The translations under genes and the position numbers were made by a program. Shown here piece by piece: positions 1 through 64,000 of a DNA stretch of 64,000 bases (the stretch's first letter is position 1; each line of letters starts with the position of its first letter). This DNA comes from Salinibaculum litoreum (GTDB lineage Archaea; Halobacteriota; Halobacteria; Halobacteriales; Haloarculaceae): contig CP046866.1 of the NCBI GenBank assembly GCA_009789175.1, positions 2,108,001-2,172,000 of the forward strand, in the 5' to 3' direction. Below the pieces are notes generated by a model that did not search any database, was not told where the DNA came from, and saw only the letters and a list, made by a program, of their open reading frames with translations.

Positions 1-621
1 GACTTCGACGGCGTGTTAGCAGACTCAAATGAGCCAAAACTCGATTGTTTCAGACGGGTTGCAGCATCCTATGATCCTTCCGAAGCGGACGAGTTTCTAT
101 CATATTGTAAATCTTCACCAGATAAGTCACGGTTCGAACTGATGCAGGCATTGGAGGACAAGTTGATAAAAAAAGGAATCTCGGTCACTTACGAAGAGTT
201 GCTGAACGAGTACTCTGATTGTGTTCAAAAAGTCTATCACAGAGTGGACCGGGTGAAAAATCTAGATGAGTTGAAAAAAATGGACCCCGAACTAACTTGG
301 AGCATAGTGTCGGCAGCACCACAATCGACGCTGCGGGAGTTATTACGAGACCAGGGAGAACTGGAACTGTTCGGGGGCGGTGTGTACGGGTCGCCACGGA
401 GTAAAGAGCAAATATTCACCGAGGAGTACGATCCCGAACATTTAGTGAACAATGCACTCTTCATCGGAGATAGCGCATCTGATAAGAATGTCGCAGAGAA
501 ATTTGATCTCGAATTCATCTACGTCGAGAAGTGGTCACGAGAGCGGGATAAGTGGTTAGCAGATGAAGCGGACGTTCCCACCTACAGAAACGTCAAGGCC
601 GTGTTCGCTGATCGCGTATGA
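1..621 (+). CDS. HAD-superfamily hydrolase/phosphatase (5' truncated by window)
   Basis: The reading frame is open from base 1 and starts with DFDGVLAD, the HAD motif I (DxDG), so the true start lies just upstream of the window. Motif II is seen as the SAAP segment near codon 105. A late acidic motif, GDSASD, near residue 160 binds Mg in this family. HAD enzymes of this size usually remove phosphate from small phosphosugars. The next gene is a nonulosonic-acid cytidylyltransferase, and pathways of that kind use a sugar-9-phosphate phosphatase, so a role in making an activated acidic sugar is likely. This is an inference from context; the substrate cannot be read from the sequence. Base composition is AT-rich compared with the right half of the window. 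Confidence 0.75.
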   Translation, partial: DFDGVLADSNEPKLDCFRRVAASYDPSEADEFLSYCKSSPDKSRFELMQALEDKLIKKGISVTYEELLNEYSDCVQKVYHRVDRVKNLDELKKMDPELTWSIVSAAPQSTLRELLRDQGELELFGGGVYGSPRSKEQIFTEEYDPEHLVNNALFIGDSASDKNVAEKFDLEFIYVEKWSRERDKWLADEADVPTYRNVKAVFADRV

Positions 622-724
622 ATATACAGAATTCTCATATATATCTTCCTTTTCGCTAATTTTTTCTATACAGGACAGGAAGGGAACGGTACATTGAAAC
701 AACTGCATATACTTTCTGACGGTA

Positions 725-1456
725 ATGATACCGGCTTTGGTGATTGGAAGGGAAGGGAGTAGAAGCTTTCCGAGTAAGAACGTTACAGAAGTGCTAGGCC
801 GACCACTCTGTTGGTACCCGATGAAAGCGGCAAAAGAAAGCGATTCCGTCGATACCACGTATGTTTCGACAGACTTTGATGAAATTATGGCAATCGCGGA
901 GGATTTGAATCTAAATACGATCGAACGGGATCCCGAGTTAGCAACCGACAAGGCTTCCGGCTGGGATGCGTTCAAAGATGGCTATGAAACGATTTCCGAG
1001 CGCGAATCCGAAGACGTAGAGGCTATCGTCTTGTTGCTCTGCAATTGTCCAACACTAACGGCCGACATGATAGATGAGGGGATAAGGATGTTACGGCAGG
1101 ACGAAGACCTTGATTCGGTTGTCCCGGTAAGTAAATACAATATGCGGAGTCCTGTTAGGGCGAGAAAAATCGAAGAGGAACGACTTGAGCTATTTATGTC
1201 GGTCGAGGAGATAGAAGGTGCATCTTCCCATCGAGATACACAGGCTAATACGTACTTTGCGGATGGTACGTTCATCATTCGCCCACACTGTTTCAACATG
1301 GACAATGGAGATCCACATCTGCCAGTCATCGGAACAAACGTGAAACCTCTAAAAAACGAGGCTGGTCTAGATGTTGATTTCGAATGGCAGCTCCCGCAGG
1401 CAAAGTACTGGTTACAGGAACACGGCTTTACCTCAGACGATACACCATATAATTAA
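725..1456 (+). CDS. Acylneuraminate-type cytidylyltransferase (CMP-nonulosonate synthetase)
   Basis: The 243-residue product matches the CMP-NeuAc/KDO synthetase family in length and layout. The N-terminus (MIPALVIGREGS, then PSKN) is the CTP-binding loop, close to the usual (I/V)xARxGSKxxxxKN. LLLCNCPTLTADMI near residue 105 corresponds to the family's LLQPTSPLR stretch, and the acidic DVDFEW segment lies near the C-terminus. Such enzymes activate sialic acid, legionaminic acid, pseudaminic acid or KDO with CTP. Legionaminic-acid-like sugars are known on some haloarchaeal glycoproteins (Halorubrum), so that substrate class is plausible here. The HAD gene upstream and the GT-like gene downstream fit a nonulosonic acid cassette. 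The condensing synthase (NeuB type) is not in this window. Confidence 0.85.
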   Translation: MIPALVIGREGSRSFPSKNVTEVLGRPLCWYPMKAAKESDSVDTTYVSTDFDEIMAIAEDLNLNTIERDPELATDKASGWDAFKDGYETISERESEDVEAIVLLLCNCPTLTADMIDEGIRMLRQDEDLDSVVPVSKYNMRSPVRARKIEEERLELFMSVEEIEGASSHRDTQANTYFADGTFIIRPHCFNMDNGDPHLPVIGTNVKPLKNEAGLDVDFEWQLPQAKYWLQEHGFTSDDTPYN

Positions 1457-1506
1457 GATCGCTCTTGGGTAATCGATTGTTGGTGACGCCATTCTATAAC
1501 ACCCTC

Positions 1507-2430
1507 TTATTCTGAGATAATCTCGTATAAATCTACACGTTCGTATATATCAAGTTCACCACCGAGAGTAGCATTATAAATGTCAATATTCTTGTCATCA
1601 AGTATGCGATAGGATACGAGATGGGATTTTTTTATCTCAGTTTCCACCTTTGAACCATCACGGATATTCAAATTAGAGTCATATTTAGAAGAGAAATGAT
1701 CATTGTCATAAATAGTGTATATATAATTTAATATTCCATCGCTGCAGTGATGGACTATTTTCATTGCTAATGCATTTATTATAGATTGGATGAGCACGTC
1801 AGCATTAAACGCTTCACGGAGATAGTCCAACGTGCCCCCTTGGTATTTATACGGGTCTAGTCCAAGTTCAAAAATCATGTGTGGATCTACATATTCAAAA
1901 CCCAAATCACAGCCAAGAAGATAAATCTCATCGAATCCCATATAGGATACCAATTGCATTACTCCATACATTGTGTGATAATGATAGAGGAAATTTGCAG
2001 CATTATCTGACCAGAACTCATATAAATAATCAATCGGCAATTCCTGCAGCTGTTCCATTGTAGATAGATCTAATGGATTATTTTTATTATCTAGCCGCCA
2101 CCTATCAAAATAAAACACATTTTCCCGATTGCCAAGAATCGGTTCCCATTTGGAATTGAACAGACACACAATATCTTTTTCAGTATTCCGCGTTATGACT
2201 GATTGATCCGTAGGAACAGCGTCATCATCCGGTGGTAATGCATAGTAATAAAACGTCGGTAGCCAGTTTTGTTTTTCATATATCAAGCTGATTTGATTCA
2301 TGGCTAGTGAATACTCTGTGGTTAATTTGTCCAATGGTGTTTCAGCGAGGCTTGGTCCATTGCCGAGAACAAAGATTCGTTCACCCTCGTACATATTCTG
2401 AAAATCTTCAATGGCCCCATTGGTACCCAT
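1507..2430 (-). CDS. DUF115 / GT42-like glycan protein
   Basis: The 307-residue protein begins with a nucleotide-binding-like segment, IFVLGNGPSLAETPL (about residues 18-32), followed by AMNQI near 54. A second conserved block, MGFDEIYLLGCDLGF, lies near residues 165-180. This is the arrangement of DUF115-type proteins and resembles bacterial GT42 sialyltransferases (GNGPSL near the N-terminus, then GYKEIYLSGIDF). It lies convergent with the CMP-sugar synthetase, separated by about 50 bases, so transfer of the CMP-activated sugar is an attractive guess. It is very AT-rich compared with the rest of the window, suggesting recent transfer. Function is inferred; the fold assignment is reasonably supported. 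Confidence 0.6.
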   Translation of the reverse strand: MGTNGAIEDFQNMYEGERIFVLGNGPSLAETPLDKLTTEYSLAMNQISLIYEKQNWLPTFYYYALPPDDDAVPTDQSVITRNTEKDIVCLFNSKWEPILGNRENVFYFDRWRLDNKNNPLDLSTMEQLQELPIDYLYEFWSDNAANFLYHYHTMYGVMQLVSYMGFDEIYLLGCDLGFEYVDPHMIFELGLDPYKYQGGTLDYLREAFNADVLIQSIINALAMKIVHHCSDGILNYIYTIYDNDHFSSKYDSNLNIRDGSKVETEIKKSHLVSYRILDDKNIDIYNATLGGELDIYERVDLYEIISE

Positions 2431-2467
2431 TGCTATGGATAAGTTTGCACAGAAATAGATAGGCTTG

Positions 2468-2493
2468 ACGCTCTACTGCGGAGAAATGTTGAT
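2468..2493. repeat. Solitary IS1595-like terminal repeat
   Basis: This 26-base stretch starts ACGCTCT and ends TGTTGAT. It resembles the left terminal repeat of the intact IS1595-type element that begins about 60 bases further right (ACGCTC...TTGTTGAT). No transposase accompanies it, so it may be the remaining end of an earlier copy. Confidence 0.35.
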
Positions 2494-2527
2494 GGATTAA
2501 GAGAGGTACCTAGAATAGATAGTGGGA

Positions 2528-3529
2528 ACGCTCATCCGTCGGAGATTGTTGATGCTGCTGAGCGGTCGCTGTAGAGTCAAAGAGGACAAGGGCACCGCGT
2601 CAGCGGTGCCCGACACGAATGATTCCGCTGGATGTGTTTGGGTCGGAATCGGTCGCAGCGGACCTGCTCCAACAGGTTCGCTGGCGTGACGGTGTTACCT
2701 GTCCTCGCTGCCGTTCTGACCGCACGGTCAGAAACGGCAGCTATGGTGAGTTTCAACGGTATCTGTGTAAGAATTGCGACCGCACGTTCAACGACAAGAC
2801 TGGCACAATTTTCGCTCATTCGAAGATTGCGCTCCGTCGGTGGTTGTTCTCAATTTACGCGTTTCTCCGGTTCAACACGAGTTTCCGGCAGTTACAGTGC
2901 GAAATCGAGGTAACACACAAGACGATTCACCGGCGCATCGAGCGCTTCGCCAGAGCGCTCGATGCGCCTTCCCTCGATCTTGTTGGACCGGTCGAAATCG
3001 ACGAAGTTTACGTCTCTGCCGGGAAGAAAGGCCGCGAGCGCGACAAACCGTCGCGCTCGCGTGGCCTGTCCACGCGCGGGCGAGGTTCGTACGATGGCGA
3101 CAAGCCACCTGTGTTCATCATCGCTGATCGCGGGACCGGACAGCGGTACGTGATCCCAGCGAAAGCCGCCGACGAATCGACGATTCGACTCCTCCTTGCT
3201 GACCGCAAAGAGGAGTCGCTCACGGTCTATACCGACGGCTTTCGAGCGTACGAACCACTCGAAGCGGACGACGCATTCGACCGCGAATACGTCGTCCACG
3301 GCGACGGCGAATACGCCGACGACGAGGTGCACGTCAACACCTGCGAGAGCCACGCGTCGCTGACGCGACGGTGGCTCTCGCCCCATCGAGGCGTCTCGAA
3401 AGACAAGTTGACGCAGTATCTCAGAGCGTTCCAGCTCCGGCGAGAATTATACCGAAAACCGGGACGAGACGCACTCAAACACGCTATCAAAGCAACGCTC
3501 TGAAATCAACAATGTGCTACGCAAGAGCG
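2528..3529 (+). mobile_element. IS1595-family (ISH4-type) insertion sequence, intact
   Basis: The element is about 1.0 kb. Its left end (2528-2553) and the reverse complement of its right end (3505-3530) match at 21 of 26 positions, both starting (A)CGCTC and ending TTGTTGAT. The 8 bases TAGTGGGA stand immediately outside both ends (2520-2527 and 3530-3537), as expected for the 8-bp target duplication of this family. The transposase gene inside is uninterrupted. The element sits between the DUF115 gene and the epimerase gene and does not break either. Confidence 0.85.
2619..3503 (+). CDS. IS1595-family transposase (ISH4 group)
   Basis: The 294-residue protein has the IS1595 layout. A zinc ribbon comes first (CPRC near residue 29 and CKNC near 50), then a helical region, then the ISXO2-like DDE domain. 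The DDE domain contains VEIDEVYV near 126, an acidic YTDGF near 205 and NTCESHASL near 240. It is complete, is preceded by the left terminal repeat and ends just before the right one. A second, frameshifted relative lies at 8042-8925 and differs clearly in sequence, so the two arrived separately. Confidence 0.92.
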   Translation: MIPLDVFGSESVAADLLQQVRWRDGVTCPRCRSDRTVRNGSYGEFQRYLCKNCDRTFNDKTGTIFAHSKIALRRWLFSIYAFLRFNTSFRQLQCEIEVTHKTIHRRIERFARALDAPSLDLVGPVEIDEVYVSAGKKGRERDKPSRSRGLSTRGRGSYDGDKPPVFIIADRGTGQRYVIPAKAADESTIRLLLADRKEESLTVYTDGFRAYEPLEADDAFDREYVVHGDGEYADDEVHVNTCESHASLTRRWLSPHRGVSKDKLTQYLRAFQLRRELYRKPGRDALKHAIKATL

Positions 3530-3557
3530 TAGTGGGAAACATGTTACGGCCGCGCCT

Positions 3558-4604
3558 TTAGCTATAATCGAGTTCCGACCTGAGACTGTCCGAGATCTCC
3601 TCAAAGATCTCCCGCAATCCATATGTGAGTTCCCACTCTGGATAGTGACTCTGGACCTTTGAGAGGTCTGAGATCCACCACTGGTGGTCAGCTTCACGTG
3701 GTTCAGCATGGGAATACTGGAGGGTTTCACCAGTTACGTCTTCGATAAGATCGAACGATTCACGGAGAGAAATAGAGTTTTCGCGTCCGCCACCGACATT
3801 ATAAACTTCACCAGGTGTCGGTGACTCCAAATACCGCCGGAAGAGATCAGCGAGATCTCGTGCGTGGATCACATCTCGAACCTGGTAGCCCTCATACCCA
3901 TAGATGCTCAGTTCCTCGCCGGTAAGAGCGAGTTTGACGAAATACGGCTCCCAGTTGTGAAGTTCGACCGCACGGGCAGCACCGCCAGTAACACAGCCCA
4001 TTCGAAACACACCTGCATCAATATCGTACATACGCGCGTACTCTTGCACGTAGAGATCAGCAGATGCTTTCGAAACACCAAATGGGGTGTGTTTATTCTG
4101 ATCGATCCGTAGCGACTCGTCGAACCCATCCCAAAGCGTGTCGTCAACCGGTTCGAACCGCTCACCGACCTTCTCGTAAGAGAAGTAGTTCGGCATTTCA
4201 CCATAGACTTTGTTCGTTGAAGTGAACACGAGTGGAACATCCGGGTTTCCGGTCCGAAGCGTTTCAAGCAGTTTCAGTGTGCCACGGACGTTGATATCAA
4301 AGTCCTCGTATGGGATCTCGATTGACTGTGGGTGGGATGGCTGTGCAGCTGTGTGAATGACACCGTCAACATCGGCAACGAGCTCATCGAAGTCATCATC
4401 CCGAATGTCCATCGTATGATGGTCAATATTCTCGTCGGTGAGATACTGTGTGACGTTAGACTCTGTATCTCCGGCATCCCCAAAAATCTCTCCTCGTTCG
4501 TAGTTATCCACGCTTATAACATTGTAACCATGCTCAACGAGTTCCTCACAACACATTGAACCAACCAGTCCTGCACCACCAGTTACCAAGATTGTGTCAC
4601 TCAT
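3558..4604 (-). CDS. NAD-dependent epimerase, CDP-paratose 2-epimerase-like
   Basis: This is an extended short-chain dehydrogenase of 348 residues with the TGGAGLVGS NAD-binding loop at residues 8-16. The active-site block reads STNKVYGE (about 130-137), followed by a long insertion and then FGVSKASAD, where the YxxxK tyrosine is replaced by phenylalanine (HTPFGVSK). The STNKVYG signature and the following 'HTPFGVSK..AD' block are characteristic of CDP-paratose (tyvelose) 2-epimerases rather than GalE. Family knowledge predicts C2 epimerisation of a CDP-3,6-dideoxyhexose, but other nucleotide sugars are possible. The short divergent spacer to the next GT gene suggests a shared promoter region. 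Confidence 0.7.
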   Translation of the reverse strand: MSDTILVTGGAGLVGSMCCEELVEHGYNVISVDNYERGEIFGDAGDTESNVTQYLTDENIDHHTMDIRDDDFDELVADVDGVIHTAAQPSHPQSIEIPYEDFDINVRGTLKLLETLRTGNPDVPLVFTSTNKVYGEMPNYFSYEKVGERFEPVDDTLWDGFDESLRIDQNKHTPFGVSKASADLYVQEYARMYDIDAGVFRMGCVTGGAARAVELHNWEPYFVKLALTGEELSIYGYEGYQVRDVIHARDLADLFRRYLESPTPGEVYNVGGGRENSISLRESFDLIEDVTGETLQYSHAEPREADHQWWISDLSKVQSHYPEWELTYGLREIFEEISDSLRSELDYS

Positions 4605-4670
4605 TATAATTCAGCTTAGATTCAGCGAGGTGATTTTATCGAACTCCCAAGAAGCACAAATCTCGGTGAC

Positions 4671-4678
4671 GTTAAATA
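4671..4678 (+). promoter_or_regulatory. Likely TATA box for the GT4 gene
   Basis: GTTAAATA lies about 30 bases before the ATG at 4705, the usual distance for a leaderless haloarchaeal transcript. It favours 4705 over the earlier in-frame ATG at 4594. Confidence 0.4.
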
Positions 4679-4704
4679 GCCTTGGGTTTTACAGATGGGT
4701 TGAG

Positions 4705-5946
4705 ATGGATGTTCTCCTTGTTGATTTGATACTTGGATCTCACAGCGTTCCCTATGCAAGTAATATAAAACAAGAGTTAGAAATGCAGCAAGAGATCACA
4801 AGAGTTGATTTTCTGACCCTGGCACAAGATGATAGATTGAACAAATATTTCAGATCAATGTCAGATATTCATATACTCGACGAGGATAGAAGATCTGCAG
4901 ATGTCGGCTATACTGACACTGTTGTAGATTATTTTCGGGAGATGATCGAGTTTATTCGAGACCAATCATATGATATCGTCCACATCTTACAGATTGACAA
5001 CGTACTCATCGAATCTGCCATTGTTTTAAAAGATAGTGTAAGTGATCTCTCACCTATTATTGCTCAAATAAATGGTTCATATTTTGGCAATACACCTGAT
5101 GGACAAATAACAGAATTTCATAAACTTGTTTCTAAACTACTATCGTCTCCTCTGAGTCCGGTCATTGAGACTTGGTTGAATAAGAAAAAGTCAAGCAGCA
5201 CAATCACTGAGCTATCACTCCATTCCTGTCTTAATGAAGAGCTCTTTTCACACTTACTGGTACACACAAGTGCTGCGAGAGAATATCTACTGAATCTAAC
5301 TAGTCATTCCATACCGGTCACTCTGGTTCCAGAGCCTTCAACAGTGAACGATCCAGGCTTTTCAAAAAGGGAAGCCCGACAACGGGTTGGGTTAGACACA
5401 GAGGATCCGGTTCTTCTATTTTTTGGAGGGCTCAGGGAAGAGAAAGGGATAGGTCGGCTACTGCAAGCATTAAAAACATATAACGGTCGCGATTTCACCC
5501 TACTCGTTGCAGGCCCTGAAGAAACCGTAACTAGGGAAGTACTTCAAGAGGCCAAAAGTGACATTGCTCTCCCCATCTCGACCGATATAAGGTATATAAA
5601 TAGTAGTGAACAATACTTCATCGCGTCAGATGGTGTTATTTGCCCATATTTGGACGAATTCGGGGAGAGAAGGACTAGCCATGTACTTCAAGAAGCAATT
5701 AGATTGGAAACGCCCATTATCGCCCCTTCATTTGGCTCTTTTGAAGCACGATTAAACAATTACGACCTTGGGGTATTGTATAGGCCAAACACCCCACAAA
5801 AATTAAATGAGGCGATAAGTAAGTTTGTCGACAAACCCGGAAAGTGGTACTCAACCGAAGACATGGCTGCATTTACTAATAATCACTCGTTGAGCAGCTT
5901 ATGTTCAACATTGACAGATGTTTATCACAGTTCGATACAATCGTAA
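4705..5946 (+). CDS. GT4-like glycosyltransferase
   Basis: I chose the ATG at 4705, giving MDVLLVDL. It follows a TATA-like box, whereas the earlier ATG (4594) overlaps the start of the divergent epimerase gene. The C-terminal half shows the GT-B fold seen in family 4. LLFFGGLREEKGIGRLL (about residues 232-248) is the donor-domain start, with LLVAGPE following. The late block (HVLQEAIRLETPIIAP, with one E of the EX7E pattern) binds the donor nucleotide. The N-terminal acceptor half is divergent. It probably adds one sugar to the lipid-linked or surface glycan on the cytoplasmic side. Composition is AT-rich. An IS graveyard follows directly downstream. Confidence 0.75.
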   Translation: MDVLLVDLILGSHSVPYASNIKQELEMQQEITRVDFLTLAQDDRLNKYFRSMSDIHILDEDRRSADVGYTDTVVDYFREMIEFIRDQSYDIVHILQIDNVLIESAIVLKDSVSDLSPIIAQINGSYFGNTPDGQITEFHKLVSKLLSSPLSPVIETWLNKKKSSSTITELSLHSCLNEELFSHLLVHTSAAREYLLNLTSHSIPVTLVPEPSTVNDPGFSKREARQRVGLDTEDPVLLFFGGLREEKGIGRLLQALKTYNGRDFTLLVAGPEETVTREVLQEAKSDIALPISTDIRYINSSEQYFIASDGVICPYLDEFGERRTSHVLQEAIRLETPIIAPSFGSFEARLNNYDLGVLYRPNTPQKLNEAISKFVDKPGKWYSTEDMAAFTNNHSLSSLCSTLTDVYHSSIQS

Positions 5947-6002
5947 CAGAATATAGTTGAAGGTTTAAGAAGCCAGAGAGTCGTAACAGATCTGGTTCAT
6001 GT

Positions 6003-6191
6003 AATCCCCAGACCTCCCTCCAAGAACGCTTAGACGGAGAGAACTAAGACGCTTGGAAGAACGAGCGCACGCCAACCCCCATCCGCTGTTTTGCGGGGCG
6101 ACTTCAGTCGGTGGGGTTGTCGCTGCGTGAAGTCGAGGCCGTCTTAGACTTGCTGGGAGGCCGATCGCTGTCACCGAACGATCCGGATTAA
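6003..6191 (+). pseudogene. IS6-family transposase relic (N-terminal part)
   Basis: In this frame the translation contains LQERLDGEN, an internal stop, then PIRCFAGRLQSVGLSLREVE and AVLDLLGG. This is the N-terminal helical part of haloarchaeal IS6 transposases (the 'RLxxxGLSLRExxxxLxxLG' block). The same block is found in the relic at 20183-20592. No catalytic domain follows. Confidence 0.7.
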
Positions 6192-6518
6192 AAAAAAATG
6201 AGTGTGTCATGGAATTGGTCTCGTAGCTTAAACAGGAACTCAGCAACAGGTGGAACCGTGAGACTGAATGCGATCTCGCCGGTAGGGTGCCGGTCCTTTT
6301 GTTCACCGAACGCGTCTACCCGCAGATCAAACGACGAACACAGAATGGTGCGTCACGGCTACGCTGCCGATGCACCGTTCACCGACATAACCAGAGGTGT
6401 ATAAAAGAACTGCAGCAGGCGCTTCGGCATCGAATCGAGCTACCGATTAGCCAGGTAGAGCTTCACATTCACCAGTTCCCAGGATGCCGGCTTGCAGTTG
6501 GTGATATTTGTTGTAAGT

Positions 6519-7456
6519 GGCTCTGGTGAACCACCGGACGGCGTCGGTTTCGACCGTCAGAACTAGTGGAATGAAGCGGGAAACCGCCGATGGTCTATGT
6601 CGAAGATTTCCCGCTTCACGAAGAAAGCGGTTCAGTTAGCTAAAAATGCTGTCGGTGGCCGAGGCGAAGTCGCCGCCCCCGAAGGGGGAGGCGGCTTCGC
6701 CGATTACGCTGTCGTATCGCTCCATTGTCTTCGAGTTTACTTGGAGAAGTCCTACCGAGAGGCGTTAGATCTGCTGAGCGAGATGCCACATATTCTCGGG
6801 GAGATCGGCCTCGAAGCGGCCGATCTCCCGCATCACTCGACGCTAGTGAAGTGGTTTGACAGAATCAAGACAGCGCTCTGGCGAGTGCTGCTGCGCCTCT
6901 CGGCGCAGGAGCACGAGCCAAGCGGTCACGCCGCCATTGACGCGACATTCTTTGACCGCGAAAACGCGAGCAAACACTACTGCGGTCGGACAAATTACCG
7001 CGTTCAGACGCTCAAAGCGACAGCTCTCGTCGACACAGAAAGCCAAGCGATCCTGGACGTTCACCGTACGACCGAGAAACGCCACGACACACAACTCGGC
7101 TGGCAGGTCGCCCGCCGCAACGCGGGCGACCTCGCCAGCCTCGCTGCGGACAAAGGCTACGATTGGATGGAGTTACGCGAGAAGCTCCGCGAAGAAGGCG
7201 TAAGACCACTAATCAAGCATCGTGAGTTTCGGCCCATCGATCACGCGCACAACGCGCGGATCGATGGGCCTCGATACCGTCAACGAGCGATGTGTGAAAC
7301 CGTCTTCTCGACGATTAAGCGCACGCTCGGCGACGCCGTGCGTGCGCGAACCTGGTACGGTGAATTTCGAGAACTCGTCTTGATGTGTACGGTTCACAAC
7401 ATCAAACAATCTCTGAAACCATGAAATCAAGCTACGTCTGGCGATTCACCACGGCC
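6519..7456 (+). mobile_element. IS5-family insertion sequence inside an ISH3 relic
   Basis: The element is about 938 bases. The left end (from 6519, GGCTCTGGTGAA...) and the reverse complement of the right end (up to 7456, GGCCGTGGTGAA...) match at most of 22 positions. The octamer TTGTAAGT stands on both sides (6511-6518 and 7457-7464). The single gene inside is intact. The surrounding sequence is a decayed ISH3-type transposase, so this is a nested insertion. Confidence 0.85.
6597..7424 (+). CDS. IS5-family transposase
   Basis: The 275-residue protein has an N-terminal helical domain and a DDE domain. The first Asp is in AAIDATFFDR (about residue 116), the second in LAADKGYDW (about 183) and the Glu in CETVFSTIKRTLG (about 239). 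The terminal Y-2-R-3-E-6-K-like spacing fits IS5. No frameshift or stop is seen, so the element could be active. A relative lies at 20715-21539 with different terminal repeats. Confidence 0.9.
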   Translation: MSKISRFTKKAVQLAKNAVGGRGEVAAPEGGGGFADYAVVSLHCLRVYLEKSYREALDLLSEMPHILGEIGLEAADLPHHSTLVKWFDRIKTALWRVLLRLSAQEHEPSGHAAIDATFFDRENASKHYCGRTNYRVQTLKATALVDTESQAILDVHRTTEKRHDTQLGWQVARRNAGDLASLAADKGYDWMELREKLREEGVRPLIKHREFRPIDHAHNARIDGPRYRQRAMCETVFSTIKRTLGDAVRARTWYGEFRELVLMCTVHNIKQSLKP

Positions 7457-7683
7457 TTGTAAGTCTGTACTCGGAACAGCTGGCGGTACCTTCACTGAAA
7501 GTGCGTGGCGGTGCACCGCCGCGGGCGCGCTCCCCCTGGAAGTGGTCGTTCACCAAGTTCTATGAGATGATGCTGCAAGCGACCAAGATGGTGCATGATA
7601 CGCGTAGGTCTGTTCCAGCGAACCAACCACTCAACAACTAGCACTTCCGGTAGCTATCAACCGATCAGGACAGCGGTCGGGAG

Positions 7684-7730
7684 TGGCGATGCTGCGGCGT
7701 CGGCGGCAGTCCGCTGCCGACAGCGACTCC
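7684..7730. repeat. Hairpin-forming sequence near ISH3 relic end
   Basis: GTCGGCGGC and GCTGCCGAC face each other across a short loop, a stem with one mismatch. A similar GC-rich hairpin lies just downstream of the intact ISH3 transposase at 17684-17706. This may be the 3' end of the ISH3 relic. Nothing else is recognised between 7642 and 7766. Confidence 0.35.
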
Positions 7731-7766
7731 CCACTGCGACACGGTCTAGTTCAGCACCACCTCAAG

Positions 7767-7943
7767 TGGAGACGAGCCATCTCACCTTGGTTCGGTCGAT
7801 TACGGCTGTAGTAGTGTTTGAAGCGTCTCAACCAGCGTTGCGCGCTTGATTGATTGCCCCGCCAGAACGAGTGGAAGCGGTCAATTCGCGTGGTTACAGT
7901 CTGAAACCACTGTTCGATGTGCCTAGAACTCATCCCGAACTTT
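7767..7943 (-). pseudogene. IS6-family transposase relic (C-terminal part)
   Basis: The minus-strand translation contains RHIEQWFQTVTTRIDRF, HSFWRG and FKHYYSRNRPNQ. This is the C-terminal signature of IS6 transposases (IE.WFQT.T.RIDRF ... F..YYN..RPNQ). There is no catalytic core attached. The IS1595 element that follows inserted at its edge. Confidence 0.75.
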
Positions 7944-7951
7944 ACTATCTT

Positions 7952-8954
7952 CGCTCTTCTGTAGCGGATTGTTGGTGAGTTGGAGCAGTAGCTGGAAGTC
8001 ACAGCGGGCAAGGGTGGCGCGGCCGCACCACCCGACGAACGATGATGCCAATCAATGTGTTCGTCTCGGAGCGTCGGGCCGCGAATCTGCTGGCACAGAT
8101 TCGGTGGCGTGACGGCGTCTATTGCCCGCGCTGCCGTGCCGAATCAGCGATTCGGTACGGCAGCTATCGGGTGTTTCAACGGTATCTGTGTAAGGATTGC
8201 GGCCGGACGTTCAACGACAAGACTGGCACGGTCTTCGAATACTCAACGATACCGCTCAGGAAGTGGTATCTCGCCGTCTACACGTATATCCGGCTGAACA
8301 CAAGCATTCGACAACTGGATGCTGAATCGCCGTTTCGTACAAGACAGTCTACCGGCGCGTCCAGCGCTTCCTGCGGGCGCTGGACGCGCCTCGGCCACAA
8401 TTAGAAGGCCCGGTGGAAATCGACGAGCTGTACGTCAAGGCAGGGAAGAAGGGCCGCGAGCGCGACGACTGGTCGCGCTCGCGTGGCCTGTCCACGCGCG
8501 GTTGTGGAACGTATTACGAGGACAAGCCGCCCGTGTTCATCCTCGCTGACCGCGGCAGTGGAGAAACGTACGTTCATCCGGCGAAAGCCGCCGATGAGTC
8601 AACGATTCGACTCCTGCTTGACGACCGCAAAGAGGAGTCGCTGACGGTCTATACTGACGGCTTTCGAGCGTACGAACCACTCGACGAAGACGACGCATTC
8701 GACCGCCAGTACGTCGTCCACGGCGAGGGTGAATACGCTGATGGAGACGTGCACGTCAACACGTGCGAGAGCCACGCGTCGCTGGCGCGACGGTGGCTCT
8801 CGCCCCATCGAGGAATCTCCAAAGACAAACTCACGCCCTGCCTCAGAGCGTTACAGCTTCGAAAGCACGTCCGCCGCAAACCCGGCGACGAAGCCCTCAA
8901 AACCATCCTCGAAGCTGCGCTATGATGCTACCAACAATCCTCTACCCATGAGCG
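7952..8954 (+). mobile_element. IS1595-family (ISH4-type) insertion sequence, inactivated
   Basis: The ends are inverted repeats: 7952-7976 begins CGCTCT and ends GATTGTTGGT, and the reverse complement of 8930-8954 begins CGCTCA and ends GATTGTTGGT. An exact 8-bp duplication ACTATCTT flanks the element (7944-7951 and 8955-8962). Its transposase gene carries a one-base deletion, so it is a dead copy unless helped in trans by the intact relative at 2528-3529. Confidence 0.88.
8042..8925 (+). pseudogene. IS1595-family transposase, frameshifted
   Basis: The first frame (8042-8404) gives the zinc ribbon (CPRC, CKDC) and RLNTSIRQL, then runs into unrelated residues. The second frame (8413-8925) resumes with VEIDELYVKAGKKG, YTDGFRAYEP and NTCESHASL. 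Reading GCTGAATCGCC with one extra A (GAAATCGCC) restores EIAVSYKTVYRR between the two, so a single-base deletion near 8335 explains the break. Otherwise it is full length compared with the 294-residue relative at 2619-3503. Confidence 0.9.
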
Positions 8955-9024
8955 ACTATCTTTTTAGATCGACCGATCGAATGGTATTTATTCTGTCTTT
9001 CCGTGCTGGTCAGCCGTATACCGC

Positions 9025-10236
9025 ATGGAGTGTACGGTACTTGATCTCCCACGTCGTGCATACAACCACTACAAAAAACACGGCCTCAAGAGTCTGGGAA
9101 ACAGTTCAGTAACCTTTTTTTCAAGACGGTTGCTAGAAAATCAGTCGACATATCTATACAACTTATACAATAACGCGTACAGCGACGAGACAGTCTGGTA
9201 TGCCGAGGATGAGGATAGAATATCGATTTCACCACCGACAGATTCTGAGCTGAGAACAGCGTTCAATGGATATCCTTCAGTCTATTATCCTCAAAACTCA
9301 TTCGTATGTGAGCTTACCGATTGCCACCTCGTCGGCGCAAATGCAGTCGCACTGTATCAAGGGACGCAGTTGATTCTAGATACTAGTCGAAATTATCTAA
9401 GTAATGACTGTTTCGACTCGTATCCACGAGTCGCAACCCACATTATCAAATCAGCAGTAGGGATTCGTCCGGAGCCAGTTGATGTAGAGTGGTTCCCACT
9501 GATCAGTCCCGATCCCAGTTACTACCATTGGCTTGTTGAATTTCTCCCAAAGTTACGTCTGCTAGAATTGTATCAATCTAAGACTGGAAATTATCCGACA
9601 ATCTTGATTGAGCCAGAGCCGAGTTCATACGTGCTTGAATCTCTTGCATTAGCTGGTTACGCTGATCGGTATGTCAAGTGGGATCAGAGCCCCAAGGCGC
9701 CTCGGAAACTTGTAGTAACCCAGCACAGAGCCAGTCAGTTCAAAACCAATCACCACGGCAGATCACTGTACCAGCCATCTCGAACTGATCTCATGTGGGT
9801 TCGTGAGCGGATGCGAGAACAGGTATCATTTGAGAATGAGAACACCGGCACAAATCGTCGGATATACGTGTCACGGCAGCAAGCAGATCGGGGGCGCCAA
9901 ATAATCAATTCCGACGAAGTTCGACAAGAACTGGGTGAACGTGGCTTCGAAGAACACGTTCTCGAAGATTACCCGTATCAAAAGCAAGTTCGACTGTTTG
10001 CTGAAACAGACGTAATCATTGGACCACATGGGGCTGGACTTGCAAATATGCTGTTTGCCAAGGATCCACTCATCATCGAACTACTTCCAGAAACGATGTT
10101 GGAACCATACTTTTATAACCTATCACAGATGATGGAATACGAGTACGAGGGGATCGTGACTGCTGCAGTTAACGACGATCTCATTGTGGATGTTGATTCA
10201 CTGTCGGACCGACTAGATGCTCTCGGGATTGATTGA
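9025..10236 (+). CDS. GT61 (DUF563) glycosyltransferase
   Basis: The 403-residue protein carries the GT61 landmarks. YYHWLVEFLPKLRLLE (about residues 166-182) comes first, then RRIYVSRQQADRGR near 285 and the donor-site motif IIGPHGAGLANMLF near 331-344, followed by IIELLPE. GT61 includes xylosyl-, GlcNAc- and arabinosyltransferases in eukaryotes and uncharacterised bacterial and archaeal members. The next gene is a UDP-xylose-synthase-like enzyme and another GT61 follows it, which suggests pentose transfer (inference). The N-terminus (about residues 8-25, YKKHGLKSL) resembles that of the GT61 at 11294 and of the methyltransferase at 19521. No signal peptide is evident. Confidence 0.85.
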   Translation: MECTVLDLPRRAYNHYKKHGLKSLGNSSVTFFSRRLLENQSTYLYNLYNNAYSDETVWYAEDEDRISISPPTDSELRTAFNGYPSVYYPQNSFVCELTDCHLVGANAVALYQGTQLILDTSRNYLSNDCFDSYPRVATHIIKSAVGIRPEPVDVEWFPLISPDPSYYHWLVEFLPKLRLLELYQSKTGNYPTILIEPEPSSYVLESLALAGYADRYVKWDQSPKAPRKLVVTQHRASQFKTNHHGRSLYQPSRTDLMWVRERMREQVSFENENTGTNRRIYVSRQQADRGRQIINSDEVRQELGERGFEEHVLEDYPYQKQVRLFAETDVIIGPHGAGLANMLFAKDPLIIELLPETMLEPYFYNLSQMMEYEYEGIVTAAVNDDLIVDVDSLSDRLDALGID

Positions 10237-10302
10237 GCCCCTGAAGAATAACAGATAAGAGGATACCTATGTGGTAACATGTCAAACTACCATATCGGTT
10301 GT

Positions 10303-10312
10303 TTCATATATC
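10303..10312 (+). promoter_or_regulatory. Likely TATA box for the UXS-like gene
   Basis: The AT-rich stretch TTCATATAT ends about 22 bases before the ATG at 10333, suiting a leaderless transcript. The 96-base gap after the GT61 gene suggests this gene has its own promoter. Confidence 0.35.
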
Positions 10313-10332
10313 CACATCGAACGTATTGACGT

Positions 10333-11262
10333 ATGCAACGAGTGCTTGTCACGGGTGGTGCGGGCTTTCTCGGCAGTCATCTCTGCGAACAACTCCTCGC
10401 AGACGGCAATGAGGTCATCTGTCTCGACAATGTGAGTAGCGGCCAATCTGAAAACATCGAACCGTTCGCTGATGACGATAACTTCACTTTTCTCGAACAG
10501 GATGTCCGGTTGCCCGACCCACTCCCATCAGTCGATCAAATCTATCATCTCGCCTCCAGAGCATCACCGAAAGACTTCACAGAGTTCCCAGTCGACATCG
10601 CACTCTCAAACACACAAGGGACACGCCGCCTTCTCGACCACGCGCGGGCCTGTGATGCTCGGATGGTCTATGCCAGTACCAGCGAAGTCTACGGCGACCC
10701 TGAGGAACATCCACAGCCCGAGACATACAATGGCGACGTGAATATACGAGGTAAACGAGGGTGTTACGATGAATCAAAGAGGTTTGGAGAAACTTTGACA
10801 GTCGCCTATCGTCGAGAGTATGACCTTGACGTTCGGACGGCACGTATCTTCAATACCTACGGGCCTCGGATGCGACCTGATGACGGTCGGGTTATTCCAA
10901 CATTCGTGACTCAAGCTCTTAATGGAGACAATCTAACCGTGTACGGAGACGGGAGTCAGACTAGAAGTTTCTGTTATGTAGATGACTTAATTCGCGGACT
11001 CAAATCGTTGATGCGAACTGACTCGCTTAACTACAGCGTTTATAATATTGGGAAGGAAAACGAGCGAACTATTTTGGAACTCGCAAAAGAGGTAATCAAT
11101 GCTGTGGACACCAACTCAGTTATTACTCATGAACCACTACCCGAGGATGATCCAAGCCAACGGAAACCTGATATCAGCCGTGCAAAGACTGATTTGAACT
11201 GGGAGCCGAGAGTGAGTTTACAGACTGGTCTTGAAAATACAATAGATTATTACTCGGTGTGA
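10333..11262 (+). CDS. UDP-glucuronate decarboxylase-like (UDP-xylose synthase)
   Basis: This extended SDR of 309 residues has [10 protein letters not shown] at residues 7-16. Two blocks typical of UDP-xylose synthases are visible. One is [11 protein letters not shown] followed by [12 protein letters not shown] (UXS: HLACPASP...P..T..TN..GT). The other is [17 protein letters not shown] followed by [10 protein letters not shown] with the catalytic Tyr and Lys. [11 protein letters not shown] is also conserved. The reaction would be oxidation and decarboxylation of UDP-glucuronate to UDP-xylose. UDP-glucuronate could come from the AglM-type dehydrogenase at 41447-42733. The gene sits between two GT61 transferases, a family with known xylosyltransferases. 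Confidence 0.8.
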
Positions 11263-11293
11263 AAGATTAGTAATTAACGGCATATAGGCCAAC

Positions 11294-12547
11294 ATGGTTG
11301 AGCAGATTCCAGAGATCCTCCGCCGGGCTAGACAAAAATATACCAATGGCGGACTTAAAGCACTGGTAGTTAGCGGGACACAATTTGCTCTCCGGGATTT
11401 TTGGTTGGAATATTTCGTCAAGAAGCGTTCTATCTCGCGAACTGAATTAGCAAAAATAGCAGCTGCAAAGGGTAGAATTTGGTATTTAGAAAAGGAAGAA
11501 CCACTCAAAATCAAGCCATTAAATCATCCGCAGTTGGAAAAAGAGTTCACGTCGTATTCTAAACAGTACGAACCAGAGAGGCCATTTGTCTGTGAACTCT
11601 CAGACTGCCTGCTTGTCGGGCCATACGCAATGGGGTTGGTAGAAGATGACCGAATAATTACCGAAACAACCCCTGTTGGCCAGAAGCGACTAGCAGAAAA
11701 CATCGATGAGTATCTGAACTCGCCATTTCAGCTTTTAAGAGGTAGTAGAAGAAATCAACCCGATCAGAGGATTAAGTGTGCATTTCCCCTAGTGATGCCA
11801 TATGATAGCTATTATCACTGGATTATAGAGTATCTTCCGAAGTTACGGTTACTGGACTACTACGAAGAGAAGACAGACAAAGAGCCTACAATCCTCATAG
11901 AAACAGCACCTCCAAGCTACGTCTCTGAAACACTTAATATAATGGGTTATCGGAGAGATAACGTCAAAGAATGGCAGTTCAGAGAAGCGAAGGTTGAGAC
12001 ATTGACTATCCCGATTCATAGACCCCATTTATTCAATTATTCGAAGCCAGATTTATCAGAGTATAGTCCATCACGTAGAGACTTGATTTGGTTACGGAAC
12101 AAAGTACAGTCAAATACTGGGGAAAGTGACCAAAAAAACGGTAAGAAGAGATTGTATATTTCACGACAGAAAGCAACTTCTGCATCAACCGGGAGGAGGA
12201 AGATATTAAACTATGACGAGATCAGTGAAGTCCTCGACGACTTCGGATTCGAATCGTATACTCTAGAAGATATGACATTCATGAAACAGGTGCAGCTGTT
12301 TATGAGTGCAGACACTATTATGGGACCACATGGTGCCGGACTCGTAAACATGCTATTTTCTAATGACCCAACTGTTATTGAGTTATTCCCAGAAGGGACT
12401 TTAAAGCCACATTTCTACTTTCTTGCAGATATGATGGGATTCGATTATAACCCGATTGTGACACAAAGTGAGAATGATGACTTAATCGTCGATACAGAAT
12501 TACTACGCTCCCGTCTAAATAGTATCTTGACTCGGGCAAATTCATGA
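11294..12547 (+). CDS. GT61 (DUF563) glycosyltransferase
   Basis: The 417-residue protein is a paralogue of the product of 9025-10236. YYHWIIEYLPKLRLLDYYEEKT lines up with YYHWLVEFLPKLRLLELYQSKT. KKRLYISRQKATS and MGPHGAGLVNMLFSNDP are also conserved, in the same order and spacing. The gene starts 31 bases after the UXS-like gene and probably shares its transcript. Its N-terminus (about residues 8-27) reads RRARQKYTNGGLKALVV, a module also seen in the methyltransferase at 19521. The two GT61 genes differ enough to have distinct acceptors. Donor identity (UDP-xylose) is an inference. Confidence 0.85.
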   Translation: MVEQIPEILRRARQKYTNGGLKALVVSGTQFALRDFWLEYFVKKRSISRTELAKIAAAKGRIWYLEKEEPLKIKPLNHPQLEKEFTSYSKQYEPERPFVCELSDCLLVGPYAMGLVEDDRIITETTPVGQKRLAENIDEYLNSPFQLLRGSRRNQPDQRIKCAFPLVMPYDSYYHWIIEYLPKLRLLDYYEEKTDKEPTILIETAPPSYVSETLNIMGYRRDNVKEWQFREAKVETLTIPIHRPHLFNYSKPDLSEYSPSRRDLIWLRNKVQSNTGESDQKNGKKRLYISRQKATSASTGRRKILNYDEISEVLDDFGFESYTLEDMTFMKQVQLFMSADTIMGPHGAGLVNMLFSNDPTVIELFPEGTLKPHFYFLADMMGFDYNPIVTQSENDDLIVDTELLRSRLNSILTRANS

Positions 12548-12593
12548 AGAATCTCCCGGCGACTTTTTATGACCGAAACACCCTGTTCTACCT

Positions 12594-13964
12594 ATGACTG
12601 TTCCAAATATCATCCTTATCTCACTCGACAGTCTTCGAGCGGATCATCTATCAATAAATGGCTACCCACGAACAACCTCGCCGACGCTTTCAGAGATACT
12701 ACAAGACGAGAGATCAACGTTTTTCGAAAATTGTTTCACAACGACTGCTTGGACACTTCCAGCACACGCATCAGTCTTTACAGGCCTATACCCAAGTGAG
12801 CATGGTGTATTTGATGGTGATTTAAAGATTGATCCAGAGATAACTTTTCCTCAGAAGCTGACGGACGCTGGATATCAGACAGAGGCGTTTCTCAACAATG
12901 GTTGGCTCACCAAATCAGGTGTGACTGATGGATTTAATGAGAGAACCAATATCTTTGAGATGGACACACCATCTAATATTGTCACGAAGAATCTAAACCG
13001 AATCAATATGCTTCTATCGCGCACTGATGATGGGGCAAAGAAAACGATAGCAAATTTCAAGCGTCGATATTCGACCGTCTCACAGCCATTTTTCGCGTTC
13101 CTCCATCTCATGGAACCACACTATCTATACAATCCAGTCAGGCCGTATCATCGTTCATACAATACGCAATCTACAATGCGTCTCCTTCTCAAGCAGCGGA
13201 ATATCTACACACAGCGCGGGAAATACTACGATGGACAAGTGACAGTCAAGGAATCTGATCTTGATGGATTCGTCGACCTATACGATGGCGAGATTAAGTA
13301 TGTCGACGCGCAACTCAAAAATCTGATGTCAATATTGAAGACAATGGGAGAGTTCAAAAACACGATGGTTGTAATTTTTGGTGATCATGGAGAGTTGTTC
13401 GGTGAGGACGGTCTGATCGGCCACCACTTCTCGCTTGCCGACACCCTGTTGCATGTTCCGTTACTAGTGAAATGGCCACAACGATATCATCCAATAACCG
13501 AGTCAAGAGTCTCATCGTACGTTGAACTGTCAGATCTATTTGGTACAATACTGAAAGCAGCAGGGCTGGATGATGCAGTCAATAATGAACGAACGCTTAA
13601 ATCAAAGTGCGCAGATAATAGTAAGACAGCCTACGCGGAGTATAAAGCGCCTGCATCTCTCGTCGAATCATTCAAGACCCAGACCAGGGATGGGACGTTT
13701 CCAGCACACCTTCGGACTAACATAAAGGCACTAAGACACGGGAAGTACAAACTCACCGTCACCGATGAAGAGATAGCTCTTTTTAATATTGAGTCAGATC
13801 CAAACGAGGGTACCGATGTGAGCAGGGAGAAACCCGATGTTGTCACTGACTTACGAGAGCGAATGAACGACTACATCGGCAACGGACAGACGAAGGCAAG
13901 CAACTCAACTACAGCGTTTTCTGAAGATGTGGAAAAACAGCTTAAGGATTTGGGGTACATTTGA
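12594..13964 (+). CDS. Sulfatase-fold (alkaline phosphatase superfamily) protein
   Basis: The protein opens with NIILISLDSLRADHLS, the metal-binding start of sulfatases. GDHGELFGEDGLIGHH near residue 262 and the ALRHGKYKL and NIESDPNEGTDV blocks near the C-terminus are also sulfatase-like. The site that should be C/S-x-P-x-R for formylglycine formation reads T54-L-P-A-H58. A formylglycine-dependent sulfatase is therefore unlikely, and Thr would be the nucleophile, as in phospho- or sulfo-group transferases of the superfamily. The gene starts 46 bases after the GT61 gene and has its own TATA-like TTTTTAT near 12565. The protein ends QLKDLGYI, a tail shared with two other superfamily members in the window. 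Confidence 0.75.
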   Translation: MTVPNIILISLDSLRADHLSINGYPRTTSPTLSEILQDERSTFFENCFTTTAWTLPAHASVFTGLYPSEHGVFDGDLKIDPEITFPQKLTDAGYQTEAFLNNGWLTKSGVTDGFNERTNIFEMDTPSNIVTKNLNRINMLLSRTDDGAKKTIANFKRRYSTVSQPFFAFLHLMEPHYLYNPVRPYHRSYNTQSTMRLLLKQRNIYTQRGKYYDGQVTVKESDLDGFVDLYDGEIKYVDAQLKNLMSILKTMGEFKNTMVVIFGDHGELFGEDGLIGHHFSLADTLLHVPLLVKWPQRYHPITESRVSSYVELSDLFGTILKAAGLDDAVNNERTLKSKCADNSKTAYAEYKAPASLVESFKTQTRDGTFPAHLRTNIKALRHGKYKLTVTDEEIALFNIESDPNEGTDVSREKPDVVTDLRERMNDYIGNGQTKASNSTTAFSEDVEKQLKDLGYI

Positions 13965-14026
13965 TCAGATCTCCCGACCACTACGTCTGAGGTTATGCAT
14001 AGTCACCTGATCTATAATATGATCGG

Positions 14027-14046
14027 ATTCCCATTTGAATGGGAAT
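14027..14046. terminator. Inverted repeat between convergent genes
   Basis: ATTCCCATT and AATGGGAAT form a perfect 9-base stem with a 2-base loop. It lies in the 127-base gap between two convergent genes, so it could end transcription in both directions. Haloarchaeal terminators are not usually hairpin-dependent, so the role is uncertain. Confidence 0.35.
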
Positions 14047-14091
14047 ATCGCATTCCTCCAAATTAGCACACATATAGGGACATCACCACTT

Positions 14092-15291
14092 CTATTTTAC
14101 AAAATTTTCAATATGGTTTTCAAACACATCTGGGTCAACATATATATCTCTATCACGTACTCGGTTCCCTTCTATGGGTTCTGCCATTATTGCAGAATAT
14201 TCAAAGTCTAAAACATCCGCAATCACAAAGAACGGAGGAATCACGACGCCATTGAATATCTCAAGCACTGAGAGGTCATCAGCCCAAATCATTGAAGTCA
14301 ATCCGGCACCGTGGGGGCCAATGATTCCAGTGATGGACCGAATCAAATGAATTTCTGATTCGATATTTAAATTACTAAATTTTATCTCTTTAATATTATA
14401 TTTATTTAGGATTGGCTTTATCTCATTATAGTTTTTCACAACCCTTTTGGAGGCTTTTTGACGAGAAATGTAAATATAATCGCACTCATCCGATACTTGT
14501 TTAACATATCTCGATATCTTTGAATGTTCTAAATTGCTACTCACCTTGGTTTTAAGCCAATCTAAATTTTTTGGTGTTGGTTCCGGCCACGACGGAATAA
14601 CCATATTCTCGACCGAGATCCACTGTCCATCCCATAATACCACATCATTGTCTCCGAATCCAGCGTAATCAAGAAGATCATACACAAAATCCGGAGCGTG
14701 AGCAGATAAAATAAGTGTGACATTATTCCCAGTTAATTCTTCGTATACTCGGACAGATCTCAAACGCAACATATTATCGATAATCCAATGATAGAATCCT
14801 GTAGATTCAGCCCCATGATGAAGTACAACAGCTGAAGAAAGGTCTGTCTTGGATTGGTGCCTGTATTCATGAGCTATAGACTTGAAATAAGGCTTTGAAA
14901 AAACAGCCCTGGCAGCGGCTCCGTGAAGGTCATGATGTCTCGCGGGGAATTTCAGGCTGTCCGCAATAATTTGATTATCCGAAGTAATTACAGCGCCATT
15001 CGGCCCCACAACCCCACCATTTTGGATTTCTGCGACAAATGGGCGCCTAAATAAAAAAAGAGGGAATCGACGACAGTGTGCATCTGGAAACGGATTAGCT
15101 GAGAACTGATCGTTGAATTGCAAGTTAGCAACATTTTCCTCTAGTTCTTCGACTAGAGAAGCAACACATTTTAATTCAGCTGAAGATACGACCAGATCGT
15201 TGTATTTATATGAAATATACTTTTTCGCGACTGTTTTTGCTATTTCTGGTGGATTATAGTACACCCGGTTCAGTGATTTTTTCATATTCAT
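14092..15291 (-). CDS. GT61 (DUF563) glycosyltransferase
   Basis: This is the third GT61 in the locus, with 399 residues on the opposite strand. It shows FYHWIIDNMLRLRSVRVYEE near residue 168, YIYISRQKASKR near 275 and GIIGPHGAGLTSMIW near 322, in the family's order. It is clearly more divergent from the other two and much richer in AT and Lys/Ile codons, suggesting a separate origin. It lacks the GGLKAL N-terminal module. It is transcribed alone. The 218 bases upstream (15292-15510) hold no gene I can see, only AT-rich probable promoter sequence. Confidence 0.82.
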   Translation of the reverse strand: MNMKKSLNRVYYNPPEIAKTVAKKYISYKYNDLVVSSAELKCVASLVEELEENVANLQFNDQFSANPFPDAHCRRFPLFLFRRPFVAEIQNGGVVGPNGAVITSDNQIIADSLKFPARHHDLHGAAARAVFSKPYFKSIAHEYRHQSKTDLSSAVVLHHGAESTGFYHWIIDNMLRLRSVRVYEELTGNNVTLILSAHAPDFVYDLLDYAGFGDNDVVLWDGQWISVENMVIPSWPEPTPKNLDWLKTKVSSNLEHSKISRYVKQVSDECDYIYISRQKASKRVVKNYNEIKPILNKYNIKEIKFSNLNIESEIHLIRSITGIIGPHGAGLTSMIWADDLSVLEIFNGVVIPPFFVIADVLDFEYSAIMAEPIEGNRVRDRDIYVDPDVFENHIENFVK

Positions 15292-15510
15292 AGATTATTC
15301 TTTTACTTGAATTAGGGCCCATTGTATGTATATATCATTCATCTAGCCTCTTCATTAACAAAAGATCAATTTTATTCAGAAAACTCTGAAACGGATTGCA
15401 CACTAACATACAGTGCGAGGCGATTTATAGTACCCACGTTTTACACAGAGTCTTCAATAACACATAACTACTTGGTCCCCCGTTGCGGAATCGACTCTTA
15501 ACTGACCAAA

Positions 15511-15732
15511 TATCGGTACTTCCCAACCGGCGGGGACAGCGCAACCGAGATATCGTTCCGATTGAGGAAGATGTCCGGTTTGGAAGTGTGTTGAAGCTAC
15601 CAGATCCGGACGGTGTACTTTCAGCAGCAGACGTGAAAGATGTAGTGAGCGACGTAATTCGACAGCTTCCGCTTCGAGGAATCGAGGGCTCACCCATCGA
15701 TTCTGGTGATATCTGGCCTGTCGTCACCATAG
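15511..15732 (+). pseudogene. ISH3-like transposase relic (5' end)
   Basis: The fragment begins with the terminal repeat TATCGGTACTTCCC (15511-15524). From about 15589 it encodes LKLPDPDGVLSAADVKDVV and EGSPIDSGDIWPVV. This matches the N-terminus of the transposase in the neighbouring element (IPDPDDYLSASDVKDVA, EGSPLDPGDIWLVV). It stops where another TCGGTACTTCC end begins. Confidence 0.75.
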
Positions 15733-17193
15733 TCGGTACTTCCTGAACGAGTCGAGAGAGTGCTGCCTGAACGCCACAAAATGATCACTTTCTGTATGAT
15801 TTGGCGGTCAGTCTTGGCTGTTGCCGCAGCGTGGGTCGAGACAAGTCCAATTCACCGCTCCAAACAGACGATCTCACCCGGACCTGACGATCTCTGCCGA
15901 CAGCTGTCACTCACCGCCCGACGGACGGGCCGTGGGCTGACTCCGGTCAGCCCGCGGCCGTTTCCTGTGACGCCGGCACGCCAACCCCGTTCGCTTCGAT
16001 CTTCCACCGGCGGCGTAACTCCTCTTCCAGTTCGTGACGAATCCAGTCACAGAACGTCTTGAACGTGAACTCCTCGGGCAGGTCGCGCCCGCCCTGCCGC
16101 GGGCGGGCGACGACCGCCCACCTGAGAACAAGCCAGAGGTTCTCCAGGAGTGCTGCAACCAGCATGATCGCAAACCGCACGACGGGATCACGCGTCGTCG
16201 TGATCCCGCGTGCTTGCCGAAGTAACGATAGGTCGTTTCGATGCCTGAACGCTTCCTGTAGAGGCGTTCGACTTGCTTCGCCGAGCGATCAGTCACGCCG
16301 CAGGCCACGTAGCTACGAACGACTTCACCGTGCTTGCCACGGTCACCGTTCCGGTAGGAGACAGCGACCGCGAGCGGGAAGCGCAGTTCCCGCTCGCTGT
16401 CCTTATACATGCGATAGGTCGTCATGTACGACTTGTGGGTGTCGAGTTTGTCCTTCATCCGCTCACCTTTCTTCGGGACGTGAACGACCGTTGCGGCGAT
16501 GTCACGAGCACGGCGGATGACGCGCTCGTTGTAGAATCCACTGTCGGCAAGTAGGAGGTCGATTTCGAAGGGATAGTTCTCGACGCGGGCGAGCGCGTGC
16601 TCGCCCGCGTCGGCTTCATCTTCGTCACTGCGGACGTAGGTCATCGCCAGCGTCACCGGCTTTCCGTTCGAGACGACGTAGGCTGTACAATAGCGGTGGC
16701 AAGTGGTTGTCCCGTCTTTGGGAGCCATCGTACAGAGTTCGCCGTCGTCGTCGTAGTACTCGCCGTGATAGGGGTTGTCGATGAAATCGATGGAGACGAT
16801 TCTCGACCGGTCGGGGTCGAGAATCGTCATGGCGAGGCGGCCAAGCAGGAGGTTCGCAACGAACTCAAGCCAGTCTCGGTCAAGCGTATGCAACCACGTC
16901 AGAACGGTATCGTCACACGGTGTCCCGTTGGTATCGTTGCAGGTGTCCCAGATCGAGTTCTGGTTGACACAGGCCAAGATGACGACGAGCCAGATGTCGC
17001 CGGGGTCGAGGGGGCTCCCCTCGACACCCGGCAAGGGGAGTGGAGCAATGACTTCTTCCGCTACGTCTTTTACGTCCGACGCCGAAAGGTAATCGTCTGG
17101 ATCGGGGATCTTGAACACATCCAGATACAGACACTTTCTCGTGGTTAACTCGGCGATTCAATTCCGCAGATTACGCCGGTCGGGAAGTACCGA
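15733..17193 (-). mobile_element. ISH3-like element with TCGGTACTTCC ends, decayed
   Basis: TCGGTACTTCC at 15733-15743 and its inverted copy ending at 17193 (GGGAAGTACCGA) bracket a minus-strand transposase gene of the size expected for ISH3 relatives (about 1.4 kb). I see no convincing target duplication (CATAG on the left, AACTC on the right), so one end may belong to another copy. The transposase is frameshifted. Confidence 0.65.
15947..17118 (-). pseudogene. ISH3-like transposase, frameshifted near its C-terminus
   Basis: From 17118 the frame gives LSASDVKDVAEEV, CVNQNSIWDTC, GTTTCHRYCTAYV, LLLADSGFYNERV and YRKRSGIETTYRYFGK. It then runs into an arginine- and serine-rich unrelated tail. 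A second frame, 15947-16180, supplies the true end: VRFAIMLVAALLENLWLVLR, TFCDWIRHELEEELRR and EANGVGVPA. One missing base near 16216 (GGCAAGCACGCGGG, expected GCACGC in frame) explains the break. The layout parallels the intact ISH3 transposase at 17750-18919. Confidence 0.8.
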
Positions 17194-17683
17194 AACTCCC
17201 TATTTCGGCACCCCACCATGACGATTGTCCACACTATTTTATGACTGAGTTCGCCACGAACTGGCAGTGGTACAGAATGCGCCCCAAGATGTAACTCGGC
17301 AGATTTCAGTTTGAGTGGACTTCATCAGAGACTGTTTGATTAGCTAAGATTTGTTGCCGAATCCTGAAAAGCAGTCGGGAGACATTACAAATAGAGATCC
17401 GACCGTAGAGAATCGATGAAAGCTTCTACACCACCTTCGACGAACTGGAAACAAAGTGGGTGCGGCGGTGAGAGATTGAGATGGACGGTGTCAGCGTCCC
17501 CAACGCATATGCCTCGGCCGCAGCCTCAAGCCAACGCTTCGGTAGCCGCAGCACTCATCAGAATCAGTACCTCACAAAGCGTCTTCGGCTAACTGCTTCT
17601 GACGGGTGAATTCGTTCACGAAACAGCGGCTGGACCGGCGGTTGACACTCACTCTATGCCAGTGATGACACGAAGCTGTCGGA

Positions 17684-17706
17684 GTCGGCGGCGGAAAGCC
17701 GCCGAC
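17684..17706. terminator. GC-rich hairpin downstream of the ISH3 transposase
   Basis: GTCGGCGGC, a 5-base loop and GCCGCCGAC make a perfect 9-base stem inside the element, about 45 bases past the transposase stop. It could end or protect the transposase transcript. Confidence 0.4.
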
Positions 17707-17749
17707 ACGACAGCGTTGCCACTACCAGTAGTCCCGTCCCGGTCGGTGA

Positions 17750-18919
17750 TTACCGCTCGAACCGGTCGTCAGGCGGACGATTTGCCGGAATTGACCGCCG
17801 AACTGAGAGAGCGTTCCACGCTGCGCGGGTGACCATACGAATGAATTCCTCGAAGGGCCACCACCAGAGGCGACGCCCGCCTCGGCGGGGCGTCGCCGCG
17901 TATTCCCAATGCAGATATCGCCAGATGTTCTGAAGAAGCAGGCTAATCACCACGAACAGCAGTCGTCGCATCTGATCAGTCACCGTCGTGGAGATCAACG
18001 ACGACTCTGACAGGCGGTACGTCGCCTCAATACCGAACCGCTTGCTGTAGTGGCGACGAGCTTGTTGTGGTGTATCGATGAACGGCGCGTCAGCGGCGTA
18101 GCCGTGACGCGCCACTTCATGATCGTCGTAGCGACCCATTTTGTAGGTACAGTCGATCATGACCGGGAATTCGACGGTCCACTCGTGACCGCCGAATTCC
18201 GTCGTGAGGTCGTGTTCAATCTCACGACTCCATCCCTCCGAGAGTTCCTGCTGAATGTCGTTCCCCCATGCGATGACTGGAACGACGTAGGCGTAGTTGT
18301 GCGCCTGCATCAGCGTGAGGCACTTCCCGTCGTAGAATTCGCTATCGACGTAGAGTGCCTTGACTTCGAAGTCGAAGCTATTGGCGAGGCCGAGAAACTC
18401 TGCGAGGACGCTGCTGGCGGTGTTGCCGTCGGTGAGACGGCGCACCGCCAGCGTGTAGCGTTTGTTGCGAACCCGAGCGTACAGTGTCGCGTACGCGTGA
18501 AACGCCGTGGTTCCGTCTTTGGCTTCGTTGAAGTAGAGGCCATCAGTCTCGTCAGTGTCACCGTAGTAGGGCCGCAGGTGGAGATCAACGACGATCTCCA
18601 CCTGCTCGGGGAGCATATCGAGTGTGTACTCCTGGAGAAGCGTGTTCCCGACGGTTGTGACTGTGTCAAGATCGAGTTTCGTTCGAAGGTGGCGAAGGAT
18701 GTTCGTGCTGGATGAGCTATCTTCACTCCGATCGCAGAGTGTGGAGATCGAGGTCCCGTCGGCGGTCGCGCCGACGAGGACCTCGTAGATGTCTTCGGGA
18801 TCAAGATCAGCGTTCTCGCCGAGACTCACGCCAAATGAGCCAGTGAGTGGGTTGACGAGAAAGTTAAGGAGCTGGTCCTCGTGGATTTCACCGTCTGCTT
18901 GCTGCTTGTGTTTGGTCAC
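17750..18919 (-). CDS. ISH3-family transposase
   Basis: The 389-residue protein matches the ISH3 family across its length. Landmarks are GEIHEDQLLNFLV at the N-terminus, VDLHLRPYYGDTDETDGLYF near 110 (first catalytic Asp), GTTAFHAYATLYAR near 136, ALYVDSEFYDGKCLTLMQ near 190 and ARHGYAADAPFIDTP near 275. RFGIEATYRLSE near 295 holds the catalytic Glu, and the end reads PANRPPDDRFER. It occupies most of the element bounded at 17565 and 18966. Relics of close relatives lie at 6344-7641. Confidence 0.93.
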   Translation of the reverse strand: MTKHKQQADGEIHEDQLLNFLVNPLTGSFGVSLGENADLDPEDIYEVLVGATADGTSISTLCDRSEDSSSSTNILRHLRTKLDLDTVTTVGNTLLQEYTLDMLPEQVEIVVDLHLRPYYGDTDETDGLYFNEAKDGTTAFHAYATLYARVRNKRYTLAVRRLTDGNTASSVLAEFLGLANSFDFEVKALYVDSEFYDGKCLTLMQAHNYAYVVPVIAWGNDIQQELSEGWSREIEHDLTTEFGGHEWTVEFPVMIDCTYKMGRYDDHEVARHGYAADAPFIDTPQQARRHYSKRFGIEATYRLSESSLISTTVTDQMRRLLFVVISLLLQNIWRYLHWEYAATPRRGGRRLWWWPFEEFIRMVTRAAWNALSVRRSIPANRPPDDRFER

Positions 18920-19109
18920 ACTTCAGCCAAGCAGACCCCTCAACTAACGGGCTTTGTGAGGCACTGAGAATGGCTTCAACAACCGTTCTCGTCTCTTTCT
19001 CTGTTCAACTCAGACCGACGTTTCGGCTCACTCAGCTATCGCTCCGAGATCGAGCGGTTCACACCGACCCAACTCAGCTTCTGAATCATCGATTAGAGAG
19101 TACCGATAG

Positions 19110-19350
19110 TATAATTGCAGGTGACCGACGTCAAGATCACACACCCCGCTGGCGCATAGGCCAGTGTCATAGAAGAGTGCAACTGCCGCCTCATTACAAT
19201 TCTGAAGACGCGTTGGGACGGCGTCGGTGAGGCACATATCTCGGAGTTACTCGACCTGTTCAGGTTTCAGCCAGGTACGGACACAGCCATCGCTATCGGT
19301 GTGATGAACGTCGGGGTCCGTTGCGTTGGTGTGTGTCCCGGACGTGGTTC
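19110..19350 (-). pseudogene. XerC/D-like tyrosine recombinase relic
   Basis: The minus strand encodes VRTWLKPEQVE, a stop, LRDMCLTDAVPTRLQN, then NEAAVALFYDTGLCASGV and CDLDVGHLQL. This is the start of the catalytic domain of haloarchaeal XerC/XerD integrases (WLKPEQVE.LRDAC ... ALLYDTGLRVGELVALDV). The Arg of 'LRVGE' has become Cys and the frame contains a stop, so it is dead. It abuts the TACCGATA end of an IS relic. From 19351 to 19520 I see only a probable promoter region for the next gene. Confidence 0.7.
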
Positions 19351-19520
19351 TTAAAAGATAGTGGATAATTCGGGCGTGAACGTCGCGGTTTATAGTAAAC
19401 TACGACGTTCGCCAGATGGTGCCACACATCCCACCGGTTGAGAAACCCAATCAGCAGCTCAACACACCGTAATCGCTATCTTTTCAACTATTGTGTGAGT
19501 ACGTAGCAACACTGTAGAGA

Positions 19521-20162
19521 ATGAGAAATAAACTACACCGAGCTTTAAAAACATATCAGGCTGGAGGACTGAAAGCACTCCACTTAGTGGTCACTAGAAA
19601 AGTATTAGGCCTGTATCCTCGGGCCGACGACTTGAACCCTCGGGCTGATTACGATCGGACCCATATCAAATACTTAAGTGATGTGGAAAATATTACAGTA
19701 GCAGAAATTGGAGTCTGGAAAGGGGATCACGCAAGGTTTTTGCAAGAGGAATTGGATATAAATAAAATGTATCTTATAGACCCATATGATGCATATGAAG
19801 ATTATGAGGAGGAAAAGTCAGAAGCCGAAAGAATGAGGGACGCAGAAAAAGAAGCCCACAAAAAGTTAGGGGAATACAATAATAATAATAATAAATGGAT
19901 TAAAGATTATTCTGATGTGGCTTTTGGACAGATCCCTGATAAATTGGATTATGTATACATAGACGGGAATCATAAATACAAATATGTGAAGAGAGATGTA
20001 GAAAAGTACTATGAAATGGTAAAGCCAGGTGGAGTAATAGCTGGCCACGATTTCAATCCGAGCTGGCCAGGAGTTATACGAGCAGTAACCGAATTCGCTG
20101 AAGATAACAATATTGAACTTCATTTAGAGAACTGTGGAACAGATTGGTTCATGATTAAATAA
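19521..20162 (+). CDS. Class I SAM-dependent methyltransferase (Methyltransf_24 type)
   Basis: The 213-residue protein has a Rossmann start, VAEIGVWKGDHARFL (about residues 59-73, motif I with Gly-rich loop). YLIDPYD near 90 is the acidic end of strand 2, LDYVYIDGNHKYKYVKRDVE near 140, and VKPGGVIAGHDF near 170. This arrangement is that of methyltransferases acting on sugars or secondary metabolites. In a glycan locus, O-methylation of a sugar is the natural guess. Its N-terminus (YQAGGLKALHLVVTR, residues 11-25) is strikingly like that of the GT61 at 11294. It is very AT-rich. A mobile-element relic lies on each side. Confidence 0.78.
   Translation: MRNKLHRALKTYQAGGLKALHLVVTRKVLGLYPRADDLNPRADYDRTHIKYLSDVENITVAEIGVWKGDHARFLQEELDINKMYLIDPYDAYEDYEEEKSEAERMRDAEKEAHKKLGEYNNNNNKWIKDYSDVAFGQIPDKLDYVYIDGNHKYKYVKRDVEKYYEMVKPGGVIAGHDFNPSWPGVIRAVTEFAEDNNIELHLENCGTDWFMIK
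19878..19892 (+). repeat. (AAT)5 trinucleotide run inside the methyltransferase gene
   Basis: Five AAT units encode five asparagines between the Rossmann start and the DGNH block. The run is in frame, so gain or loss of units would change a loop length without breaking the gene. Confidence 0.6.
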
Positions 20163-20182
20163 TTCCCAGAAATCTATGCATT

Positions 20183-20592
20183 GGGTCGTGTTTCTCGGTG
20201 AGTTGATGTAAGAACGCCGCCGCGTGGTCAGTGCCGCAACCGGCTGAACGCGTCTACTTCAGACAGGAGTTCCGATTCCGTGTCAATGGCGACGCAGAAC
20301 CACTCCTTTTCGCCGTCGACTTCGATCTGTTTCTCATCGACCGCAACCCACGAAGGCACTGCCGTCGGCGGGTCGCTCTGTGTCTCGGCGAGCGTCTCTT
20401 TCCAGTGCCAGATTGCTTGTAGCAACAATCGGCACCCAACAAGTTCAAGACGGCTTCGATTTCACATAATGACATCCTCATTGCGTGAAGTCGAACGACG
20501 AAACACCGGACAGATGTTGGCATGCACTCATTCTCCCAAGCGTCTTGATTGTCCACATCTAACCGTTCTCTGAGGAGGTCTGCGAGTGTCAT
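20183..20592 (-). pseudogene. IS6-family transposase relic (N-terminal half)
   Basis: From the ATG at 20592 the frame reads MTLADLLRERLDVDNQDAW, then VRLHAMRMSLCEIEAVLNLL. After a frameshift near 20425 it continues with AIWHWKETLAET, VAVDEKQIEVDGEKEWF and AIDTESELL. It ends around TEKHDP at 20183. These are consecutive parts of IS6 transposases, with the first catalytic Asp in VAVDE. The C-terminal half is gone. The bases beyond 20592 up to the IS5 element probably include the IS6 terminus. Confidence 0.78.
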
Positions 20593-20639
20593 GGACAAAG
20601 CTCACTACGCCCTTCTCATTTCTCAGCCCCTCATTAGAC

Positions 20640-21568
20640 TGCCGTGTTGAATAGCGATCTAATCGACGGTTGTCACGGGTTAGAAGGGCGAAGCCGAGGA
20701 AATCGATTCTGGCTATGGAAGTTGATCTCCTCGACTTCGTTGAGCAGTGTCGGCAGCTAGTCAAACAAGCGTTGGGAAAGCACGCGGGCGAGCCCGCCAG
20801 CGGCGGGTTCGCCCGCTGGAAGCACGTCGTTCTCCATTGTTTCCGGCTCGAAGACGGCCACAGCTACCGTGAAACACCGAATCGGCTACAGTACATGACC
20901 GAGATTTGTGACGCACTTGGCCTAGATCCGGACGATATGCCTGACTTCACCACACTCTACAAATCGTTCGACCGGCTGGAAATGTGGGTCTGGCGGGCGT
21001 TGCTGCGCGTTTCCGCGCAGCAACACCCGCAGTCTGGCCACGCTGCACTCGACAGCACGTTCTTCGACCGCCGCTCCGCTTCGTCGTACTACCGCCAGCG
21101 GTCAGGAAGTAACGTCCAGACACTGAAAGTGACGACACTAACCGATAGAGAGTCTCTTGCTGTTCTTGACGTACATATCTCCGCCCGGTGGAAACACGAT
21201 ACGAAGACCGGGCCGCAGGTCGTCCGCCGGAACGCGGACGACCTGCTATCAGTGGCTGCCGACAAAGCCTTCCACAACTGGATCACGAAATACGAGTTCT
21301 ACGCACTCGGTGTCGAGCCACTCATCTTACAGCGTGGATCAAGACCGTTGACGCTAGGACATAACGCGCTCATCCGGGCAAAAGGCTACTCTCAGCGCTG
21401 GATGGCCGAAACATCGTATTCGACAACGAAGCGCTCGCTCGGCGATGCCGTGCGAGCGCTCGGCTGGTATCGACAGTTCCGTGAAATCGTCCTCATGTTC
21501 GCCATATCCAACATAGAACCGCTCTGTGAACCTCTCTAACCATGACTCAGCATCTATTCAACACGGCA
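20640..21568 (+). mobile_element. IS5-family insertion sequence, intact
   Basis: The ends are perfect 15-base inverted repeats, TGCCGTGTTGAATAG at 20640-20654 and its complement at 21554-21568. The octamer CATTAGAC flanks both sides (20632-20639 and 21569-21576). Total length is 929 bases with one open transposase gene. Rejoining the target gives ATTAGACAGTGTCC, which resembles an IS6 terminus, so it may have inserted into the end of the neighbouring IS6 relic. Confidence 0.93.
20715..21539 (+). CDS. IS5-family transposase
   Basis: I chose the ATG at 20715 (MEVDLLDFVEQCRQL), which lies 75 bases inside the left repeat; an earlier in-frame ATG at 20670 is less likely. The DDE residues are in AALDSTFFDR (about residue 124), VAADKAFHNW (about 191) and AETSYSTTKRSLG (about 247). 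The gene has no break. It is a distant relative of the IS5 transposase at 6597-7424 and has different terminal repeats. Confidence 0.9.
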   Translation: MEVDLLDFVEQCRQLVKQALGKHAGEPASGGFARWKHVVLHCFRLEDGHSYRETPNRLQYMTEICDALGLDPDDMPDFTTLYKSFDRLEMWVWRALLRVSAQQHPQSGHAALDSTFFDRRSASSYYRQRSGSNVQTLKVTTLTDRESLAVLDVHISARWKHDTKTGPQVVRRNADDLLSVAADKAFHNWITKYEFYALGVEPLILQRGSRPLTLGHNALIRAKGYSQRWMAETSYSTTKRSLGDAVRALGWYRQFREIVLMFAISNIEPLCEPL

Positions 21569-21752
21569 CATTAGACAGTGTCCCGACACTGAGACCGTTC
21601 AGTTCTGGATAGAAACACGTCTATAACCAATTACACTTTGCCGGTCAATGCAACGGATTAATTCGGCCGATTAACTCACTCGTGAAATACCGATAGTCTA
21701 ATCCAGTATCGATATATGTCGAGACACACCATCTGTACTCACGAAGCAAGAG

Positions 21753-22673
21753 ATGGTTTCAGTCAGCGTAATTATTCCAACTTACAACCGCGCTTCTGTT
21801 CTTCCACGGGCCGTGCAGAGTGTTCTCAACCAGACGTTTCAGGATTTCGAGATAGTCATCGTTGACGACGGCTCTACCGATGAAACCAGGGATGTTATCG
21901 AATCCTTCACAGACCGTCGAATTGAATCCATTCACTTCTCAAACAATAAGGGCGCAAACGCTGCTCGAAACGCAGGTATCCAAGCGGCAAACGGGGAGTA
22001 CATCGCGTTTTTGGATGCGGATGATGAGTGGCGTCCACAGAAGCTCAAGCGTCAACGAAACGTGTTCAAGGACGCATCAAAGTCTATCGGTTTAGTTTAT
22101 ACAGGCATTGTCCGCAAAGGTACCGATGACGAGATCATCAGCCGATCTTGTCCAGAACGGGAAGGCAAAGTACTTGCTCCGCTCTTGAAGGGGAATTTTA
22201 TCGGGACGTTCTCTTCTGTGATGGTTAAATCAGAGGTTACTGATGAGATACGATTAAACGAAGAGCTTCCGAGTTGGCAGGATTGGGACTTCTATCTAGA
22301 GGTTGCGAAAGACTGGGAAGTATTACCCGTTTCTGAGCCACTGGTTGTGAAATATTCTGCTCGGAAGGATAGAATTAGTAAGTGTTTCGAACAGAAACAA
22401 AAGATATCGTACCCAATCTTAAAAAACAAAATTAGAGCCTTGAGTGCCAAGAGTACACATATATCTACTCAGCAAGCAGAGGCGGCACTTGCTTTCCATC
22501 TCGGATATAATGCGTTGACGAACGAGTATTATTCTGAGGCAAGACAGTACTTTAGTTATGCGTTGCGCAGGAATCCGTTTCAGGGAAGAACATGGATCTA
22601 CCTAGCTGTGTCCGTTGGTGGGAACCGAGTATATAAGCCCCTCCGGAAAATCAAACGAGTAGCTACAAGTTGA
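21753..22673 (+). CDS. GT2-family glycosyltransferase
   Basis: This is a classic GT-A family 2 enzyme of 306 residues: VSVIIPTYNRASVLPRAVQSV at the start, IVIVDDGSTDETRDVI near 35-48, GANAARNAGIQ near 70 and the DxD motif as FLDADDEW near 90. LPSWQDWDFYLEVAK near 170 corresponds to the acceptor/base region (ED/QDWD). The C-terminal 60 residues look like a short helical repeat tail (ALAFHLGYNALTNEYYSEA). It has no membrane segments and should act on the cytoplasmic face on a lipid-linked acceptor. It stands alone between an IS5 element and an IS relic. Confidence 0.88.
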   Translation: MVSVSVIIPTYNRASVLPRAVQSVLNQTFQDFEIVIVDDGSTDETRDVIESFTDRRIESIHFSNNKGANAARNAGIQAANGEYIAFLDADDEWRPQKLKRQRNVFKDASKSIGLVYTGIVRKGTDDEIISRSCPEREGKVLAPLLKGNFIGTFSSVMVKSEVTDEIRLNEELPSWQDWDFYLEVAKDWEVLPVSEPLVVKYSARKDRISKCFEQKQKISYPILKNKIRALSAKSTHISTQQAEAALAFHLGYNALTNEYYSEARQYFSYALRRNPFQGRTWIYLAVSVGGNRVYKPLRKIKRVATS

Positions 22674-22791
22674 TTATATACAATCCCATTTATGCCATCC
22701 TGTTAGAAATTTGTATTTTCGTAATTTTATTTGGCATTCAGCATTTCGTATATAGTAATAAATATTTGCTCAGGTGGGATATCAGACCAGA

Positions 22792-23145
22792 ATATCGGTA
22801 CTTCCCAATCGAGAGTTTGGAACCCGAACTGAGTTGGTGTGACCATTCAATCTTGGAACAGTAGCTGAGTAAATCGAAGCGTGGGCCTAAATTGAACAGA
22901 GATAGTGTGAGAATAGTTGTTGAAGCTGTTTCTGAGGAGTGCTGCTGCTGACGGCTCGCTGGCTTGAGGCCGCAGGCTAGTCGTCAGCCCGCAGCCGAGG
23001 TACGCGTCAGGAACACCGGCACCGTTCATCTCAATCACCCACTGTCGCTCTAACTCTTCTTTTAGGTCGTGGCGGATCCAGTCACAGAACGTCGAGAACG
23101 AGTGGTGTGTCGACTTGGAATAGTCCTGAAGATTAACAGATAACT
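22792..23145 (-). pseudogene. ISH3-like 3'-end relic
   Basis: The minus strand encodes HHSFSTFCDWIRHDLKEELE and VIEMNGAGVPDAYLG, the C-terminus of the ISH3-like transposase at 15947-17118 (FKTFCDWIRHELEEELRR ... EANGVGVPA). The following bases run to TATCGGTACTTCCC (22792-22806 on the plus strand), the terminal repeat of that element type. The same end, inverted, is present at 17440-19108. Bases 22674-22791 are AT-rich and contain nothing I recognise. Confidence 0.75.
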
Positions 23146-23210
23146 CGGCAGGAAAACCTCCGTGCGAAGGCCGAAAGAGTGATACACGGCTTTTGTCTTC
23201 AACAAAATAG

Positions 23211-24320
23211 ATGGAAGACGAGTTCGTCATCGATGCTGGGCCGATGGGAGGGAGCATCTCCGGGGCAGGTCGATACGCGTTCCATCTGCTCGACGAACTC
23301 GTTAAGTTGGATACCGACATTCAATTTCGGATAATTGTCCCGCCACCGAACAGTTTCGGCTGGGATATCAGCGAGTGGTCCACGCATGAAAACGTTCAGC
23401 TTGAGACTGCTGACATGACAGGGGTTGGCCCCAAACGGCATCTCTACTACCTGCGAAACCGGCCGAAATGCAAGGCCCATCATTCACTCTCGTCGTACGT
23501 ACCGATCATGATGACTGCCAAGCAAACGCTGGTTACAGTCCATGATCTGAAGTATTTCAAAATTCCAGAGGTTCTGCAGGGGAAAAGTAGACTAAAACAG
23601 ACGTACATTAGACGGTTTATTAAACGGAGTGTGCGAGTTGCCGATCATGTGATTACCGTATCGGAACATACGAAAGAGGACATCGTCGACAAATTCGACC
23701 TGTCCCCTGAAACCATCTCTGTTGTGCCACTTGGACCCGGTGGCGGGTTGGTCGAGGCAGACGGAGAGCCACCAGTGGCACCTCCCTACATACTGTTCGT
23801 CGGTTCGGTCCGTCGGCACAAGAATATCGAGACACTCCTGCGGGGATTCCAGCGGTACCGACGGCAGGGTAACACCGACCTCTCAGCCGCCATCGTAGGC
23901 AGCACGCACCCATCGTATCAGCCAGAACTAGAAGCGGAAATCGACGAAGAGTATCAGAACGACATCCACTTTCTCGGCCATGTGGGTGACAAAGCGGTTG
24001 CTCGGTTGTACAATCATGCGGAGGCATTCGTCTTCCCATCTCTGTACGAAGGGTTTGGATTACCACCTCTCGAAGCGATGGGATACGGTACCCCGGTCAT
24101 AGCGGCCAACAGAACATCGATTCCCGAAGTTGTAGATGATGCCGGTGTATACTTCGACCCGACAGACCCCGATGACCTCTCCAAGGCGTTGGCATGTGTT
24201 CTCGAAGACGAGGAGCGTCGTACCCAACTCGTCGAGCGTGGATACGACCGGTACGATCAGTTTTCGTGGGCGCGAACGGCACGAGAGACGTTAGAGATCT
24301 ACCAGCGAGTGTGGGACTGA
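23211..24320 (+). CDS. GT4-family glycosyltransferase
   Basis: The 369-residue GT-B enzyme starts with an acceptor domain ([18 protein letters not shown]). [13 protein letters not shown] lies near 108 and [13 protein letters not shown] near 148. The donor domain starts at [21 protein letters not shown] (about 196). The nucleotide-sugar site is [21 protein letters not shown], carrying the EX7E pattern (E-G-F-G-L-P-P-L-E). This is close to the mannosyl/rhamnosyltransferases of O-antigen loci. It is followed after 11 bases by a membrane protein and a sulfatase-fold gene and probably forms one transcript with them. Base composition starts to rise toward the GC-rich right half here. Confidence 0.9.
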
Positions 24321-24331
24321 CTCTATGATGG

Positions 24332-25690
24332 ATGAGATTTCGCCAGACCGTTCATACGCCACACAGACAGGCTGGCACGTTGCAAGGGAGTGATCAAATT
24401 GTGACGGACACTCTACCCGAGGCAAGGGGCGCAGTCAGTATGACTCTCGTCGGGATCGGCAGTGCTTTTGGCCTTGCGCTTACAACGCCAATGCTACGGT
24501 TTCTCCTCCTCTTCGTGCTCGTCGCCGTCGGCTTCGCAGTGGGATATCTGCGCAAGCACTGGCTAGCAGTTATCCTGGCTGGTTCATTTTTTACACGGCT
24601 GCTGGCGCTGGCTGTCGACACACAGCTCGGAATGACTGTCGTGACAGGCGCGACTATGGCGAACCACCAGGCGGTTGGTGCCTTTGCGAGCGGTCTGACA
24701 AGCGGCGAACTCGTCCTCTCTTCGAACGTCCGGAGAGTCATTCTCGGAGTATTGTACGCGCCGTTTTACCTCTTTCTTGGGGACCAGTACGTCGTCGGTG
24801 GCATCGCGACGGCGTTTTACGGTACACTACTTGGCATTCCCGTCTACGGCATCGTCCGGCAGTTCGGTGATCGGCGTGCTGCCCTCGCTGCAACAGGTGC
24901 CGTTCTCTTCTGGCCGTCCATCTTTTTCCGGTCACTGATCATCCAGCGGGAGACGATAATCGTTCTCTCCCTGTTCGTACTGCTGTATGTCGCCGTCCGG
25001 TGGGTTACACGCGTCAAGATCGCTCACCTCACAGTGGCCATTCCAGCCCTGTGGGTTCTCTTTGAACTCCGACAAGAGAATATTTTGCTCGTGGCGATAC
25101 TCGGGATACTCGTTCTCGTCGCACGGGGGGAAGTAGACGCAGCTACAACCACACTGTTCGCTATCGGAAGTGGCGGCGTGATGTTTTTCGCACTCAATTT
25201 CGGGTCATTGACTAGTTTCGGGACCACCGTCTCACCGGCCGCCATCGACGCTTTCGCTCACGGCCGCGCACACGGCAGCGCCGCGTACCTCGTCAACCTG
25301 CACTACCGCTCGTGGCTCGACATCGTGCTATACGCGCCGATAAAACTTGGGTACTTCCTGTTTTCACCGCTTCCGTGGCAGGTCAGCCGCTTCGTCGACT
25401 TGCTCGCTGGCGTCAGCGGCTGGGGAGTCTTCCTGTGTTGCCTGTTGGTACCACGCGCCTTCCGGCAGTACCCGGCCCACCGACGCGAGCTGTTCGTCCT
25501 GACAGGGTACGCCCTGATTGGGGCGACACTGTATGGCATCATCGAGATGAACTACGGTGCAGCATTCCGGCGGCGCATCGCCTTCGTCCCGATCGTACTC
25601 ATACTCGCTGCCTGTGTCGTCTCACGAGTGCGACTCGATGGGACGCTACAGACAGAGACACAAACTACTACTGAGTCCGTCGTGGAGTGA
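24332..25690 (+). CDS. Multi-pass membrane protein of glycan locus (GT-C or polymerase-like)
   Basis: The protein has about ten hydrophobic segments, beginning LVGIGSAFGLALTT and MLRFLLLFVLVAVGFAVGY. The first 23 residues up to an in-frame GTG at 24401 are basic and look non-native, so translation may start at 24401 or at the ATG at 24440. An Arg-rich external loop (FFRSLIIQRETIIV) and a conserved-looking LYAPFYLFLGDQY are visible, but I cannot assign a catalytic motif. Position between a GT4 and a sulfatase-fold gene suggests a membrane glycosyltransferase (GT-C) or Wzy-like polymerase acting outside the membrane. Function not established. Confidence 0.6.
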   Translation: MRFRQTVHTPHRQAGTLQGSDQIVTDTLPEARGAVSMTLVGIGSAFGLALTTPMLRFLLLFVLVAVGFAVGYLRKHWLAVILAGSFFTRLLALAVDTQLGMTVVTGATMANHQAVGAFASGLTSGELVLSSNVRRVILGVLYAPFYLFLGDQYVVGGIATAFYGTLLGIPVYGIVRQFGDRRAALAATGAVLFWPSIFFRSLIIQRETIIVLSLFVLLYVAVRWVTRVKIAHLTVAIPALWVLFELRQENILLVAILGILVLVARGEVDAATTTLFAIGSGGVMFFALNFGSLTSFGTTVSPAAIDAFAHGRAHGSAAYLVNLHYRSWLDIVLYAPIKLGYFLFSPLPWQVSRFVDLLAGVSGWGVFLCCLLVPRAFRQYPAHRRELFVLTGYALIGATLYGIIEMNYGAAFRRRIAFVPIVLILAACVVSRVRLDGTLQTETQTTTESVVE

Positions 25691-25696
25691 CAGCCG

Positions 25697-27034
25697 ATGG
25701 AACAACCGCCGAACGTTCTCTTTCTCGTGGCGGATTCGTTGCGGGCGGACGCAGTATTCGGCGACGACACTGACACACCGACACTCGACAGTCTCACGAC
25801 AGAGAGCGTCGTCTTCGAGAAGTGTTACTCACAGGGTATCTCGACAGCCCCGGCGATGACGGCGATGCTCACCGGGCGCTACCCGCTGGACTACGGCGGG
25901 CACTGGTATATCACCGACGACCAACCGACGATGGCCGAACAGTTCCAGGAAAACAGCTACACGACGGCTGCCATCCACTCGAATCCAAACGTCTCACGGT
26001 TACGAAACTTCGACAAGGGCTTTGACACCTTCGAAGAGAACATCCTCCCGCTCTCCGGAGGAGGGTTCGTCGACAGTCTGCCCGACAAGGTCGTCAAACT
26101 ACTCAACAAGGGCGCTCGGGTGCTGAGCAAGACGCCGTATCTCCCGGCCGACGAGATACACAACCAGATGCTCGACTGGATCGACGGTGCCGACCAGCCC
26201 TGGTTCCTCTGGACCCAGTACATGGACACCCACGGCCCCTATCTTCCTGGCGACGACTTCTCCTATCGAAACAAGTTCCGCGCAGAGCGACTCTGGCGGA
26301 AAGCGGCTGTCGAATCGCCAGAAGACGTCACCGACGAGGAACACGAAGAACTGTACCGCAACTATCGACTCGAAGTGGAGTATCTCGACGCCGCACTCGG
26401 TCGCTTCCTGAACAGACTCGAACGGGACGGATACCTGGAAAACACCATCGTCGTCTTCGTTGGCGATCACGGTGACGAGTTCGGTGAGCACGAACTATAC
26501 GGACACAAGAACCTCCCCTACGAAGAACTCGTCCGGGTGCCGCTACTGATCCGATTCCCTGACAGCGTCACTGTCCCGACACCGGACTACGTCGAGACAC
26601 CGGTCCGCTGTATCGATATCCTGCCCACAGTGCTGGATGCCGTTGGCGCTGACCTGACACTGGCGATGAACAAACGAGTCGCAGGTGAATCACTCGTCGA
26701 CGTCCTCTCGGGTGGGGAGACCGGCTACGACATCATCCTGACAGAGAAGGAGATGCGTGCCGAGGACGCACTCAGGTTCGGGTTTCGAGAAGACAACTGG
26801 ACATACCTCTACGATGGGAAGCAGGACCGCGAACTGCTCTACGACCGGGAAGCTGACCCCAGAGAGGAGACCGATATTGCAGCGGCGACACCTGATATCC
26901 TAAACCGGTTCCGTGAACGCCTGGAAGAGCGACTGAAGACGGTTGAAGAGTCTTCAGATGCCATCGAGACACCGAATATCGATGATGGACCGGGAGTACA
27001 GGAGCGCCTCCAAGCATTGGGATATCGTGAGTGA
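25697..27034 (+). CDS. Sulfatase-fold (alkaline phosphatase superfamily) protein
   Basis: NVLFLVADSLRADAVFG at residues 6-22 and VFVGDHGDEFGEHELYGHKN near 250 are sulfatase metal-site blocks. TEKEMRAEDALRFGFREDNW and LYDREADPREETDIA form the usual C-terminal part. The formylglycine site reads T50-A-P-A-M54, so both Cys/Ser and Arg of C-x-P-x-R are missing, and an ordinary sulfatase is unlikely. A role in adding or removing a sulfo-, phospho- or phosphoglycerol-type group on the glycan is possible. It starts 7 bases after the membrane gene. The C-terminus ERLQALGYRE matches the tails of the proteins at 12594 and 34886. Confidence 0.78.
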   Translation: MEQPPNVLFLVADSLRADAVFGDDTDTPTLDSLTTESVVFEKCYSQGISTAPAMTAMLTGRYPLDYGGHWYITDDQPTMAEQFQENSYTTAAIHSNPNVSRLRNFDKGFDTFEENILPLSGGGFVDSLPDKVVKLLNKGARVLSKTPYLPADEIHNQMLDWIDGADQPWFLWTQYMDTHGPYLPGDDFSYRNKFRAERLWRKAAVESPEDVTDEEHEELYRNYRLEVEYLDAALGRFLNRLERDGYLENTIVVFVGDHGDEFGEHELYGHKNLPYEELVRVPLLIRFPDSVTVPTPDYVETPVRCIDILPTVLDAVGADLTLAMNKRVAGESLVDVLSGGETGYDIILTEKEMRAEDALRFGFREDNWTYLYDGKQDRELLYDREADPREETDIAAATPDILNRFRERLEERLKTVEESSDAIETPNIDDGPGVQERLQALGYRE

Positions 27035-27133
27035 GAGAGTACCCACCGAAGAACACTTGTTTTCCGGTGAAGCGTGCATACCAGTATGTTTATTTGCGTG
27101 ATAGTGAAGATTTGACCTGGAACGTAATCGAGA

Positions 27134-28261
27134 ATGAAGAGTAGGAACAAGAATATATTGACAGCGATTGGTATCTTCGTTGCTGCAGCACTTGTCAGGA
27201 CAGCATTCTGGGCATACAAGGGGACGAGAGTTGTCGGTGACTCGAACCGCGCCCTGAGCTCCTGTCACGCACTCAGCACAGACCCATCGTTGTTTTTCGC
27301 CACCGAATATCTGCCGTACGCGGGTTTTGAAGTGCCCTACTGTAGCTTCCTCGTCCTGACCGATGGCTGGATTGACGGATGGGTCTTCATCCAACTGGTC
27401 CTATCGTCGCTCGGTGCCGTACTCCTCTATTTTACGGCACGATATTTCATTGGATACACTGGTGGAGTCGTCGCCGGCGGGTCGTTTGTCTTCCTGTGGG
27501 AGACGTTTCGGTGGTTTCACCGTCCGCAGTCGGAGGCGTTGTTCACTTTTGTGATGATCCTGACGCTCTGGCAGCTCAGTCGCTTCCACAAGGAGTCTAG
27601 CAGAACAAACCGCGTGCTGCTACTGAGCTGTTTTGCCTGGCTAGCAACGACACGACCGAACGGGATTCCGATCGTGGTTGGATATCTGCTCTATGATTTG
27701 TTGCCGATACCCAGCAATCGACGACTCGGCTTCCGCTCTCAAAAACTATCTGCCATTGTTGCCGGCCTCTTCAGCCTGGTGACGGTGATCTTTCTCAGTG
27801 GCTACACGGGAAAGCACGTAGGTGATAAGATGCGGCGTGGTGTCGCTGTGACCGGGAAATACGTCCACGACTACACGCCGACGAATGCAGACAATATCGT
27901 CTTCTTTGTATTGTTCAATCTCCCCGATATTGCCATCATGAGCGCTGTGAAGGTGTTCTACTTTTTCGTTCCCGTGTTGCCAGAATGGTCACTCTTCCAC
28001 AACATCATCAACGTGCTTACTCTGTTTCCGTTGCTTGTGGGCTCTGCTATTGCAGTCCCGTCGCTCGTTCGAAACGACCGCGTCTTGACCCGACTCTGGC
28101 TTACACCGGTCGTGATGATCCTGCTCACAGTCATGGCAACGTGGATGTCTGGCGGGATGAACTTCCGAGCACCAGCAACACCAGTATTTGCCTTACTGAC
28201 TGGCTATGCCATCGCAGAGATACAGCCGTTCAGAAACTACATCTTGGCGAGAGTACAGTAA
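27134..28261 (+). CDS. Multi-pass membrane protein, GT-C-like
   Basis: The 375-residue protein has an N-terminal membrane anchor (TAIGIFVAAALVRTAF) and about nine further hydrophobic segments. After the first segment comes a luminal-loop-like stretch, GTRVVGDSNRALSS, with an acidic residue where GT39/PMT and ArnT-type enzymes carry theirs. RPNGIPIVVGYLL near 180 is also typical of those families. I read it as a possible polyprenyl-phosphate-sugar-dependent membrane glycosyltransferase. The 99 bases before it may hold its promoter. It converges with the epimerase at 28275 with only 13 bases between. Confidence 0.55.
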   Translation: MKSRNKNILTAIGIFVAAALVRTAFWAYKGTRVVGDSNRALSSCHALSTDPSLFFATEYLPYAGFEVPYCSFLVLTDGWIDGWVFIQLVLSSLGAVLLYFTARYFIGYTGGVVAGGSFVFLWETFRWFHRPQSEALFTFVMILTLWQLSRFHKESSRTNRVLLLSCFAWLATTRPNGIPIVVGYLLYDLLPIPSNRRLGFRSQKLSAIVAGLFSLVTVIFLSGYTGKHVGDKMRRGVAVTGKYVHDYTPTNADNIVFFVLFNLPDIAIMSAVKVFYFFVPVLPEWSLFHNIINVLTLFPLLVGSAIAVPSLVRNDRVLTRLWLTPVVMILLTVMATWMSGGMNFRAPATPVFALLTGYAIAEIQPFRNYILARVQ

Positions 28262-28274
28262 AGAAACAGCCAGA

Positions 28275-29210
28275 TCATCGCTCCACTTCCTCGGCAACCG
28301 TCTGCTCAAGCCCCTCCCGGAATCCCACAGACGGCTCATAGCCAATCAACTCCCGAGCCTTCGACACGTCAGCGTGAGAATGCCGAACGTCGCCCGGCCG
28401 CGGGTCGCCGTGTTCCGGGTCGATATCAGTCCCGAGGACCTCGTTCAGTTGCTCGATCAGGGAGTTGATCGTCGTGTTGTCGCCACAGCCGACGTTCATC
28501 GCCTCCCCCGAGCAGTCACTCTTCGCCGCCAAGATGTTCGCCTGAACAGCATTCTCGATGTACGTGAAATCCCGGGACTGCTCGCCATCGCCGTAGATGA
28601 TCGGCCGCTCGCCGTCGCGCATCAGGTGGATGAACTTCGGAATCACCGCCGCGTACTCGCCGTCGGGGTCCTGACCCGGGCCGAAGATGTTGAAATATCG
28701 TAAGGCGGTCGTCTCCAGCCCATAGAGGTCGCTGAACTGGACGGCCAGTCGCTCGGTCCAGTATTTCGAGAGGGCATAGGGAGATTCGGGGCTGTCGGGC
28801 TGGTCTTCCCGTTTTGGCAACTCGCCACCGGAGCCGTACACCGACGAGGAGGAGGCAACGACGACGGACTCGACGTCGGCGTCACGGGCGGCGACCAGCA
28901 GGTTCGTCGACCCGACGCAGTTGGCCGTCGTCGTCAGTTTCGGGTTCTCGACGCTCCGGGGCACCGAGGGGACAGCGGCCTGGTGGAAGACCCACTCGAT
29001 ATCTTCGACGGCCGACGCGACGTCGCCTTCGTCCCGGAGGTCGCCCTCCTGAAATTCGAAGTCATCGCGGTCGGCGAGGGCGTCGATGCGGGCGGGGTCG
29101 CCAGTCGCAAAGTTGTCGAAGCCACGGACCTCGTGGCCCCGGTCCAGCAGTTCATGGGAGAGATGCGAGCCGATGAAACCGGCAGCACCGGTCACGAGCG
29201 CGCGTGTCAT
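28275..29210 (-). CDS. UDP-GlcNAc/UDP-glucose 4-epimerase-type SDR
   Basis: The ATG at 29210 puts MTRALVTGAAGFIGSHLSH, the NAD-binding loop, at the very N-terminus; an upstream extension to 29345 has no such homology. The product is 311 residues. It shows FHQAAVPSVPRSVENP near 77, ASSSSVYG near 122 and YALSKYWTERLA with the catalytic Tyr and Lys near 147. ALRYFNIFGPGQDP and YGDGEQSRDFTYI follow. The wording 'QAAVPSVPRSV' is that of WbpP/Gne-type epimerases that handle UDP-GlcNAc/GalNAc. It supplies a nucleotide sugar for the assembly cluster to its right, from which the VapBC module and TnpB element separate it. Confidence 0.85.
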   Translation of the reverse strand: MTRALVTGAAGFIGSHLSHELLDRGHEVRGFDNFATGDPARIDALADRDDFEFQEGDLRDEGDVASAVEDIEWVFHQAAVPSVPRSVENPKLTTTANCVGSTNLLVAARDADVESVVVASSSSVYGSGGELPKREDQPDSPESPYALSKYWTERLAVQFSDLYGLETTALRYFNIFGPGQDPDGEYAAVIPKFIHLMRDGERPIIYGDGEQSRDFTYIENAVQANILAAKSDCSGEAMNVGCGDNTTINSLIEQLNEVLGTDIDPEHGDPRPGDVRHSHADVSKARELIGYEPSVGFREGLEQTVAEEVER

Positions 29211-29357
29211 GCACCCGGATTTTACGGCACCGGGCAAGAAGCCAGCGGTCCCGGAACGGACGTCTCGATCCCCCCGACGGAAACACGGACCAGCCGTCGT
29301 GAAAAGGTACCCGACAACGGCGTCAGATTCATTGGGCGGTGTCAACGTTGTTTACAC

Positions 29358-29597
29358 ATGGGAACGAAGCAAGTCCGGCTTGACGAAGACGTCTATGCAC
29401 GCATCGAGGACCAGAAGCGAGAGGGCGAGAGCTTCAGCGAGGCTATCGACCGGCTCACCTCCGATTGGAGTCTCGCACAGTGGGCACAGAAGTACGACAC
29501 AGACCCCGACAGGGCCAACGAACACCGCGAGATGCTGGACGAACTCGATAAAGTAGACAAGCACGAGGCTGAGGAGATAGTCGACCGTCTCGAATGA
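29358..29597 (+). CDS. vapB: VapB-type antitoxin
   Basis: The 79-residue protein starts MGTKQVRLDEDVYARIED, the ribbon-helix-like N-terminus of the UPF0330/VapB family of haloarchaea. FSEAIDRL follows near 26-33, and the C-terminal half is highly charged and probably wraps the toxin. Its stop overlaps the start of the PIN toxin by four bases (ATGA), the classic vapBC arrangement. The start at 29358 is chosen because the homology begins there; in-frame upstream codons belong to the divergent epimerase region. Confidence 0.85.
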   Translation: MGTKQVRLDEDVYARIEDQKREGESFSEAIDRLTSDWSLAQWAQKYDTDPDRANEHREMLDELDKVDKHEAEEIVDRLE

Positions 29598-29995
29598 TTC
29601 TGGATACGAACTATATCATCGCTCTTGACGAGGAAGACCAGGGTGCGATTCAGTTGTCACGCCAGCACAACGCCGCGAACCTTCCACAGCGCCTCCCCTC
29701 GACAGTCCTCTCGGAGTTGTACGTCTCGGTCGGTGCTGGAACGACACCCCATCATAACGCTCGTGCCTACGAGGAACTCGTCGGCAATTTACCAATCATC
29801 GACGTCGACGAGAATATCGCTCGTCGAGCGGGGACAATACAGGGCGAGCATCTCGCTAGCGATACGAAGCCGACACTCGGGCTTGCCGATGCCACTATCG
29901 CGGCAACTGCCCTCGTGTTCAACGAACCAGTCGTCACCGACGACACCGGCGACTTCGGTAGCATCGACGGCCTCGAAGTCGTGTCCTGGAACTAA
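29594..29995 (+). CDS. vapC: VapC-type PIN-domain toxin ribonuclease
   Basis: The 133-residue PIN protein carries all expected acidic residues. They are the Asp of MILDTNYII at residue 3, the Glu of LSELYVSV near 45, the Asp of LGLADATIAATAL near 98 and the Asp of VVTDDTGDFGSI near 116. PIN toxins cleave RNA when freed from the antitoxin encoded just upstream. Translational coupling through ATGA is likely. The TnpB transposon follows within about 45 bases. Two other PIN genes and one relic are found in the window, none closely similar. Confidence 0.9.
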   Translation: MILDTNYIIALDEEDQGAIQLSRQHNAANLPQRLPSTVLSELYVSVGAGTTPHHNARAYEELVGNLPIIDVDENIARRAGTIQGEHLASDTKPTLGLADATIAATALVFNEPVVTDDTGDFGSIDGLEVVSWN

Positions 29996-30039
29996 CTGTT
30001 TACACAACTCGGCGTCTCACCCGGACAGCACGTCCCGAT

Positions 30040-30250
30040 GACATCCTCCGCGCCGTAAACGGCGCGGTTTCCCAAGCTTTGGGATATTATGGTTCGCGGT
30101 TTGCCTGCTCTTGTGGGGTTACTCGCCCCGTGGATTTGTCGAACAGGCGTACCGCTGGCTGTGCCATCCAGCCGTTATCCCTATCTCCCCCGTCACAGGC
30201 GAGACTCGGGAGTACCTTCTGTCGGATGTTCGCGGCTCCGTTCACGTCGG
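30040..30250 (-). ncRNA. Probable omega-RNA (reRNA) region at the tnpB 3' end
   Basis: TnpB guide RNAs are made from the 3' end of tnpB through the right end of the element. Here that region includes the last codons and the strong hairpin at 30050-30069, with the guide expected just beyond it, toward lower coordinates. Boundaries are inferred from the family. Confidence 0.4.
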
Positions 30251-31340
30251 CGTTGGCGACTAGCCCACACGCCTCGCAGACGTACAGACCACGCTCGACG
30301 CGCTGGCTATCGTCGGTCGTCCCGCAAGAGGCGCACGATTTGGACGTATCGCGTTCGTCCACGCGCTCGACGTTGATACCTCGTTCGGCGGCTTTGTATT
30401 CTAGCATCTCGATGAAGCGGTCGAAGGCCCATCCGTGCAAATCGAGGTTGCCGTGGTCACCCCAATCGGCGTCCTCACGAATACCCGACAGGTCGCCTAC
30501 GGCAATCGTCCCGACGTTGCGGGCGGCGCACTCGGCCACCACGTTTTTTGAGACAGCGTGTAGGAAGTGGTCACGTCTACCCCGACGCTTGTGATCCAGT
30601 CGTTGTGATTTATCGGAGTCGCTGTCGTCGCACTTCGCTCGCTTTTTCTGGAAGTAGTAGTCGTCCTCTTTGAGTGCCCCGCCAGGGTACAGCAGAGCCT
30701 CATCACCGACTGCAACGGCGGCGAAATTACAGATGCCAAGGTCGATGCCTGCCACCCGGTCGCCGGGTGGGTCCGGGTCGCCAGTTTTGACGCGACAGAC
30801 GATGTGCAACTCCCACTCGTCGCCAGTCCAGACCGCTCGGACCTGCTGGACGTTCTGTATGGTTACTTCGGGGTCAACGGCATACTCACAGAGAACGAAG
30901 TCGTTCCGCCCATCTTTCAGGTTTCGCCCCTTCGAGAGCCGAATCCGGTTGTGGTCGGAATCGTGCTTGAAGCCGTCCTCTTTGAATGTGACCGTTGAGC
31001 GCGGGTGGTCGTCGCTATGCTTGCGGTAGCCGGGTGGGTTCGCGTCCTTGTTTCCGTTTTCGCGGTGAGCGTACCACGAGTCGAACGCTTCAGCCAATTC
31101 TTCGAGAATTGCCTGACTGGATTGTGCGTTCAAGTCCGCGTAGCGTTCGTGATTCTTGAGGTACGTTTTGAGTGTGCTGTCGTCTGGAATCGTCCCGGTT
31201 TCGTGCCAAATGCGGTCGCAGGTCCACCGGGCGACGTTCCAGAGTTTTGAGGCGGCGAACCCGAGCGAATCGAGGTCGTCGCGCACCTGCTGGTGGTTGC
31301 GAATGGATGCAACGTAGGTGCGCGTGACCTGATCCGCCAT
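30087..31340 (-). CDS. tnpB: TnpB RNA-guided nuclease (IS1341-type)
   Basis: The 417-residue protein is full length. The RuvC-I Asp is D200 in GIDLG. The zinc ribbon cysteines are C336, C339, C355 and C358 (CASC ... CEAC). The RuvC-III Asp is D365 in NADVNGAANI. The RuvC-II position, normally Glu in V-x-E-D/N-L, reads IAVGDLSGIRED, so Gly282 stands where the catalytic Glu is expected and the nearest acidic residues are D283, E289 and D290. Haloarchaeal relatives often have this wording, so the acidic residue may be moved rather than lost. TnpB cuts DNA guided by the RNA from the element's right end. Confidence 0.88.
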   Translation of the reverse strand: MADQVTRTYVASIRNHQQVRDDLDSLGFAASKLWNVARWTCDRIWHETGTIPDDSTLKTYLKNHERYADLNAQSSQAILEELAEAFDSWYAHRENGNKDANPPGYRKHSDDHPRSTVTFKEDGFKHDSDHNRIRLSKGRNLKDGRNDFVLCEYAVDPEVTIQNVQQVRAVWTGDEWELHIVCRVKTGDPDPPGDRVAGIDLGICNFAAVAVGDEALLYPGGALKEDDYYFQKKRAKCDDSDSDKSQRLDHKRRGRRDHFLHAVSKNVVAECAARNVGTIAVGDLSGIREDADWGDHGNLDLHGWAFDRFIEMLEYKAAERGINVERVDERDTSKSCASCGTTDDSQRVERGLYVCEACGLVANADVNGAANIRQKVLPSLACDGGDRDNGWMAQPAVRLFDKSTGRVTPQEQANREP

Positions 31341-31445
31341 ACATAGCCTGTTGTATGCGAGATTGATAAGTAGTTGCCTGCCAGAGTGAAAGTGGAATAT
31401 CCGGCCCGGCAGTCCCCGTCAAAGGTATTACCGGGCTTACACGAT

Positions 31446-32594
31446 TCACGCCCGGCGTGAACGCCGGGATTCTCTCATTGTACCAAGATAGACGGCGTCG
31501 AGGTCCTCGACCATCGACTCGATGGAAAACTGCTCGGCACGGTCGCGGCTGCTGTCGCCGAACTGCGCTCTGCGCTCGGCATCCGCCAGCAGGCGCCCCA
31601 GCCGGTCGGCGAGCGCGTCGGGGTCGCCGGTCGGTACCAGATAGCCGTTCTCGCCGTCGGTGACCTGTTCGGGGATGCCGGCGATGTCCGTCGCCACAAT
31701 AGGAAGGCCACTTGCCATCGCTTCGGTGATGACGCGGGGCGTTCCCTCACGAAACGAGGGAAGGACGAACACGTCCGAGGCCGCGAGAATTCGGTCGACG
31801 TCCTCGCGGTAGCCCAGCGTGTGGACGACGCCGTCGAGACCGCGCTTTCGAACGTCGGCCTCGAAGGCCTCGCGTTCGGGGCCCTCTCCGACGACCGAGA
31901 CCGTCAGGTCCGTCCGGTCGAGCGCGTCGACGGCCTCTAAGAGCACACCCAGTCCCTTGCCCTCGACGAGGCGGCCGACCATCGTCACCCGCAACCCCTC
32001 ACCGGGCAGGTCCGTCGCGGGGTCGGCCGTCGAAAACTGCTCGACGTCGATGCCGCTGTAGACCGTCCTGTACTGGTCGGGGCAACCGATCCCCCGGTCG
32101 AGATAGTCCTCGGCGATGGCGTCGGCGTTGGTAACGATGCAGTCGGTCATCGGCGCAACCTGCCGTTCGCAGGCCAGCACGAACCGGTTGAGGAGGTCGT
32201 TGCGGTCCTCTGCGAAGGGGACGCCGTGGACCGTGTGGATCACAGGAACCCCCACAGAGCGAGCCGCGATTCGGCCGACGATGCCTGCCTCCGTGCTGTG
32301 GGTGTGGACCAAATCGAAGTTCTGACGCCGGAGGTACCGGGCAATCGTCGCAACGGCAGGGACGGCCGTCACGGGATTGTAATGACGCAGGAGTGGGAAT
32401 CGACGAGTTCCGACGCCGCGGTCGTGCAGCCGCCGGGTCTGGGACTCGTCGTACGCGGCGCCGTGGCCAACAGTAAAATCGTAGCCCTCCAGTCCAAAGA
32501 CAGTCTGGATGGTCTTTGCTTCGGCGCCGCCTTTCAGCAAGCGGGTGATGAGGTGGAAGACGCGTGGTTCGTCGCCTGCGTCTCTGGAACTCAT
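31446..32594 (-). CDS. GT4-family glycosyltransferase with transposon-derived tail
   Basis: The 382-residue GT-B enzyme has the acceptor domain LITRLLKGGAEAKTIQT at residue 16 and VHTHSTEAGIVGRIAA near 96. The donor domain has VTMVGRLVEGKGLGVLLEAV near 204, and the EX7E-type site is FVLPSFREGTPRVITEAMASG near 275. The stop of the upstream dehydrogenase overlaps its start (TCAT, ATGA on the minus strand), so the two are translated together. The last residues, RESRRSRRA, are encoded by the hairpin end of the TnpB element, so the native C-terminus has been replaced. The core fold is complete, so it is probably functional. Confidence 0.88.
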   Translation of the reverse strand: MSSRDAGDEPRVFHLITRLLKGGAEAKTIQTVFGLEGYDFTVGHGAAYDESQTRRLHDRGVGTRRFPLLRHYNPVTAVPAVATIARYLRRQNFDLVHTHSTEAGIVGRIAARSVGVPVIHTVHGVPFAEDRNDLLNRFVLACERQVAPMTDCIVTNADAIAEDYLDRGIGCPDQYRTVYSGIDVEQFSTADPATDLPGEGLRVTMVGRLVEGKGLGVLLEAVDALDRTDLTVSVVGEGPEREAFEADVRKRGLDGVVHTLGYREDVDRILAASDVFVLPSFREGTPRVITEAMASGLPIVATDIAGIPEQVTDGENGYLVPTGDPDALADRLGRLLADAERRAQFGDSSRDRAEQFSIESMVEDLDAVYLGTMRESRRSRRA

Positions 32595-33889
32595 AGCCGA
32601 TGGACGTGCTCTGCGTCGATATCGGCCGTCGCGTTGCGGGTGTCAAACAGAAGCGGTGCGTGCTCGGCGACGGTGTCGACGGGGATGGCGTCGTGGTCGG
32701 TCACGAGTACGACACAGTCCTGGTCGGCGAGCACCGCGGGCGACAGCGAGCGTGATTCGTAGGTCTGTGCCCCGATCTCGACAGCGGGGACGTGCGGGTC
32801 GTGATAGGCGACGCTGGCACCGCGGTCTTCGAGCAGTGAGATGACATCAAGCGCCGGCGACTCGCGGGTGTCGACGACGTTGGGCTTGTAGGCGACGCCG
32901 AGTACGAGCACGTCGCTGTCGGGGACTGCCGTCCCGGCGTCGTTGACCAGCGTGACCACCCGGTCGACGACGTGTTCGGGCATCGAGCGGTTGACGGTGT
33001 CCGCGAGGTCGATGAATCGGGTGGCGACGCCGTGCTGGTCGGCCTTCCAGGACAGGTACTTCGGGTCGACGGGGATACAGTGTCCACCCAGTCCCGGTCC
33101 CGGGTAGAAGGGCATGAAGCCGAAGGGCTTGGTCGCGGCGGCGTCGATGACCGACCAGATGTCCACGTCGAGTTCGTGGGCGATGGTCGCCATCTCGTTG
33201 ATGAGTGCGATGTTGACGCTGCGAAACGTGTTTTCCAGCAGTTTCACGAGTTCGGCCTCCGTCGCCGAGTCGACGCGGACGAGTTCATCGAAGACAGGGC
33301 CATACAGCGCCTCGGCGCGGTCACCGCAGGCCTCGGTGACGCCGCCGAAGACCTTGGGGATGTCCGTCGTGCCGTACTCCTCGTTGCCGGGGTCGATGCG
33401 CTCGGGCGAGAAGGCGACGAAGACGTCCTCGCCGACCTCGTGGCCGTTGTCGGCCAGGGTCGGTGCGACCACCTCCTCGGTCGCACCCGGATAGACGGTA
33501 CTCTCCAGGACGACCGTGCTATCGGGCGAGAGGACGCCCGCGAGTTCCTCGGTCGCGTCGACGATGTAGGAAATGTTTGGCTGGCCGGTCTTGCGAAGCG
33601 GTGTGGGAACGCAGATAGAGACGCCGACAGCCTCGGAGAGGCGGTCGTAATCGGTCGTCGGCACGAACTCCTCGCCGACCACCCTGTCGACGGCTCCGTC
33701 GGGAACGTCGGTGATGTAGGAGTCGCCGTCCCGAAGCGTTTCGATGCGGGTTTCGTCGACGTCGACGCCGACGACGCGATAGCCCGTTTCGGCCATCGCC
33801 AACGCGAGCGGCAGGCCGACGTAACCAAGTCCGACGACACCGACGGTGTCGCCGGCGAGACTGTCCGGCGGATTGCGGTCGTCGGTCAT
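32591..33889 (-). CDS. UDP-HexNAc 6-dehydrogenase (WbpA/WecC type)
   Basis: The ATG at 33889 gives a 432-residue protein with an NAD loop, GVVGLGYVGLPLALAMA, near residue 17. PNISYIVDATEEL near 108 and VVLESTVYPGATEEVV near 128 follow, then FSPERIDPGN near 158 and the catalytic Cys in GPGLGGHCIPVDP near 258. 'STVYPG' and 'ERIDPGN' are the wording of UDP-GlcNAc/UDP-ManNAc 6-dehydrogenases rather than UDP-glucose ones. It would make a UDP-N-acetylhexosaminuronic acid. Its start overlaps the stop of the deacetylase gene (ATGA) and its stop overlaps the GT4 start, so it is the middle of a tight operon. Confidence 0.87.
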   Translation of the reverse strand: MTDDRNPPDSLAGDTVGVVGLGYVGLPLALAMAETGYRVVGVDVDETRIETLRDGDSYITDVPDGAVDRVVGEEFVPTTDYDRLSEAVGVSICVPTPLRKTGQPNISYIVDATEELAGVLSPDSTVVLESTVYPGATEEVVAPTLADNGHEVGEDVFVAFSPERIDPGNEEYGTTDIPKVFGGVTEACGDRAEALYGPVFDELVRVDSATEAELVKLLENTFRSVNIALINEMATIAHELDVDIWSVIDAAATKPFGFMPFYPGPGLGGHCIPVDPKYLSWKADQHGVATRFIDLADTVNRSMPEHVVDRVVTLVNDAGTAVPDSDVLVLGVAYKPNVVDTRESPALDVISLLEDRGASVAYHDPHVPAVEIGAQTYESRSLSPAVLADQDCVVLVTDHDAIPVDTVAEHAPLLFDTRNATADIDAEHVHRL

Positions 33890-34851
33890 GCGCTTTCCTC
33901 CCGTGGCTGCTGCCAGCGACCGTCTCTGTAGGCATCTGCAACGTCGGTCATCGACATGAGTTCGAGGTCGTCGTCTGCCCGGAGTGTGTCCACGTACGTA
34001 AGGATGTCCTCCAGCGCCGAGAGGTGGTAGTCGACGTCGCCGGCGAGGTTGAAGGGGTGCCACCAGAGGTGAAAGACACCGCCGGTCTCGACTGCGCGGT
34101 CCAGTCCCTTGCGCGCTCGGCGCGCCTGACTGCCCGCGGGCGTGCGCGCCCACGCACCGCGTTCGGGCCGGAAGACCTGCGAGCCCGGCACACAGACGAC
34201 GCCGTCTCGTTCAGTCGGCGTCACGGCGGGCGGGGGCCGAACAGCGGCCTCGTCGAAAAACCGAAGCGGCTTGCAGGCGGGACCGAGCGGGGCCCGCTCG
34301 TACCAGCGGTCGTCGACGCCGCGGTAGACGTCGATGCCAGCGTCTGCCAGCAGGTCGACGTGAGCAACCTCGTTGCGCGGGTAGACGAACGAGGAGGGGT
34401 CGAGTCCGACATCTTGGGCGGCCGCGAGCGCATCCCGGAGTTCCGCTGCGGCGGCCGCCCGTGAGTGCTCGGTGAAAACGAGATGACTGTAGCCATGCAA
34501 TCCAACGTCCTGTGTCGTCTCACACGCCCGGACGGTCTCCAGCAGGTCGGGCGCGTACCACAGCGAGCGGTCGACGCCGGTCGAACAGGGCGCGCTTGCA
34601 AGCCAGTCAGCTCGGTCATCGTCGCCGGAACCACTCGCGTCGCCGCCGTGGCCCTCACAGCCCGCAAAGAGATGAGCGACGAACGCCCACGTCGCGGGTA
34701 CCTCGTACGCGTCGAAGAGGCCACAGAGGCGGTCGACGACGGCCGGCGTCTGACGGTAGGCGTCGCCGTAGCGGTCGACGCCGCCCTTGTCGAAACTCCC
34801 CCACGCGAGTTCGGTGTCCAGCGAAACGGTGAACACGCCCGCGTCTGTCAT
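33886..34851 (-). CDS. Polysaccharide deacetylase (CE4/NodB-like)
   Basis: VFTVSLDTELAWGSFDKGG at residues 6-24 is the NodB motif 1 with the metal/base Asp. VGLHGYSHLVFTE near 117 is motif 2 (H-x3-H), and VYPRNEVAHVDLL near 155 lies in the motif-3 region. The late HLWWHPFNLAGD is motif 5 with its histidine. Enzymes of this type remove N-acetyl groups from GlcNAc- or related residues. The overlap with a UDP-HexNAc dehydrogenase suggests modification of the same amino-sugar units. No signal peptide is visible, so it may act on cytoplasmic precursors. The gene lies 34 bases after the stop of the alkaline-phosphatase-superfamily gene. Confidence 0.82.
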   Translation of the reverse strand: MTDAGVFTVSLDTELAWGSFDKGGVDRYGDAYRQTPAVVDRLCGLFDAYEVPATWAFVAHLFAGCEGHGGDASGSGDDDRADWLASAPCSTGVDRSLWYAPDLLETVRACETTQDVGLHGYSHLVFTEHSRAAAAAELRDALAAAQDVGLDPSSFVYPRNEVAHVDLLADAGIDVYRGVDDRWYERAPLGPACKPLRFFDEAAVRPPPAVTPTERDGVVCVPGSQVFRPERGAWARTPAGSQARRARKGLDRAVETGGVFHLWWHPFNLAGDVDYHLSALEDILTYVDTLRADDDLELMSMTDVADAYRDGRWQQPREESA

Positions 34852-34885
34852 CGAAACTCACCACCGGAGTAGGCCAGAGAGGGAG

Positions 34886-36442
34886 TCATTGAAGATAACC
34901 CAGATCGCTCAGGCGGTCGCTGACCTCGCTGTCGGCACCACCAGGGCCGCCGGTGCCGGTACCGGCCGGCCGCTGCGTCTTCGGCGTCCGCTCTGCCGGG
35001 TCGGAGCCGTCGGCAAAGAGGTCGGTCCGAACCTCGCCATCGAGGTTCGTCGGCACCGGCGTGTCAGTGTGATGCAAAACGGTCGGCGCGATGTCGAGGA
35101 TGTGCATGTCTTCGAGACTCGCGTCGGGGTCGACGTCCGGACCGGAGGCAAGAAAGAGTCCGGTCTCTTTGTTCTCGCCGCGCCACCGGGAGGGGGCCTC
35201 GAAGGGGTCGCGCTCGCGGCCGACCGCGCCCTCGATGTGGACCCCCGGTGCCTGTCGGAGCAGAATGTCCGGTGCCCGGTCGAGGTGAGAGCCCTCGTAG
35301 ACGTCCTCGGCAGGGACGGCCGACTCGACGATTGTCTGCCCGTCGTGGACGAGGCCGTCCAGTCGGTCGAGGAGTTCCGCTCGAACGCGCTCGCGTTCGT
35401 CGGGGTCCTCTGCAAGCACGTACAGTGGCCCCTGCCCGCTGGCGAGTGCCACCGAGTTCTCCCAGTCGATGACGTTTGCCTTCGCGCTCTTTGTCACGCC
35501 GCCCTCGGAATCAGGTAACAGCATCTGAATCCGGCGAGGGACGAGCTTGCGGAGCCACCACTCGACGCCCAGCGAACTCAACACGGGGCGAATCCGCTCT
35601 CGGGTCAGTCCGACGCGGTGCAGCAGGTCGCTGACGCCGGTCGTCGTCTCCAGGTAGCCCTCTCGTTCAAGCCAGACGTTGACCAAAAACGCCGTCTCGA
35701 TTTCGTTCGAGCCGTGGTCGGACATGACATACAGCGTCTCCAGGTCATCGGCGGCCAGCAGGTCCGCGATGCGGTCGTCGATGCGCTGCCAGGCCTCCCG
35801 GACCACCTCGTGGTCCCAGTAGAAGTGCTGGAGGACGTTCAGGTAAAACACAGTGCAGTGAACGAAGTCGGTGTCTTCCTTGGCGACGAACTCTTCTAGA
35901 ACGTCGAATCTTGTCTCGATGAGGTCGTAGATTTCCTCGACACAGGGGCTGTCGGGTTTCTCTGCGGAGAGGTCGCCCATGTGTTCGGGGTGGACGGTAT
36001 AGTCGTAGGTCTCGACTAACTCCGCTTCGATATCTGACGGTGTGGTGTACCCGGACTGTTCGGCACCGGGCCCACCAGCGATGTGGACGCCGTCGGTGTC
36101 CTCGGGCGGTGGGTAGCTCGTCGGGAGGTTGATGGTCGCGCTCTCACCGTCGAGGTACTCCCAGTAGTAGCGGCCGTCGAACTGAGTGCTCGCGCTGGTG
36201 TTCTCGATGGACTGGGTGTCGGCATCGATGCGCTCCCACCAGAAGACGCCCAGTTTGCCTGGGTTGGTCCCGGTCGCGTAACACTGCCAGTTGGGGCAGG
36301 TGACCGGCGGGACGCAACTCTGCATGTCCGTCGCAGCGCCCTCCTCGACGAGTCGGGACAGCGTCGGGAGCGTCCCGTCCTCGAGCCAGCGGTCGATAAG
36401 TTCGAACGCCGCACCGTCGAGCCCGAGTACGACCGTCGTCAT
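34886..36442 (-). CDS. Alkaline phosphatase superfamily (phosphodiesterase/pyrophosphatase-like) protein
   Basis: Starting at 36442, MTTVVLGLDGAAFELID places the first metal Asp at residue 9. VTCPNWQCYATGTNPGKLGVF (from residue 47) is the nucleophile block with Thr48, as in type I phosphodiesterase/nucleotide pyrophosphatases. DTDFVHCTVFYLNVLQHFYWD near 205 and VMSDHGSNEIETAFLVN near 250 bring further metal ligands. Such proteins are frequent in haloarchaeal glycan clusters, where their exact reaction is unknown. It sits between the deacetylase and the sugar-phosphate transferase on the same strand. The C-terminus (DRLSDLGYLQ) shares the LGY tail with the two sulfatase-fold proteins of the window, and a Gly/Thr/Pro-rich linker precedes it. 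Confidence 0.8.
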   Translation of the reverse strand: MTTVVLGLDGAAFELIDRWLEDGTLPTLSRLVEEGAATDMQSCVPPVTCPNWQCYATGTNPGKLGVFWWERIDADTQSIENTSASTQFDGRYYWEYLDGESATINLPTSYPPPEDTDGVHIAGGPGAEQSGYTTPSDIEAELVETYDYTVHPEHMGDLSAEKPDSPCVEEIYDLIETRFDVLEEFVAKEDTDFVHCTVFYLNVLQHFYWDHEVVREAWQRIDDRIADLLAADDLETLYVMSDHGSNEIETAFLVNVWLEREGYLETTTGVSDLLHRVGLTRERIRPVLSSLGVEWWLRKLVPRRIQMLLPDSEGGVTKSAKANVIDWENSVALASGQGPLYVLAEDPDERERVRAELLDRLDGLVHDGQTIVESAVPAEDVYEGSHLDRAPDILLRQAPGVHIEGAVGRERDPFEAPSRWRGENKETGLFLASGPDVDPDASLEDMHILDIAPTVLHHTDTPVPTNLDGEVRTDLFADGSDPAERTPKTQRPAGTGTGGPGGADSEVSDRLSDLGYLQ

Positions 36443-36515
36443 CGGTGCCTCCCCGCGTGCATCTGCACCGGCGTACACCAGCGAGTGACAAAAGACGTCC
36501 GGTTAGCTCGGCGGG

Positions 36516-37961
36516 TCACTCCTTATTCTGGCCGGCGGCGGCAAGCGATCGAACATCAGTCAAAACCTGCCATATCTGCCGAACGACGATTTTCAAATCG
36601 AACCAGAACGACTGTCGGCGGATGTACTCGACATCGTATCGAAGCTTCTCCCGTGGGTCGTGGCCGGTCGCGTCGTTTATCTGCGCGAGGCCAGTTAGCC
36701 CCGGTTTGACGAACCAACGCCGACGCCATTCCTCGGCACCGCGTTCCATATCACTATCCAGTTCCGGTCGTTCCGGCCGCGGGCCGACCACGCTCATGTC
36801 GCCGACGAGAATCGACCACAGCTGTGGAATCTCGTCGAGGTGGGTCTTCCGGAGGACCCGCCCGACGCGGGTCACCCGTGGGTCGCGTTCACCACGGTCC
36901 TCCTCGGAAAGTTTCGCGCCCGACTCCGCTTCGGCGTCGGTCACCATCGAGCGGAACTTCGAGACGGTGAAGGTGTCGCCGAACTCGGCCGTGCGCTGCT
37001 GGCTGTACAGCACCGGTCCGGGGCTGTCGAGTTTGATGGCGACAGCGATGGCGAGTATCACCGGCGACAGAACGAGCAGGCCAGCTCCCGCGAAACAGAT
37101 GTCGAAGACGCGTTTGACAGCGTAGTCCTGCCAGTCCCACGGTTCGAGGTCGACTTCCGCGAGGTCGCCACCCGGGACGCCTGCCGTGAGTACGTCGTCA
37201 GTGTGGTCGCGGTGCACCATCGCCGTTACACCGTACTCCGCGCAGGCGTCGAGCGTCCCGAAAAACTCCGCGCGGTCGGTGTTCGCGAACGCAACGAACG
37301 CGGTGTCCACGTCGTATTTCACGAACACCTCATCAAGCCGGGAGAGCCCACCGAGATTCGAGAGCTGGTCGAGGCTGGCCTCGACGACTCCACCATCGGA
37401 GAGTTCGACCGGCCTGGCATCCGGGGACTCCTCGACGGCAAAGGACGACGGCGGCGAGACGTAGCCGATGACCGGCACGTCCGTCGAAGCGAGGATATCC
37501 GCCATAGTTTCCGGATCATCACCGACGATAACCGCACGACTCCGGGAGCGTGGGCGACGACGAATGGCGACCGTAAACAAGGGCAACACCACGAGCAGGA
37601 ACGCCGTCGTCAACATCAGTGTCGCTCGCGGGAGCCGGTAACTGTAGTTGAAATACCCCAGAGCGGCGAGGGCGACCATCGACAGCAGGAGTCGCTTCTG
37701 CGTGAGCAAGATGGTGTCGAGAATCCGTCGGGGCCGGGGTTTGAAGACCGGCCACATGGCCGCCAGCGTCACGACAAGCGCCGTCGCTATCGTCCAGAGC
37801 AGTTCCCCGTTTTCGAGGACGACCGGTGCCGGCCGACCGAAGTACGGGACGAGTGCGAACGCCTCCTGCACAGCCGAGAGGTTGATGATAGTGACCGCGA
37901 GTGCGGTCATGATGGCGGTCCCGAGGACGCTGACCCCGCGGTACCGCCAGCCCGATGTCAT
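36516..37961 (-). CDS. Polyprenyl-phosphate sugar-1-phosphate transferase (WbaP/WcaJ type)
   Basis: I chose the ATG at 37961 (MTSGWRYRGVSV) because the preceding residues are basic, unlike the family, and TTGTACGGAATAG lies just upstream. Four hydrophobic segments and a soluble CoA-binding-like middle domain (AVIVGDDPETMADIL) precede the catalytic module. The module starts YAVKRVFDICFAGAGLLVLSP near 287, with VSKFRSMV near 335, RPERPELDSDM near 395 and FVKPGLTGLAQIN near 420. The enzyme moves a sugar-1-phosphate from a nucleotide sugar to a polyprenyl phosphate, starting a lipid-linked glycan. This bacterial-type initiator contrasts with the AglD/AlgJ-like archaeal route and marks the cluster as complete from start to transfer. 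Confidence 0.88.
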   Translation of the reverse strand: MTSGWRYRGVSVLGTAIMTALAVTIINLSAVQEAFALVPYFGRPAPVVLENGELLWTIATALVVTLAAMWPVFKPRPRRILDTILLTQKRLLLSMVALAALGYFNYSYRLPRATLMLTTAFLLVVLPLFTVAIRRRPRSRSRAVIVGDDPETMADILASTDVPVIGYVSPPSSFAVEESPDARPVELSDGGVVEASLDQLSNLGGLSRLDEVFVKYDVDTAFVAFANTDRAEFFGTLDACAEYGVTAMVHRDHTDDVLTAGVPGGDLAEVDLEPWDWQDYAVKRVFDICFAGAGLLVLSPVILAIAVAIKLDSPGPVLYSQQRTAEFGDTFTVSKFRSMVTDAEAESGAKLSEEDRGERDPRVTRVGRVLRKTHLDEIPQLWSILVGDMSVVGPRPERPELDSDMERGAEEWRRRWFVKPGLTGLAQINDATGHDPREKLRYDVEYIRRQSFWFDLKIVVRQIWQVLTDVRSLAAAGQNKE

Positions 37962-38088
37962 TGTACGGAATAGATACGACCGCGAATATAAGGGCTGTGG
38001 CAGGCGTCGTGCGGATGTCAGACGAGACTGCAGGTCGCGTTCGGCCAATCGCGTCGGGACGGGTCGGTACGGGGGCGTCGATGGTCGC

Positions 38089-39267
38089 CTACGGTCGCCC
38101 TGTCACGGTATTCTTGATCGTCCTGCGGATGTCCTGCACGAACGGCTTCGGGTCGTCGAGGTCCAGATAATCAAACCGGGGATGGTGGAACAGCGACGAA
38201 CCGACCGTGTTGAGCGCCGACAGCGGGCTGGGACGCTCTGCGAGCGAAGAGTCATGGAAGAGGACGCTTGCGAGGTAGCTAACCTCGCCGCGGACGAGAT
38301 GCCCGGCCGCGCCAACGTCGTAGCCGTCGGCTGCATCCACGGACTCGCCGCCGGCGAGCTGGTAGAAATGGTACGGGAAGTCGACGCCGGCCGTAACCGA
38401 GAAGGGGAGCGACGACCAGAATCGGGGGTTGATTTCCATGAGTTTGAACTCCCCGTCGTCTCTCTTGAACTCGACCATCGCGAGTCCGTGCCAGTCGAGT
38501 GCGTCGAGCAAGCGAAGCCCTGCCCGCTTGAGTTCGGGGATGTGCACTGCTTCCCGGAACGCGCTGGGCCCACCGGAGTACTTGTAAGCCCGAATCTGAC
38601 GGTGCTGAAAGGTTGCGACCGGCGACCCGTTATCGAACAGTGCGAAGAAGCCGTACTCAGCCGAGTCGGACATATACTCCTGTGCGATAGGTTCGTGTCC
38701 CATCTCCTCGATGAGAGCCGCCGTGTCGGGAGTACTGTTAGGCTCGATATACTCCACGCCCGGATAGTGGGCCTCGTTGTCAGCGACGACGATGTTGTAT
38801 CTGGACTTGACGATGGTCTGTTCGTCCCACCTGTCCCACTCCGAGAGCAGTCTCGTCTCGGGGACGCCGACGCCGGCGGACTCGGCAATCTCAAACAGGC
38901 GCTTGCGGTCCTGGACTCGCTCCAACCGTTCGAAGTCGGGCCAGGGCGTCCCGACGTGTTCGGCGAACTCCGCTTTCCGGTTCGCGAGGTGGTAGATGTC
39001 GGGTTCCCTGACCGGGATAATCGTCTGGACCGACTCCCGACTCGCGAGGTCCAGCAACAGCCGTCCATACTGGTCCATGTCCTCGTTGGGGTCCGTGGTG
39101 CGAACCGTCTCGTCACAGTACTTCGAGGCAAAGGCAGGGGTCTCGCTGTCTTCCGAGACGACAATCGTTCGCACGCCCCGCTTACCCAGCGAACGCAGAC
39201 AGGCAATCGTACTTGGTGCGGCAATCCCTGGCACGACGACCGCATCCTCCGTGCTCTCGCGCAACAT
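38089..39267 (-). CDS. ATP-grasp carboxylate ligase
   Basis: Starting at 39267, MLRESTEDAVVVPGIAAPST begins the pre-ATP-grasp domain. DRKRLFEIAESAGVGVPETR near 120 and the lysine of QTIVKSRYN near 150 belong to the nucleotide-binding lid. AMVEFKRDDGEFKLMEINPRFW near 270 carries the Glu and Asn metal ligands typical of CarB-like ATP-grasp enzymes. These ligate a carboxylate with an amine or amino acid. Since the cluster encodes two dehydrogenases that make uronic acids, amidation of such a sugar, or linking an amino acid to it, is possible. That is inference. The gene stands between the phosphotransferase and an epimerase on the same strand, about 160 bases from the latter. Confidence 0.8.
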   Translation of the reverse strand: MLRESTEDAVVVPGIAAPSTIACLRSLGKRGVRTIVVSEDSETPAFASKYCDETVRTTDPNEDMDQYGRLLLDLASRESVQTIIPVREPDIYHLANRKAEFAEHVGTPWPDFERLERVQDRKRLFEIAESAGVGVPETRLLSEWDRWDEQTIVKSRYNIVVADNEAHYPGVEYIEPNSTPDTAALIEEMGHEPIAQEYMSDSAEYGFFALFDNGSPVATFQHRQIRAYKYSGGPSAFREAVHIPELKRAGLRLLDALDWHGLAMVEFKRDDGEFKLMEINPRFWSSLPFSVTAGVDFPYHFYQLAGGESVDAADGYDVGAAGHLVRGEVSYLASVLFHDSSLAERPSPLSALNTVGSSLFHHPRFDYLDLDDPKPFVQDIRRTIKNTVTGRP

Positions 39268-39430
39268 AGCAGAGACGATACAAAAACAGAAGTTAGTAAT
39301 ACTCAGCCTACGGTGTGGTCTCGACGGTTCAAACGTCACTACCCCGGTCTGATATACGGGGTGACAGGCACGCAGGACTATCAGCAACCGGATGACAAAG
39401 ACGAATGGCTACTGACCGGTGAGAATGTGA

Positions 39431-40417
39431 TTACGACGCCAGCACGAGCGGTTCGTACCAGTCGCGGTTGGCGCGGTACCACTCGATGAACGCTTCGACG
39501 CCCTCCCGAATGGTGTACGTCGGCTCGTAATCGAGCAACTCGGCGGCTCTGGTCGTGTCGGCGTGGGTGTGTTCGGCGTCGGCGTCGTGGCGCTCGTCGA
39601 ATGCCAGGTCGAGGTCGGGCGCTATCTGGTCGCGAATCTCCTCGGCGAGGGTGAGAATCTCGATGTTGTCGGTACTGCCGACGTTTACCGCCTGGCCGTC
39701 GGCGGCGTCTTCGGAAAGGAGGGTGACGTTCGCCTCGACGACATCCTCGATGAAGGTGAAATCCCGCGTCTGTGTGCCGTCGCCGTAGATGACCGGCGAG
39801 TCGCCGTTGAGACACCGCGAGACGAAGTTCGTCATCGCCATGTTCGGCCGCATTCGCGGGCCGTAGACAGTGAAATACCGCAGCGCGACCGCCGGCAGGT
39901 CGTACACCTCGCTGTAGGCACAGGCGTACCGTTCGGCGGCGAGTTTCGAGGCCCCGTAGGGGCTGACCGGCGTCGTCGGGTGCTCCTCGTCGTAGGGGAG
40001 ATACTGTGGTTTGCCGTACACAGAGGAGGAAGAAGCCATCACGAACCGCTCGATGCCGGTGTTGCGGGCGGCGTCCAACAGATTCAGCGTGCCGTTGACG
40101 TTGACCTCGTCGTACTTCCGGGGGTCCTCGACACTCGGTCGAACACCAGCCTGGGCAGCCTGGTGATAGACGTACTCCACGTCGGAGACGAGGTCGGTCA
40201 CGAGGTCGGCGTCCCGGACATCACCCTCGACGAGGCGATACGAGCCATCGCCGTTCTCGGCACGGTCACGGCAGACCTCGACAGTGTGCTCCTTGATGCG
40301 GGTGTCATAGAAGGGGTCGAAGTTGTCCAGAACGGTCACGTCGTGGCCGTCCGAGACGAACCGTTCAGCGAGGTGGCCGCCGATGAAGCCGGTGCCACCA
40401 GTGACAAGAATGTTCAT
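39431..40417 (-). CDS. NAD-dependent UDP-sugar 4-epimerase
   Basis: This 328-residue SDR has MNILVTGGTGFIGGHL at the start and then VLDNFDPFYDTRIKE, the wording of UDP-glucuronate 4-epimerases (DNFNxYYD...K). YHQAAQAGVRPSVEDP near 87 and ASSSSVYGKPQYLP near 128 follow, and the catalytic Tyr/Lys are in SPYGASKLAAER near 152. TVYGPRMRPNMAM and YGDGTQTRDFTFI are also typical. Either UDP-glucuronate/galacturonate or UDP-glucose/galactose interconversion is possible, and the FDPFYD segment favours the uronate. UDP-glucuronate is available from the AglM-type dehydrogenase nearby. Confidence 0.85.
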   Translation of the reverse strand: MNILVTGGTGFIGGHLAERFVSDGHDVTVLDNFDPFYDTRIKEHTVEVCRDRAENGDGSYRLVEGDVRDADLVTDLVSDVEYVYHQAAQAGVRPSVEDPRKYDEVNVNGTLNLLDAARNTGIERFVMASSSSVYGKPQYLPYDEEHPTTPVSPYGASKLAAERYACAYSEVYDLPAVALRYFTVYGPRMRPNMAMTNFVSRCLNGDSPVIYGDGTQTRDFTFIEDVVEANVTLLSEDAADGQAVNVGSTDNIEILTLAEEIRDQIAPDLDLAFDERHDADAEHTHADTTRAAELLDYEPTYTIREGVEAFIEWYRANRDWYEPLVLAS

Positions 40418-40453
40418 TATGTGACTGAATCAGGGCCTCGGTGAAGTTGGTTT

Positions 40454-40592
40454 CTATCCCTCGTCTGCCGGGTCGATTCTATCGACAACACCGTCGAAGT
40501 CATCGTCGAAACTCAGCACAAAGTCGATATCGTGTCGTTCACTGAGAGCGATGGTCGTCGCATCAGTGAAACTCAACGCCCGATCAGGCAAC
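40454..40592 (-). pseudogene. PIN-domain (VapC) relic, C-terminal part
   Basis: The minus strand reads PDRALSFTDATTIALSERH, then DIDFVLSFDDDFDGV. This is the C-terminal third of a PIN nuclease with its last two Asp blocks. No N-terminal half precedes it; the nucleotidyltransferase gene ends 4 bases away. It is the remains of a toxin gene cut by rearrangement. Confidence 0.7.
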
Positions 40593-40595
40593 CGA

Positions 40596-41360
40596 CTACT
40601 CCGCGGAGGCGTCGGCCTCAGCAGTTCCTTCTTCCGATTCCGGCTCCACTCCCTCTTCGAGGAGTTCCGTGGCATACTCGCGGTCCTCGGGATAGCCCAC
40701 GTCGACGCGCCAGCCGTCCATCCGGATGGCGTCGATGGTCCGCCCCGAGTGAAGCAGGAGGTCGACAGCGTCACTGATCTCTAGCTCGCCGCGGTCGGAG
40801 GGCTGGACGAGATGGCAGGCGTGGAAGATAGCCGGCGTGAAGGTGTAGAACCCAGTCATCACGAGATTCGACGGCGGGTCCTCGGGTTTCTCGACGACGT
40901 TCGTGATTTCGCCGTACTTGTTGGTGTCACAGACACCGTAACGGGAGGCCTCGTCCCACGGCACTTCCTCGACGAGGAACGCGGCGTCGGCGCGGTCCTC
41001 CTGCTGGCGGTTGATGACATCCCTGAGGTTCGCCTGGAAGATGTTGTCGCCCAGCATCAGCATGAAATCGTCGTCGATGTACTCCTCGACGGTCAGCAGG
41101 GCGTGGGCCAGCCCCTTCTGTTCGCGCTGGTGAGAGTAAGTGATGGGGACGCCCTCGAACTCGTCGTCGTAGTGTTCGATGATGGCCTCTTTCTTGTAGC
41201 CGACGACGACGTACAGCTCCTCGGCCCCCAGTTCGACCAGTTGCTCGAAACAATGGGTGAGAATCGGCTTGCCGGCGACCTCGACCATCCCCTTGGGTTT
41301 GTCTTCCGTCAGGGGACGGAGACGGGTTCCCTCGCCAGCAGCGAGTACGACAGCTTGCAT
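40596..41360 (-). CDS. aglF: Sugar-1-phosphate nucleotidyltransferase (AglF-like)
   Basis: Starting at 41360, MQAVVLAAGEGTRLRPLTED is the classic nucleotidyltransferase loop (G-x-G-T-R-L-R-P-L-T, then KPK). VAGKPILTHCFEQLVELG and LMLGDNIF with the metal Asp near 102 follow, then VVEKPEDPPSNLVMTGFYTF near 160. At 254 residues it is the short form without an acetyltransferase domain, like Haloferax AglF, a glucose-1-phosphate uridylyltransferase. It makes the UDP- or dTDP-sugar used by the adjacent AglM-type dehydrogenase, which is divergently transcribed from a shared 86-base promoter region. The acidic tail EGVEPESEEGTAEADASAE is unusual, and the PIN relic directly behind suggests the 3' end was rearranged. 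Confidence 0.82.
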   Translation of the reverse strand: MQAVVLAAGEGTRLRPLTEDKPKGMVEVAGKPILTHCFEQLVELGAEELYVVVGYKKEAIIEHYDDEFEGVPITYSHQREQKGLAHALLTVEEYIDDDFMLMLGDNIFQANLRDVINRQQEDRADAAFLVEEVPWDEASRYGVCDTNKYGEITNVVEKPEDPPSNLVMTGFYTFTPAIFHACHLVQPSDRGELEISDAVDLLLHSGRTIDAIRMDGWRVDVGYPEDREYATELLEEGVEPESEEGTAEADASAE

Positions 41361-41446
41361 ACATCCGAGTGGTTGGTCAGAGGATAAAAACGCTTGGAGC
41401 CAGCGAGGCCGAACGCTGAAGGTGGGTGGGGCGGTACAGACGCCCA

Positions 41447-42733
41447 ATGCGAATCAGCATCGTTGGCAGCGGCTACGTCGGGACGACAGTTGCCGCCTGT
41501 CTCGCCGACGCCGGCCACGAAGTCGTCAACGTCGACATCGACGAGGAAGTCGTCGACGCTATCAATGCGGGGGAGGCACCGATTCACGAACCGGGACTGG
41601 ACGAACTGGTCGCGGCCCACGGCGGTGACCGCCTGCGTGCGACCACCGACTACGGGGCCATCCGCGACACCGACGTGACCTTCCTCGCCCTGCCGACCCC
41701 GAGCAACGAGGACGGGAGTATCGACCTCTCGGCGATGGAGGCCGGTGCTCGCTCGGTGGGCGAGGCACTCGCCGAGAAGGACGACTACCACCTCGTCGTC
41801 GTCAAGAGCACCGTGATTCCGGGGACTGCCGAGGAGACGCTCACACCAATCATCGCCGAGGCAAGCGGTGGTACGGAAGGCGAGGACTTCGACGTGGCAT
41901 CGAACCCGGAGTTCCTCCGTGAGGGGTCGGCCGTCGCGGACTTCCAGCAGCCCGACAAACTCGTCTTCGGCGCCACGACAGAGCGCGCGTTCGCCCGTCT
42001 GCGTGCGGTGTATGATTCGGTCGTCGACGACGTCCCTGTCGTCGAGACCGGTCGCCGGGAAGCCGAGATGATCAAGTACGCCAACAACGCCTTCCTCGCG
42101 GCGAAGGTCAGTCTTATCAACGACCTCGGGAACGTCTGCAAGGAGTACGGCGTCGACGCCTACGAGGTGGCCGACGCCATCGGGCTGGACGACCGCATCG
42201 GCGAGCGGTTCCTCCGGAGCGGGGTTGGCTGGGGGGGGAGCTGCTTCCCGAAGGATGTTGACGCCATCCGCGCGGCCGCCCGTGCCGAAGGGTACGAGCC
42301 ACAGATGCTCGATGCGGCCGTCGCCGTCAACGACTGCCAGCCCGAGCGCCTGCTCGCGTTACTCGATGGCCACGTCGACGTAGCCGGCCAGCGCGTCGCC
42401 GTCCTTGGACTCTCGTTTAAGCCCGGCACCGACGACATTCGCAACTCCCGGGCGATTCCCGTCATCGAAGGATTGCAGGAACGCGGCGCGACCGTCGTCG
42501 CCTACGACCCGGTCGCAGTCGCGGAGATGCGTGAGCAGTTCCCCGACGTGGCGTATGCCGACAGCGCCGCCGACGCGCTCGTCGACGCCGCGGGCGCTGT
42601 GGTCGTCACCGACTGGGACGAGTTCGCCGCGCTCGATTCGGAGTTCGACGCGATGGCTCGACCCGTAGTGGTCGACGGCCGCCACGTCGTCGAACGACGC
42701 GAGGGCATCACCTACGAAGGACTGACCTGGTGA
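41447..42733 (+). CDS. aglM: UDP-glucose 6-dehydrogenase (AglM-type)
   Basis: The ATG at 41447 gives [21 protein letters not shown], the NAD-binding start expected in this family. [16 protein letters not shown] near 118 and [16 protein letters not shown] near 147 are UDP-glucose-dehydrogenase wording. [17 protein letters not shown] near 206 and the catalytic Cys in [14 protein letters not shown] near 262 complete the picture, and the C-terminal UDP-binding domain is intact. It oxidises UDP-glucose twice to UDP-glucuronate, the donor for hexuronic acid residues and the substrate for the UXS-like enzyme at 10333 and the epimerase at 39431. It converges with the STT3 gene with only 12 bases between. 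Confidence 0.92.
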
Positions 42734-42745
42734 ACCACAGCGTGG

Positions 42746-45094
42746 TCAAGCAGTCGCATCGACTGCTGTCCCGTTCATCACCGAAGATTCCGACACCTCG
42801 ACAGTCCAGGTCTCCTCAGTGGTCGAGAGTTCGTAGGTGCCGGGGTTTGGGACCGTTACCGAGAAGTTGCCACTGGCGTCGGCCTGGACCTGGCGCTCGT
42901 AGGTGAATTCGTCGTTCGGGATAGAGACGTCCGTCGAGAGGGAGACGGTCGCGTTCGGCGCCGCCGTACCGTTCAGCGTCGCACCCGGAACAACGAGGAA
43001 GGCCTTCCGGTCACCGCTCTCGGTGACGTAGAGAGCCCGATACCGGGAGAGACCGTCGACATCGTCGTACCGACTGCCGTAGTGGTTGTGCAGGCGGAAC
43101 CCAATTGCGGGACTATCGACCGGGTACGCTTCGGTGACGACGAAGCGAGCGTTTCCGGTTGCGTCAGCGGCAGTGGCAGGGTCGTCGACCGCAGCGAACA
43201 GGCGGTAATTCGACTGGGCGTACCCGTACGATTGTGACTGCCCGTTGACGAAGTAGTTGTACATCCGGTTTCGTCCCCAGTCGGTGAAGACGTAGCTCTC
43301 CGTATCCGTCGGGTCACCGGACGTGGCTGCGGTCGATTCCGACCACCCCCGCTCGTCGGCGTACGCCGCGATGTAAGCGGCCGTCTCGTAGGAGTCGTCG
43401 TCGATAGAGACCTGGTTCATTTTCACCGCCGACTGGACGACACCGAGCCCGCCGACGAGCAAGAAGATGGCAAACAGCGCTCCGACCGTCGACCTGTCGG
43501 GCCGGCCGGGCAGCCAGTCGCGGCGGTCTACACCATCCAGCGGCGTCGGGGCCGGAAGAACATCGACCCAGGCCGCGAGCCAGACGAGTCCGAGCCCCGA
43601 AAACAGCGCCGTGAACGCGGAGAGTTCGCCGACGAACCGGACCTGGAAAACCGACAGTCCAAAGAAATACCAGCCGTAGACGACGGGCACGACCCACTCA
43701 TCGTCATCGAGCAAGCGAGCGGTAGCCCACACCAGGGAGACCATCGCAACGACGAGGATGAACCCAAAGACGAGGAGGAACCCGACGACGTCGTTGAACA
43801 GCGACTGCGTCTCGGCGATGTTATCACCGCGGAGGATTCTGTCGATGCCCTCGGAGAGGGCCGCCCAGAGGTCGGGAACGAGGACCGCGAGGGCGCCGAG
43901 CAGGCCGACGCCCGCGACCAGTTCGGCGACTGCGATTTCGGCGGCGTCCCGGTCGAACCGTGCCGCGAGTTCGCCGACAGCCACGACTGCGCTACTGCCG
44001 GCAAACAGCAACAGCGGCGTGACAGAAACGGTCGTCGAGTGCCAGTCGACCGCCGCGTGAACGCCGTACGTGAGCGCTGCGGCGAGTGCGAGCCCGCCGA
44101 GAACGGGGGCTTGGACTGCGAGTGGCGACCGCCCGGCACGGACCTCGAGCAACACGGCCAGCGCCACGATAGCACCGACGGGGAGGATGAGCAACGGACC
44201 GTTGTCCCAGGCCAGCACCTGCCCGGAGACGCCGACACCGAGGCCGACCGCCGCGAGCCAACAGCCCGTGTCAGCGTACGGACGGTCGGTGTCGGCCGTC
44301 AGGACCAGAGCGAGCGACAGCGCGGTGAGCGTCAGCCAGAGGTAGTCGAAGGCGTGGTGGTCGGCGTAGCCCAGGCTCGTCCGGAAGGCGTGGCCGGGCG
44401 TGACCGCGAGCAAGACGACCGACGCCAGCGCGACGCGGCGGTCCGCGGTGACCCGGACGGCGAGCACGTAGAGCATAACCCCCACCAGCAGGGCCACCGC
44501 GACGGGATACAGCGCCAGCACGACGCCGGCGGCGTCGGTGCCGCCCGCGAGCCCGGAGAACCAGGCGAGCGTTGCAACCAGAAACGGTTCGCCAGTGTCG
44601 ATACCGGATGGAACCTCTCCGAAGGGAACTACCCCGACGCCACCCTCGGCGAGCGTCTGTTCGGCCCAGAACCGGTAGTAATACGGGTCGTTCCCCGAGA
44701 GGACGACAGCCCCGTCACGGAAGATTGATTGGACAGAGAAGAGACGCACCACGAGAACAGTTGCCAGCGCGCCGGCGAGCAAGCCAAGCGCACGCACGTC
44801 GACAGACGGCAGCGACAGGTCCGGCGTCTCGACATCGGTCGACTCGGTTCCGTCCTCGACCACCTCGTCGCCGAGTGCAGCGCGAACGGCGACGGGGTCG
44901 GCCAGCCGGTACTCGCCGTTGGCCTTCTCGACGACGCCTTCCGAGACGAGCTGACCAAAGGCCCCGGATTCGATGGCCACGTCGTCGAAGGTCCACGTCT
45001 CGGAGCTCTCGTCGACATCGGCGACGGTTTCGAGCGCAGATTCGAGGTCGGGTCGGTCCGCGAGTACCTCTTCGACCCGACTGCTATCTACCAT
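42746..45094 (-). CDS. Divergent STT3/AglB-family oligosaccharyltransferase with N-terminal cytoplasmic domain
   Basis: I place the start at 45094 (MVDSSRVEEVLADRP), 88 bases from the divergent VanZ gene. Residues 1-75 form a soluble domain (TFDDVAIESGAFGQLVSEGVVEKANGEYRL) resembling a winged helix. About 13 membrane segments follow from residue 102. The first metal motif is GNDPYYYRFW (about 134) and the second DHHAFDYLW (about 242), both as in STT3. The peptide-sequon motif WWDYG is replaced by FTDWG (603-607), keeping Asp and Gly. The C-terminal 100 residues look like an Ig-like/carboxypeptidase-regulatory domain (TLNGTAAPNATVSL ... GNFSVTVPNPGTYEL), common in haloarchaeal AglB. It should transfer the lipid-linked glycan to Asn on exported proteins, but the altered motif makes its specificity uncertain. 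Confidence 0.8.
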   Translation of the reverse strand: MVDSSRVEEVLADRPDLESALETVADVDESSETWTFDDVAIESGAFGQLVSEGVVEKANGEYRLADPVAVRAALGDEVVEDGTESTDVETPDLSLPSVDVRALGLLAGALATVLVVRLFSVQSIFRDGAVVLSGNDPYYYRFWAEQTLAEGGVGVVPFGEVPSGIDTGEPFLVATLAWFSGLAGGTDAAGVVLALYPVAVALLVGVMLYVLAVRVTADRRVALASVVLLAVTPGHAFRTSLGYADHHAFDYLWLTLTALSLALVLTADTDRPYADTGCWLAAVGLGVGVSGQVLAWDNGPLLILPVGAIVALAVLLEVRAGRSPLAVQAPVLGGLALAAALTYGVHAAVDWHSTTVSVTPLLLFAGSSAVVAVGELAARFDRDAAEIAVAELVAGVGLLGALAVLVPDLWAALSEGIDRILRGDNIAETQSLFNDVVGFLLVFGFILVVAMVSLVWATARLLDDDEWVVPVVYGWYFFGLSVFQVRFVGELSAFTALFSGLGLVWLAAWVDVLPAPTPLDGVDRRDWLPGRPDRSTVGALFAIFLLVGGLGVVQSAVKMNQVSIDDDSYETAAYIAAYADERGWSESTAATSGDPTDTESYVFTDWGRNRMYNYFVNGQSQSYGYAQSNYRLFAAVDDPATAADATGNARFVVTEAYPVDSPAIGFRLHNHYGSRYDDVDGLSRYRALYVTESGDRKAFLVVPGATLNGTAAPNATVSLSTDVSIPNDEFTYERQVQADASGNFSVTVPNPGTYELSTTEETWTVEVSESSVMNGTAVDATA

Positions 45095-45152
45095 ATCTAC
45101 TGGGATTGCCGTCTGGCTCAAAAACCCATCGGGGTTCCGGAGAACCAAACCG

Positions 45153-45160
45153 CTTAATTA
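45153..45160 (+). promoter_or_regulatory. Likely TATA box for the VanZ-family gene
   Basis: CTTAATTA centred about 27 bases before the GTG at 45183 fits a leaderless transcript and supports that start codon. Confidence 0.45.
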
Positions 45161-45182
45161 TGACTTCGCCGTGATACCGGGC

Positions 45183-45623
45183 GTGTCAGTTCGGACGCCC
45201 CTACTGCCGGCGTGGTTACGCTGGCTCGGTGTCGTCGTAGTTGCCGGATTTGTGTTCTATACCTCGATACTGACGGTACCACCTGGGACACCGGTCGACG
45301 ACGTGAAACCCGACTTACTTCCACTCGACAAGTGGCGACACTTCGTCGCCTACGCCGCGCTGGGCGGTACGCTCGCGTACGCAACGACCGACTGGGAGGT
45401 CGACGGGCGCGTCCTTGCCGCTGGCGTCGTCGGCGTGACGGTCCTGTACGGCGTCGGCATGGAGTTCGGCCAGTCACTCATTCCCCAGCGATACTTCTCG
45501 GTCGGAGACGCCTATGCCAACGCACTCGGTGGGCTGCTCGTCGTGCCGTGGTATCTGGTGCGCCCGCGTCTGGAGTTTCTCCCCCTCCAAGCGTGGTACC
45601 GGCGCGTAGTCGCCAGCGACTGA
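45183..45623 (+). CDS. VanZ-family membrane protein
   Basis: The GTG at 45183 (VSVRTPLLPAWLRWLGVVVVAGF) is chosen from the TATA box upstream and because earlier codons of this frame lie inside the STT3 gene. The 146-residue protein has four hydrophobic segments and the VanZ landmarks DKWRHFVAYAALGGTLAY near 48, VTVLYGVGMEFGQSLIPQRYFSVGDAYANALG near 85-115 and a basic C-terminus. The biochemical role of archaeal VanZ proteins is not known. A paralogue lies at 54574-54954. Confidence 0.8.
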   Translation: MSVRTPLLPAWLRWLGVVVVAGFVFYTSILTVPPGTPVDDVKPDLLPLDKWRHFVAYAALGGTLAYATTDWEVDGRVLAAGVVGVTVLYGVGMEFGQSLIPQRYFSVGDAYANALGGLLVVPWYLVRPRLEFLPLQAWYRRVVASD

Positions 45624-45690
45624 CCTCACGTGGGAGAAAACGGAAGTACGCCAACGACGGGACTAAGCCGTCGCTAGTCGCACTATAGAT

Positions 45691-46284
45691 ATGCGCCAGT
45701 TTCTCGTCGTCGGTCACGACGCCCCGACTGACCCCGACTTCTCGCTTGATGACCTCCCCGGGACCGGCAGGCTCGATGTCCTCTGTCGAGCCGTCACTGC
45801 CGGACTCCTCCTTTCACACGACATCCGCGAGGACGTGCGTGTCAGTGTCGTCCTCAGCGACGACTACACGGTCCGTTTCGAGGGGTCTGAGTTACAGGGA
45901 CTGAATCCCGACGAACGCTCGACTGCAGCGCTCGTCCGTACGGCACTCGACCAGCGCGAGGACGCCATCGGCCACATTCCGGTCGAGACTTCCCCCGGCG
46001 TCTCGCTTCTCCGCAAAGGGTTCGAGGAGACACTCGACGACGCCGCGGCCGACGGGACGGTCGTCCACCTCCACGGCGAGGGAACGCCTGCAGTCGAAAC
46101 GGAGCCACCCGAGTCACCAGTGTTCGTCCTCTCGGACCACCAGCCGTTCACCGAGAGGGAGACAGCACTGCTGGACGAAACGGCCGACCGCCGAGTCAGT
46201 CTGGGTCCACGCCCCCTCCACGGGAGTCACGCCATCACGGTCGCGCACAACTGGTTGGATACTGACGGGTTCCAGCGGTACTGA
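45691..46284 (+). CDS. trmY: tRNA (pseudouridine54-N1)-methyltransferase TrmY
   Basis: The 197-residue protein matches TrmY in length and wording. Landmarks are MRQFLVVGHDAPTDPDFSLDDLPG at the start, DVLCRAVTAGLLLSHDIRED near 28, FEGSELQGLNPDERSTAAL near 63, and the SAM-binding knot with VFVLSDHQPFTERE near 145 and SLGPRPLHGSHAITVAHNWLD near 172. It methylates N1 of pseudouridine 54 in the T-loop of archaeal tRNAs. A tRNA gene follows 116 bases downstream, by chance or not. Confidence 0.95.
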   Translation: MRQFLVVGHDAPTDPDFSLDDLPGTGRLDVLCRAVTAGLLLSHDIREDVRVSVVLSDDYTVRFEGSELQGLNPDERSTAALVRTALDQREDAIGHIPVETSPGVSLLRKGFEETLDDAAADGTVVHLHGEGTPAVETEPPESPVFVLSDHQPFTERETALLDETADRRVSLGPRPLHGSHAITVAHNWLDTDGFQRY

Positions 46285-46368
46285 GCCGACGGGACAGACC
46301 GGACAACACAGCAAAGTGCTGGTTTTGAGTGAGACCGGGACCGCTGAGCGGCCCGGTGATTCGCAACC

Positions 46369-46377
46369 GTTAAAAAT
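46369..46377 (+). promoter_or_regulatory. TATA box of tRNA-Pro
   Basis: GTTAAAAAT lies about 25-30 bases before the first base of the tRNA, the standard spacing for archaeal RNA polymerase. Confidence 0.5.
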
Positions 46378-46400
46378 GCAGACGGATAGGTTTTGTATGC

Positions 46401-46473
46401 GGGCCGGTGGGGTAGCTTGGTATCCTTCGGCCTTCGGGTGGCCGTAACCGCGATTCGAATTCGCGCCGGCCCA
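46401..46473 (+). tRNA. tRNA-Pro (CGG)
   Basis: The 73 bases fold as a tRNA. The acceptor stem is GGGCCGG/CCGGCCC. The D-arm is GGGTAGCTTGGTATCC. The anticodon stem CGGCC/GGCCG has loop TTCGGGT (anticodon CGG). The T-arm is CGCGA/TCGCG with loop TTCGAAT. The discriminator base is A. The CCA end is not encoded beyond that. There is no intron. Its last 13 bases are repeated at 48617, marking it as the integration site of the island that follows. Confidence 0.95.
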
Positions 46474-46474
46474 C
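46461..46474 (+). repeat. att-like repeat, left copy (tRNA-Pro 3' end)
   Basis: TCGCGCCGGCCCAC covers the 3' strand of the T-stem and acceptor stem of the tRNA. The identical 14 bases occur at 48617-48630. Confidence 0.7.
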
Positions 46475-46537
46475 TACGTATATACCCCTTTTCCCGCATT
46501 TGCTGACCATTAGCGGCCGGTCTGGGAGGTGGTGCGC

Positions 46538-46648
46538 ATGAGCATTTCCGAACGCTTCGAGCCGGCTATCTGCAACTACTGCGGTGAGTACATCGAGGAG
46601 CCACACCACCAGTGCCCTGCCCGCGACGAAGGGAGGTTTCGGCCGTGA
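46538..46648 (+). CDS. 36-residue zinc-binding peptide
   Basis: ATG at 46538 to TGA at 46648. The peptide holds ICNYCGEYIEEPHHQC, a CxxC...HxC cluster able to bind one zinc. Its stop overlaps a GTG start of the next gene (GTGA), supporting that it is translated. Such micro zinc-finger genes are common in haloarchaeal viruses and plasmids. Function unknown. Confidence 0.55.
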   Translation: MSISERFEPAICNYCGEYIEEPHHQCPARDEGRFRP

Positions 46649-46932
46649 GTACCGGACCAGCACAGACGGCCGACTGGGAGCCATCTGACGCGCTCGGCGA
46701 GCGGCTGGCGTTCCCAGAGAACTACACCAGCACTGAGTCGTGGCAGCGGGCCATCACCGAACGCAACAAGCACGGTGGTCCGCTCAACGAGGCCGAGAGG
46801 ATGGTCTGGTTGGAGGGCAGCGACGAACCGAAGCAGGTGCTGTTCGTGCATCCATACGGGCCGACCAAGGGGGCGGATTCCGTAAACCGACGCGCTGGGA
46901 TAAGTCGCAGTTTATACTCTGTTGGGGTCTGA
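46645..46932 (+). CDS. Hypothetical protein of integrated element
   Basis: GTG at 46645, overlapping the previous stop by four bases, gives a 95-residue product (STGPAQTADWEPSDALGERLAF...). It contains YTSTESWQRAITERNKHGG and NEAERMVWLEG, with no motif I can name. Composition and coupling suggest a plasmid- or virus-derived gene. The last 20 residues (ADSVNRRAGISRSLYSVGV) look unlike the rest and may be the product of a deletion. Confidence 0.5.
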   Translation: MSTGPAQTADWEPSDALGERLAFPENYTSTESWQRAITERNKHGGPLNEAERMVWLEGSDEPKQVLFVHPYGPTKGADSVNRRAGISRSLYSVGV

Positions 46933-47042
46933 TTCCGGCATTTTAGTGGGTTACTCGCTTGGGTCGAAGTATGTCACAGACGGGGGCTGAAACAGCAGTA
47001 CCCCACATTCAAGACCACATTAGCGTTATCAAGCTCCAACGC

Positions 47043-47291
47043 ATGTCATCAAACATGGGAACCACAGAAGAAACGACTGTCAACGAGCGGGGCGGCACGA
47101 CCATCCCCGCCGAAATCCGTGAATCGCTCGATATCGACGGTGGCGACAAACTCCGGTGGAGCGTCACCAACGAGGGAGAACTGACGGTAGAGGTTGTGAA
47201 GCAGGAGACGGGTGTTTTCGACGACTTCGAGCCGATGTCACTCGGAGGCGACGGCAAGACCGCGCACAACACGACTGGTACGGAGCGATGA
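47043..47291 (+). CDS. AbrB/MazE-type antitoxin
   Basis: From the ATG at 47043 (or 47055) the protein reads MGTTEETTVNERGGTTIPAEIRESLDIDGGDKLRW, the swapped-hairpin AbrB DNA-binding fold (V-x-x-R-G-x-x-x-I-P-x-x-I-R-x-x-L-x-I-x-x-G-D). An acidic tail follows that would contact the toxin. Upstream in-frame residues back to 46959 do not fit the family. Its stop overlaps the start of the PIN gene by four bases. It would repress its own promoter. Confidence 0.85.
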   Translation: MSSNMGTTEETTVNERGGTTIPAEIRESLDIDGGDKLRWSVTNEGELTVEVVKQETGVFDDFEPMSLGGDGKTAHNTTGTER

Positions 47292-47716
47292 CGCGAGCCC
47301 TGCTTGATGCAACTGTCGTCATCGCCGCCGTCGACGAGGATGATGAGGACCACGAAGCAGGGCTGGAGATACTGCAGGCGGTGGACCACGGTGAGCTTCC
47401 GAAAGGCATCCTCGTCAGCGACGCCCTGCAGGAGACACTGAATTTTGTTCACGAGCGGGAAGGGCATGCCGCCGCTGTAGACGTACTGGACCGCTTCGTT
47501 CGGGGCGCTCGGTTCGAGATTCCCTACAACCCGAAAAAGAACTACGGTGAGGCCCGCTCGCTGTTTCGATCTGACGGGGGTTTGAATTTCGGTGACTCAC
47601 TCCAGGCGGCATACATGCGGAGTGCCGACATCGAATACATCTACAGTTTCGATGACGACTACGACGGGGTCGACGGCATCGAGCGGCTGAACGCAGCCGT
47701 CAATCCGTACAACTGA
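47288..47716 (+). CDS. PIN-domain toxin partner of AbrB antitoxin
   Basis: The ATG at 47288 (ATGA overlap) gives 142 residues. The PIN acidic residues are visible: Asp of ALLDATVVIAAVDEDDEDH at residue 7, Glu of ALQETLNFV near 49, Asp of LNFGDSLQAAYM near 100 and the late SFDDDYDGV near 120. The late FDDDYDGV matches the tail of the PIN relic at 40454 (FDDDFDGV), so they belong to the same subgroup. Expected to be an RNA-cleaving toxin held by the AbrB protein. Confidence 0.85.
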   Translation: MTRALLDATVVIAAVDEDDEDHEAGLEILQAVDHGELPKGILVSDALQETLNFVHEREGHAAAVDVLDRFVRGARFEIPYNPKKNYGEARSLFRSDGGLNFGDSLQAAYMRSADIEYIYSFDDDYDGVDGIERLNAAVNPYN

Positions 47717-47820
47717 CCCGAGTTCAGTGGTGGAACTCGTTTGAAGCGTTAGAACCGTATCTGAACGCGCCGACTGCCGAAGTGGTGAACGAGGAGTTCG
47801 AGAAAGCGGGTGTCGCGTAG
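47717..47820 (+). other. Decayed coding tail between two toxin-antitoxin modules
   Basis: One frame reads VQWWNSFEALEPYLNAPTAE then VVNEEFEKAGVA and a stop. It has normal protein character but no start and nothing upstream in frame. It may be the last codons of a lost island gene, possibly an integrase, but I cannot prove that. Confidence 0.3.
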
Positions 47821-48216
47821 TCAGAACGGCTCGACGCCGACACCGAGTTGCTGAAAGTCCGTAACGTTGTCCGTCACTACGTTCTCTCCTGCGGTTTCCG
47901 CGACCGCCGCAACCATCGCATCCACTGCATCCGCTCCTGACTTGCCACTTTCTTCTGTATCGGCCTGTGCGTGCAGTTGACCCGCCCGTCTCGTCATCTC
48001 TTCGTTCAGTCGTGTAACCGAATACATCCGGCTCACGTTGCGAATCCGACGGCGCTCCTCTTCGTCCAGTACGAACTCTGCACCATATTCGATTTCTGTA
48101 AAAACAGGCGCTGGGACGCGCTGAATCTCGTTTTCCGAGTGTAGTTCACGGGCCTTCTCGTGGGCACCTGAATGCCCTTTGAAAAGTTTAATCAGGTAGT
48201 TCGTATCAAGAATCAT
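47821..48216 (-). CDS. vapC: VapC-type PIN-domain toxin ribonuclease
   Basis: The 131-residue PIN protein has Asp in MILDTNYLIKLF, Glu in VFTEIEYGAEF near 43, Asp in GADAVDAMVAAVA near 98 and Asp in VVTDNVTDFQQLG near 116. It overlaps the antitoxin gene by 11 bases. It faces the AbrB-PIN pair across the decayed tail, so the island carries two PIN systems in opposite directions. Confidence 0.9.
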   Translation of the reverse strand: MILDTNYLIKLFKGHSGAHEKARELHSENEIQRVPAPVFTEIEYGAEFVLDEEERRRIRNVSRMYSVTRLNEEMTRRAGQLHAQADTEESGKSGADAVDAMVAAVAETAGENVVTDNVTDFQQLGVGVEPF

Positions 48217-48439
48217 CTTCCATCTCCCGACGAACCCCCTTCACACTCGACGTGTCCGCGCTCTCGATGCGCTCCAACATCGCGTCTCCCTTCTCTTCAG
48301 AGATGACGCCGGCCACCAATTCAGGGTCTGGTCCTGGTGCGCCCGTAAGCCGGACTAACGCTTCTCCCATCGTCTCACCCTCTTTTTTCTCCGTTTTCAG
48401 GTACTCGTGAAACCACTCGTCCACCTTGACTGTCTTCAT
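48206..48439 (-). CDS. vapB: VapB-type antitoxin
   Basis: Starting at 48439, MKTVKVDEWFHEYLKTEKKEGETMGEALVRLTG is the same family layout as the antitoxin at 29358 (short beta strand, helix, 'ExxExxxxxL' helix). An acidic C-terminus interacts with the toxin. The earlier in-frame ATG at 48544 adds residues without family character. Between 48440 and 48616 I see only its promoter region. Confidence 0.82.
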   Translation of the reverse strand: MKTVKVDEWFHEYLKTEKKEGETMGEALVRLTGAPGPDPELVAGVISEEKGDAMLERIESADTSSVKGVRREMEDDS

Positions 48440-48616
48440 TCGTGTATCGAGATACACGACACTGAGATATGAGTCTTGGGCCGCTGTTGGCTGGTGGGCG
48501 GCGTCGAGGTCGCCAGCGCAGAAACGACGGTGTATAAAATACAACTGGCTATAACATGTTGGCTAATATTGTAAACAATCCTAATAATGTGGGTCCACTT
48601 GACCGATTCGTTCCCC

Positions 48617-48630
48617 TCGCGCCGGCCCAC
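48617..48630 (+). repeat. att-like repeat, right copy
   Basis: TCGCGCCGGCCCAC is identical to 46461-46474 at the tRNA-Pro 3' end. The bases before it (CGATTCGTTCCCC) also resemble the T-loop (CGATTCGAATTC), with a 3-base insertion. Confidence 0.7.
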
Positions 48631-48659
48631 TTTTGCCGCTCGCGCCCTCACTGCCAGTC

Positions 48660-48938
48660 GTGACTGACGTACCGGCAGATGTCGAGTCCGTCCTCTCGCA
48701 ACTCTTCGAGGAGGCCGGCGACGCCTTCGACCGCGGCGATGTCGAGACGGCAGTGTCCGCAGTGGCGACCGCATCCGAGGTGGCGACGAACAAGCTCCCC
48801 GACAGTGAGTTTCGGAGCCAACTGTTACACGGCTGTGAGCGCGCCGAAGCGGTCGCCACGGGCGAGGACGGTGACACGGCGGCCGCCGCCGAGTACGTCG
48901 CCGCGATGGAGCGCCGGCTGGCAGAGGCAGCGTCCTGA
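48660..48938 (+). CDS. Conserved small haloarchaeal protein, alpha-helical
   Basis: GTG at 48660 gives 92 residues starting VTDVPADVESVLSQLFEEAGD. The protein is acidic, Ala-rich and helical throughout (FDRGDVETAVSAVATASEVA, AAAAEYVAAMERRLAEA), with no catalytic motif I recognise. It is the first gene past the island and abuts, stop to stop, the zinc-ribbon gene on the other strand, so it looks like part of the old chromosome. Confidence 0.55.
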   Translation: MTDVPADVESVLSQLFEEAGDAFDRGDVETAVSAVATASEVATNKLPDSEFRSQLLHGCERAEAVATGEDGDTAAAAEYVAAMERRLAEAAS

Positions 48939-49175
48939 CTACGGGGGACCCTCGTCGACGTGGCCGCAGGCGCTACACCTTGGGGCGTCCACATCAGGGT
49001 CGTACTGCAGCGACCCCTCGCCGCACTCGGGGCAGGGCATGAAGTTGACAGACTCTCCGTACTGTGGCACCTCTGTGGGGTTCATCTCGGCGTTACTCTT
49101 GGATGTCCGCCAGCGGCCACGCAGGTAGTTCAGCAGTTTCGACAGCATTCGTCGGGCATTCGAGCGAACACCCAA
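48939..49175 (-). CDS. Zinc-ribbon protein
   Basis: The 78-residue protein has a basic N-terminal helix (RRMLSKLLNYLRGRW) and a C-terminal zinc ribbon with MPCPECGEGSL and CSACGHVDEGPP (two CxxC pairs about 22 residues apart). Start could also be the ATG at 49148. Likely a small nucleic-acid- or protein-binding factor; function unknown. Confidence 0.6.
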   Translation of the reverse strand: MGVRSNARRMLSKLLNYLRGRWRTSKSNAEMNPTEVPQYGESVNFMPCPECGEGSLQYDPDVDAPRCSACGHVDEGPP

Positions 49176-49190
49176 AGCTCCTGTGGCAGG

Positions 49191-49664
49191 TCACAGGAAC
49201 GCGGATACAACCGTCACCAGCGAGGCGAGAACAGCAGTGTAGACGAGCGCATCGAGAGCCCAGTCCCGACGGATAGCCCCGACGCGGCTGTCGGCCACCA
49301 TCGACCGCGGCAGGACGACGACGGCGAAAAAGCCGACCATCAGGAGATAGAGGACACCAGCAGCAAGCAAAACGGCGACCAGCGAGCGGTCCCCAAGCAG
49401 CCCCTCGGTGGCAAACAACAGCCAGACGAACAATGGCCCGGTCAGGAAGCCAGCAAGGTAGTGGACAACGGTGGCAAGCCGTTCGGGGGCCGTCGAGGGT
49501 GATGTCGTCGTCAGTACGCCCGAGGCAATGGAAGGCTGGGTGTCTCCTTCCGGAAGCCGAGCCATGACGAGGTCCATTACCAGTGTCGCGACGATGCCCG
49601 CGGCGACACCGGCAAGAAATCGGAGCGGAACGGCAAGCGTCGGCGTCGTATCGGCAAATGACAT
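49191..49664 (-). CDS. Conserved four-helix membrane protein
   Basis: The 157-residue protein has four hydrophobic segments (LRFLAGVAAGIVATLVMDLVMA, VVHYLAGFLTGPLFVWLLFA, LVAVLLAAGVLYLLMVGFFAVVV, VYTAVLASLVTVVSAFL). 'RRDWALDALVYT' precedes the last. Small proteins of this form are widespread in haloarchaea and uncharacterised. It probably shares a transcript with the zinc-ribbon gene, 15 bases downstream. Confidence 0.65.
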   Translation of the reverse strand: MSFADTTPTLAVPLRFLAGVAAGIVATLVMDLVMARLPEGDTQPSIASGVLTTTSPSTAPERLATVVHYLAGFLTGPLFVWLLFATEGLLGDRSLVAVLLAAGVLYLLMVGFFAVVVLPRSMVADSRVGAIRRDWALDALVYTAVLASLVTVVSAFL

Positions 49665-49863
49665 AGCCGTCCATTCGAACGGACAACTATTCGTTCTGGT
49701 GGATGCCGAAGACGAGAGGCACCGCCGAAGCCAGGCTGCAGGGACGAGGGTGTCATAGAACTCTTCACAAGGTAGTTATTTTCAGCGCGGAGTGGTTGAA
49801 TACGCTGTTCGCTAAGCTTGCGAAGTGAGCGCTGTATTTGAGAGCGTGGTGGATGGGTCAGAC

Positions 49864-50220
49864 CTACGCTTCTTTGATGAGCGTCACTCGGTATGTTTCA
49901 TTGGTCGCAAAGAGATAGAAGTTAGCTGCGCCAACATCATCACGGATCGCGTGCGCGGTCTCGGGGCTGATCTCCTGTGCTATGCCCGATTGCGGTGTCT
50001 GCATTACCACCACCCGCAACCCATCATGTTCTGCAAGGAGTGCTGTGCCGTTTTGTATTATCGGCCCATCGTCACCGGTCTCATTGACGGGGATGACCCG
50101 TATCATGTGGTCAGACGTGGGTGTGTCCGGTGTCTCTGTTGACGGTGAGGCAGCAAGGCAACCAGACCCCGCCAGCGCAACCATCACACAACAGACCAAG
50201 AGCACTGTGCGGTGCGCCAT
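49864..50220 (-). CDS. Small lipoprotein
   Basis: The 118-residue protein starts MAHRTVLLVCCVMVALAGSGCLAA, a signal peptide ending in the lipobox LAGSGC. A Thr/Ser/Pro linker and a compact domain of about 80 residues follow (MIRVIPVNETGDDGPIIQNG...). It would be lipid-anchored outside the membrane. Ligand unknown. From 49665 to 49863 nothing else is recognised. Confidence 0.7.
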   Translation of the reverse strand: MAHRTVLLVCCVMVALAGSGCLAASPSTETPDTPTSDHMIRVIPVNETGDDGPIIQNGTALLAEHDGLRVVVMQTPQSGIAQEISPETAHAIRDDVGAANFYLFATNETYRVTLIKEA

Positions 50221-50386
50221 TATGTCACTCCACCAGATAGTTCGTTAAGTACTTTCTCTGTATCAAGCAATTCAGTCCGTTTGGACTGGCAGGGTATGAT
50301 AACTATTCTATGACGCCCTCTGCAGGGACTGGTATAAACTTACCGAGGGCAATAGAGTTTTCACAGGCGGTGGCGTGGGCGGTGGT

Positions 50387-50542
50387 ATGGAATGGACGCC
50401 GACGGCGGCCCCAGCACAGTTACACGAGTGTGAGTGCGGGAGTGACGATGTCGAGGAGCGACCGGACGGATTGGTTCGGCTCTACCGGTGTGCAGAGTGT
50501 CATACCGAACTAGGGGACATCGTGATGGGACACGAGCCCTGA
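50387..50542 (+). CDS. 51-residue zinc-ribbon protein
   Basis: ATG at 50387 to TGA at 50542. The peptide has HECECGSDDV and RLYRCAECHTELGD, two pairs of cysteines 20 residues apart, forming a rubredoxin-type zinc knuckle. Overlapping frames lack such a pattern. Function unknown; small zinc proteins of this kind are numerous in haloarchaea. Confidence 0.55.
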   Translation: MEWTPTAAPAQLHECECGSDDVEERPDGLVRLYRCAECHTELGDIVMGHEP

Positions 50543-50646
50543 GACACCGGAGGAGAAGCCAGTTCGGTAAGGGTTCCGTGGTAATCAGCAGCAGGGTTCG
50601 TCCGTGGCCACGGCTATTTTTAAGACTCCGGTAAAAAGGTGGAGTG

Positions 50647-51207
50647 ATGGCAGGCCTTCCGTGGGAAACGCTGGACAGCGAGGTGGCCTATTCCTGTGGC
50701 GGCTTCGATATCGTCAATCAGGAAGTCCGACTCCCCGACGGCGAGGAGACGGAGTTCGATTACCTCGCGGAGTCCGAGAGCGTCGTCGTGCTCCCGTTTA
50801 CCCCCTACGGGAAGGTGGTCGTCATCGACGAGTGGCGACAGGCAGTCCAGCGGCTGAACAGGGGACTGCCGGCAGGTAGCGTCGAGGGAGACGAGCCACT
50901 CGACGACGCAGCACGGCGGGAACTCCGGGAAGAGACCGGTTACGAGGCCGGCAAACTCACTCACATGACGACGATGGAGCCGGCAAACGGGTTCTCGGAT
51001 GCAGTCTTTCATTACTACGTTGCGCGAGAATGTGAGGACACCGGCGAGCAAGACCTCGACCACAACGAGAGCATCAGCGTCGATACGGTGACGCTGGACA
51101 AACTGGTCGAGGCCACGCGCGATGGCGAAATCCGGGACGGCCGCACGGCGTTCGCGGTCGTCTACTACGCGCTGTTCGAGATTAGCGCCGGACTGCCATC
51201 GTGGTGA
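50647..51207 (+). CDS. NUDIX hydrolase (ADP-ribose pyrophosphatase-like)
   Basis: Starting at 50647 ([15 protein letters not shown]), 186 residues. The NUDIX box begins [20 protein letters not shown] and continues TGYEA, matching GX5EX7REUXEEXGU with a one-residue difference in the loop. [14 protein letters not shown] precedes it, as in ADP-ribose pyrophosphatases. The enzyme splits a nucleoside diphosphate linked to a sugar and so probably clears ADP-ribose or similar. A TATA-like CTATTTTTAAG lies about 28 bases upstream. Confidence 0.88.
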
Positions 51208-51292
51208 GACTGGCTGTCAGCAAAAAAGTCACAGCGGCGCTGCCCGGGTGAGAACGCAATCCTTACCGCCGGCGGTGTCCGATGGGCGTGCA

Positions 51293-52807
51293 ATGTCCGG
51301 TGTCTTCGAGGTACGCGAGTACGACGCCGCCGGTCGGCTGGGCGAGTTGTCGGTTCCCCGAGCCGACGTGACCGTCGAGACGCCGGCGCTGTTGCCGGTG
51401 GTCAACCCCCACGTCCAGACGGTCCCGCCGGCGCAACTGGAAGCCGAATTCGGCGCTGAGATTCTCATCACCAACAGCTACGTGCTCCATGGCAGCGACG
51501 AACTCCGCGAGCCCGCGCTTCAGCAGGGCCTGCACGACCTGCTGGATTTCCATGGGGCCATCATGACCGATTCAGGCTCCTTCCAGTTGGCCGAGTACGG
51601 TGACATCGACGTGACGACCGAAGAGATTCTCCAGTTCCAGCAGGATATCGGCTCGGACATCGGCACGCCCGTCGACATTCCGACGCCGCCGGACGCCAGC
51701 CACGAGCAGGCAAGCGAGGAACTGGCGACCACACAGGAACGCCTCGAACTCGCCAGCACGGTCGACACCGGTGAGATGCTCGTGACCGCGCCCATCCAGG
51801 GGTCGACGCACCCGGACCTGCGTGAACGGGCCGCCCGACAGGCCTACGAGACAGGACTGGATCTGTTCCCCGTCGGGGCAGTCGTCCCGCTGATGACCGA
51901 GTACCGCTTTGCCGACCTCGTGGACGCGGTCACCGCCGCCAAACGGGGCCTGGGCGAGGATGCACCGGTCCACCTGTTCGGTGCCGGCCATCCCATGATG
52001 TTCGCACTCGCCGTCGCGCTCGGGTGTGACCTCTTTGACTCGGCCGCCTACGCGCTCTATGCCCGCGACGACCGGTATCTCACTGTCAGGGGGACCGAAC
52101 ATCTCGACGACCTCGCCACCTTCCCGTGTTCGTGTCCAGTCTGTACACAGCACACGCCCGCGGAAGTCACCGACATCGACGACGAACACGAACGCCATCG
52201 GTTGCTGGCCGAACACAACCTCCACGTCTCCATGGAAGAGATGCGCACCGTTCGGCAGGCCATCAAACAGGGGAACCTGCTGGAACTCGTCGAGACACGG
52301 GCCCGCAGCCACCCCACGATGCTCGATGGCTACCGCACGCTGCTTGAGTACGCCGACCAACTGGAAGCGACCGACCCCGTCTCGAAGGACGCCTTTTTCT
52401 ACTGTTCCGCCGAGAGCGCGCGCCGGCCAGAGGTCCGTCGCCATCACAAGCGTCTCGAACGGCTGGATGTCGACGGGGATGTGTTGCTGACCGAGGGGAA
52501 CCACAGTGACGCCTACGACGAGTCCTGGCGGCTCGTGGCTCCCTTTGGCCCTGTCTCGAAGGAACTGGCCGACGCTTACCCGTTGAACGCGGAACTGCCC
52601 GAGAAACAGGACCCACGCGCCTGCGAGGCAGCGGCCGAGGGTGTCCGGCGGCTCGTTGCCGCGAACCCCGACGCCGACGTTACGCTGTTGCACTGGGACT
52701 GGCCGGCGACGGCACTCGAAACGGTGCCCGACGGCGTTCGAACGGACCGGCTCGGCGAGCGTGAATCGACGGACAGTTACTCCGAGGGCGAGGAAAGCGA
52801 GCCATGA
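51293..52807 (+). CDS. tgtA: Archaeosine tRNA-guanine transglycosylase
   Basis: Starting at 51293 ([21 protein letters not shown]), 504 residues. [17 protein letters not shown] contains the catalytic Asp, and [16 protein letters not shown] with [16 protein letters not shown] form the preQ0-binding region. The zinc site is [11 protein letters not shown]. The enzyme exchanges guanine 15 of tRNA for preQ0. Its stop overlaps the start of arcS by four bases (ATGA), and the third pathway gene, raSEA, follows after one VanZ gene. The earlier in-frame ATG at 51122 lies inside the NUDIX gene and is rejected. Confidence 0.95.
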
Positions 52808-54564
52808 CCGACTACTTCGAGGTCCACGACCGGGACGGGGCCGCCCGCGTCGGGGAACTCCGCCTGTCGGACTCCCTGCGGACTCCCGCAGTCTCCGACG
52901 ACGTACTATCCGATGCCGGCAGCCTCTGGCCCGCTGACCGCGATGTTCCCGAGGGCGACGAATCGGCCCTGACAGTGCTTCCCCATCGGGCCTTCCCTGG
53001 CGGGACCGCCGACGAGGTACAGGAGGCCTTCGCCGTGGACTATCCCGATGTCGACTACCCGAGCGCGGCCGTCGTCTCCCCAGATACCGCGGCGGATGCG
53101 ACCGACGCGAACGCCGACGCCTACGTCCTCTCGAACGCACAGGCCATCGCCGGCCACGCCCAGGCCTTCGTTGCGGCCGTCGTCCGGACACGCGAGGCTA
53201 TCCCGCCGGATACCGCACTCTATCTGCCCGGAGTCGCCACACCGGCGAACGCCGCCACGCTCGCCTACGCCGGTATCGACCTCGTCGACACCGACCGCGC
53301 CGTCGTCAAAGGCACCCAGGGGAAGTATCTCACCACCGACGGCGAGCAGTTCCTCGAAGACTTAGAGGAACTGCCCTGTGCCTGTCCGGCCTGCCAGCGC
53401 TCCATCAAGGAGTTCGACCGCGGGGACTGTGTCGACCACAACGTGAATGCGCTCCGCGCTGCACTCGGAACCGTTCGCCAGCGCATCCGCCGCGGTCGTC
53501 TGCGTGACTACATCGAGGGCCAGGCCCGCCACGAGCAGTGGCTCACTGCCGTCTTCCGTCGGCTGGACCAGCAATACAGCTATCTGGAGCAGCGCACCCC
53601 CGTGCTTCGGCGCGCAGAGATTACCTCGGCGACGGAGGACGCGATGCGCCGGGTCGAGATTCAGCGGTTCGCCGAGCGCGTCACCCAGCGGTATCGGTGC
53701 CGGTTCGACAACCCGCTCGTGATTGTCCCCTGCTCGGCGGCGAAACCCTACAGCGAGTCCCAGAGTCACGGCCAGTACCACGACGCCATCCAGTTCCGGG
53801 GCCACACCCTCTCGATGACCTCGCCCATCGGCGTCGTCCCGCAGGAACTCGAACTCACCTACCCCGCACAGCACTACGACTCCGTAGTGACCGGCCACTG
53901 GTCGGCCACCGAGAAGGAGTTTGTCGCAGACGTCCTGGAGGCGTATCTGCAGCGCAACGACTACCCCCGTGTCATCGCACACGTGCCCGGCGAGGGCTAC
54001 CGGGACATCTGCGAGCGCGTCGAGGACTCGCTGGGACTGGACTTCGAGTACACCGTCGAGGACCACCCCACGACAACGGAGTCACTCGCGAATCTCGCCT
54101 CGACGCTGTCGGACGAGTTGAAATACGGCAAGCGCGAGCGCCAGCACAACACTCTCCGCGCGGTCGCAGACTACCAGTTCGGAGAGGGTGCAGGTGACGC
54201 CCTCTTCGAGGACCTCCAGATTGGTAGTCGCTACCCCAAACTGCGCGCCCTCGACGGCGACGGCGAGCAACTGGCGACGCTCGTGGCCCAGTACGGCGTC
54301 CTCTCGCTGACGCTTGCGGGCGCACGCCGCTGGGTCGAGAGCGACGCTCCCACCAAGCGGGTCGAAATCGACAACTTCGTCCCCCACGGGTCGGTGCTCG
54401 CGCCGGGCATCGTCGACGCCAGCGAGGACATCCGCGTCGGCGACGAGGTGGTCATCGAAGGGCCACAGGCGTTTGCCGTCGGCCGTGCTGCGATGTCCGG
54501 CCCCGAGATGGTCCGCAGTTCGCGGGGTATCGCCAGCAGCGTCCGCCACGTCGAAGAGCGGTAA
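52804..54564 (+). CDS. arcS: Archaeosine synthase subunit ArcS
   Basis: The 586-residue protein is the TgtA2/ArcS type. A degenerate TGT-like N-terminal half keeps the zinc cysteines ([11 protein letters not shown]) but lacks the DSGSFQ nucleophile. The ArcS-specific motif [14 protein letters not shown] lies near residue 311, with [11 protein letters not shown] following. A PUA domain is at the C-terminus ([26 protein letters not shown]). ArcS attaches lysine to preQ0-tRNA, and RaSEA then completes formation of archaeosine. Translation is coupled to tgtA by overlapping stop and start codons. Confidence 0.95.
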
Positions 54565-54573
54565 TCGCATTCG

Positions 54574-54954
54574 ATGGACGAGGACAGAAACGAACCGGAA
54601 TGGACACGTCGCTGGCTGCCCGTCGCCCACATCGCAATCGGGTTGCTGGTCGCCGCCGTCGTTCCGACCGGCCCCTCAGAGCCGACGATACTGTTCGGAG
54701 TCGGCCTCGATAAATACCTCCACGCAGTCGGCTACGGACTGCTCGCGGGGACGCTCGCGGGGGCGCTCCACCGGGGACCGACGCCTGCAACGATAGCGCT
54801 GGTCGTCGGTGTAACTGTCTGCTATGGATTCGGGACCGAACTGCTGCAGCTCCCACTCGCTGGTCGCTCGTTCAGCCGTCAGGATATCGTCGCCGACGGC
54901 GTCGGTGCAGTTCTCGCGGTCGGGCTATGGTCACTGTCTCGGCGAGACACGTGA
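54574..54954 (+). CDS. VanZ-family membrane protein
   Basis: The 126-residue protein has four hydrophobic segments and VanZ wording: VGLDKYLHAVGYGLLAGTLAG near 42, VTVCYGFGTELLQLPLAGRSFSRQDIVADGVGAVLA near 85-115. It starts 10 bases after arcS and ends about 45 bases before raSEA, so it is part of the archaeosine transcript. No known link joins VanZ proteins to tRNA modification. It resembles the protein at 45183 in pattern but is a distant paralogue. Confidence 0.8.
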   Translation: MDEDRNEPEWTRRWLPVAHIAIGLLVAAVVPTGPSEPTILFGVGLDKYLHAVGYGLLAGTLAGALHRGPTPATIALVVGVTVCYGFGTELLQLPLAGRSFSRQDIVADGVGAVLAVGLWSLSRRDT

Positions 54955-54999
54955 CCCGCAACGAAGCCGCTTTACGCGCGCGCCCGCTTCCATGGACCA

Positions 55000-56076
55000 A
55001 TGAGCAAGCCCAGTCCCGACGTGTACGAACAGGGTAAGGGAATGGACGCCCACAACTCGGTGATGCGGGGGATACGCGCCCGCAAGGACGAGACCTACGA
55101 CCCCCGGGAACCGACCCGCGTCTGGCTCGATGAGGACAACACCCCCAGCGGCGTCTACGACTCGCTGACCATCATCCTGAACACCGGCGGCTGCCGGTGG
55201 GCACGCGCCGGTGGCTGTACGATGTGTGGCTACGTCGCCGAATCCGTCGAGGGCGGAAGCGTCAGCCACGAGGACCTCATGGCACAGATAGACGCCTGTC
55301 TCGACCACGAGGCGGAAAACGCAGAAGAGCCGGCCGGCCTCATCAAAATCTACACCTCCGGGTCCTTCCTCGACGAGCGGGAGGTGCCCGCCGAGACGCG
55401 TCAGGCCATCGCCGAGACCTTCGCTGACCGTGACCGCATCGTCGTCGAGTCACTGCCTGACTTCGTCGAGCAGCCGAAAATCGAGGATTTCACCACACAG
55501 GGCCTGGAGACGGACATCGCGGTCGGCCTCGAAACGGCCACTGACCGGGTGCGCAAGGACTGTGTCAACAAGTACTTCGAGTTCGCGGAGTTCGAGCGCG
55601 CGGCCGCCGACGCACGCGAGGTGGGGGCCGGTGTCAAAGCCTATCTCCTGATGAAACCGCCCTTCCTCAGCGAATCGGAAGCCACCACGGACATGAAACG
55701 CTCCGTCCGGAAATGCGCCGACGTAGAGGGGTGTCACACGGTCTCGATGAACCCCTGTAACGTGCAACGGCACACGATGGTCGAAGACCTCTATCACGGT
55801 GACGGCTATCGGCCGCCGTGGCTCTGGTCGGTCGCCGAGGTGCTGGAGTCGACGGCCGACGAGGACATCATCGTCGTCTCGGACCCCGTCGGCCACGGCA
55901 GCGACCGCGGTGCCCACAACTGTGGGGAGTGTGACGACCGCGTCCAGCGTGCTATCAAGGACTTCGACCTGCGGCAGGACCCATCGGTGTTCGAGCAGGT
56001 GTCCTGTGACTGTGAGCGGACGTGGGAAGCAGTCACAGAACGCGAGAAGAGCTACTCGATGCCGCTTGCCAGGTAA
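55000..56076 (+). CDS. raSEA: Archaeosine radical SAM enzyme RaSEA
   Basis: The 358-residue protein carries a radical SAM cluster motif Cys-x7-Cys-x2-Cys in NTGGCRWARAGGCTMCGYV (about residues 63-78). IKIYTSGSFLDEREVP near 112 and VGLETATDRVRKDCVNK near 178 form the SAM site. The C-terminal cysteines (NCGECDD, SCDCER) probably bind zinc or a second cluster. With ArcS it converts the preQ0-lysine adduct of tRNA to archaeosine, lysine serving as nitrogen donor. The position behind tgtA and arcS agrees with that role. ATG at 55000 fits the family length. Confidence 0.93.
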   Translation: MSKPSPDVYEQGKGMDAHNSVMRGIRARKDETYDPREPTRVWLDEDNTPSGVYDSLTIILNTGGCRWARAGGCTMCGYVAESVEGGSVSHEDLMAQIDACLDHEAENAEEPAGLIKIYTSGSFLDEREVPAETRQAIAETFADRDRIVVESLPDFVEQPKIEDFTTQGLETDIAVGLETATDRVRKDCVNKYFEFAEFERAAADAREVGAGVKAYLLMKPPFLSESEATTDMKRSVRKCADVEGCHTVSMNPCNVQRHTMVEDLYHGDGYRPPWLWSVAEVLESTADEDIIVVSDPVGHGSDRGAHNCGECDDRVQRAIKDFDLRQDPSVFEQVSCDCERTWEAVTEREKSYSMPLAR

Positions 56077-56189
56077 CCCACCGACACCAATCCGAGTTGT
56101 CACGAATCACAACAGTCATATACTGGCTCGTGGGACCGAACCCCATACACCCGTCACGTCCCACACTTTCACTTTCACCGCGGTAGGAT

Positions 56190-56205
56190 GGGGTATTAGT
56201 ACCCC
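56190..56205. repeat. Inverted repeat in the raSEA-ABC exporter gap
   Basis: GGGGTA and TACCCC make a perfect 6-base stem around TTAG, preceded by ACTTTCACTTTCACCGCGGT. The 249-base gap 56077-56325 lies between convergent genes and has no coding sequence I can support. It might be a terminator or a small RNA. Confidence 0.3.
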
Positions 56206-56325
56206 CCGGTCATAGGAGAAGATAGGGCTGGGAGCCCACCCCGTCGGTCCACACGCCCGGCGGCACCGTCACACGCTCCAGGCCCGTTCCCCATCCTTTC
56301 CCCCTGTAAAACCGAGCAGTGGTCG

Positions 56326-57582
56326 CTATCGCTGGAGTTTCGAGAGCCACCTGCCCAGGCGGCCGGCATTACCGGTGATCACCCGGTCGGAGTTGAAGAC
56401 ATAGACCGCCAGCCCGATAGCCGCGACTGCGAAGACGGCCTCGTAGGCGATACCCAGATAGACCAGCATCGGGTCGCCGAACATCAGCTGTTTGGGTGCG
56501 ATGACGGGATGAGTGAATGGGATGGCAAACAGGAGTGCCTTGAACGGCAATGACAGGGTCGAGAAGTCCGCGAACATGGTCGCGAAGGCGGGCGCGATTG
56601 CGAGAATCGACAGCGGGAACAACAGCAGTTGTGCGCCCTGGCGGTCGCCGGCGAAGATACCCAACACGAGCGCAAGCGCGAGTGCCCCCACGACGGCGAA
56701 GAAGATGGCGACCCCGACGATGGCGTAGTCGGCGATACCGAGAGCGAAGACGTCGGGAAGGCTGCTTCCCTCACCGCCGGTGATGCCGGACTGGTACTCC
56801 CGGAGCGCGACCGTCATGATGCCGGCAGCGAGCAGGCCGATAGCCGCACTGCCGACGAGTTTGGCCGCAACGATGGTCCGGCGTTTGACCGGCATCGTCA
56901 ACAGCGTCTCAAGCGTCTTGTTCTCCTTTTCCATCCCCATCGAGTTGATGACCATCTGCCCGGAGAAGATAATGACCAGCATGATGATGACGGGGATGAA
57001 GATGAACTGCGATGTGAAGGCCCCCGAAAGCGTGCCGGGGGACTGGTCGATGCGGGTGCCTTTCACATCCGTCGTGTAGCTCGTCTCGACTGGGTCGAGT
57101 TGCTGTGGCGAGGCACCAGTCGCGTTGACTGTGATTTGTGTCTCGGCCGTCTGGAGGACGTTCTCGACCTGTCCCGTCGAGGCGATATCGGTGAGGCTGA
57201 CAGCGTCGACGACCGTATACAACTGCACCTGACCGGGTGCTTGCCCCGACTCGATGCGTTCAGTGAAGTTTTCCGGTATCACGATAAGGGCTGTTCCCCC
57301 CTGGTCGACCGTCTCGTTCAGCGCCCGCTCGTGGTTGCCACCCTCGGAGCGATAGACCACCTCACCGCTCTCGTTGAACGTGGCCTCCACGAGGTCGCCG
57401 TAGCGGTCGTCGTCTTCGTTGACGATGCCGACCTCCGGCGGTTCGGAGGCCGCCTCGTCCAGCCCGCCAAAGCCCTGTCCGAGCGCGATGAAGACGATGG
57501 GAACAAAGAGCAGCGGAAGGATGTACTGCGGGCGCAGCAGTTCCCGCATCTCCTTCCAGACGAGACGGGTGAACGTCCTCAT
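56326..57582 (-). CDS. ABC-2 type transporter permease (NatB-like)
   Basis: The 418-residue protein has an N-terminal cytoplasmic helix and one membrane segment (LLFVPIVFIALGQGFGG). A large extracytoplasmic domain of about 150 residues follows, then five C-terminal membrane segments (from FIFIPVIIMLVIIFSGQMVIN). MGMEKENKTLETLLTMPVKRR is the conserved ABC-2 coupling stretch. This is the NatB/YhaP form of ABC-2 exporters. It overlaps the ATPase gene by four bases (ATGA), so the two make one exporter. The cargo (sodium, drugs or lipids) cannot be read. Confidence 0.87.
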   Translation of the reverse strand: MRTFTRLVWKEMRELLRPQYILPLLFVPIVFIALGQGFGGLDEAASEPPEVGIVNEDDDRYGDLVEATFNESGEVVYRSEGGNHERALNETVDQGGTALIVIPENFTERIESGQAPGQVQLYTVVDAVSLTDIASTGQVENVLQTAETQITVNATGASPQQLDPVETSYTTDVKGTRIDQSPGTLSGAFTSQFIFIPVIIMLVIIFSGQMVINSMGMEKENKTLETLLTMPVKRRTIVAAKLVGSAAIGLLAAGIMTVALREYQSGITGGEGSSLPDVFALGIADYAIVGVAIFFAVVGALALALVLGIFAGDRQGAQLLLFPLSILAIAPAFATMFADFSTLSLPFKALLFAIPFTHPVIAPKQLMFGDPMLVYLGIAYEAVFAVAAIGLAVYVFNSDRVITGNAGRLGRWLSKLQR

Positions 57583-58295
57583 GCTGTTGCCTCCAGGAAG
57601 GCGTCTTCGAGGTTCTCGGTTCCGTAGCTGTCAAGCAGTTCCGCGGGCGTCCCCACGTCGACGATGCGACCCTCGTCGAGCAGTCCAACACGGTCACAGA
57701 GATACTCGACTTCCAGCATGTTGTGCGAGGAGAGAATGACGCTGCGGTCCGCGCCAGGGAAATCTTTGACCACATCCCGAATCTGCCGGGCGTTGCGCAC
57801 GTCCAGCCCCGAGGTGGGTTCGTCCAGAATCGCCAACTGCGGTTCGGTCATCACCCCGGCAGCGAGCAGGAGTTTTCTGGTCATCCCCTTGCTGTACTCG
57901 CTGGTCTTGCTATCGATGCGGTCACCCAGGTTCGCCACCTCGACACCGCGGTCGACCATCGGCCCGGTGTCGTCCGCGTAAAACGAGGCGATAAAGTCGA
58001 GATACTGCCGGCCGGTGAAATTCTCGTAGGCACCCGCCTCCTCGGGGACGTATCGCAGCGCCCCGCGGGCCTCGTTGGGGTGGTCCTCGACATCGGCCCC
58101 ACAGACCGTGACCGTCCCGTCGTCGGCACCCAGAAGCGTCGAGATGATACGGAGCGTCGTCGACTTGCCGGCACCGTTTGGGCCGACCAGCCCGAATATC
58201 TCGCCACGCTGTACATCGAAGGTGACACCATCGAGAGCCTGCACGTCGCCATAGCGTTTCCGCAGGCCATCGACTGTGACAACGGAATCTGCCAT
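57579..58295 (-). CDS. ABC-2 type transporter ATP-binding protein (NatA-like)
   Basis: The 238-residue ATPase has Walker A GPNGAGKSTTLRIIS near 38-52, the Q-loop region VPEEAGAYENFTG near 89, a signature stretch EYSKGMTRKLLLAAGV in place of LSGGQ, Walker B AILDEPTSGLD near 155-165 and the switch His in ILSSHNMLEVEYLC near 190. It energises the permease encoded immediately downstream. A 66-base gap separates it from purQ, so it likely has its own promoter. Confidence 0.93.
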   Translation of the reverse strand: MADSVVTVDGLRKRYGDVQALDGVTFDVQRGEIFGLVGPNGAGKSTTLRIISTLLGADDGTVTVCGADVEDHPNEARGALRYVPEEAGAYENFTGRQYLDFIASFYADDTGPMVDRGVEVANLGDRIDSKTSEYSKGMTRKLLLAAGVMTEPQLAILDEPTSGLDVRNARQIRDVVKDFPGADRSVILSSHNMLEVEYLCDRVGLLDEGRIVDVGTPAELLDSYGTENLEDAFLEATA

Positions 58296-58361
58296 CGTAG
58301 CTGACGGTGAGAGCGACGGTATCTTAAAAGTGTACGCGCAGTTGCCGAGTCTGCAACCGCG

Positions 58362-59039
58362 CTAGCGGCCAAACGCCTGCAGGACGCCCTGACCGTCGGT
58401 GATACCAACGTCGGGCAGGCTGACGCGCTCGGGGTGGGGCATCAACACGGCGACGTGGTCGTGCTCGCCCAGGACGCCGGCCACGTTGTGTTTGGAGCCG
58501 TTGGGGTTTGCCCCCTCAGTCACGTCACCCTCGGCGTCGCAGTACCGGAAGAGGACGCGGTCGTCGTCTTCCAGTCGGTCGAGTTCGTCGTCGTCGATTT
58601 CGAACCGCCCCTCGCCGTGGGCGATGGGGAGTTCGATGACTTCGCCCTCCTCGTAGGCCTGCGTGAATGGGGTGTCGGCATTCTCGACGCGAACGTGGAC
58701 GTGTTCACACTGGAAGCGAGCGCTCTCGTTGGTCGTAAACGCGCCGGGGGTGAGCCGTGCCTCACAGCCGATCTGTGCGCCGTTGCAGATGCCAAGGACC
58801 GGCGTGCCGTTCTCTGCGGCCTCCTTGACATCCGCCATGATTGGCGAGCGGGCGGCCATCGCACCAGCCCGGAGGTAGTCGCCGTACGAGAACCCGCCGG
58901 GGACGACGACGCCGCTGGTCTCGGCGGGCAGGCCGTCGTCGTGCCAGACGAGATCGGCGTCGACACCCAGGTGGTCGAGCGCCGCGACGGTGTCGCGGTC
59001 GCAGTTGCTGCCGCCAAACTGCAGGACGGATACCGTCAT
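58362..59039 (-). CDS. purQ: Phosphoribosylformylglycinamidine synthase subunit PurQ
   Basis: The 225-residue class I glutamine amidotransferase has VLQFGGSNCDRDT at the start, GFSYGDYLRAGA near 53, the nucleophile Cys in VLGICNGAQIGCEA near 82-88 and the catalytic His/Glu in LMPHPERVSLP near 205. It supplies ammonia for FGAR amidation in purine synthesis, with PurS and PurL. Its start overlaps the stop of purS (ATGA). Confidence 0.95.
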   Translation of the reverse strand: MTVSVLQFGGSNCDRDTVAALDHLGVDADLVWHDDGLPAETSGVVVPGGFSYGDYLRAGAMAARSPIMADVKEAAENGTPVLGICNGAQIGCEARLTPGAFTTNESARFQCEHVHVRVENADTPFTQAYEEGEVIELPIAHGEGRFEIDDDELDRLEDDDRVLFRYCDAEGDVTEGANPNGSKHNVAGVLGEHDHVAVLMPHPERVSLPDVGITDGQGVLQAFGR

Positions 59040-59287
59040 CGTTGCTCGATGTCGACGTCGTAGTCGTGGATAGTCGGATTCGCCAGCAGGCGCTCGGTCA
59101 TCTCCTCGGCGCGTTCACCGGCGGCCTCGGCGTCGTCGGCTTCGATGTCGAGTTCGAACTGGTCGGCAGACCGCAGGTCTTCCAGTTCGAACCCGAGGCG
59201 TTCGAGCGCGCGCTGTGTCGTCTCGGCCTCGGGGTCGAGTACCCCGCCTTTCAGCCGGACGGTGACGGTCGCGGTGTAGGCAGTCAT
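59036..59287 (-). CDS. purS: Phosphoribosylformylglycinamidine synthase subunit PurS
   Basis: Starting at 59287 (MTAYTATVTVRLKGGVLDPE), 83 residues. GVLDPEAETTQRALERLGF and the ending LLANPTIHDYDVDIEQ are standard PurS wording. PurS bridges PurQ and PurL in the complex. Translation is coupled to purQ. The ATG at 59299 adds only four residues and is less likely. Confidence 0.93.
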   Translation of the reverse strand: MTAYTATVTVRLKGGVLDPEAETTQRALERLGFELEDLRSADQFELDIEADDAEAAGERAEEMTERLLANPTIHDYDVDIEQR

Positions 59288-59326
59288 CGCCTGATACACG
59301 GATGGGGCTGGCGAAAACGCTTGTGA

Positions 59327-59986
59327 TTAGAGGTCGACATCGAGCCAGCCGTCGGGCTGGTCGGCCAGCCCGCGAGCACGGAGTTGGCGCTGGCCGTCGT
59401 CGCGTTCGCGCAGTTCGACCTGTGCGTCGAACGGTTGCGAGAGCGTCCGGAAGGTCGTCTCGTCGTGTGCCTCGGGATCAAGAGCGGCGACGCCGAGGCC
59501 GTCTGCCGTCCGGATGCGACCGGTCACCGTGTGCAAGAAGCGATAGAGTGGCTGGACCTCCTCGGCGTACATCAACAGCGGACCGAGCGTGTACATCCCC
59601 GTCCGGACGCGCTCGATGCCAGCACCGTAGAGGTCCTCGTAGAGGCTGGAGAAGACGATACCCATTCCGGTGAGGTCACGGGGAGACGACACCGCGTGAA
59701 CGTTGCGGTCATCATCGTCCGCGCTGTTTTCCGTACAGTCGATGACGGCCATCCGGGAGGTGGTATACGAACAGCCACCGGCCTCAAACTGCTCGATTGC
59801 CTCCTCGCCCTGAAGGTCGGTCGAGAGCAAGAGCAGTCCCTCGTTGGGCTGGCAGGCCAGCAATTGCATCATCAGCCGCCGTGTCCCGCCCAGCGCCGGC
59901 CCGGTCACGAGCAGGCTCGTCCCCGTGTCGACCGGTTCGAGCGGGAGATTATCGAACTCGTAGTGTGCTTTCTGTGTCTGGGTCAT
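59327..59986 (-). CDS. KaiC/RAD55-like ATPase with degenerate P-loop (HTR-like)
   Basis: The 219-residue protein follows the haloarchaeal RecA-superfamily plan of 'HTR-like' proteins: LEPVDTGTSLLVTGPALGGTRRLMMQLL (P-loop region), GLLLLSTDLQGEEAIEQFE near 52, SSPRDLTGMGIVFSSLYE near 100, and VRTGMYTLGPLLMYAEEVQPLYRFLHTVTGRI near 125. The P-loop reads G29-PALG-G34-T-R, so the invariant Lys is Thr and ATP hydrolysis is doubtful. Its start overlaps the stop of the response-regulator gene (ATGA), so the two act together. Probably a regulatory protein partner, not an enzyme. Confidence 0.72.
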   Translation of the reverse strand: MTQTQKAHYEFDNLPLEPVDTGTSLLVTGPALGGTRRLMMQLLACQPNEGLLLLSTDLQGEEAIEQFEAGGCSYTTSRMAVIDCTENSADDDDRNVHAVSSPRDLTGMGIVFSSLYEDLYGAGIERVRTGMYTLGPLLMYAEEVQPLYRFLHTVTGRIRTADGLGVAALDPEAHDETTFRTLSQPFDAQVELRERDDGQRQLRARGLADQPDGWLDVDL

Positions 59987-60903
59987 GAATTCTCCTCGGC
60001 CGAGGTCGATTCGGTCTCCTCTTCGCGCAACCGCCGTCGGAGTTCGAGTTGGTCCGAGACCTCCTCGGCAAACAGCTGCAAGTCCGTGAGTTCCTCGTCG
60101 GTGAACCTCCTGGGCTCGTCGTCGATGAGACAGAGTTCACCGATGACAGTCCCATCGGCGGTGGTGAGGTTCGCACCCGCGTACGCCCGGATATCGAGTT
60201 GTTTGAGCGTCTCGTTGTGCTCGAAGCGCGGGTCGGCCTGGACGTTCTCGACGACGGTTACGTCCTCGTCCAGGACGGCGTACGTGCAGATGGAATCCTC
60301 CCGGGTGAGCGTCTCCCAGTCAGCCCCGTGACAGGCGACGAATCGCTCTTCTTCCTCATCGAGTAACCCGACGAAGGCCACCGAGATACCGAAGTGGCTG
60401 ACGATGAGATTCGAGAACCGGTCGAACGACTCCACTGCGGTGAGGTCGTCGATGTCGTAATCCGCAAGCGCCTCCAGTCGCTCGTCCTCGTCGGGTGGGA
60501 GCGGAAAGCCAACCTGTGTTCGATTGAGGACGGCGTTACGCACGATGTCGACAAGCCTGTCGGTCGCGTTCGGCCCGCCTTTCGGCAGATACTCCGCGAC
60601 AGTGTCCCGGAATGCCCCAGAGTCGATATCTGCGTGGCCGACGTCGGTAAAGAGGATACAGGAGACGTTCGGGTGGTGGTCACGTGCAGCCTCGAAGAGG
60701 TCGAAGGCGGTGCCGTCCCCGAGGTCGTACTCGGCCACGATACAGTCGACGGCAGTCGATTCGGCGGTGTCGAGTGCCGACCCGACGCTGTCTGCAGCGG
60801 TCGGGGCGAAGTTTGCTCTGGTCTCGAACTCCGCGACAAGCCCCTCCCGCGCCTCGGCGTCGGGGTCGACACACAGCACCGTAAGATCCGTCCCAGTGGT
60901 CAC
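59983..60903 (-). CDS. Response-regulator-like receiver fused to GAF domain
   Basis: GTG at 60903 starts VTTGTDLTVLCVDPDAEARE, with the acidic pocket Asp13 and Asp15. The phosphoacceptor segment reads VDCIVAEYDLGDG, with Glu58 where haloarchaeal receivers have Asp (xxVSDYxMP). The Thr (T86) and Lys (K108) of the switch are kept. A GAF domain follows from about residue 150 (ESFDRFSNLIVSHFGIS ... TYAVLDEDVTVVENVQADPRF ... YAGANLTTADGTVIGELCLID). No output kinase or DNA-binding domain is present. A Glu in this place often mimics the phosphorylated state. Coupled with the KaiC-like protein downstream. Confidence 0.8.
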   Translation of the reverse strand: MTTGTDLTVLCVDPDAEAREGLVAEFETRANFAPTAADSVGSALDTAESTAVDCIVAEYDLGDGTAFDLFEAARDHHPNVSCILFTDVGHADIDSGAFRDTVAEYLPKGGPNATDRLVDIVRNAVLNRTQVGFPLPPDEDERLEALADYDIDDLTAVESFDRFSNLIVSHFGISVAFVGLLDEEEERFVACHGADWETLTREDSICTYAVLDEDVTVVENVQADPRFEHNETLKQLDIRAYAGANLTTADGTVIGELCLIDDEPRRFTDEELTDLQLFAEEVSDQLELRRRLREEETESTSAEENS

Positions 60904-61020
60904 TGGCAATGAGTTGTGAATCCACCTAAATAGAACTACTGCCCGTCCGACCGAAACGAAAGGTTTTGACGGGGGGCAAACCTTCAGTCGGGCAATGAGT
61001 ACCGAGATGACCGCCGCGAG

Positions 61021-62004
61021 GTGGTGGCGGTGACCCGGGAGTTCACCGAAATCACCGTCGTCGGTGAGGACGATACTGGCCTCATTGCCGAGGTAACGTC
61101 GCTGCTGTTCGAACGCTCGATCAACATCGAAGACCTCGACCAGGCCGTCCGGGAAGGCGTCTTCCGGATGACGATGCACGTCGACACCGGGGAGATGGTC
61201 TGTACCAAACAGAAACTCCGGGAAGACCTCGGCGAACTGGGCGAGGAGTTAGGCGTCGACGTGCAGGTCCGGTTCCCGGCCGACCGCGAGACCCAGCAAA
61301 TCGCCGTGCTGGTCACCAAGGAATCACACTGTCTGGAAGCCATCTTCGAGGCCTGGGCCAGCGGCGACCTGGACGCAGACGTGAACGTGGTCATCGGCAA
61401 CCACCCCGACCTCGAACCGCTCGCACAGAAATACGAGGTGCCCTTCCACGACATCGGCGACGAGGACGGCAACCCCGACGAGGACGAACTGCTCGAGTTG
61501 CTCTCGGAGTACGATGCCGACCTCATCGTGCTGGCGCGGTACATGCGCATTCTCAGTCCGGATGTCGTCTTCCGTTACGAGAACCAGATTATCAACGTCC
61601 ACCCCTCGCTGTTGCCCGCCTTCCCCGGCGCGGAGGCGTACCTGCAGGCGCTCGAAGAGGGCGTCCGTATCGCAGGCGTCACCGCCCACTACGTGACGAC
61701 CGACCTCGACCAGGGACCCATCATCACCCAGCGGGCTTTCAACGTCCCACAGGACCCCGAGGTCGAACCCGAGGACCTGCGTCGTATCGGCCAGCCACTC
61801 GAAGCCGAGGCCTTGCTGGAGGCTATCGACTTGCACCTGAACGACAACGTAGCGGTCCACCGCGGGCGGACACAGCTACGTGACCCGGAATCGGACGCCC
61901 AACTGGGCGCACCACCGGAGCTCAACGACCTCGTCCCCGACCGGCCCATCGACGGCCTCGGCGAGTTCGTCGCCGAACAGGACGAAGCCGAAGCCGACGA
62001 CTGA
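61021..62004 (+). CDS. purU: Formyltetrahydrofolate deformylase
   Basis: GTG at 61021 gives 327 residues. An ACT-like domain is at the N-terminus (EITVVGEDDTGLIAEVTSLLFERSINIEDLDQ). The formyltransferase domain follows, with IAVLVTKESHCLEAIFEAW near 98, VVIGNHPDLEPLA near 127 and VPFHDIGD. Catalytic-site wording is LARYMRILSPDVV, IINVHPSLLPAFPGA near 196 and GVTAHYVTTDLDQGPII near 220. It releases formate from 10-formyl-THF. The C-terminal 45 residues are an acidic extension beyond the bacterial enzyme. It is divergent from the response-regulator gene and near purS, purQ and purC. Confidence 0.93.
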   Translation: MVAVTREFTEITVVGEDDTGLIAEVTSLLFERSINIEDLDQAVREGVFRMTMHVDTGEMVCTKQKLREDLGELGEELGVDVQVRFPADRETQQIAVLVTKESHCLEAIFEAWASGDLDADVNVVIGNHPDLEPLAQKYEVPFHDIGDEDGNPDEDELLELLSEYDADLIVLARYMRILSPDVVFRYENQIINVHPSLLPAFPGAEAYLQALEEGVRIAGVTAHYVTTDLDQGPIITQRAFNVPQDPEVEPEDLRRIGQPLEAEALLEAIDLHLNDNVAVHRGRTQLRDPESDAQLGAPPELNDLVPDRPIDGLGEFVAEQDEAEADD

Positions 62005-62140
62005 GAGATTCGTTTTCACCGGGAACGTCAGCGACGCGGCCACACCGATGCCACTAGCTACTCACGAGTCGTGCCACTGGGCAGGTGTCACAGAGAGGAA
62101 AAGGGTGCGAAAGTGGGTGTGGAAGCTGCAGAAAGCCGCG

Positions 62141-62755
62141 TTAGGCCTCGGAGGCCTGGGACATGACTTCTTCAGTCTGGGCCTGGAACTGCTCGGTGAG
62201 TTCCTCGGTCTGCTCGACGACCTCTTCGGCCTGGGCCTCAAGCTCTTCGACCTGTGACTCGACGTGTGCCTGCATCTCCTCGGCCTGGACCTCGACCTGT
62301 TCGAGCACGTCGACGAACTGGGTTTCGAGTTCCTCGTGGTTCTCGACGACGAGGTCGAGCTGGTCCTCGACTGCTGCGAGGTAGTCGTCGACGAACTCGT
62401 CGTAGTTCTCGATACCGGATTCCAGCTCGGTCTCGATGGCGTCGAAGGCCTCGCCGTGGGCGCTTTCGAGCTCGTCGAACTGCTCGTCGACGAGGTCGCG
62501 GGCCTCGGAGACGTCCGCGCCGGGGACGTTCGCCTCGACTGCGTCGAGGTAGCTGTCGACCATGCTGTAAGTCAGGTCGACGAGCTGGGCCTGGCTGTCC
62601 TCGGTGGCTGCCAGTGCGTCGAGGCTGGCGTCGGCAAAGCGCTTCTGGGCGTCGAGGGTCTGCTCGAATGCCTGCTGACTCTGCTCGATTGCGCTGCGCT
62701 GAACGTCGAATACTGCCGTGACCGGATTCGTGTATGCTGTCATAGTGATTGTCAC
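62141..62755 (-). CDS. Coiled-coil, phasin-like protein
   Basis: The 204-residue protein starts MTAYTNPVTAVFDVQRSAIEQSQQAFEQTLD (ATG at 62743 or 62755) and is helical throughout. The last 70 residues are a long acidic coiled coil rich in Glu, Gln and Val (EELETQFVDVLEQVEVQAEEM ... VEELEAQAEEVVEQTEELTE). The N-terminus resembles haloarchaeal PHA-granule-associated phasin proteins. No PHA synthase is nearby, so this is tentative; a structural or stress role is possible. From 62005 to 62140 I see nothing else. Confidence 0.55.
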   Translation of the reverse strand: MTITMTAYTNPVTAVFDVQRSAIEQSQQAFEQTLDAQKRFADASLDALAATEDSQAQLVDLTYSMVDSYLDAVEANVPGADVSEARDLVDEQFDELESAHGEAFDAIETELESGIENYDEFVDDYLAAVEDQLDLVVENHEELETQFVDVLEQVEVQAEEMQAHVESQVEELEAQAEEVVEQTEELTEQFQAQTEEVMSQASEA

Positions 62756-62987
62756 CTATCTATACAAACGCCTCGGGGGTACATAAGATTTGCCCTCAAT
62801 AACCACTCGAAGGTTTACAATGGTATTAGATGGTCCGGAGTCTAGAGGGTGCCGGCATCCCAACGAGAGAGTGGTTGGGGAGATGGCCTGCAGTGATGGG
62901 AGAATGGCATATGATACCCTCGTAGGAATATTTCGGCAACAACACGAGAGTGTGTGCAAAAACGACGAAAGAGAACTCGGTCGGCAG

Positions 62988-64000
62988 TTAAAGCGAGTGG
63001 ATGTGCTCGATAGCGTCGGACAGCGACGGAGCCTCGAAGACATCGCGGCCGACGTATGCGTTCGTGCCCGCACAGTAGAGGTCGCGGGCAGCCGTGATGA
63101 CTTCCTCGTCCAGTTGCGCCGGTGACTCCTCACACAGCGACTTCCAGTCCGCCACGTCTTCCTCGCTCGCGCGCGCTTTGGCCTCGCTGACAGCGTCGAC
63201 CCAGTCGGGCTGGGTCCGCTTGTGGTACTGCCTGATGACTTCCTTCGAGACCTGCGTTCCTTCGTAGGAAAACCTGTTCTCGTCGAAGGTGCCGACGACA
63301 TCCGCGACGCGTATCTCACCATCGTAGGTGAGACACTCGATTTTGCCGTCCTGGTGGACGAATCCGGCCTGGTCGGCCTGCTCGGTGACGATACGGTTCA
63401 CGTCGCGGGCCACCGCTTCGAGGTCGTCGATACTGACGCTGCCGGCGATATCGTCGGCCTCCGCACGGGAGAGGTAGCGGTCCTGTTCCTCGTATTTGGT
63501 CGAGAATTCGATGATGGGGTCCGGGAGGTCGACGGCCTCGTCGGGCCACTCGTCGTAATCCAGTCCGTGGTCGGCCGGGTCGGTCCGCGACCGGAGCGAG
63601 GAGCCGGTGCCGACGCGGTTCCGGAAGACGATTTCCAGCGGGACGAGATAATTCTCGTCGGCAGCGTCGTGGTAGGCGTCGTAATCGTAGCTCCCGTCTG
63701 CGAAGGGCAACTCCGGCACCTGTGTGAGGTCGATTGCCATCTCCGTGGGGGTGTATCCGGCATCAAGTGCCGCTTCCAGCGGGCGTTCCTCGGCTTCATC
63801 AGGCTGTTGCCGATTGTCCGCGGAGCGTTGCTCCCCGCTGTCGACGACGACCCCGCGGTAGTGAGTAGGAACGCCCTCCTCTTCCAGCAACTCGAAGTTG
63901 AACGCGCCCATGATACACAGCGAGGCACCTTTGTCGGGAATCCGGTCGGGCATCTTGCCCCAGTCGAACACGGAGTAATCATCAGTGAAAACGAAGGCAC
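62988..64000 (-). CDS. purC: SAICAR synthetase PurC (5' truncated by window)
   Basis: The frame is open to the right edge, where it reads [24 protein letters not shown], the N-terminal block of SAICAR synthetases, so only a few codons are missing. [20 protein letters not shown] near 110 and [30 protein letters not shown] (D-G-K-IE and D-V-x-G-T-x-D-E-x-R) are the ATP/substrate-site blocks. The enzyme joins aspartate to CAIR in purine synthesis. The 232 bases between this gene and the phasin-like gene hold nothing I recognise. Confidence 0.92.

Follow-up and report, generated by a model that had tools for sequence, protein, structure and literature searches.

Many haloarchaea have a second, overlooked homologue of the STT3/AglB oligosaccharyltransferases, which may be the enzyme missing from Halobacterium surface-layer glycosylation

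Haloarchaeal AglB, the closest described system, uses glycans carried on dolichol monophosphate. Archaeal AglB proteins, represented by AglB-L of A. fulgidus (3waj, 5gmy, 7e9s) and by TIGR04154, and among which we count Halobacterium VNG1068G and Haloferax AglB, share with the protein described here the membrane fold, the C-terminal domain, both metal motifs, the TIXE glutamate and the RF arginine, while the latter differs from them in the replacement of WWDYG, in an N-terminal winged-helix-like domain, in its gene partners and in forming a separate clade. As far as we know, N-glycosylation is regarded as relying everywhere on the Asn-x-Ser/Thr sequon and the WWDYG pocket. Several AglB paralogues per genome, as found here, also occur in A. 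fulgidus (S1, S2 and L), where WWDYG and a DK-type pocket are common to all three, paralogues within one organism having the same pocket type (PMC3703281). This rule appears to be broken in haloarchaea. In Hfx. volcanii, the Agl15 (low-salt) pathway produces an AglB-independent N-glycan and needs a second oligosaccharyltransferase (OST) (PMC8241124). In H. salinarum, the glycan on Asn-2 of the S-layer glycoprotein, a repeating unit on dolichol pyrophosphate, is blocked by bacitracin, and glycosylation persists when Ser-4 of the sequon is changed to Val, Leu or Asn; a 2010 review offered no suitable explanation for the dispensability of Ser-4, and only one OST gene had been found (PMC2952790). 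In addition, a paper from 2019 regarded the handling of the repeating-unit glycan by AglB as not clear and suggested a novel OST (PMC6591318).

A second enzyme of this kind is in fact encoded by many salt-loving archaea. The window analysed, a stretch of 64,000 nucleotides from Salinibaculum litoreum, carries one such gene (Table 1), and the family is here named STT3p; a named second haloarchaeal OST was not found in the open-access literature. The ATG start is supported by the coding score and by the aligned starts of relatives, a TTG at 45148 being also in frame. Its designation as an STT3/AglB homologue in the earlier note was borne out by matches above the cut-offs of Pfam STT3 and AglB_L1 as well as by the predicted fold. 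Against TIGR04154, the archaeal AglB subfamily, the protein scored 148 bits and its Halobacterium counterpart 141 bits, both below the cut-off of 450. The canonical AglB that the earlier note had envisaged was located elsewhere in the same genome (G000:C1:1289850-1292603, 868 bits, with VMSWWDYGHW), so that STT3p is a paralogue.

Using a family profile (E < 1e-40), STT3p was detected in 208 of 392 Halobacteriales genomes, so a restriction of the family to this glycan cluster, or to one genus, was rejected. The phylum scan gave no full-length member outside Halobacteriales (best score 135 bits, as against at least 750 inside), and, judged by these scores, the clade is nearly confined to that order. 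Membership of a clade, as the earlier note supposed, was upheld by a tree of 58 proteins in which all 28 STT3p rows fell on one side of a long branch (SH-aLRT 100). The family was absent from all 15 genomes of a Haloferax-like genus, recognised by the N-terminus of its S-layer protein (ERGDLDADNETFNKT, as in Haloferax), an absence which led us to reject STT3p as the missing OST of the Agl15 pathway and makes that role unlikely for the family.

Table 1. Features of the STT3p gene and of its neighbours in the window (aa, residues of the STT3p protein; n, number of aligned proteins).
Feature	Coordinates	Strand	Remarks
STT3p gene	42746..45094	minus	782 aa, no WWDYG; open reading frame, Pfam, TIGR04154 score, fold
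N-terminal winged-helix-like cytoplasmic domain, aa 1-75	44870..45094	minus	predicted model; family alignment
Metal motif 1, GNDPYYYR, aa 134-141	44672..44695	minus	N135 and D136 invariant, 81/81
Metal motif 2, DHHAFDY, aa 245-251	44342..44362	minus	alignment, n=81
E428, TIXE/SVSE-type catalytic Glu (IAETQ)	43811..43813	minus	81/81
R486 of QxRF motif	43637..43639	minus	81/81
WWDYG-replacing block VFTDWGRNRMYNYFVNG, aa 602-618	43241..43291	minus	V602 and N613 invariant; W606 and R610 80/81
UDP-glucose 6-dehydrogenase	41447..42733	plus	
Sugar-1-phosphate nucleotidyltransferase	40596..41360	minus	family in 38/85 STT3p neighbourhoods
Nucleotide-sugar epimerase/dehydratase	39431..40417	minus	family in 43/85 STT3p neighbourhoods
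WbaP/WcaJ-like phosphoglycosyltransferase (PF02397)	36516..37961	minus	most frequent STT3p neighbour; predicted starter of pyrophosphate-linked lipid glycan
Second nucleotide-sugar dehydrogenase	32591..33889	minus	family in 28/85 STT3p neighbourhoods
GT4 glycosyltransferase	31446..32594	minus	

Residue conservation was assessed by aligning the window protein with 80 relatives from other genomes. Both metal-site motifs are intact, as first noticed from the sequence, with NDPYYY at residues 135-140 and DHHAFDY at 245-251; in the second, D245 is kept in 76 proteins and is Glu in 5, H246 is kept in all 81 and H247 in 66. R486 is followed by F487 in every protein aligned. The family thus has the features by which STT3, AglB and PglB are known, namely a GT-C fold with a C-terminal core, two metal motifs, a TIXE/SVSE glutamate and the RF arginine, except that WWDYG gives way to S-x-W-[GS]-x-N-R-x-Y-N. 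An AlphaFold (AF2) model built on 52 sequences (pLDDT 90.9, pTM 0.84) matched A. fulgidus AglB best among solved structures (Z 36.4 and 3.8 A over 600 residues for 3waj, Z 35.8 for 7e9s), its C-terminal domain superimposing on 3wai within 1.9 A over 152 residues. Lower matches followed in the order yeast and human STT3 (Z 31), PglB (26), ArnT and DPY19. The last is a C-mannosyltransferase, related to STT3 within GT-C but acting on a different residue, and its score (23.6) is clearly below that of 3waj; no WaaL/PglL-type ligase appeared among the matches listed. The added N-terminal domain of about 75 residues proposed in the earlier note is present in the model (helices 4-13, 17-30 and 43-51, strands 55-58 and 61-64, helix 67-74), but it is not special to this gene, since the whole family has it.

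The sequon-binding block departs from that of AglB. No WWDYG occurs elsewhere in the 782 residues, and the letters FTDWG, which the earlier note read as a variant of it, do stand at F603-T604-D605-W606-G607. That they are an in-register variant was nevertheless not confirmed: the D column is variable in the 81 proteins (E in 26, Q in 21, R in 14, K in 5, D in 3), and when the family profile was aligned with that of 14 canonical AglBs from haloarchaea, V602-F-T-D-W606 fell on V-M-S-W-W and the Asp of WWDYG on G607, with low local confidence. With so variable a column, FTDWG does not define the clade, and it was discarded as a marker in favour of the signature S-x-W-[GS]-x-N-R-x-Y-N-Y-F-V, the family consensus of the whole block being V-[LF]-S-x-W-[GS]-x-N-R-x-Y-N-Y-F-V (n=81). 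Since the D column varies and the family block is different, WWDYG has been replaced outright. In the model, the replacing block has a strand (602-603) and a helix (606-617). Moreover, residues 664-675, assigned to the DK-helix region by alignment only, have no conserved Lys, L668 being kept in 80 of 81. The alignment and the predicted model together show an AglB-like OST clade in which the Ser/Thr-binding block has been replaced and the catalytic core retained, as had been claimed. Such an enzyme may have an altered sequon recognition, as the earlier note supposed, and Halobacterium provides an independent lead in this direction. As a separate observation, no W-W-D-Y-G pattern was found in some AglB-like proteins of other archaea (L312, L317 and L327, from G608, G542 and G455).

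The lipid carrier of the donor can be approached through the gene partners. Clustering of the genes within 10 kb of STT3p at 85 loci gave the PF02397 phosphoglycosyltransferase and nucleotide-sugar epimerases as the commonest (43 loci each), followed by nucleotidyltransferases (38), UDP-sugar dehydrogenases (28) and GlmS (18). A phosphoglycosyltransferase lies within 10 kb at 34 of 67 STT3p loci with full flanks, as against none of 20 canonical aglB loci. Genome-wide, it is found in 198 of 208 genomes with STT3p and in 51 of 184 without (Fisher p 2e-48) and, within one genus, in 15/15 with and 2/17 without (p 2e-7); the presence lists were transcribed by hand and, the genomes being related, such p-values overstate independence, the within-genus figure being the fairer one. 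The pairing with a glycan cluster proposed earlier therefore stands as a tie to glycan genes, but not to this cluster as a whole: by neighbourhood and genome counts, what STT3p is really paired with is one particular phosphoglycosyltransferase, together with nucleotide-sugar genes. PF02397 enzymes make polyprenyl-PP-sugars, and so the donor of STT3p is predicted to be linked to dolichol pyrophosphate (Dol-PP). These counts give good support to the pairing of STT3p with a pathway of the Dol-PP type, and the carrier itself would then be dolichol pyrophosphate.

A second association is that with the S-layer. At two Halonotius loci and one Halorubrum locus, 183-381 bp separate STT3p from an S-layer glycoprotein gene; the distance is 1.7-7.3 kb in Halobellus, in other Halorubrum, in Halobacterium and on a Salinibaculum plasmid, the last being that of Salinibaculum sp. 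KK48, in which the S-layer-like gene is 7.3 kb from the plasmid copy (L075). By contig coordinates, such a gene was found within 25 kb in G193, G204, G286, G116, G430, G278, G217 and G151, and not within that distance in G200, G214, G381 and others. G204, whose bacteriorhodopsin is 100% identical to that of H. salinarum over 260 residues, has the order csg, secreted protein, ABC-transporter genes, STT3p, GlmS, two nucleotidyltransferases and phosphoglycosyltransferase, with csg 3.3 kb from STT3p. When the mature starts of S-layer proteins were compared, with cleavage sites assumed from the A-x-A rule, start hexamers picked by eye and lineages unequally represented, Asn stood at position 1 or 2 after the Ala run of the signal in 21 of 33 distinct starts from STT3p-bearing genomes and in 1 of 10 from the others (p 0.004), while positions 3-6 held 7 Asn in 132. 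Ser or Thr at +2 of the Asn is found in no more than 5 of these 21; some Halorubrum starts read ANSH or ANGH. The pattern lends weak support to a link with STT3p. Asn-2 as a general target was not supported, since about half of the S-layer proteins of STT3p-bearing genomes do not have it, among them those of Halorussus (ADVQRGG), some Haloarcula (SERGAG) and Halobacterium CBA1126 (QAGNID). In the H. salinarum-like genome the start reads Asn-Ala-Asp, as against the published Asn-Ala-Ser.

The catalytic and linkage evidence for STT3p is strong, and the best explanation of the whole, to which we give a probability of about one half, is that of a second OST with a Dol-PP donor and no need for a hydroxy residue at +2, which acts on Asn-2 in Halobacterium. 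According to this proposal, STT3p would be a haloarchaea-specific enzyme of AglB-like chemistry (metal-bound Asp/His, TIXE Glu and conserved Arg), transferring a glycan which is started by the WbaP-like phosphoglycosyltransferase and hence borne on dolichol pyrophosphate. With WWDYG lost and no conserved Lys in the DK helix, the hydroxy residue at +2 could be dispensed with, and the choice of site would be set otherwise, e.g. by proximity to the N-terminus in S-layer glycoproteins. STT3p fits the Asn-2 puzzle: it is a second OST, its partner is of the pyrophosphate type, its locus is linked to the S-layer, and the motif of the Ser/Thr pocket is missing from it. We infer an Asn acceptor, a relaxed sequon and identity with the enzyme that places the repeating-unit glycan on S-layer Asn-2 of Halobacterium, and STT3p may be the enzyme missing from the surface-layer glycosylation of this genus since the 1990s.

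Three alternatives have to be weighed against this explanation. STT3p could be a second OST of the ordinary Asn-x-Ser/Thr type, with the S-x-W-G-x-N-R-x-Y-N block as an equivalent Ser/Thr pocket and only the donor being different. In fact, the block sits at the place of WWDYG (VIA-align puts model residue 624 on chain residue 572 of 3wai, just after WWDYG) and is strongly conserved among the 81 proteins, which argues for a binding role, and some S-layer Asn-2 sites read NAS, NQS, NDS or NVT. However, no WWD or DK/MI residue pattern survives, Ser or Thr at +2 is infrequent in the above count, and glycosylation persists in the Ser-4 mutants on record (PMC2952790), so that we consider this alternative unlikely. 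It is likewise doubtful that STT3p is a capsule or exopolysaccharide polymer ligase which joins repeat-unit polysaccharide to something other than Asn, be it Ser/Thr, a lipid or a terminal group, as bacterial enzymes of the WaaL/PglL type do. The linked WbaP/WcaJ-like enzyme has its best match in the exopolysaccharide family TIGR03025; it is found also in the 51 genomes without STT3p and could serve exopolysaccharide instead. Epimerases and sugar dehydrogenases are linked as well, and a whole genus and several other STT3p-bearing genomes have S-layer proteins without Asn-2. A ligase of this sort is at odds with the conservation in all 81 proteins of the Glu and Arg which serve the Asn acceptor in OSTs, and with top structural matches that are N-OSTs. 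That STT3p should be an inactive, AglB-derived regulator or a hydrolase, as the E-H-Q/R/N form of motif 2 in some subclades could suggest (D245E in 5 and H247 changed in 15 of 81), is very improbable given that most members, including that of the window, keep every catalytic residue and that linkage to donor-synthesis genes is strong.

The proposal of a second OST with a Dol-PP donor can be extended, more tentatively, to two parallel systems of haloarchaeal N-glycosylation, one using Dol-P, AglB and Asn-x-Ser/Thr, and the other using Dol-PP and STT3p. The latter system would not read the hydroxy residue at +2 and would select its acceptor by location at the N-terminus of the mature protein, perhaps in the course of export and by means of the winged-helix domain. 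If so, STT3p would be, to our knowledge, the first natural STT3 lineage to abandon the sequon. A widespread clade which has kept the chemistry without the pocket would uncouple catalysis from the recognition of sites, and a relaxed OST would serve glycoengineering. It also provides a candidate gene for two puzzles in H. salinarum, a genetically tractable organism: the dispensability of Ser-4 and the transferase of the pyrophosphate-linked repeating-unit glycan. As regards export, the profile of the N-terminal domain also matched the start of a haloarchaeal EMC3/TMCO1-like insertase (PF01956; L195, L196 and L198), whose gene sits between adk and cmk, a likeness which hints at a common cytoplasmic partner at the export site.

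Several further observations concern variation within the family. Subclades in which motif 2 reads E-H-R, D-H-G or H-H-R (L041, L044-L047 and other relatives with 31-36% identity) keep most of the W-x-x-x-R block; they may be inactive or make another use of metal. Longer proteins, of 940-1030 residues and extended at the C-terminus, occur at L106, L108, L109, L111, L116, L119, L120, L130, L134, L137 and L149, and at L038, a locus related to the long forms, this extra region contains a LamG-like stretch. Salinibaculum sp. KK48 has two copies, one chromosomal (L074) and one (L075) on a 52-kb plasmid. Genes with one in-frame stop (G200:C3:2360521-2363007 and G191:C2:1299280-1301610) are possible recent losses. 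In G231, of the genus Halobacterium, a broken, frame-shifted remnant (L192/L197, G231:C1:214034-214499) lies between a GlmU-like gene and the S-layer gene, with an intact STT3p 50 kb away, which we read as decay of the S-layer-linked copy. Finally, the window (6597-7424) and a Halobacterium genome (L200:14292-15119) encode 275-residue proteins nearly identical over their first 50 residues, probably a shared insertion-sequence transposase.
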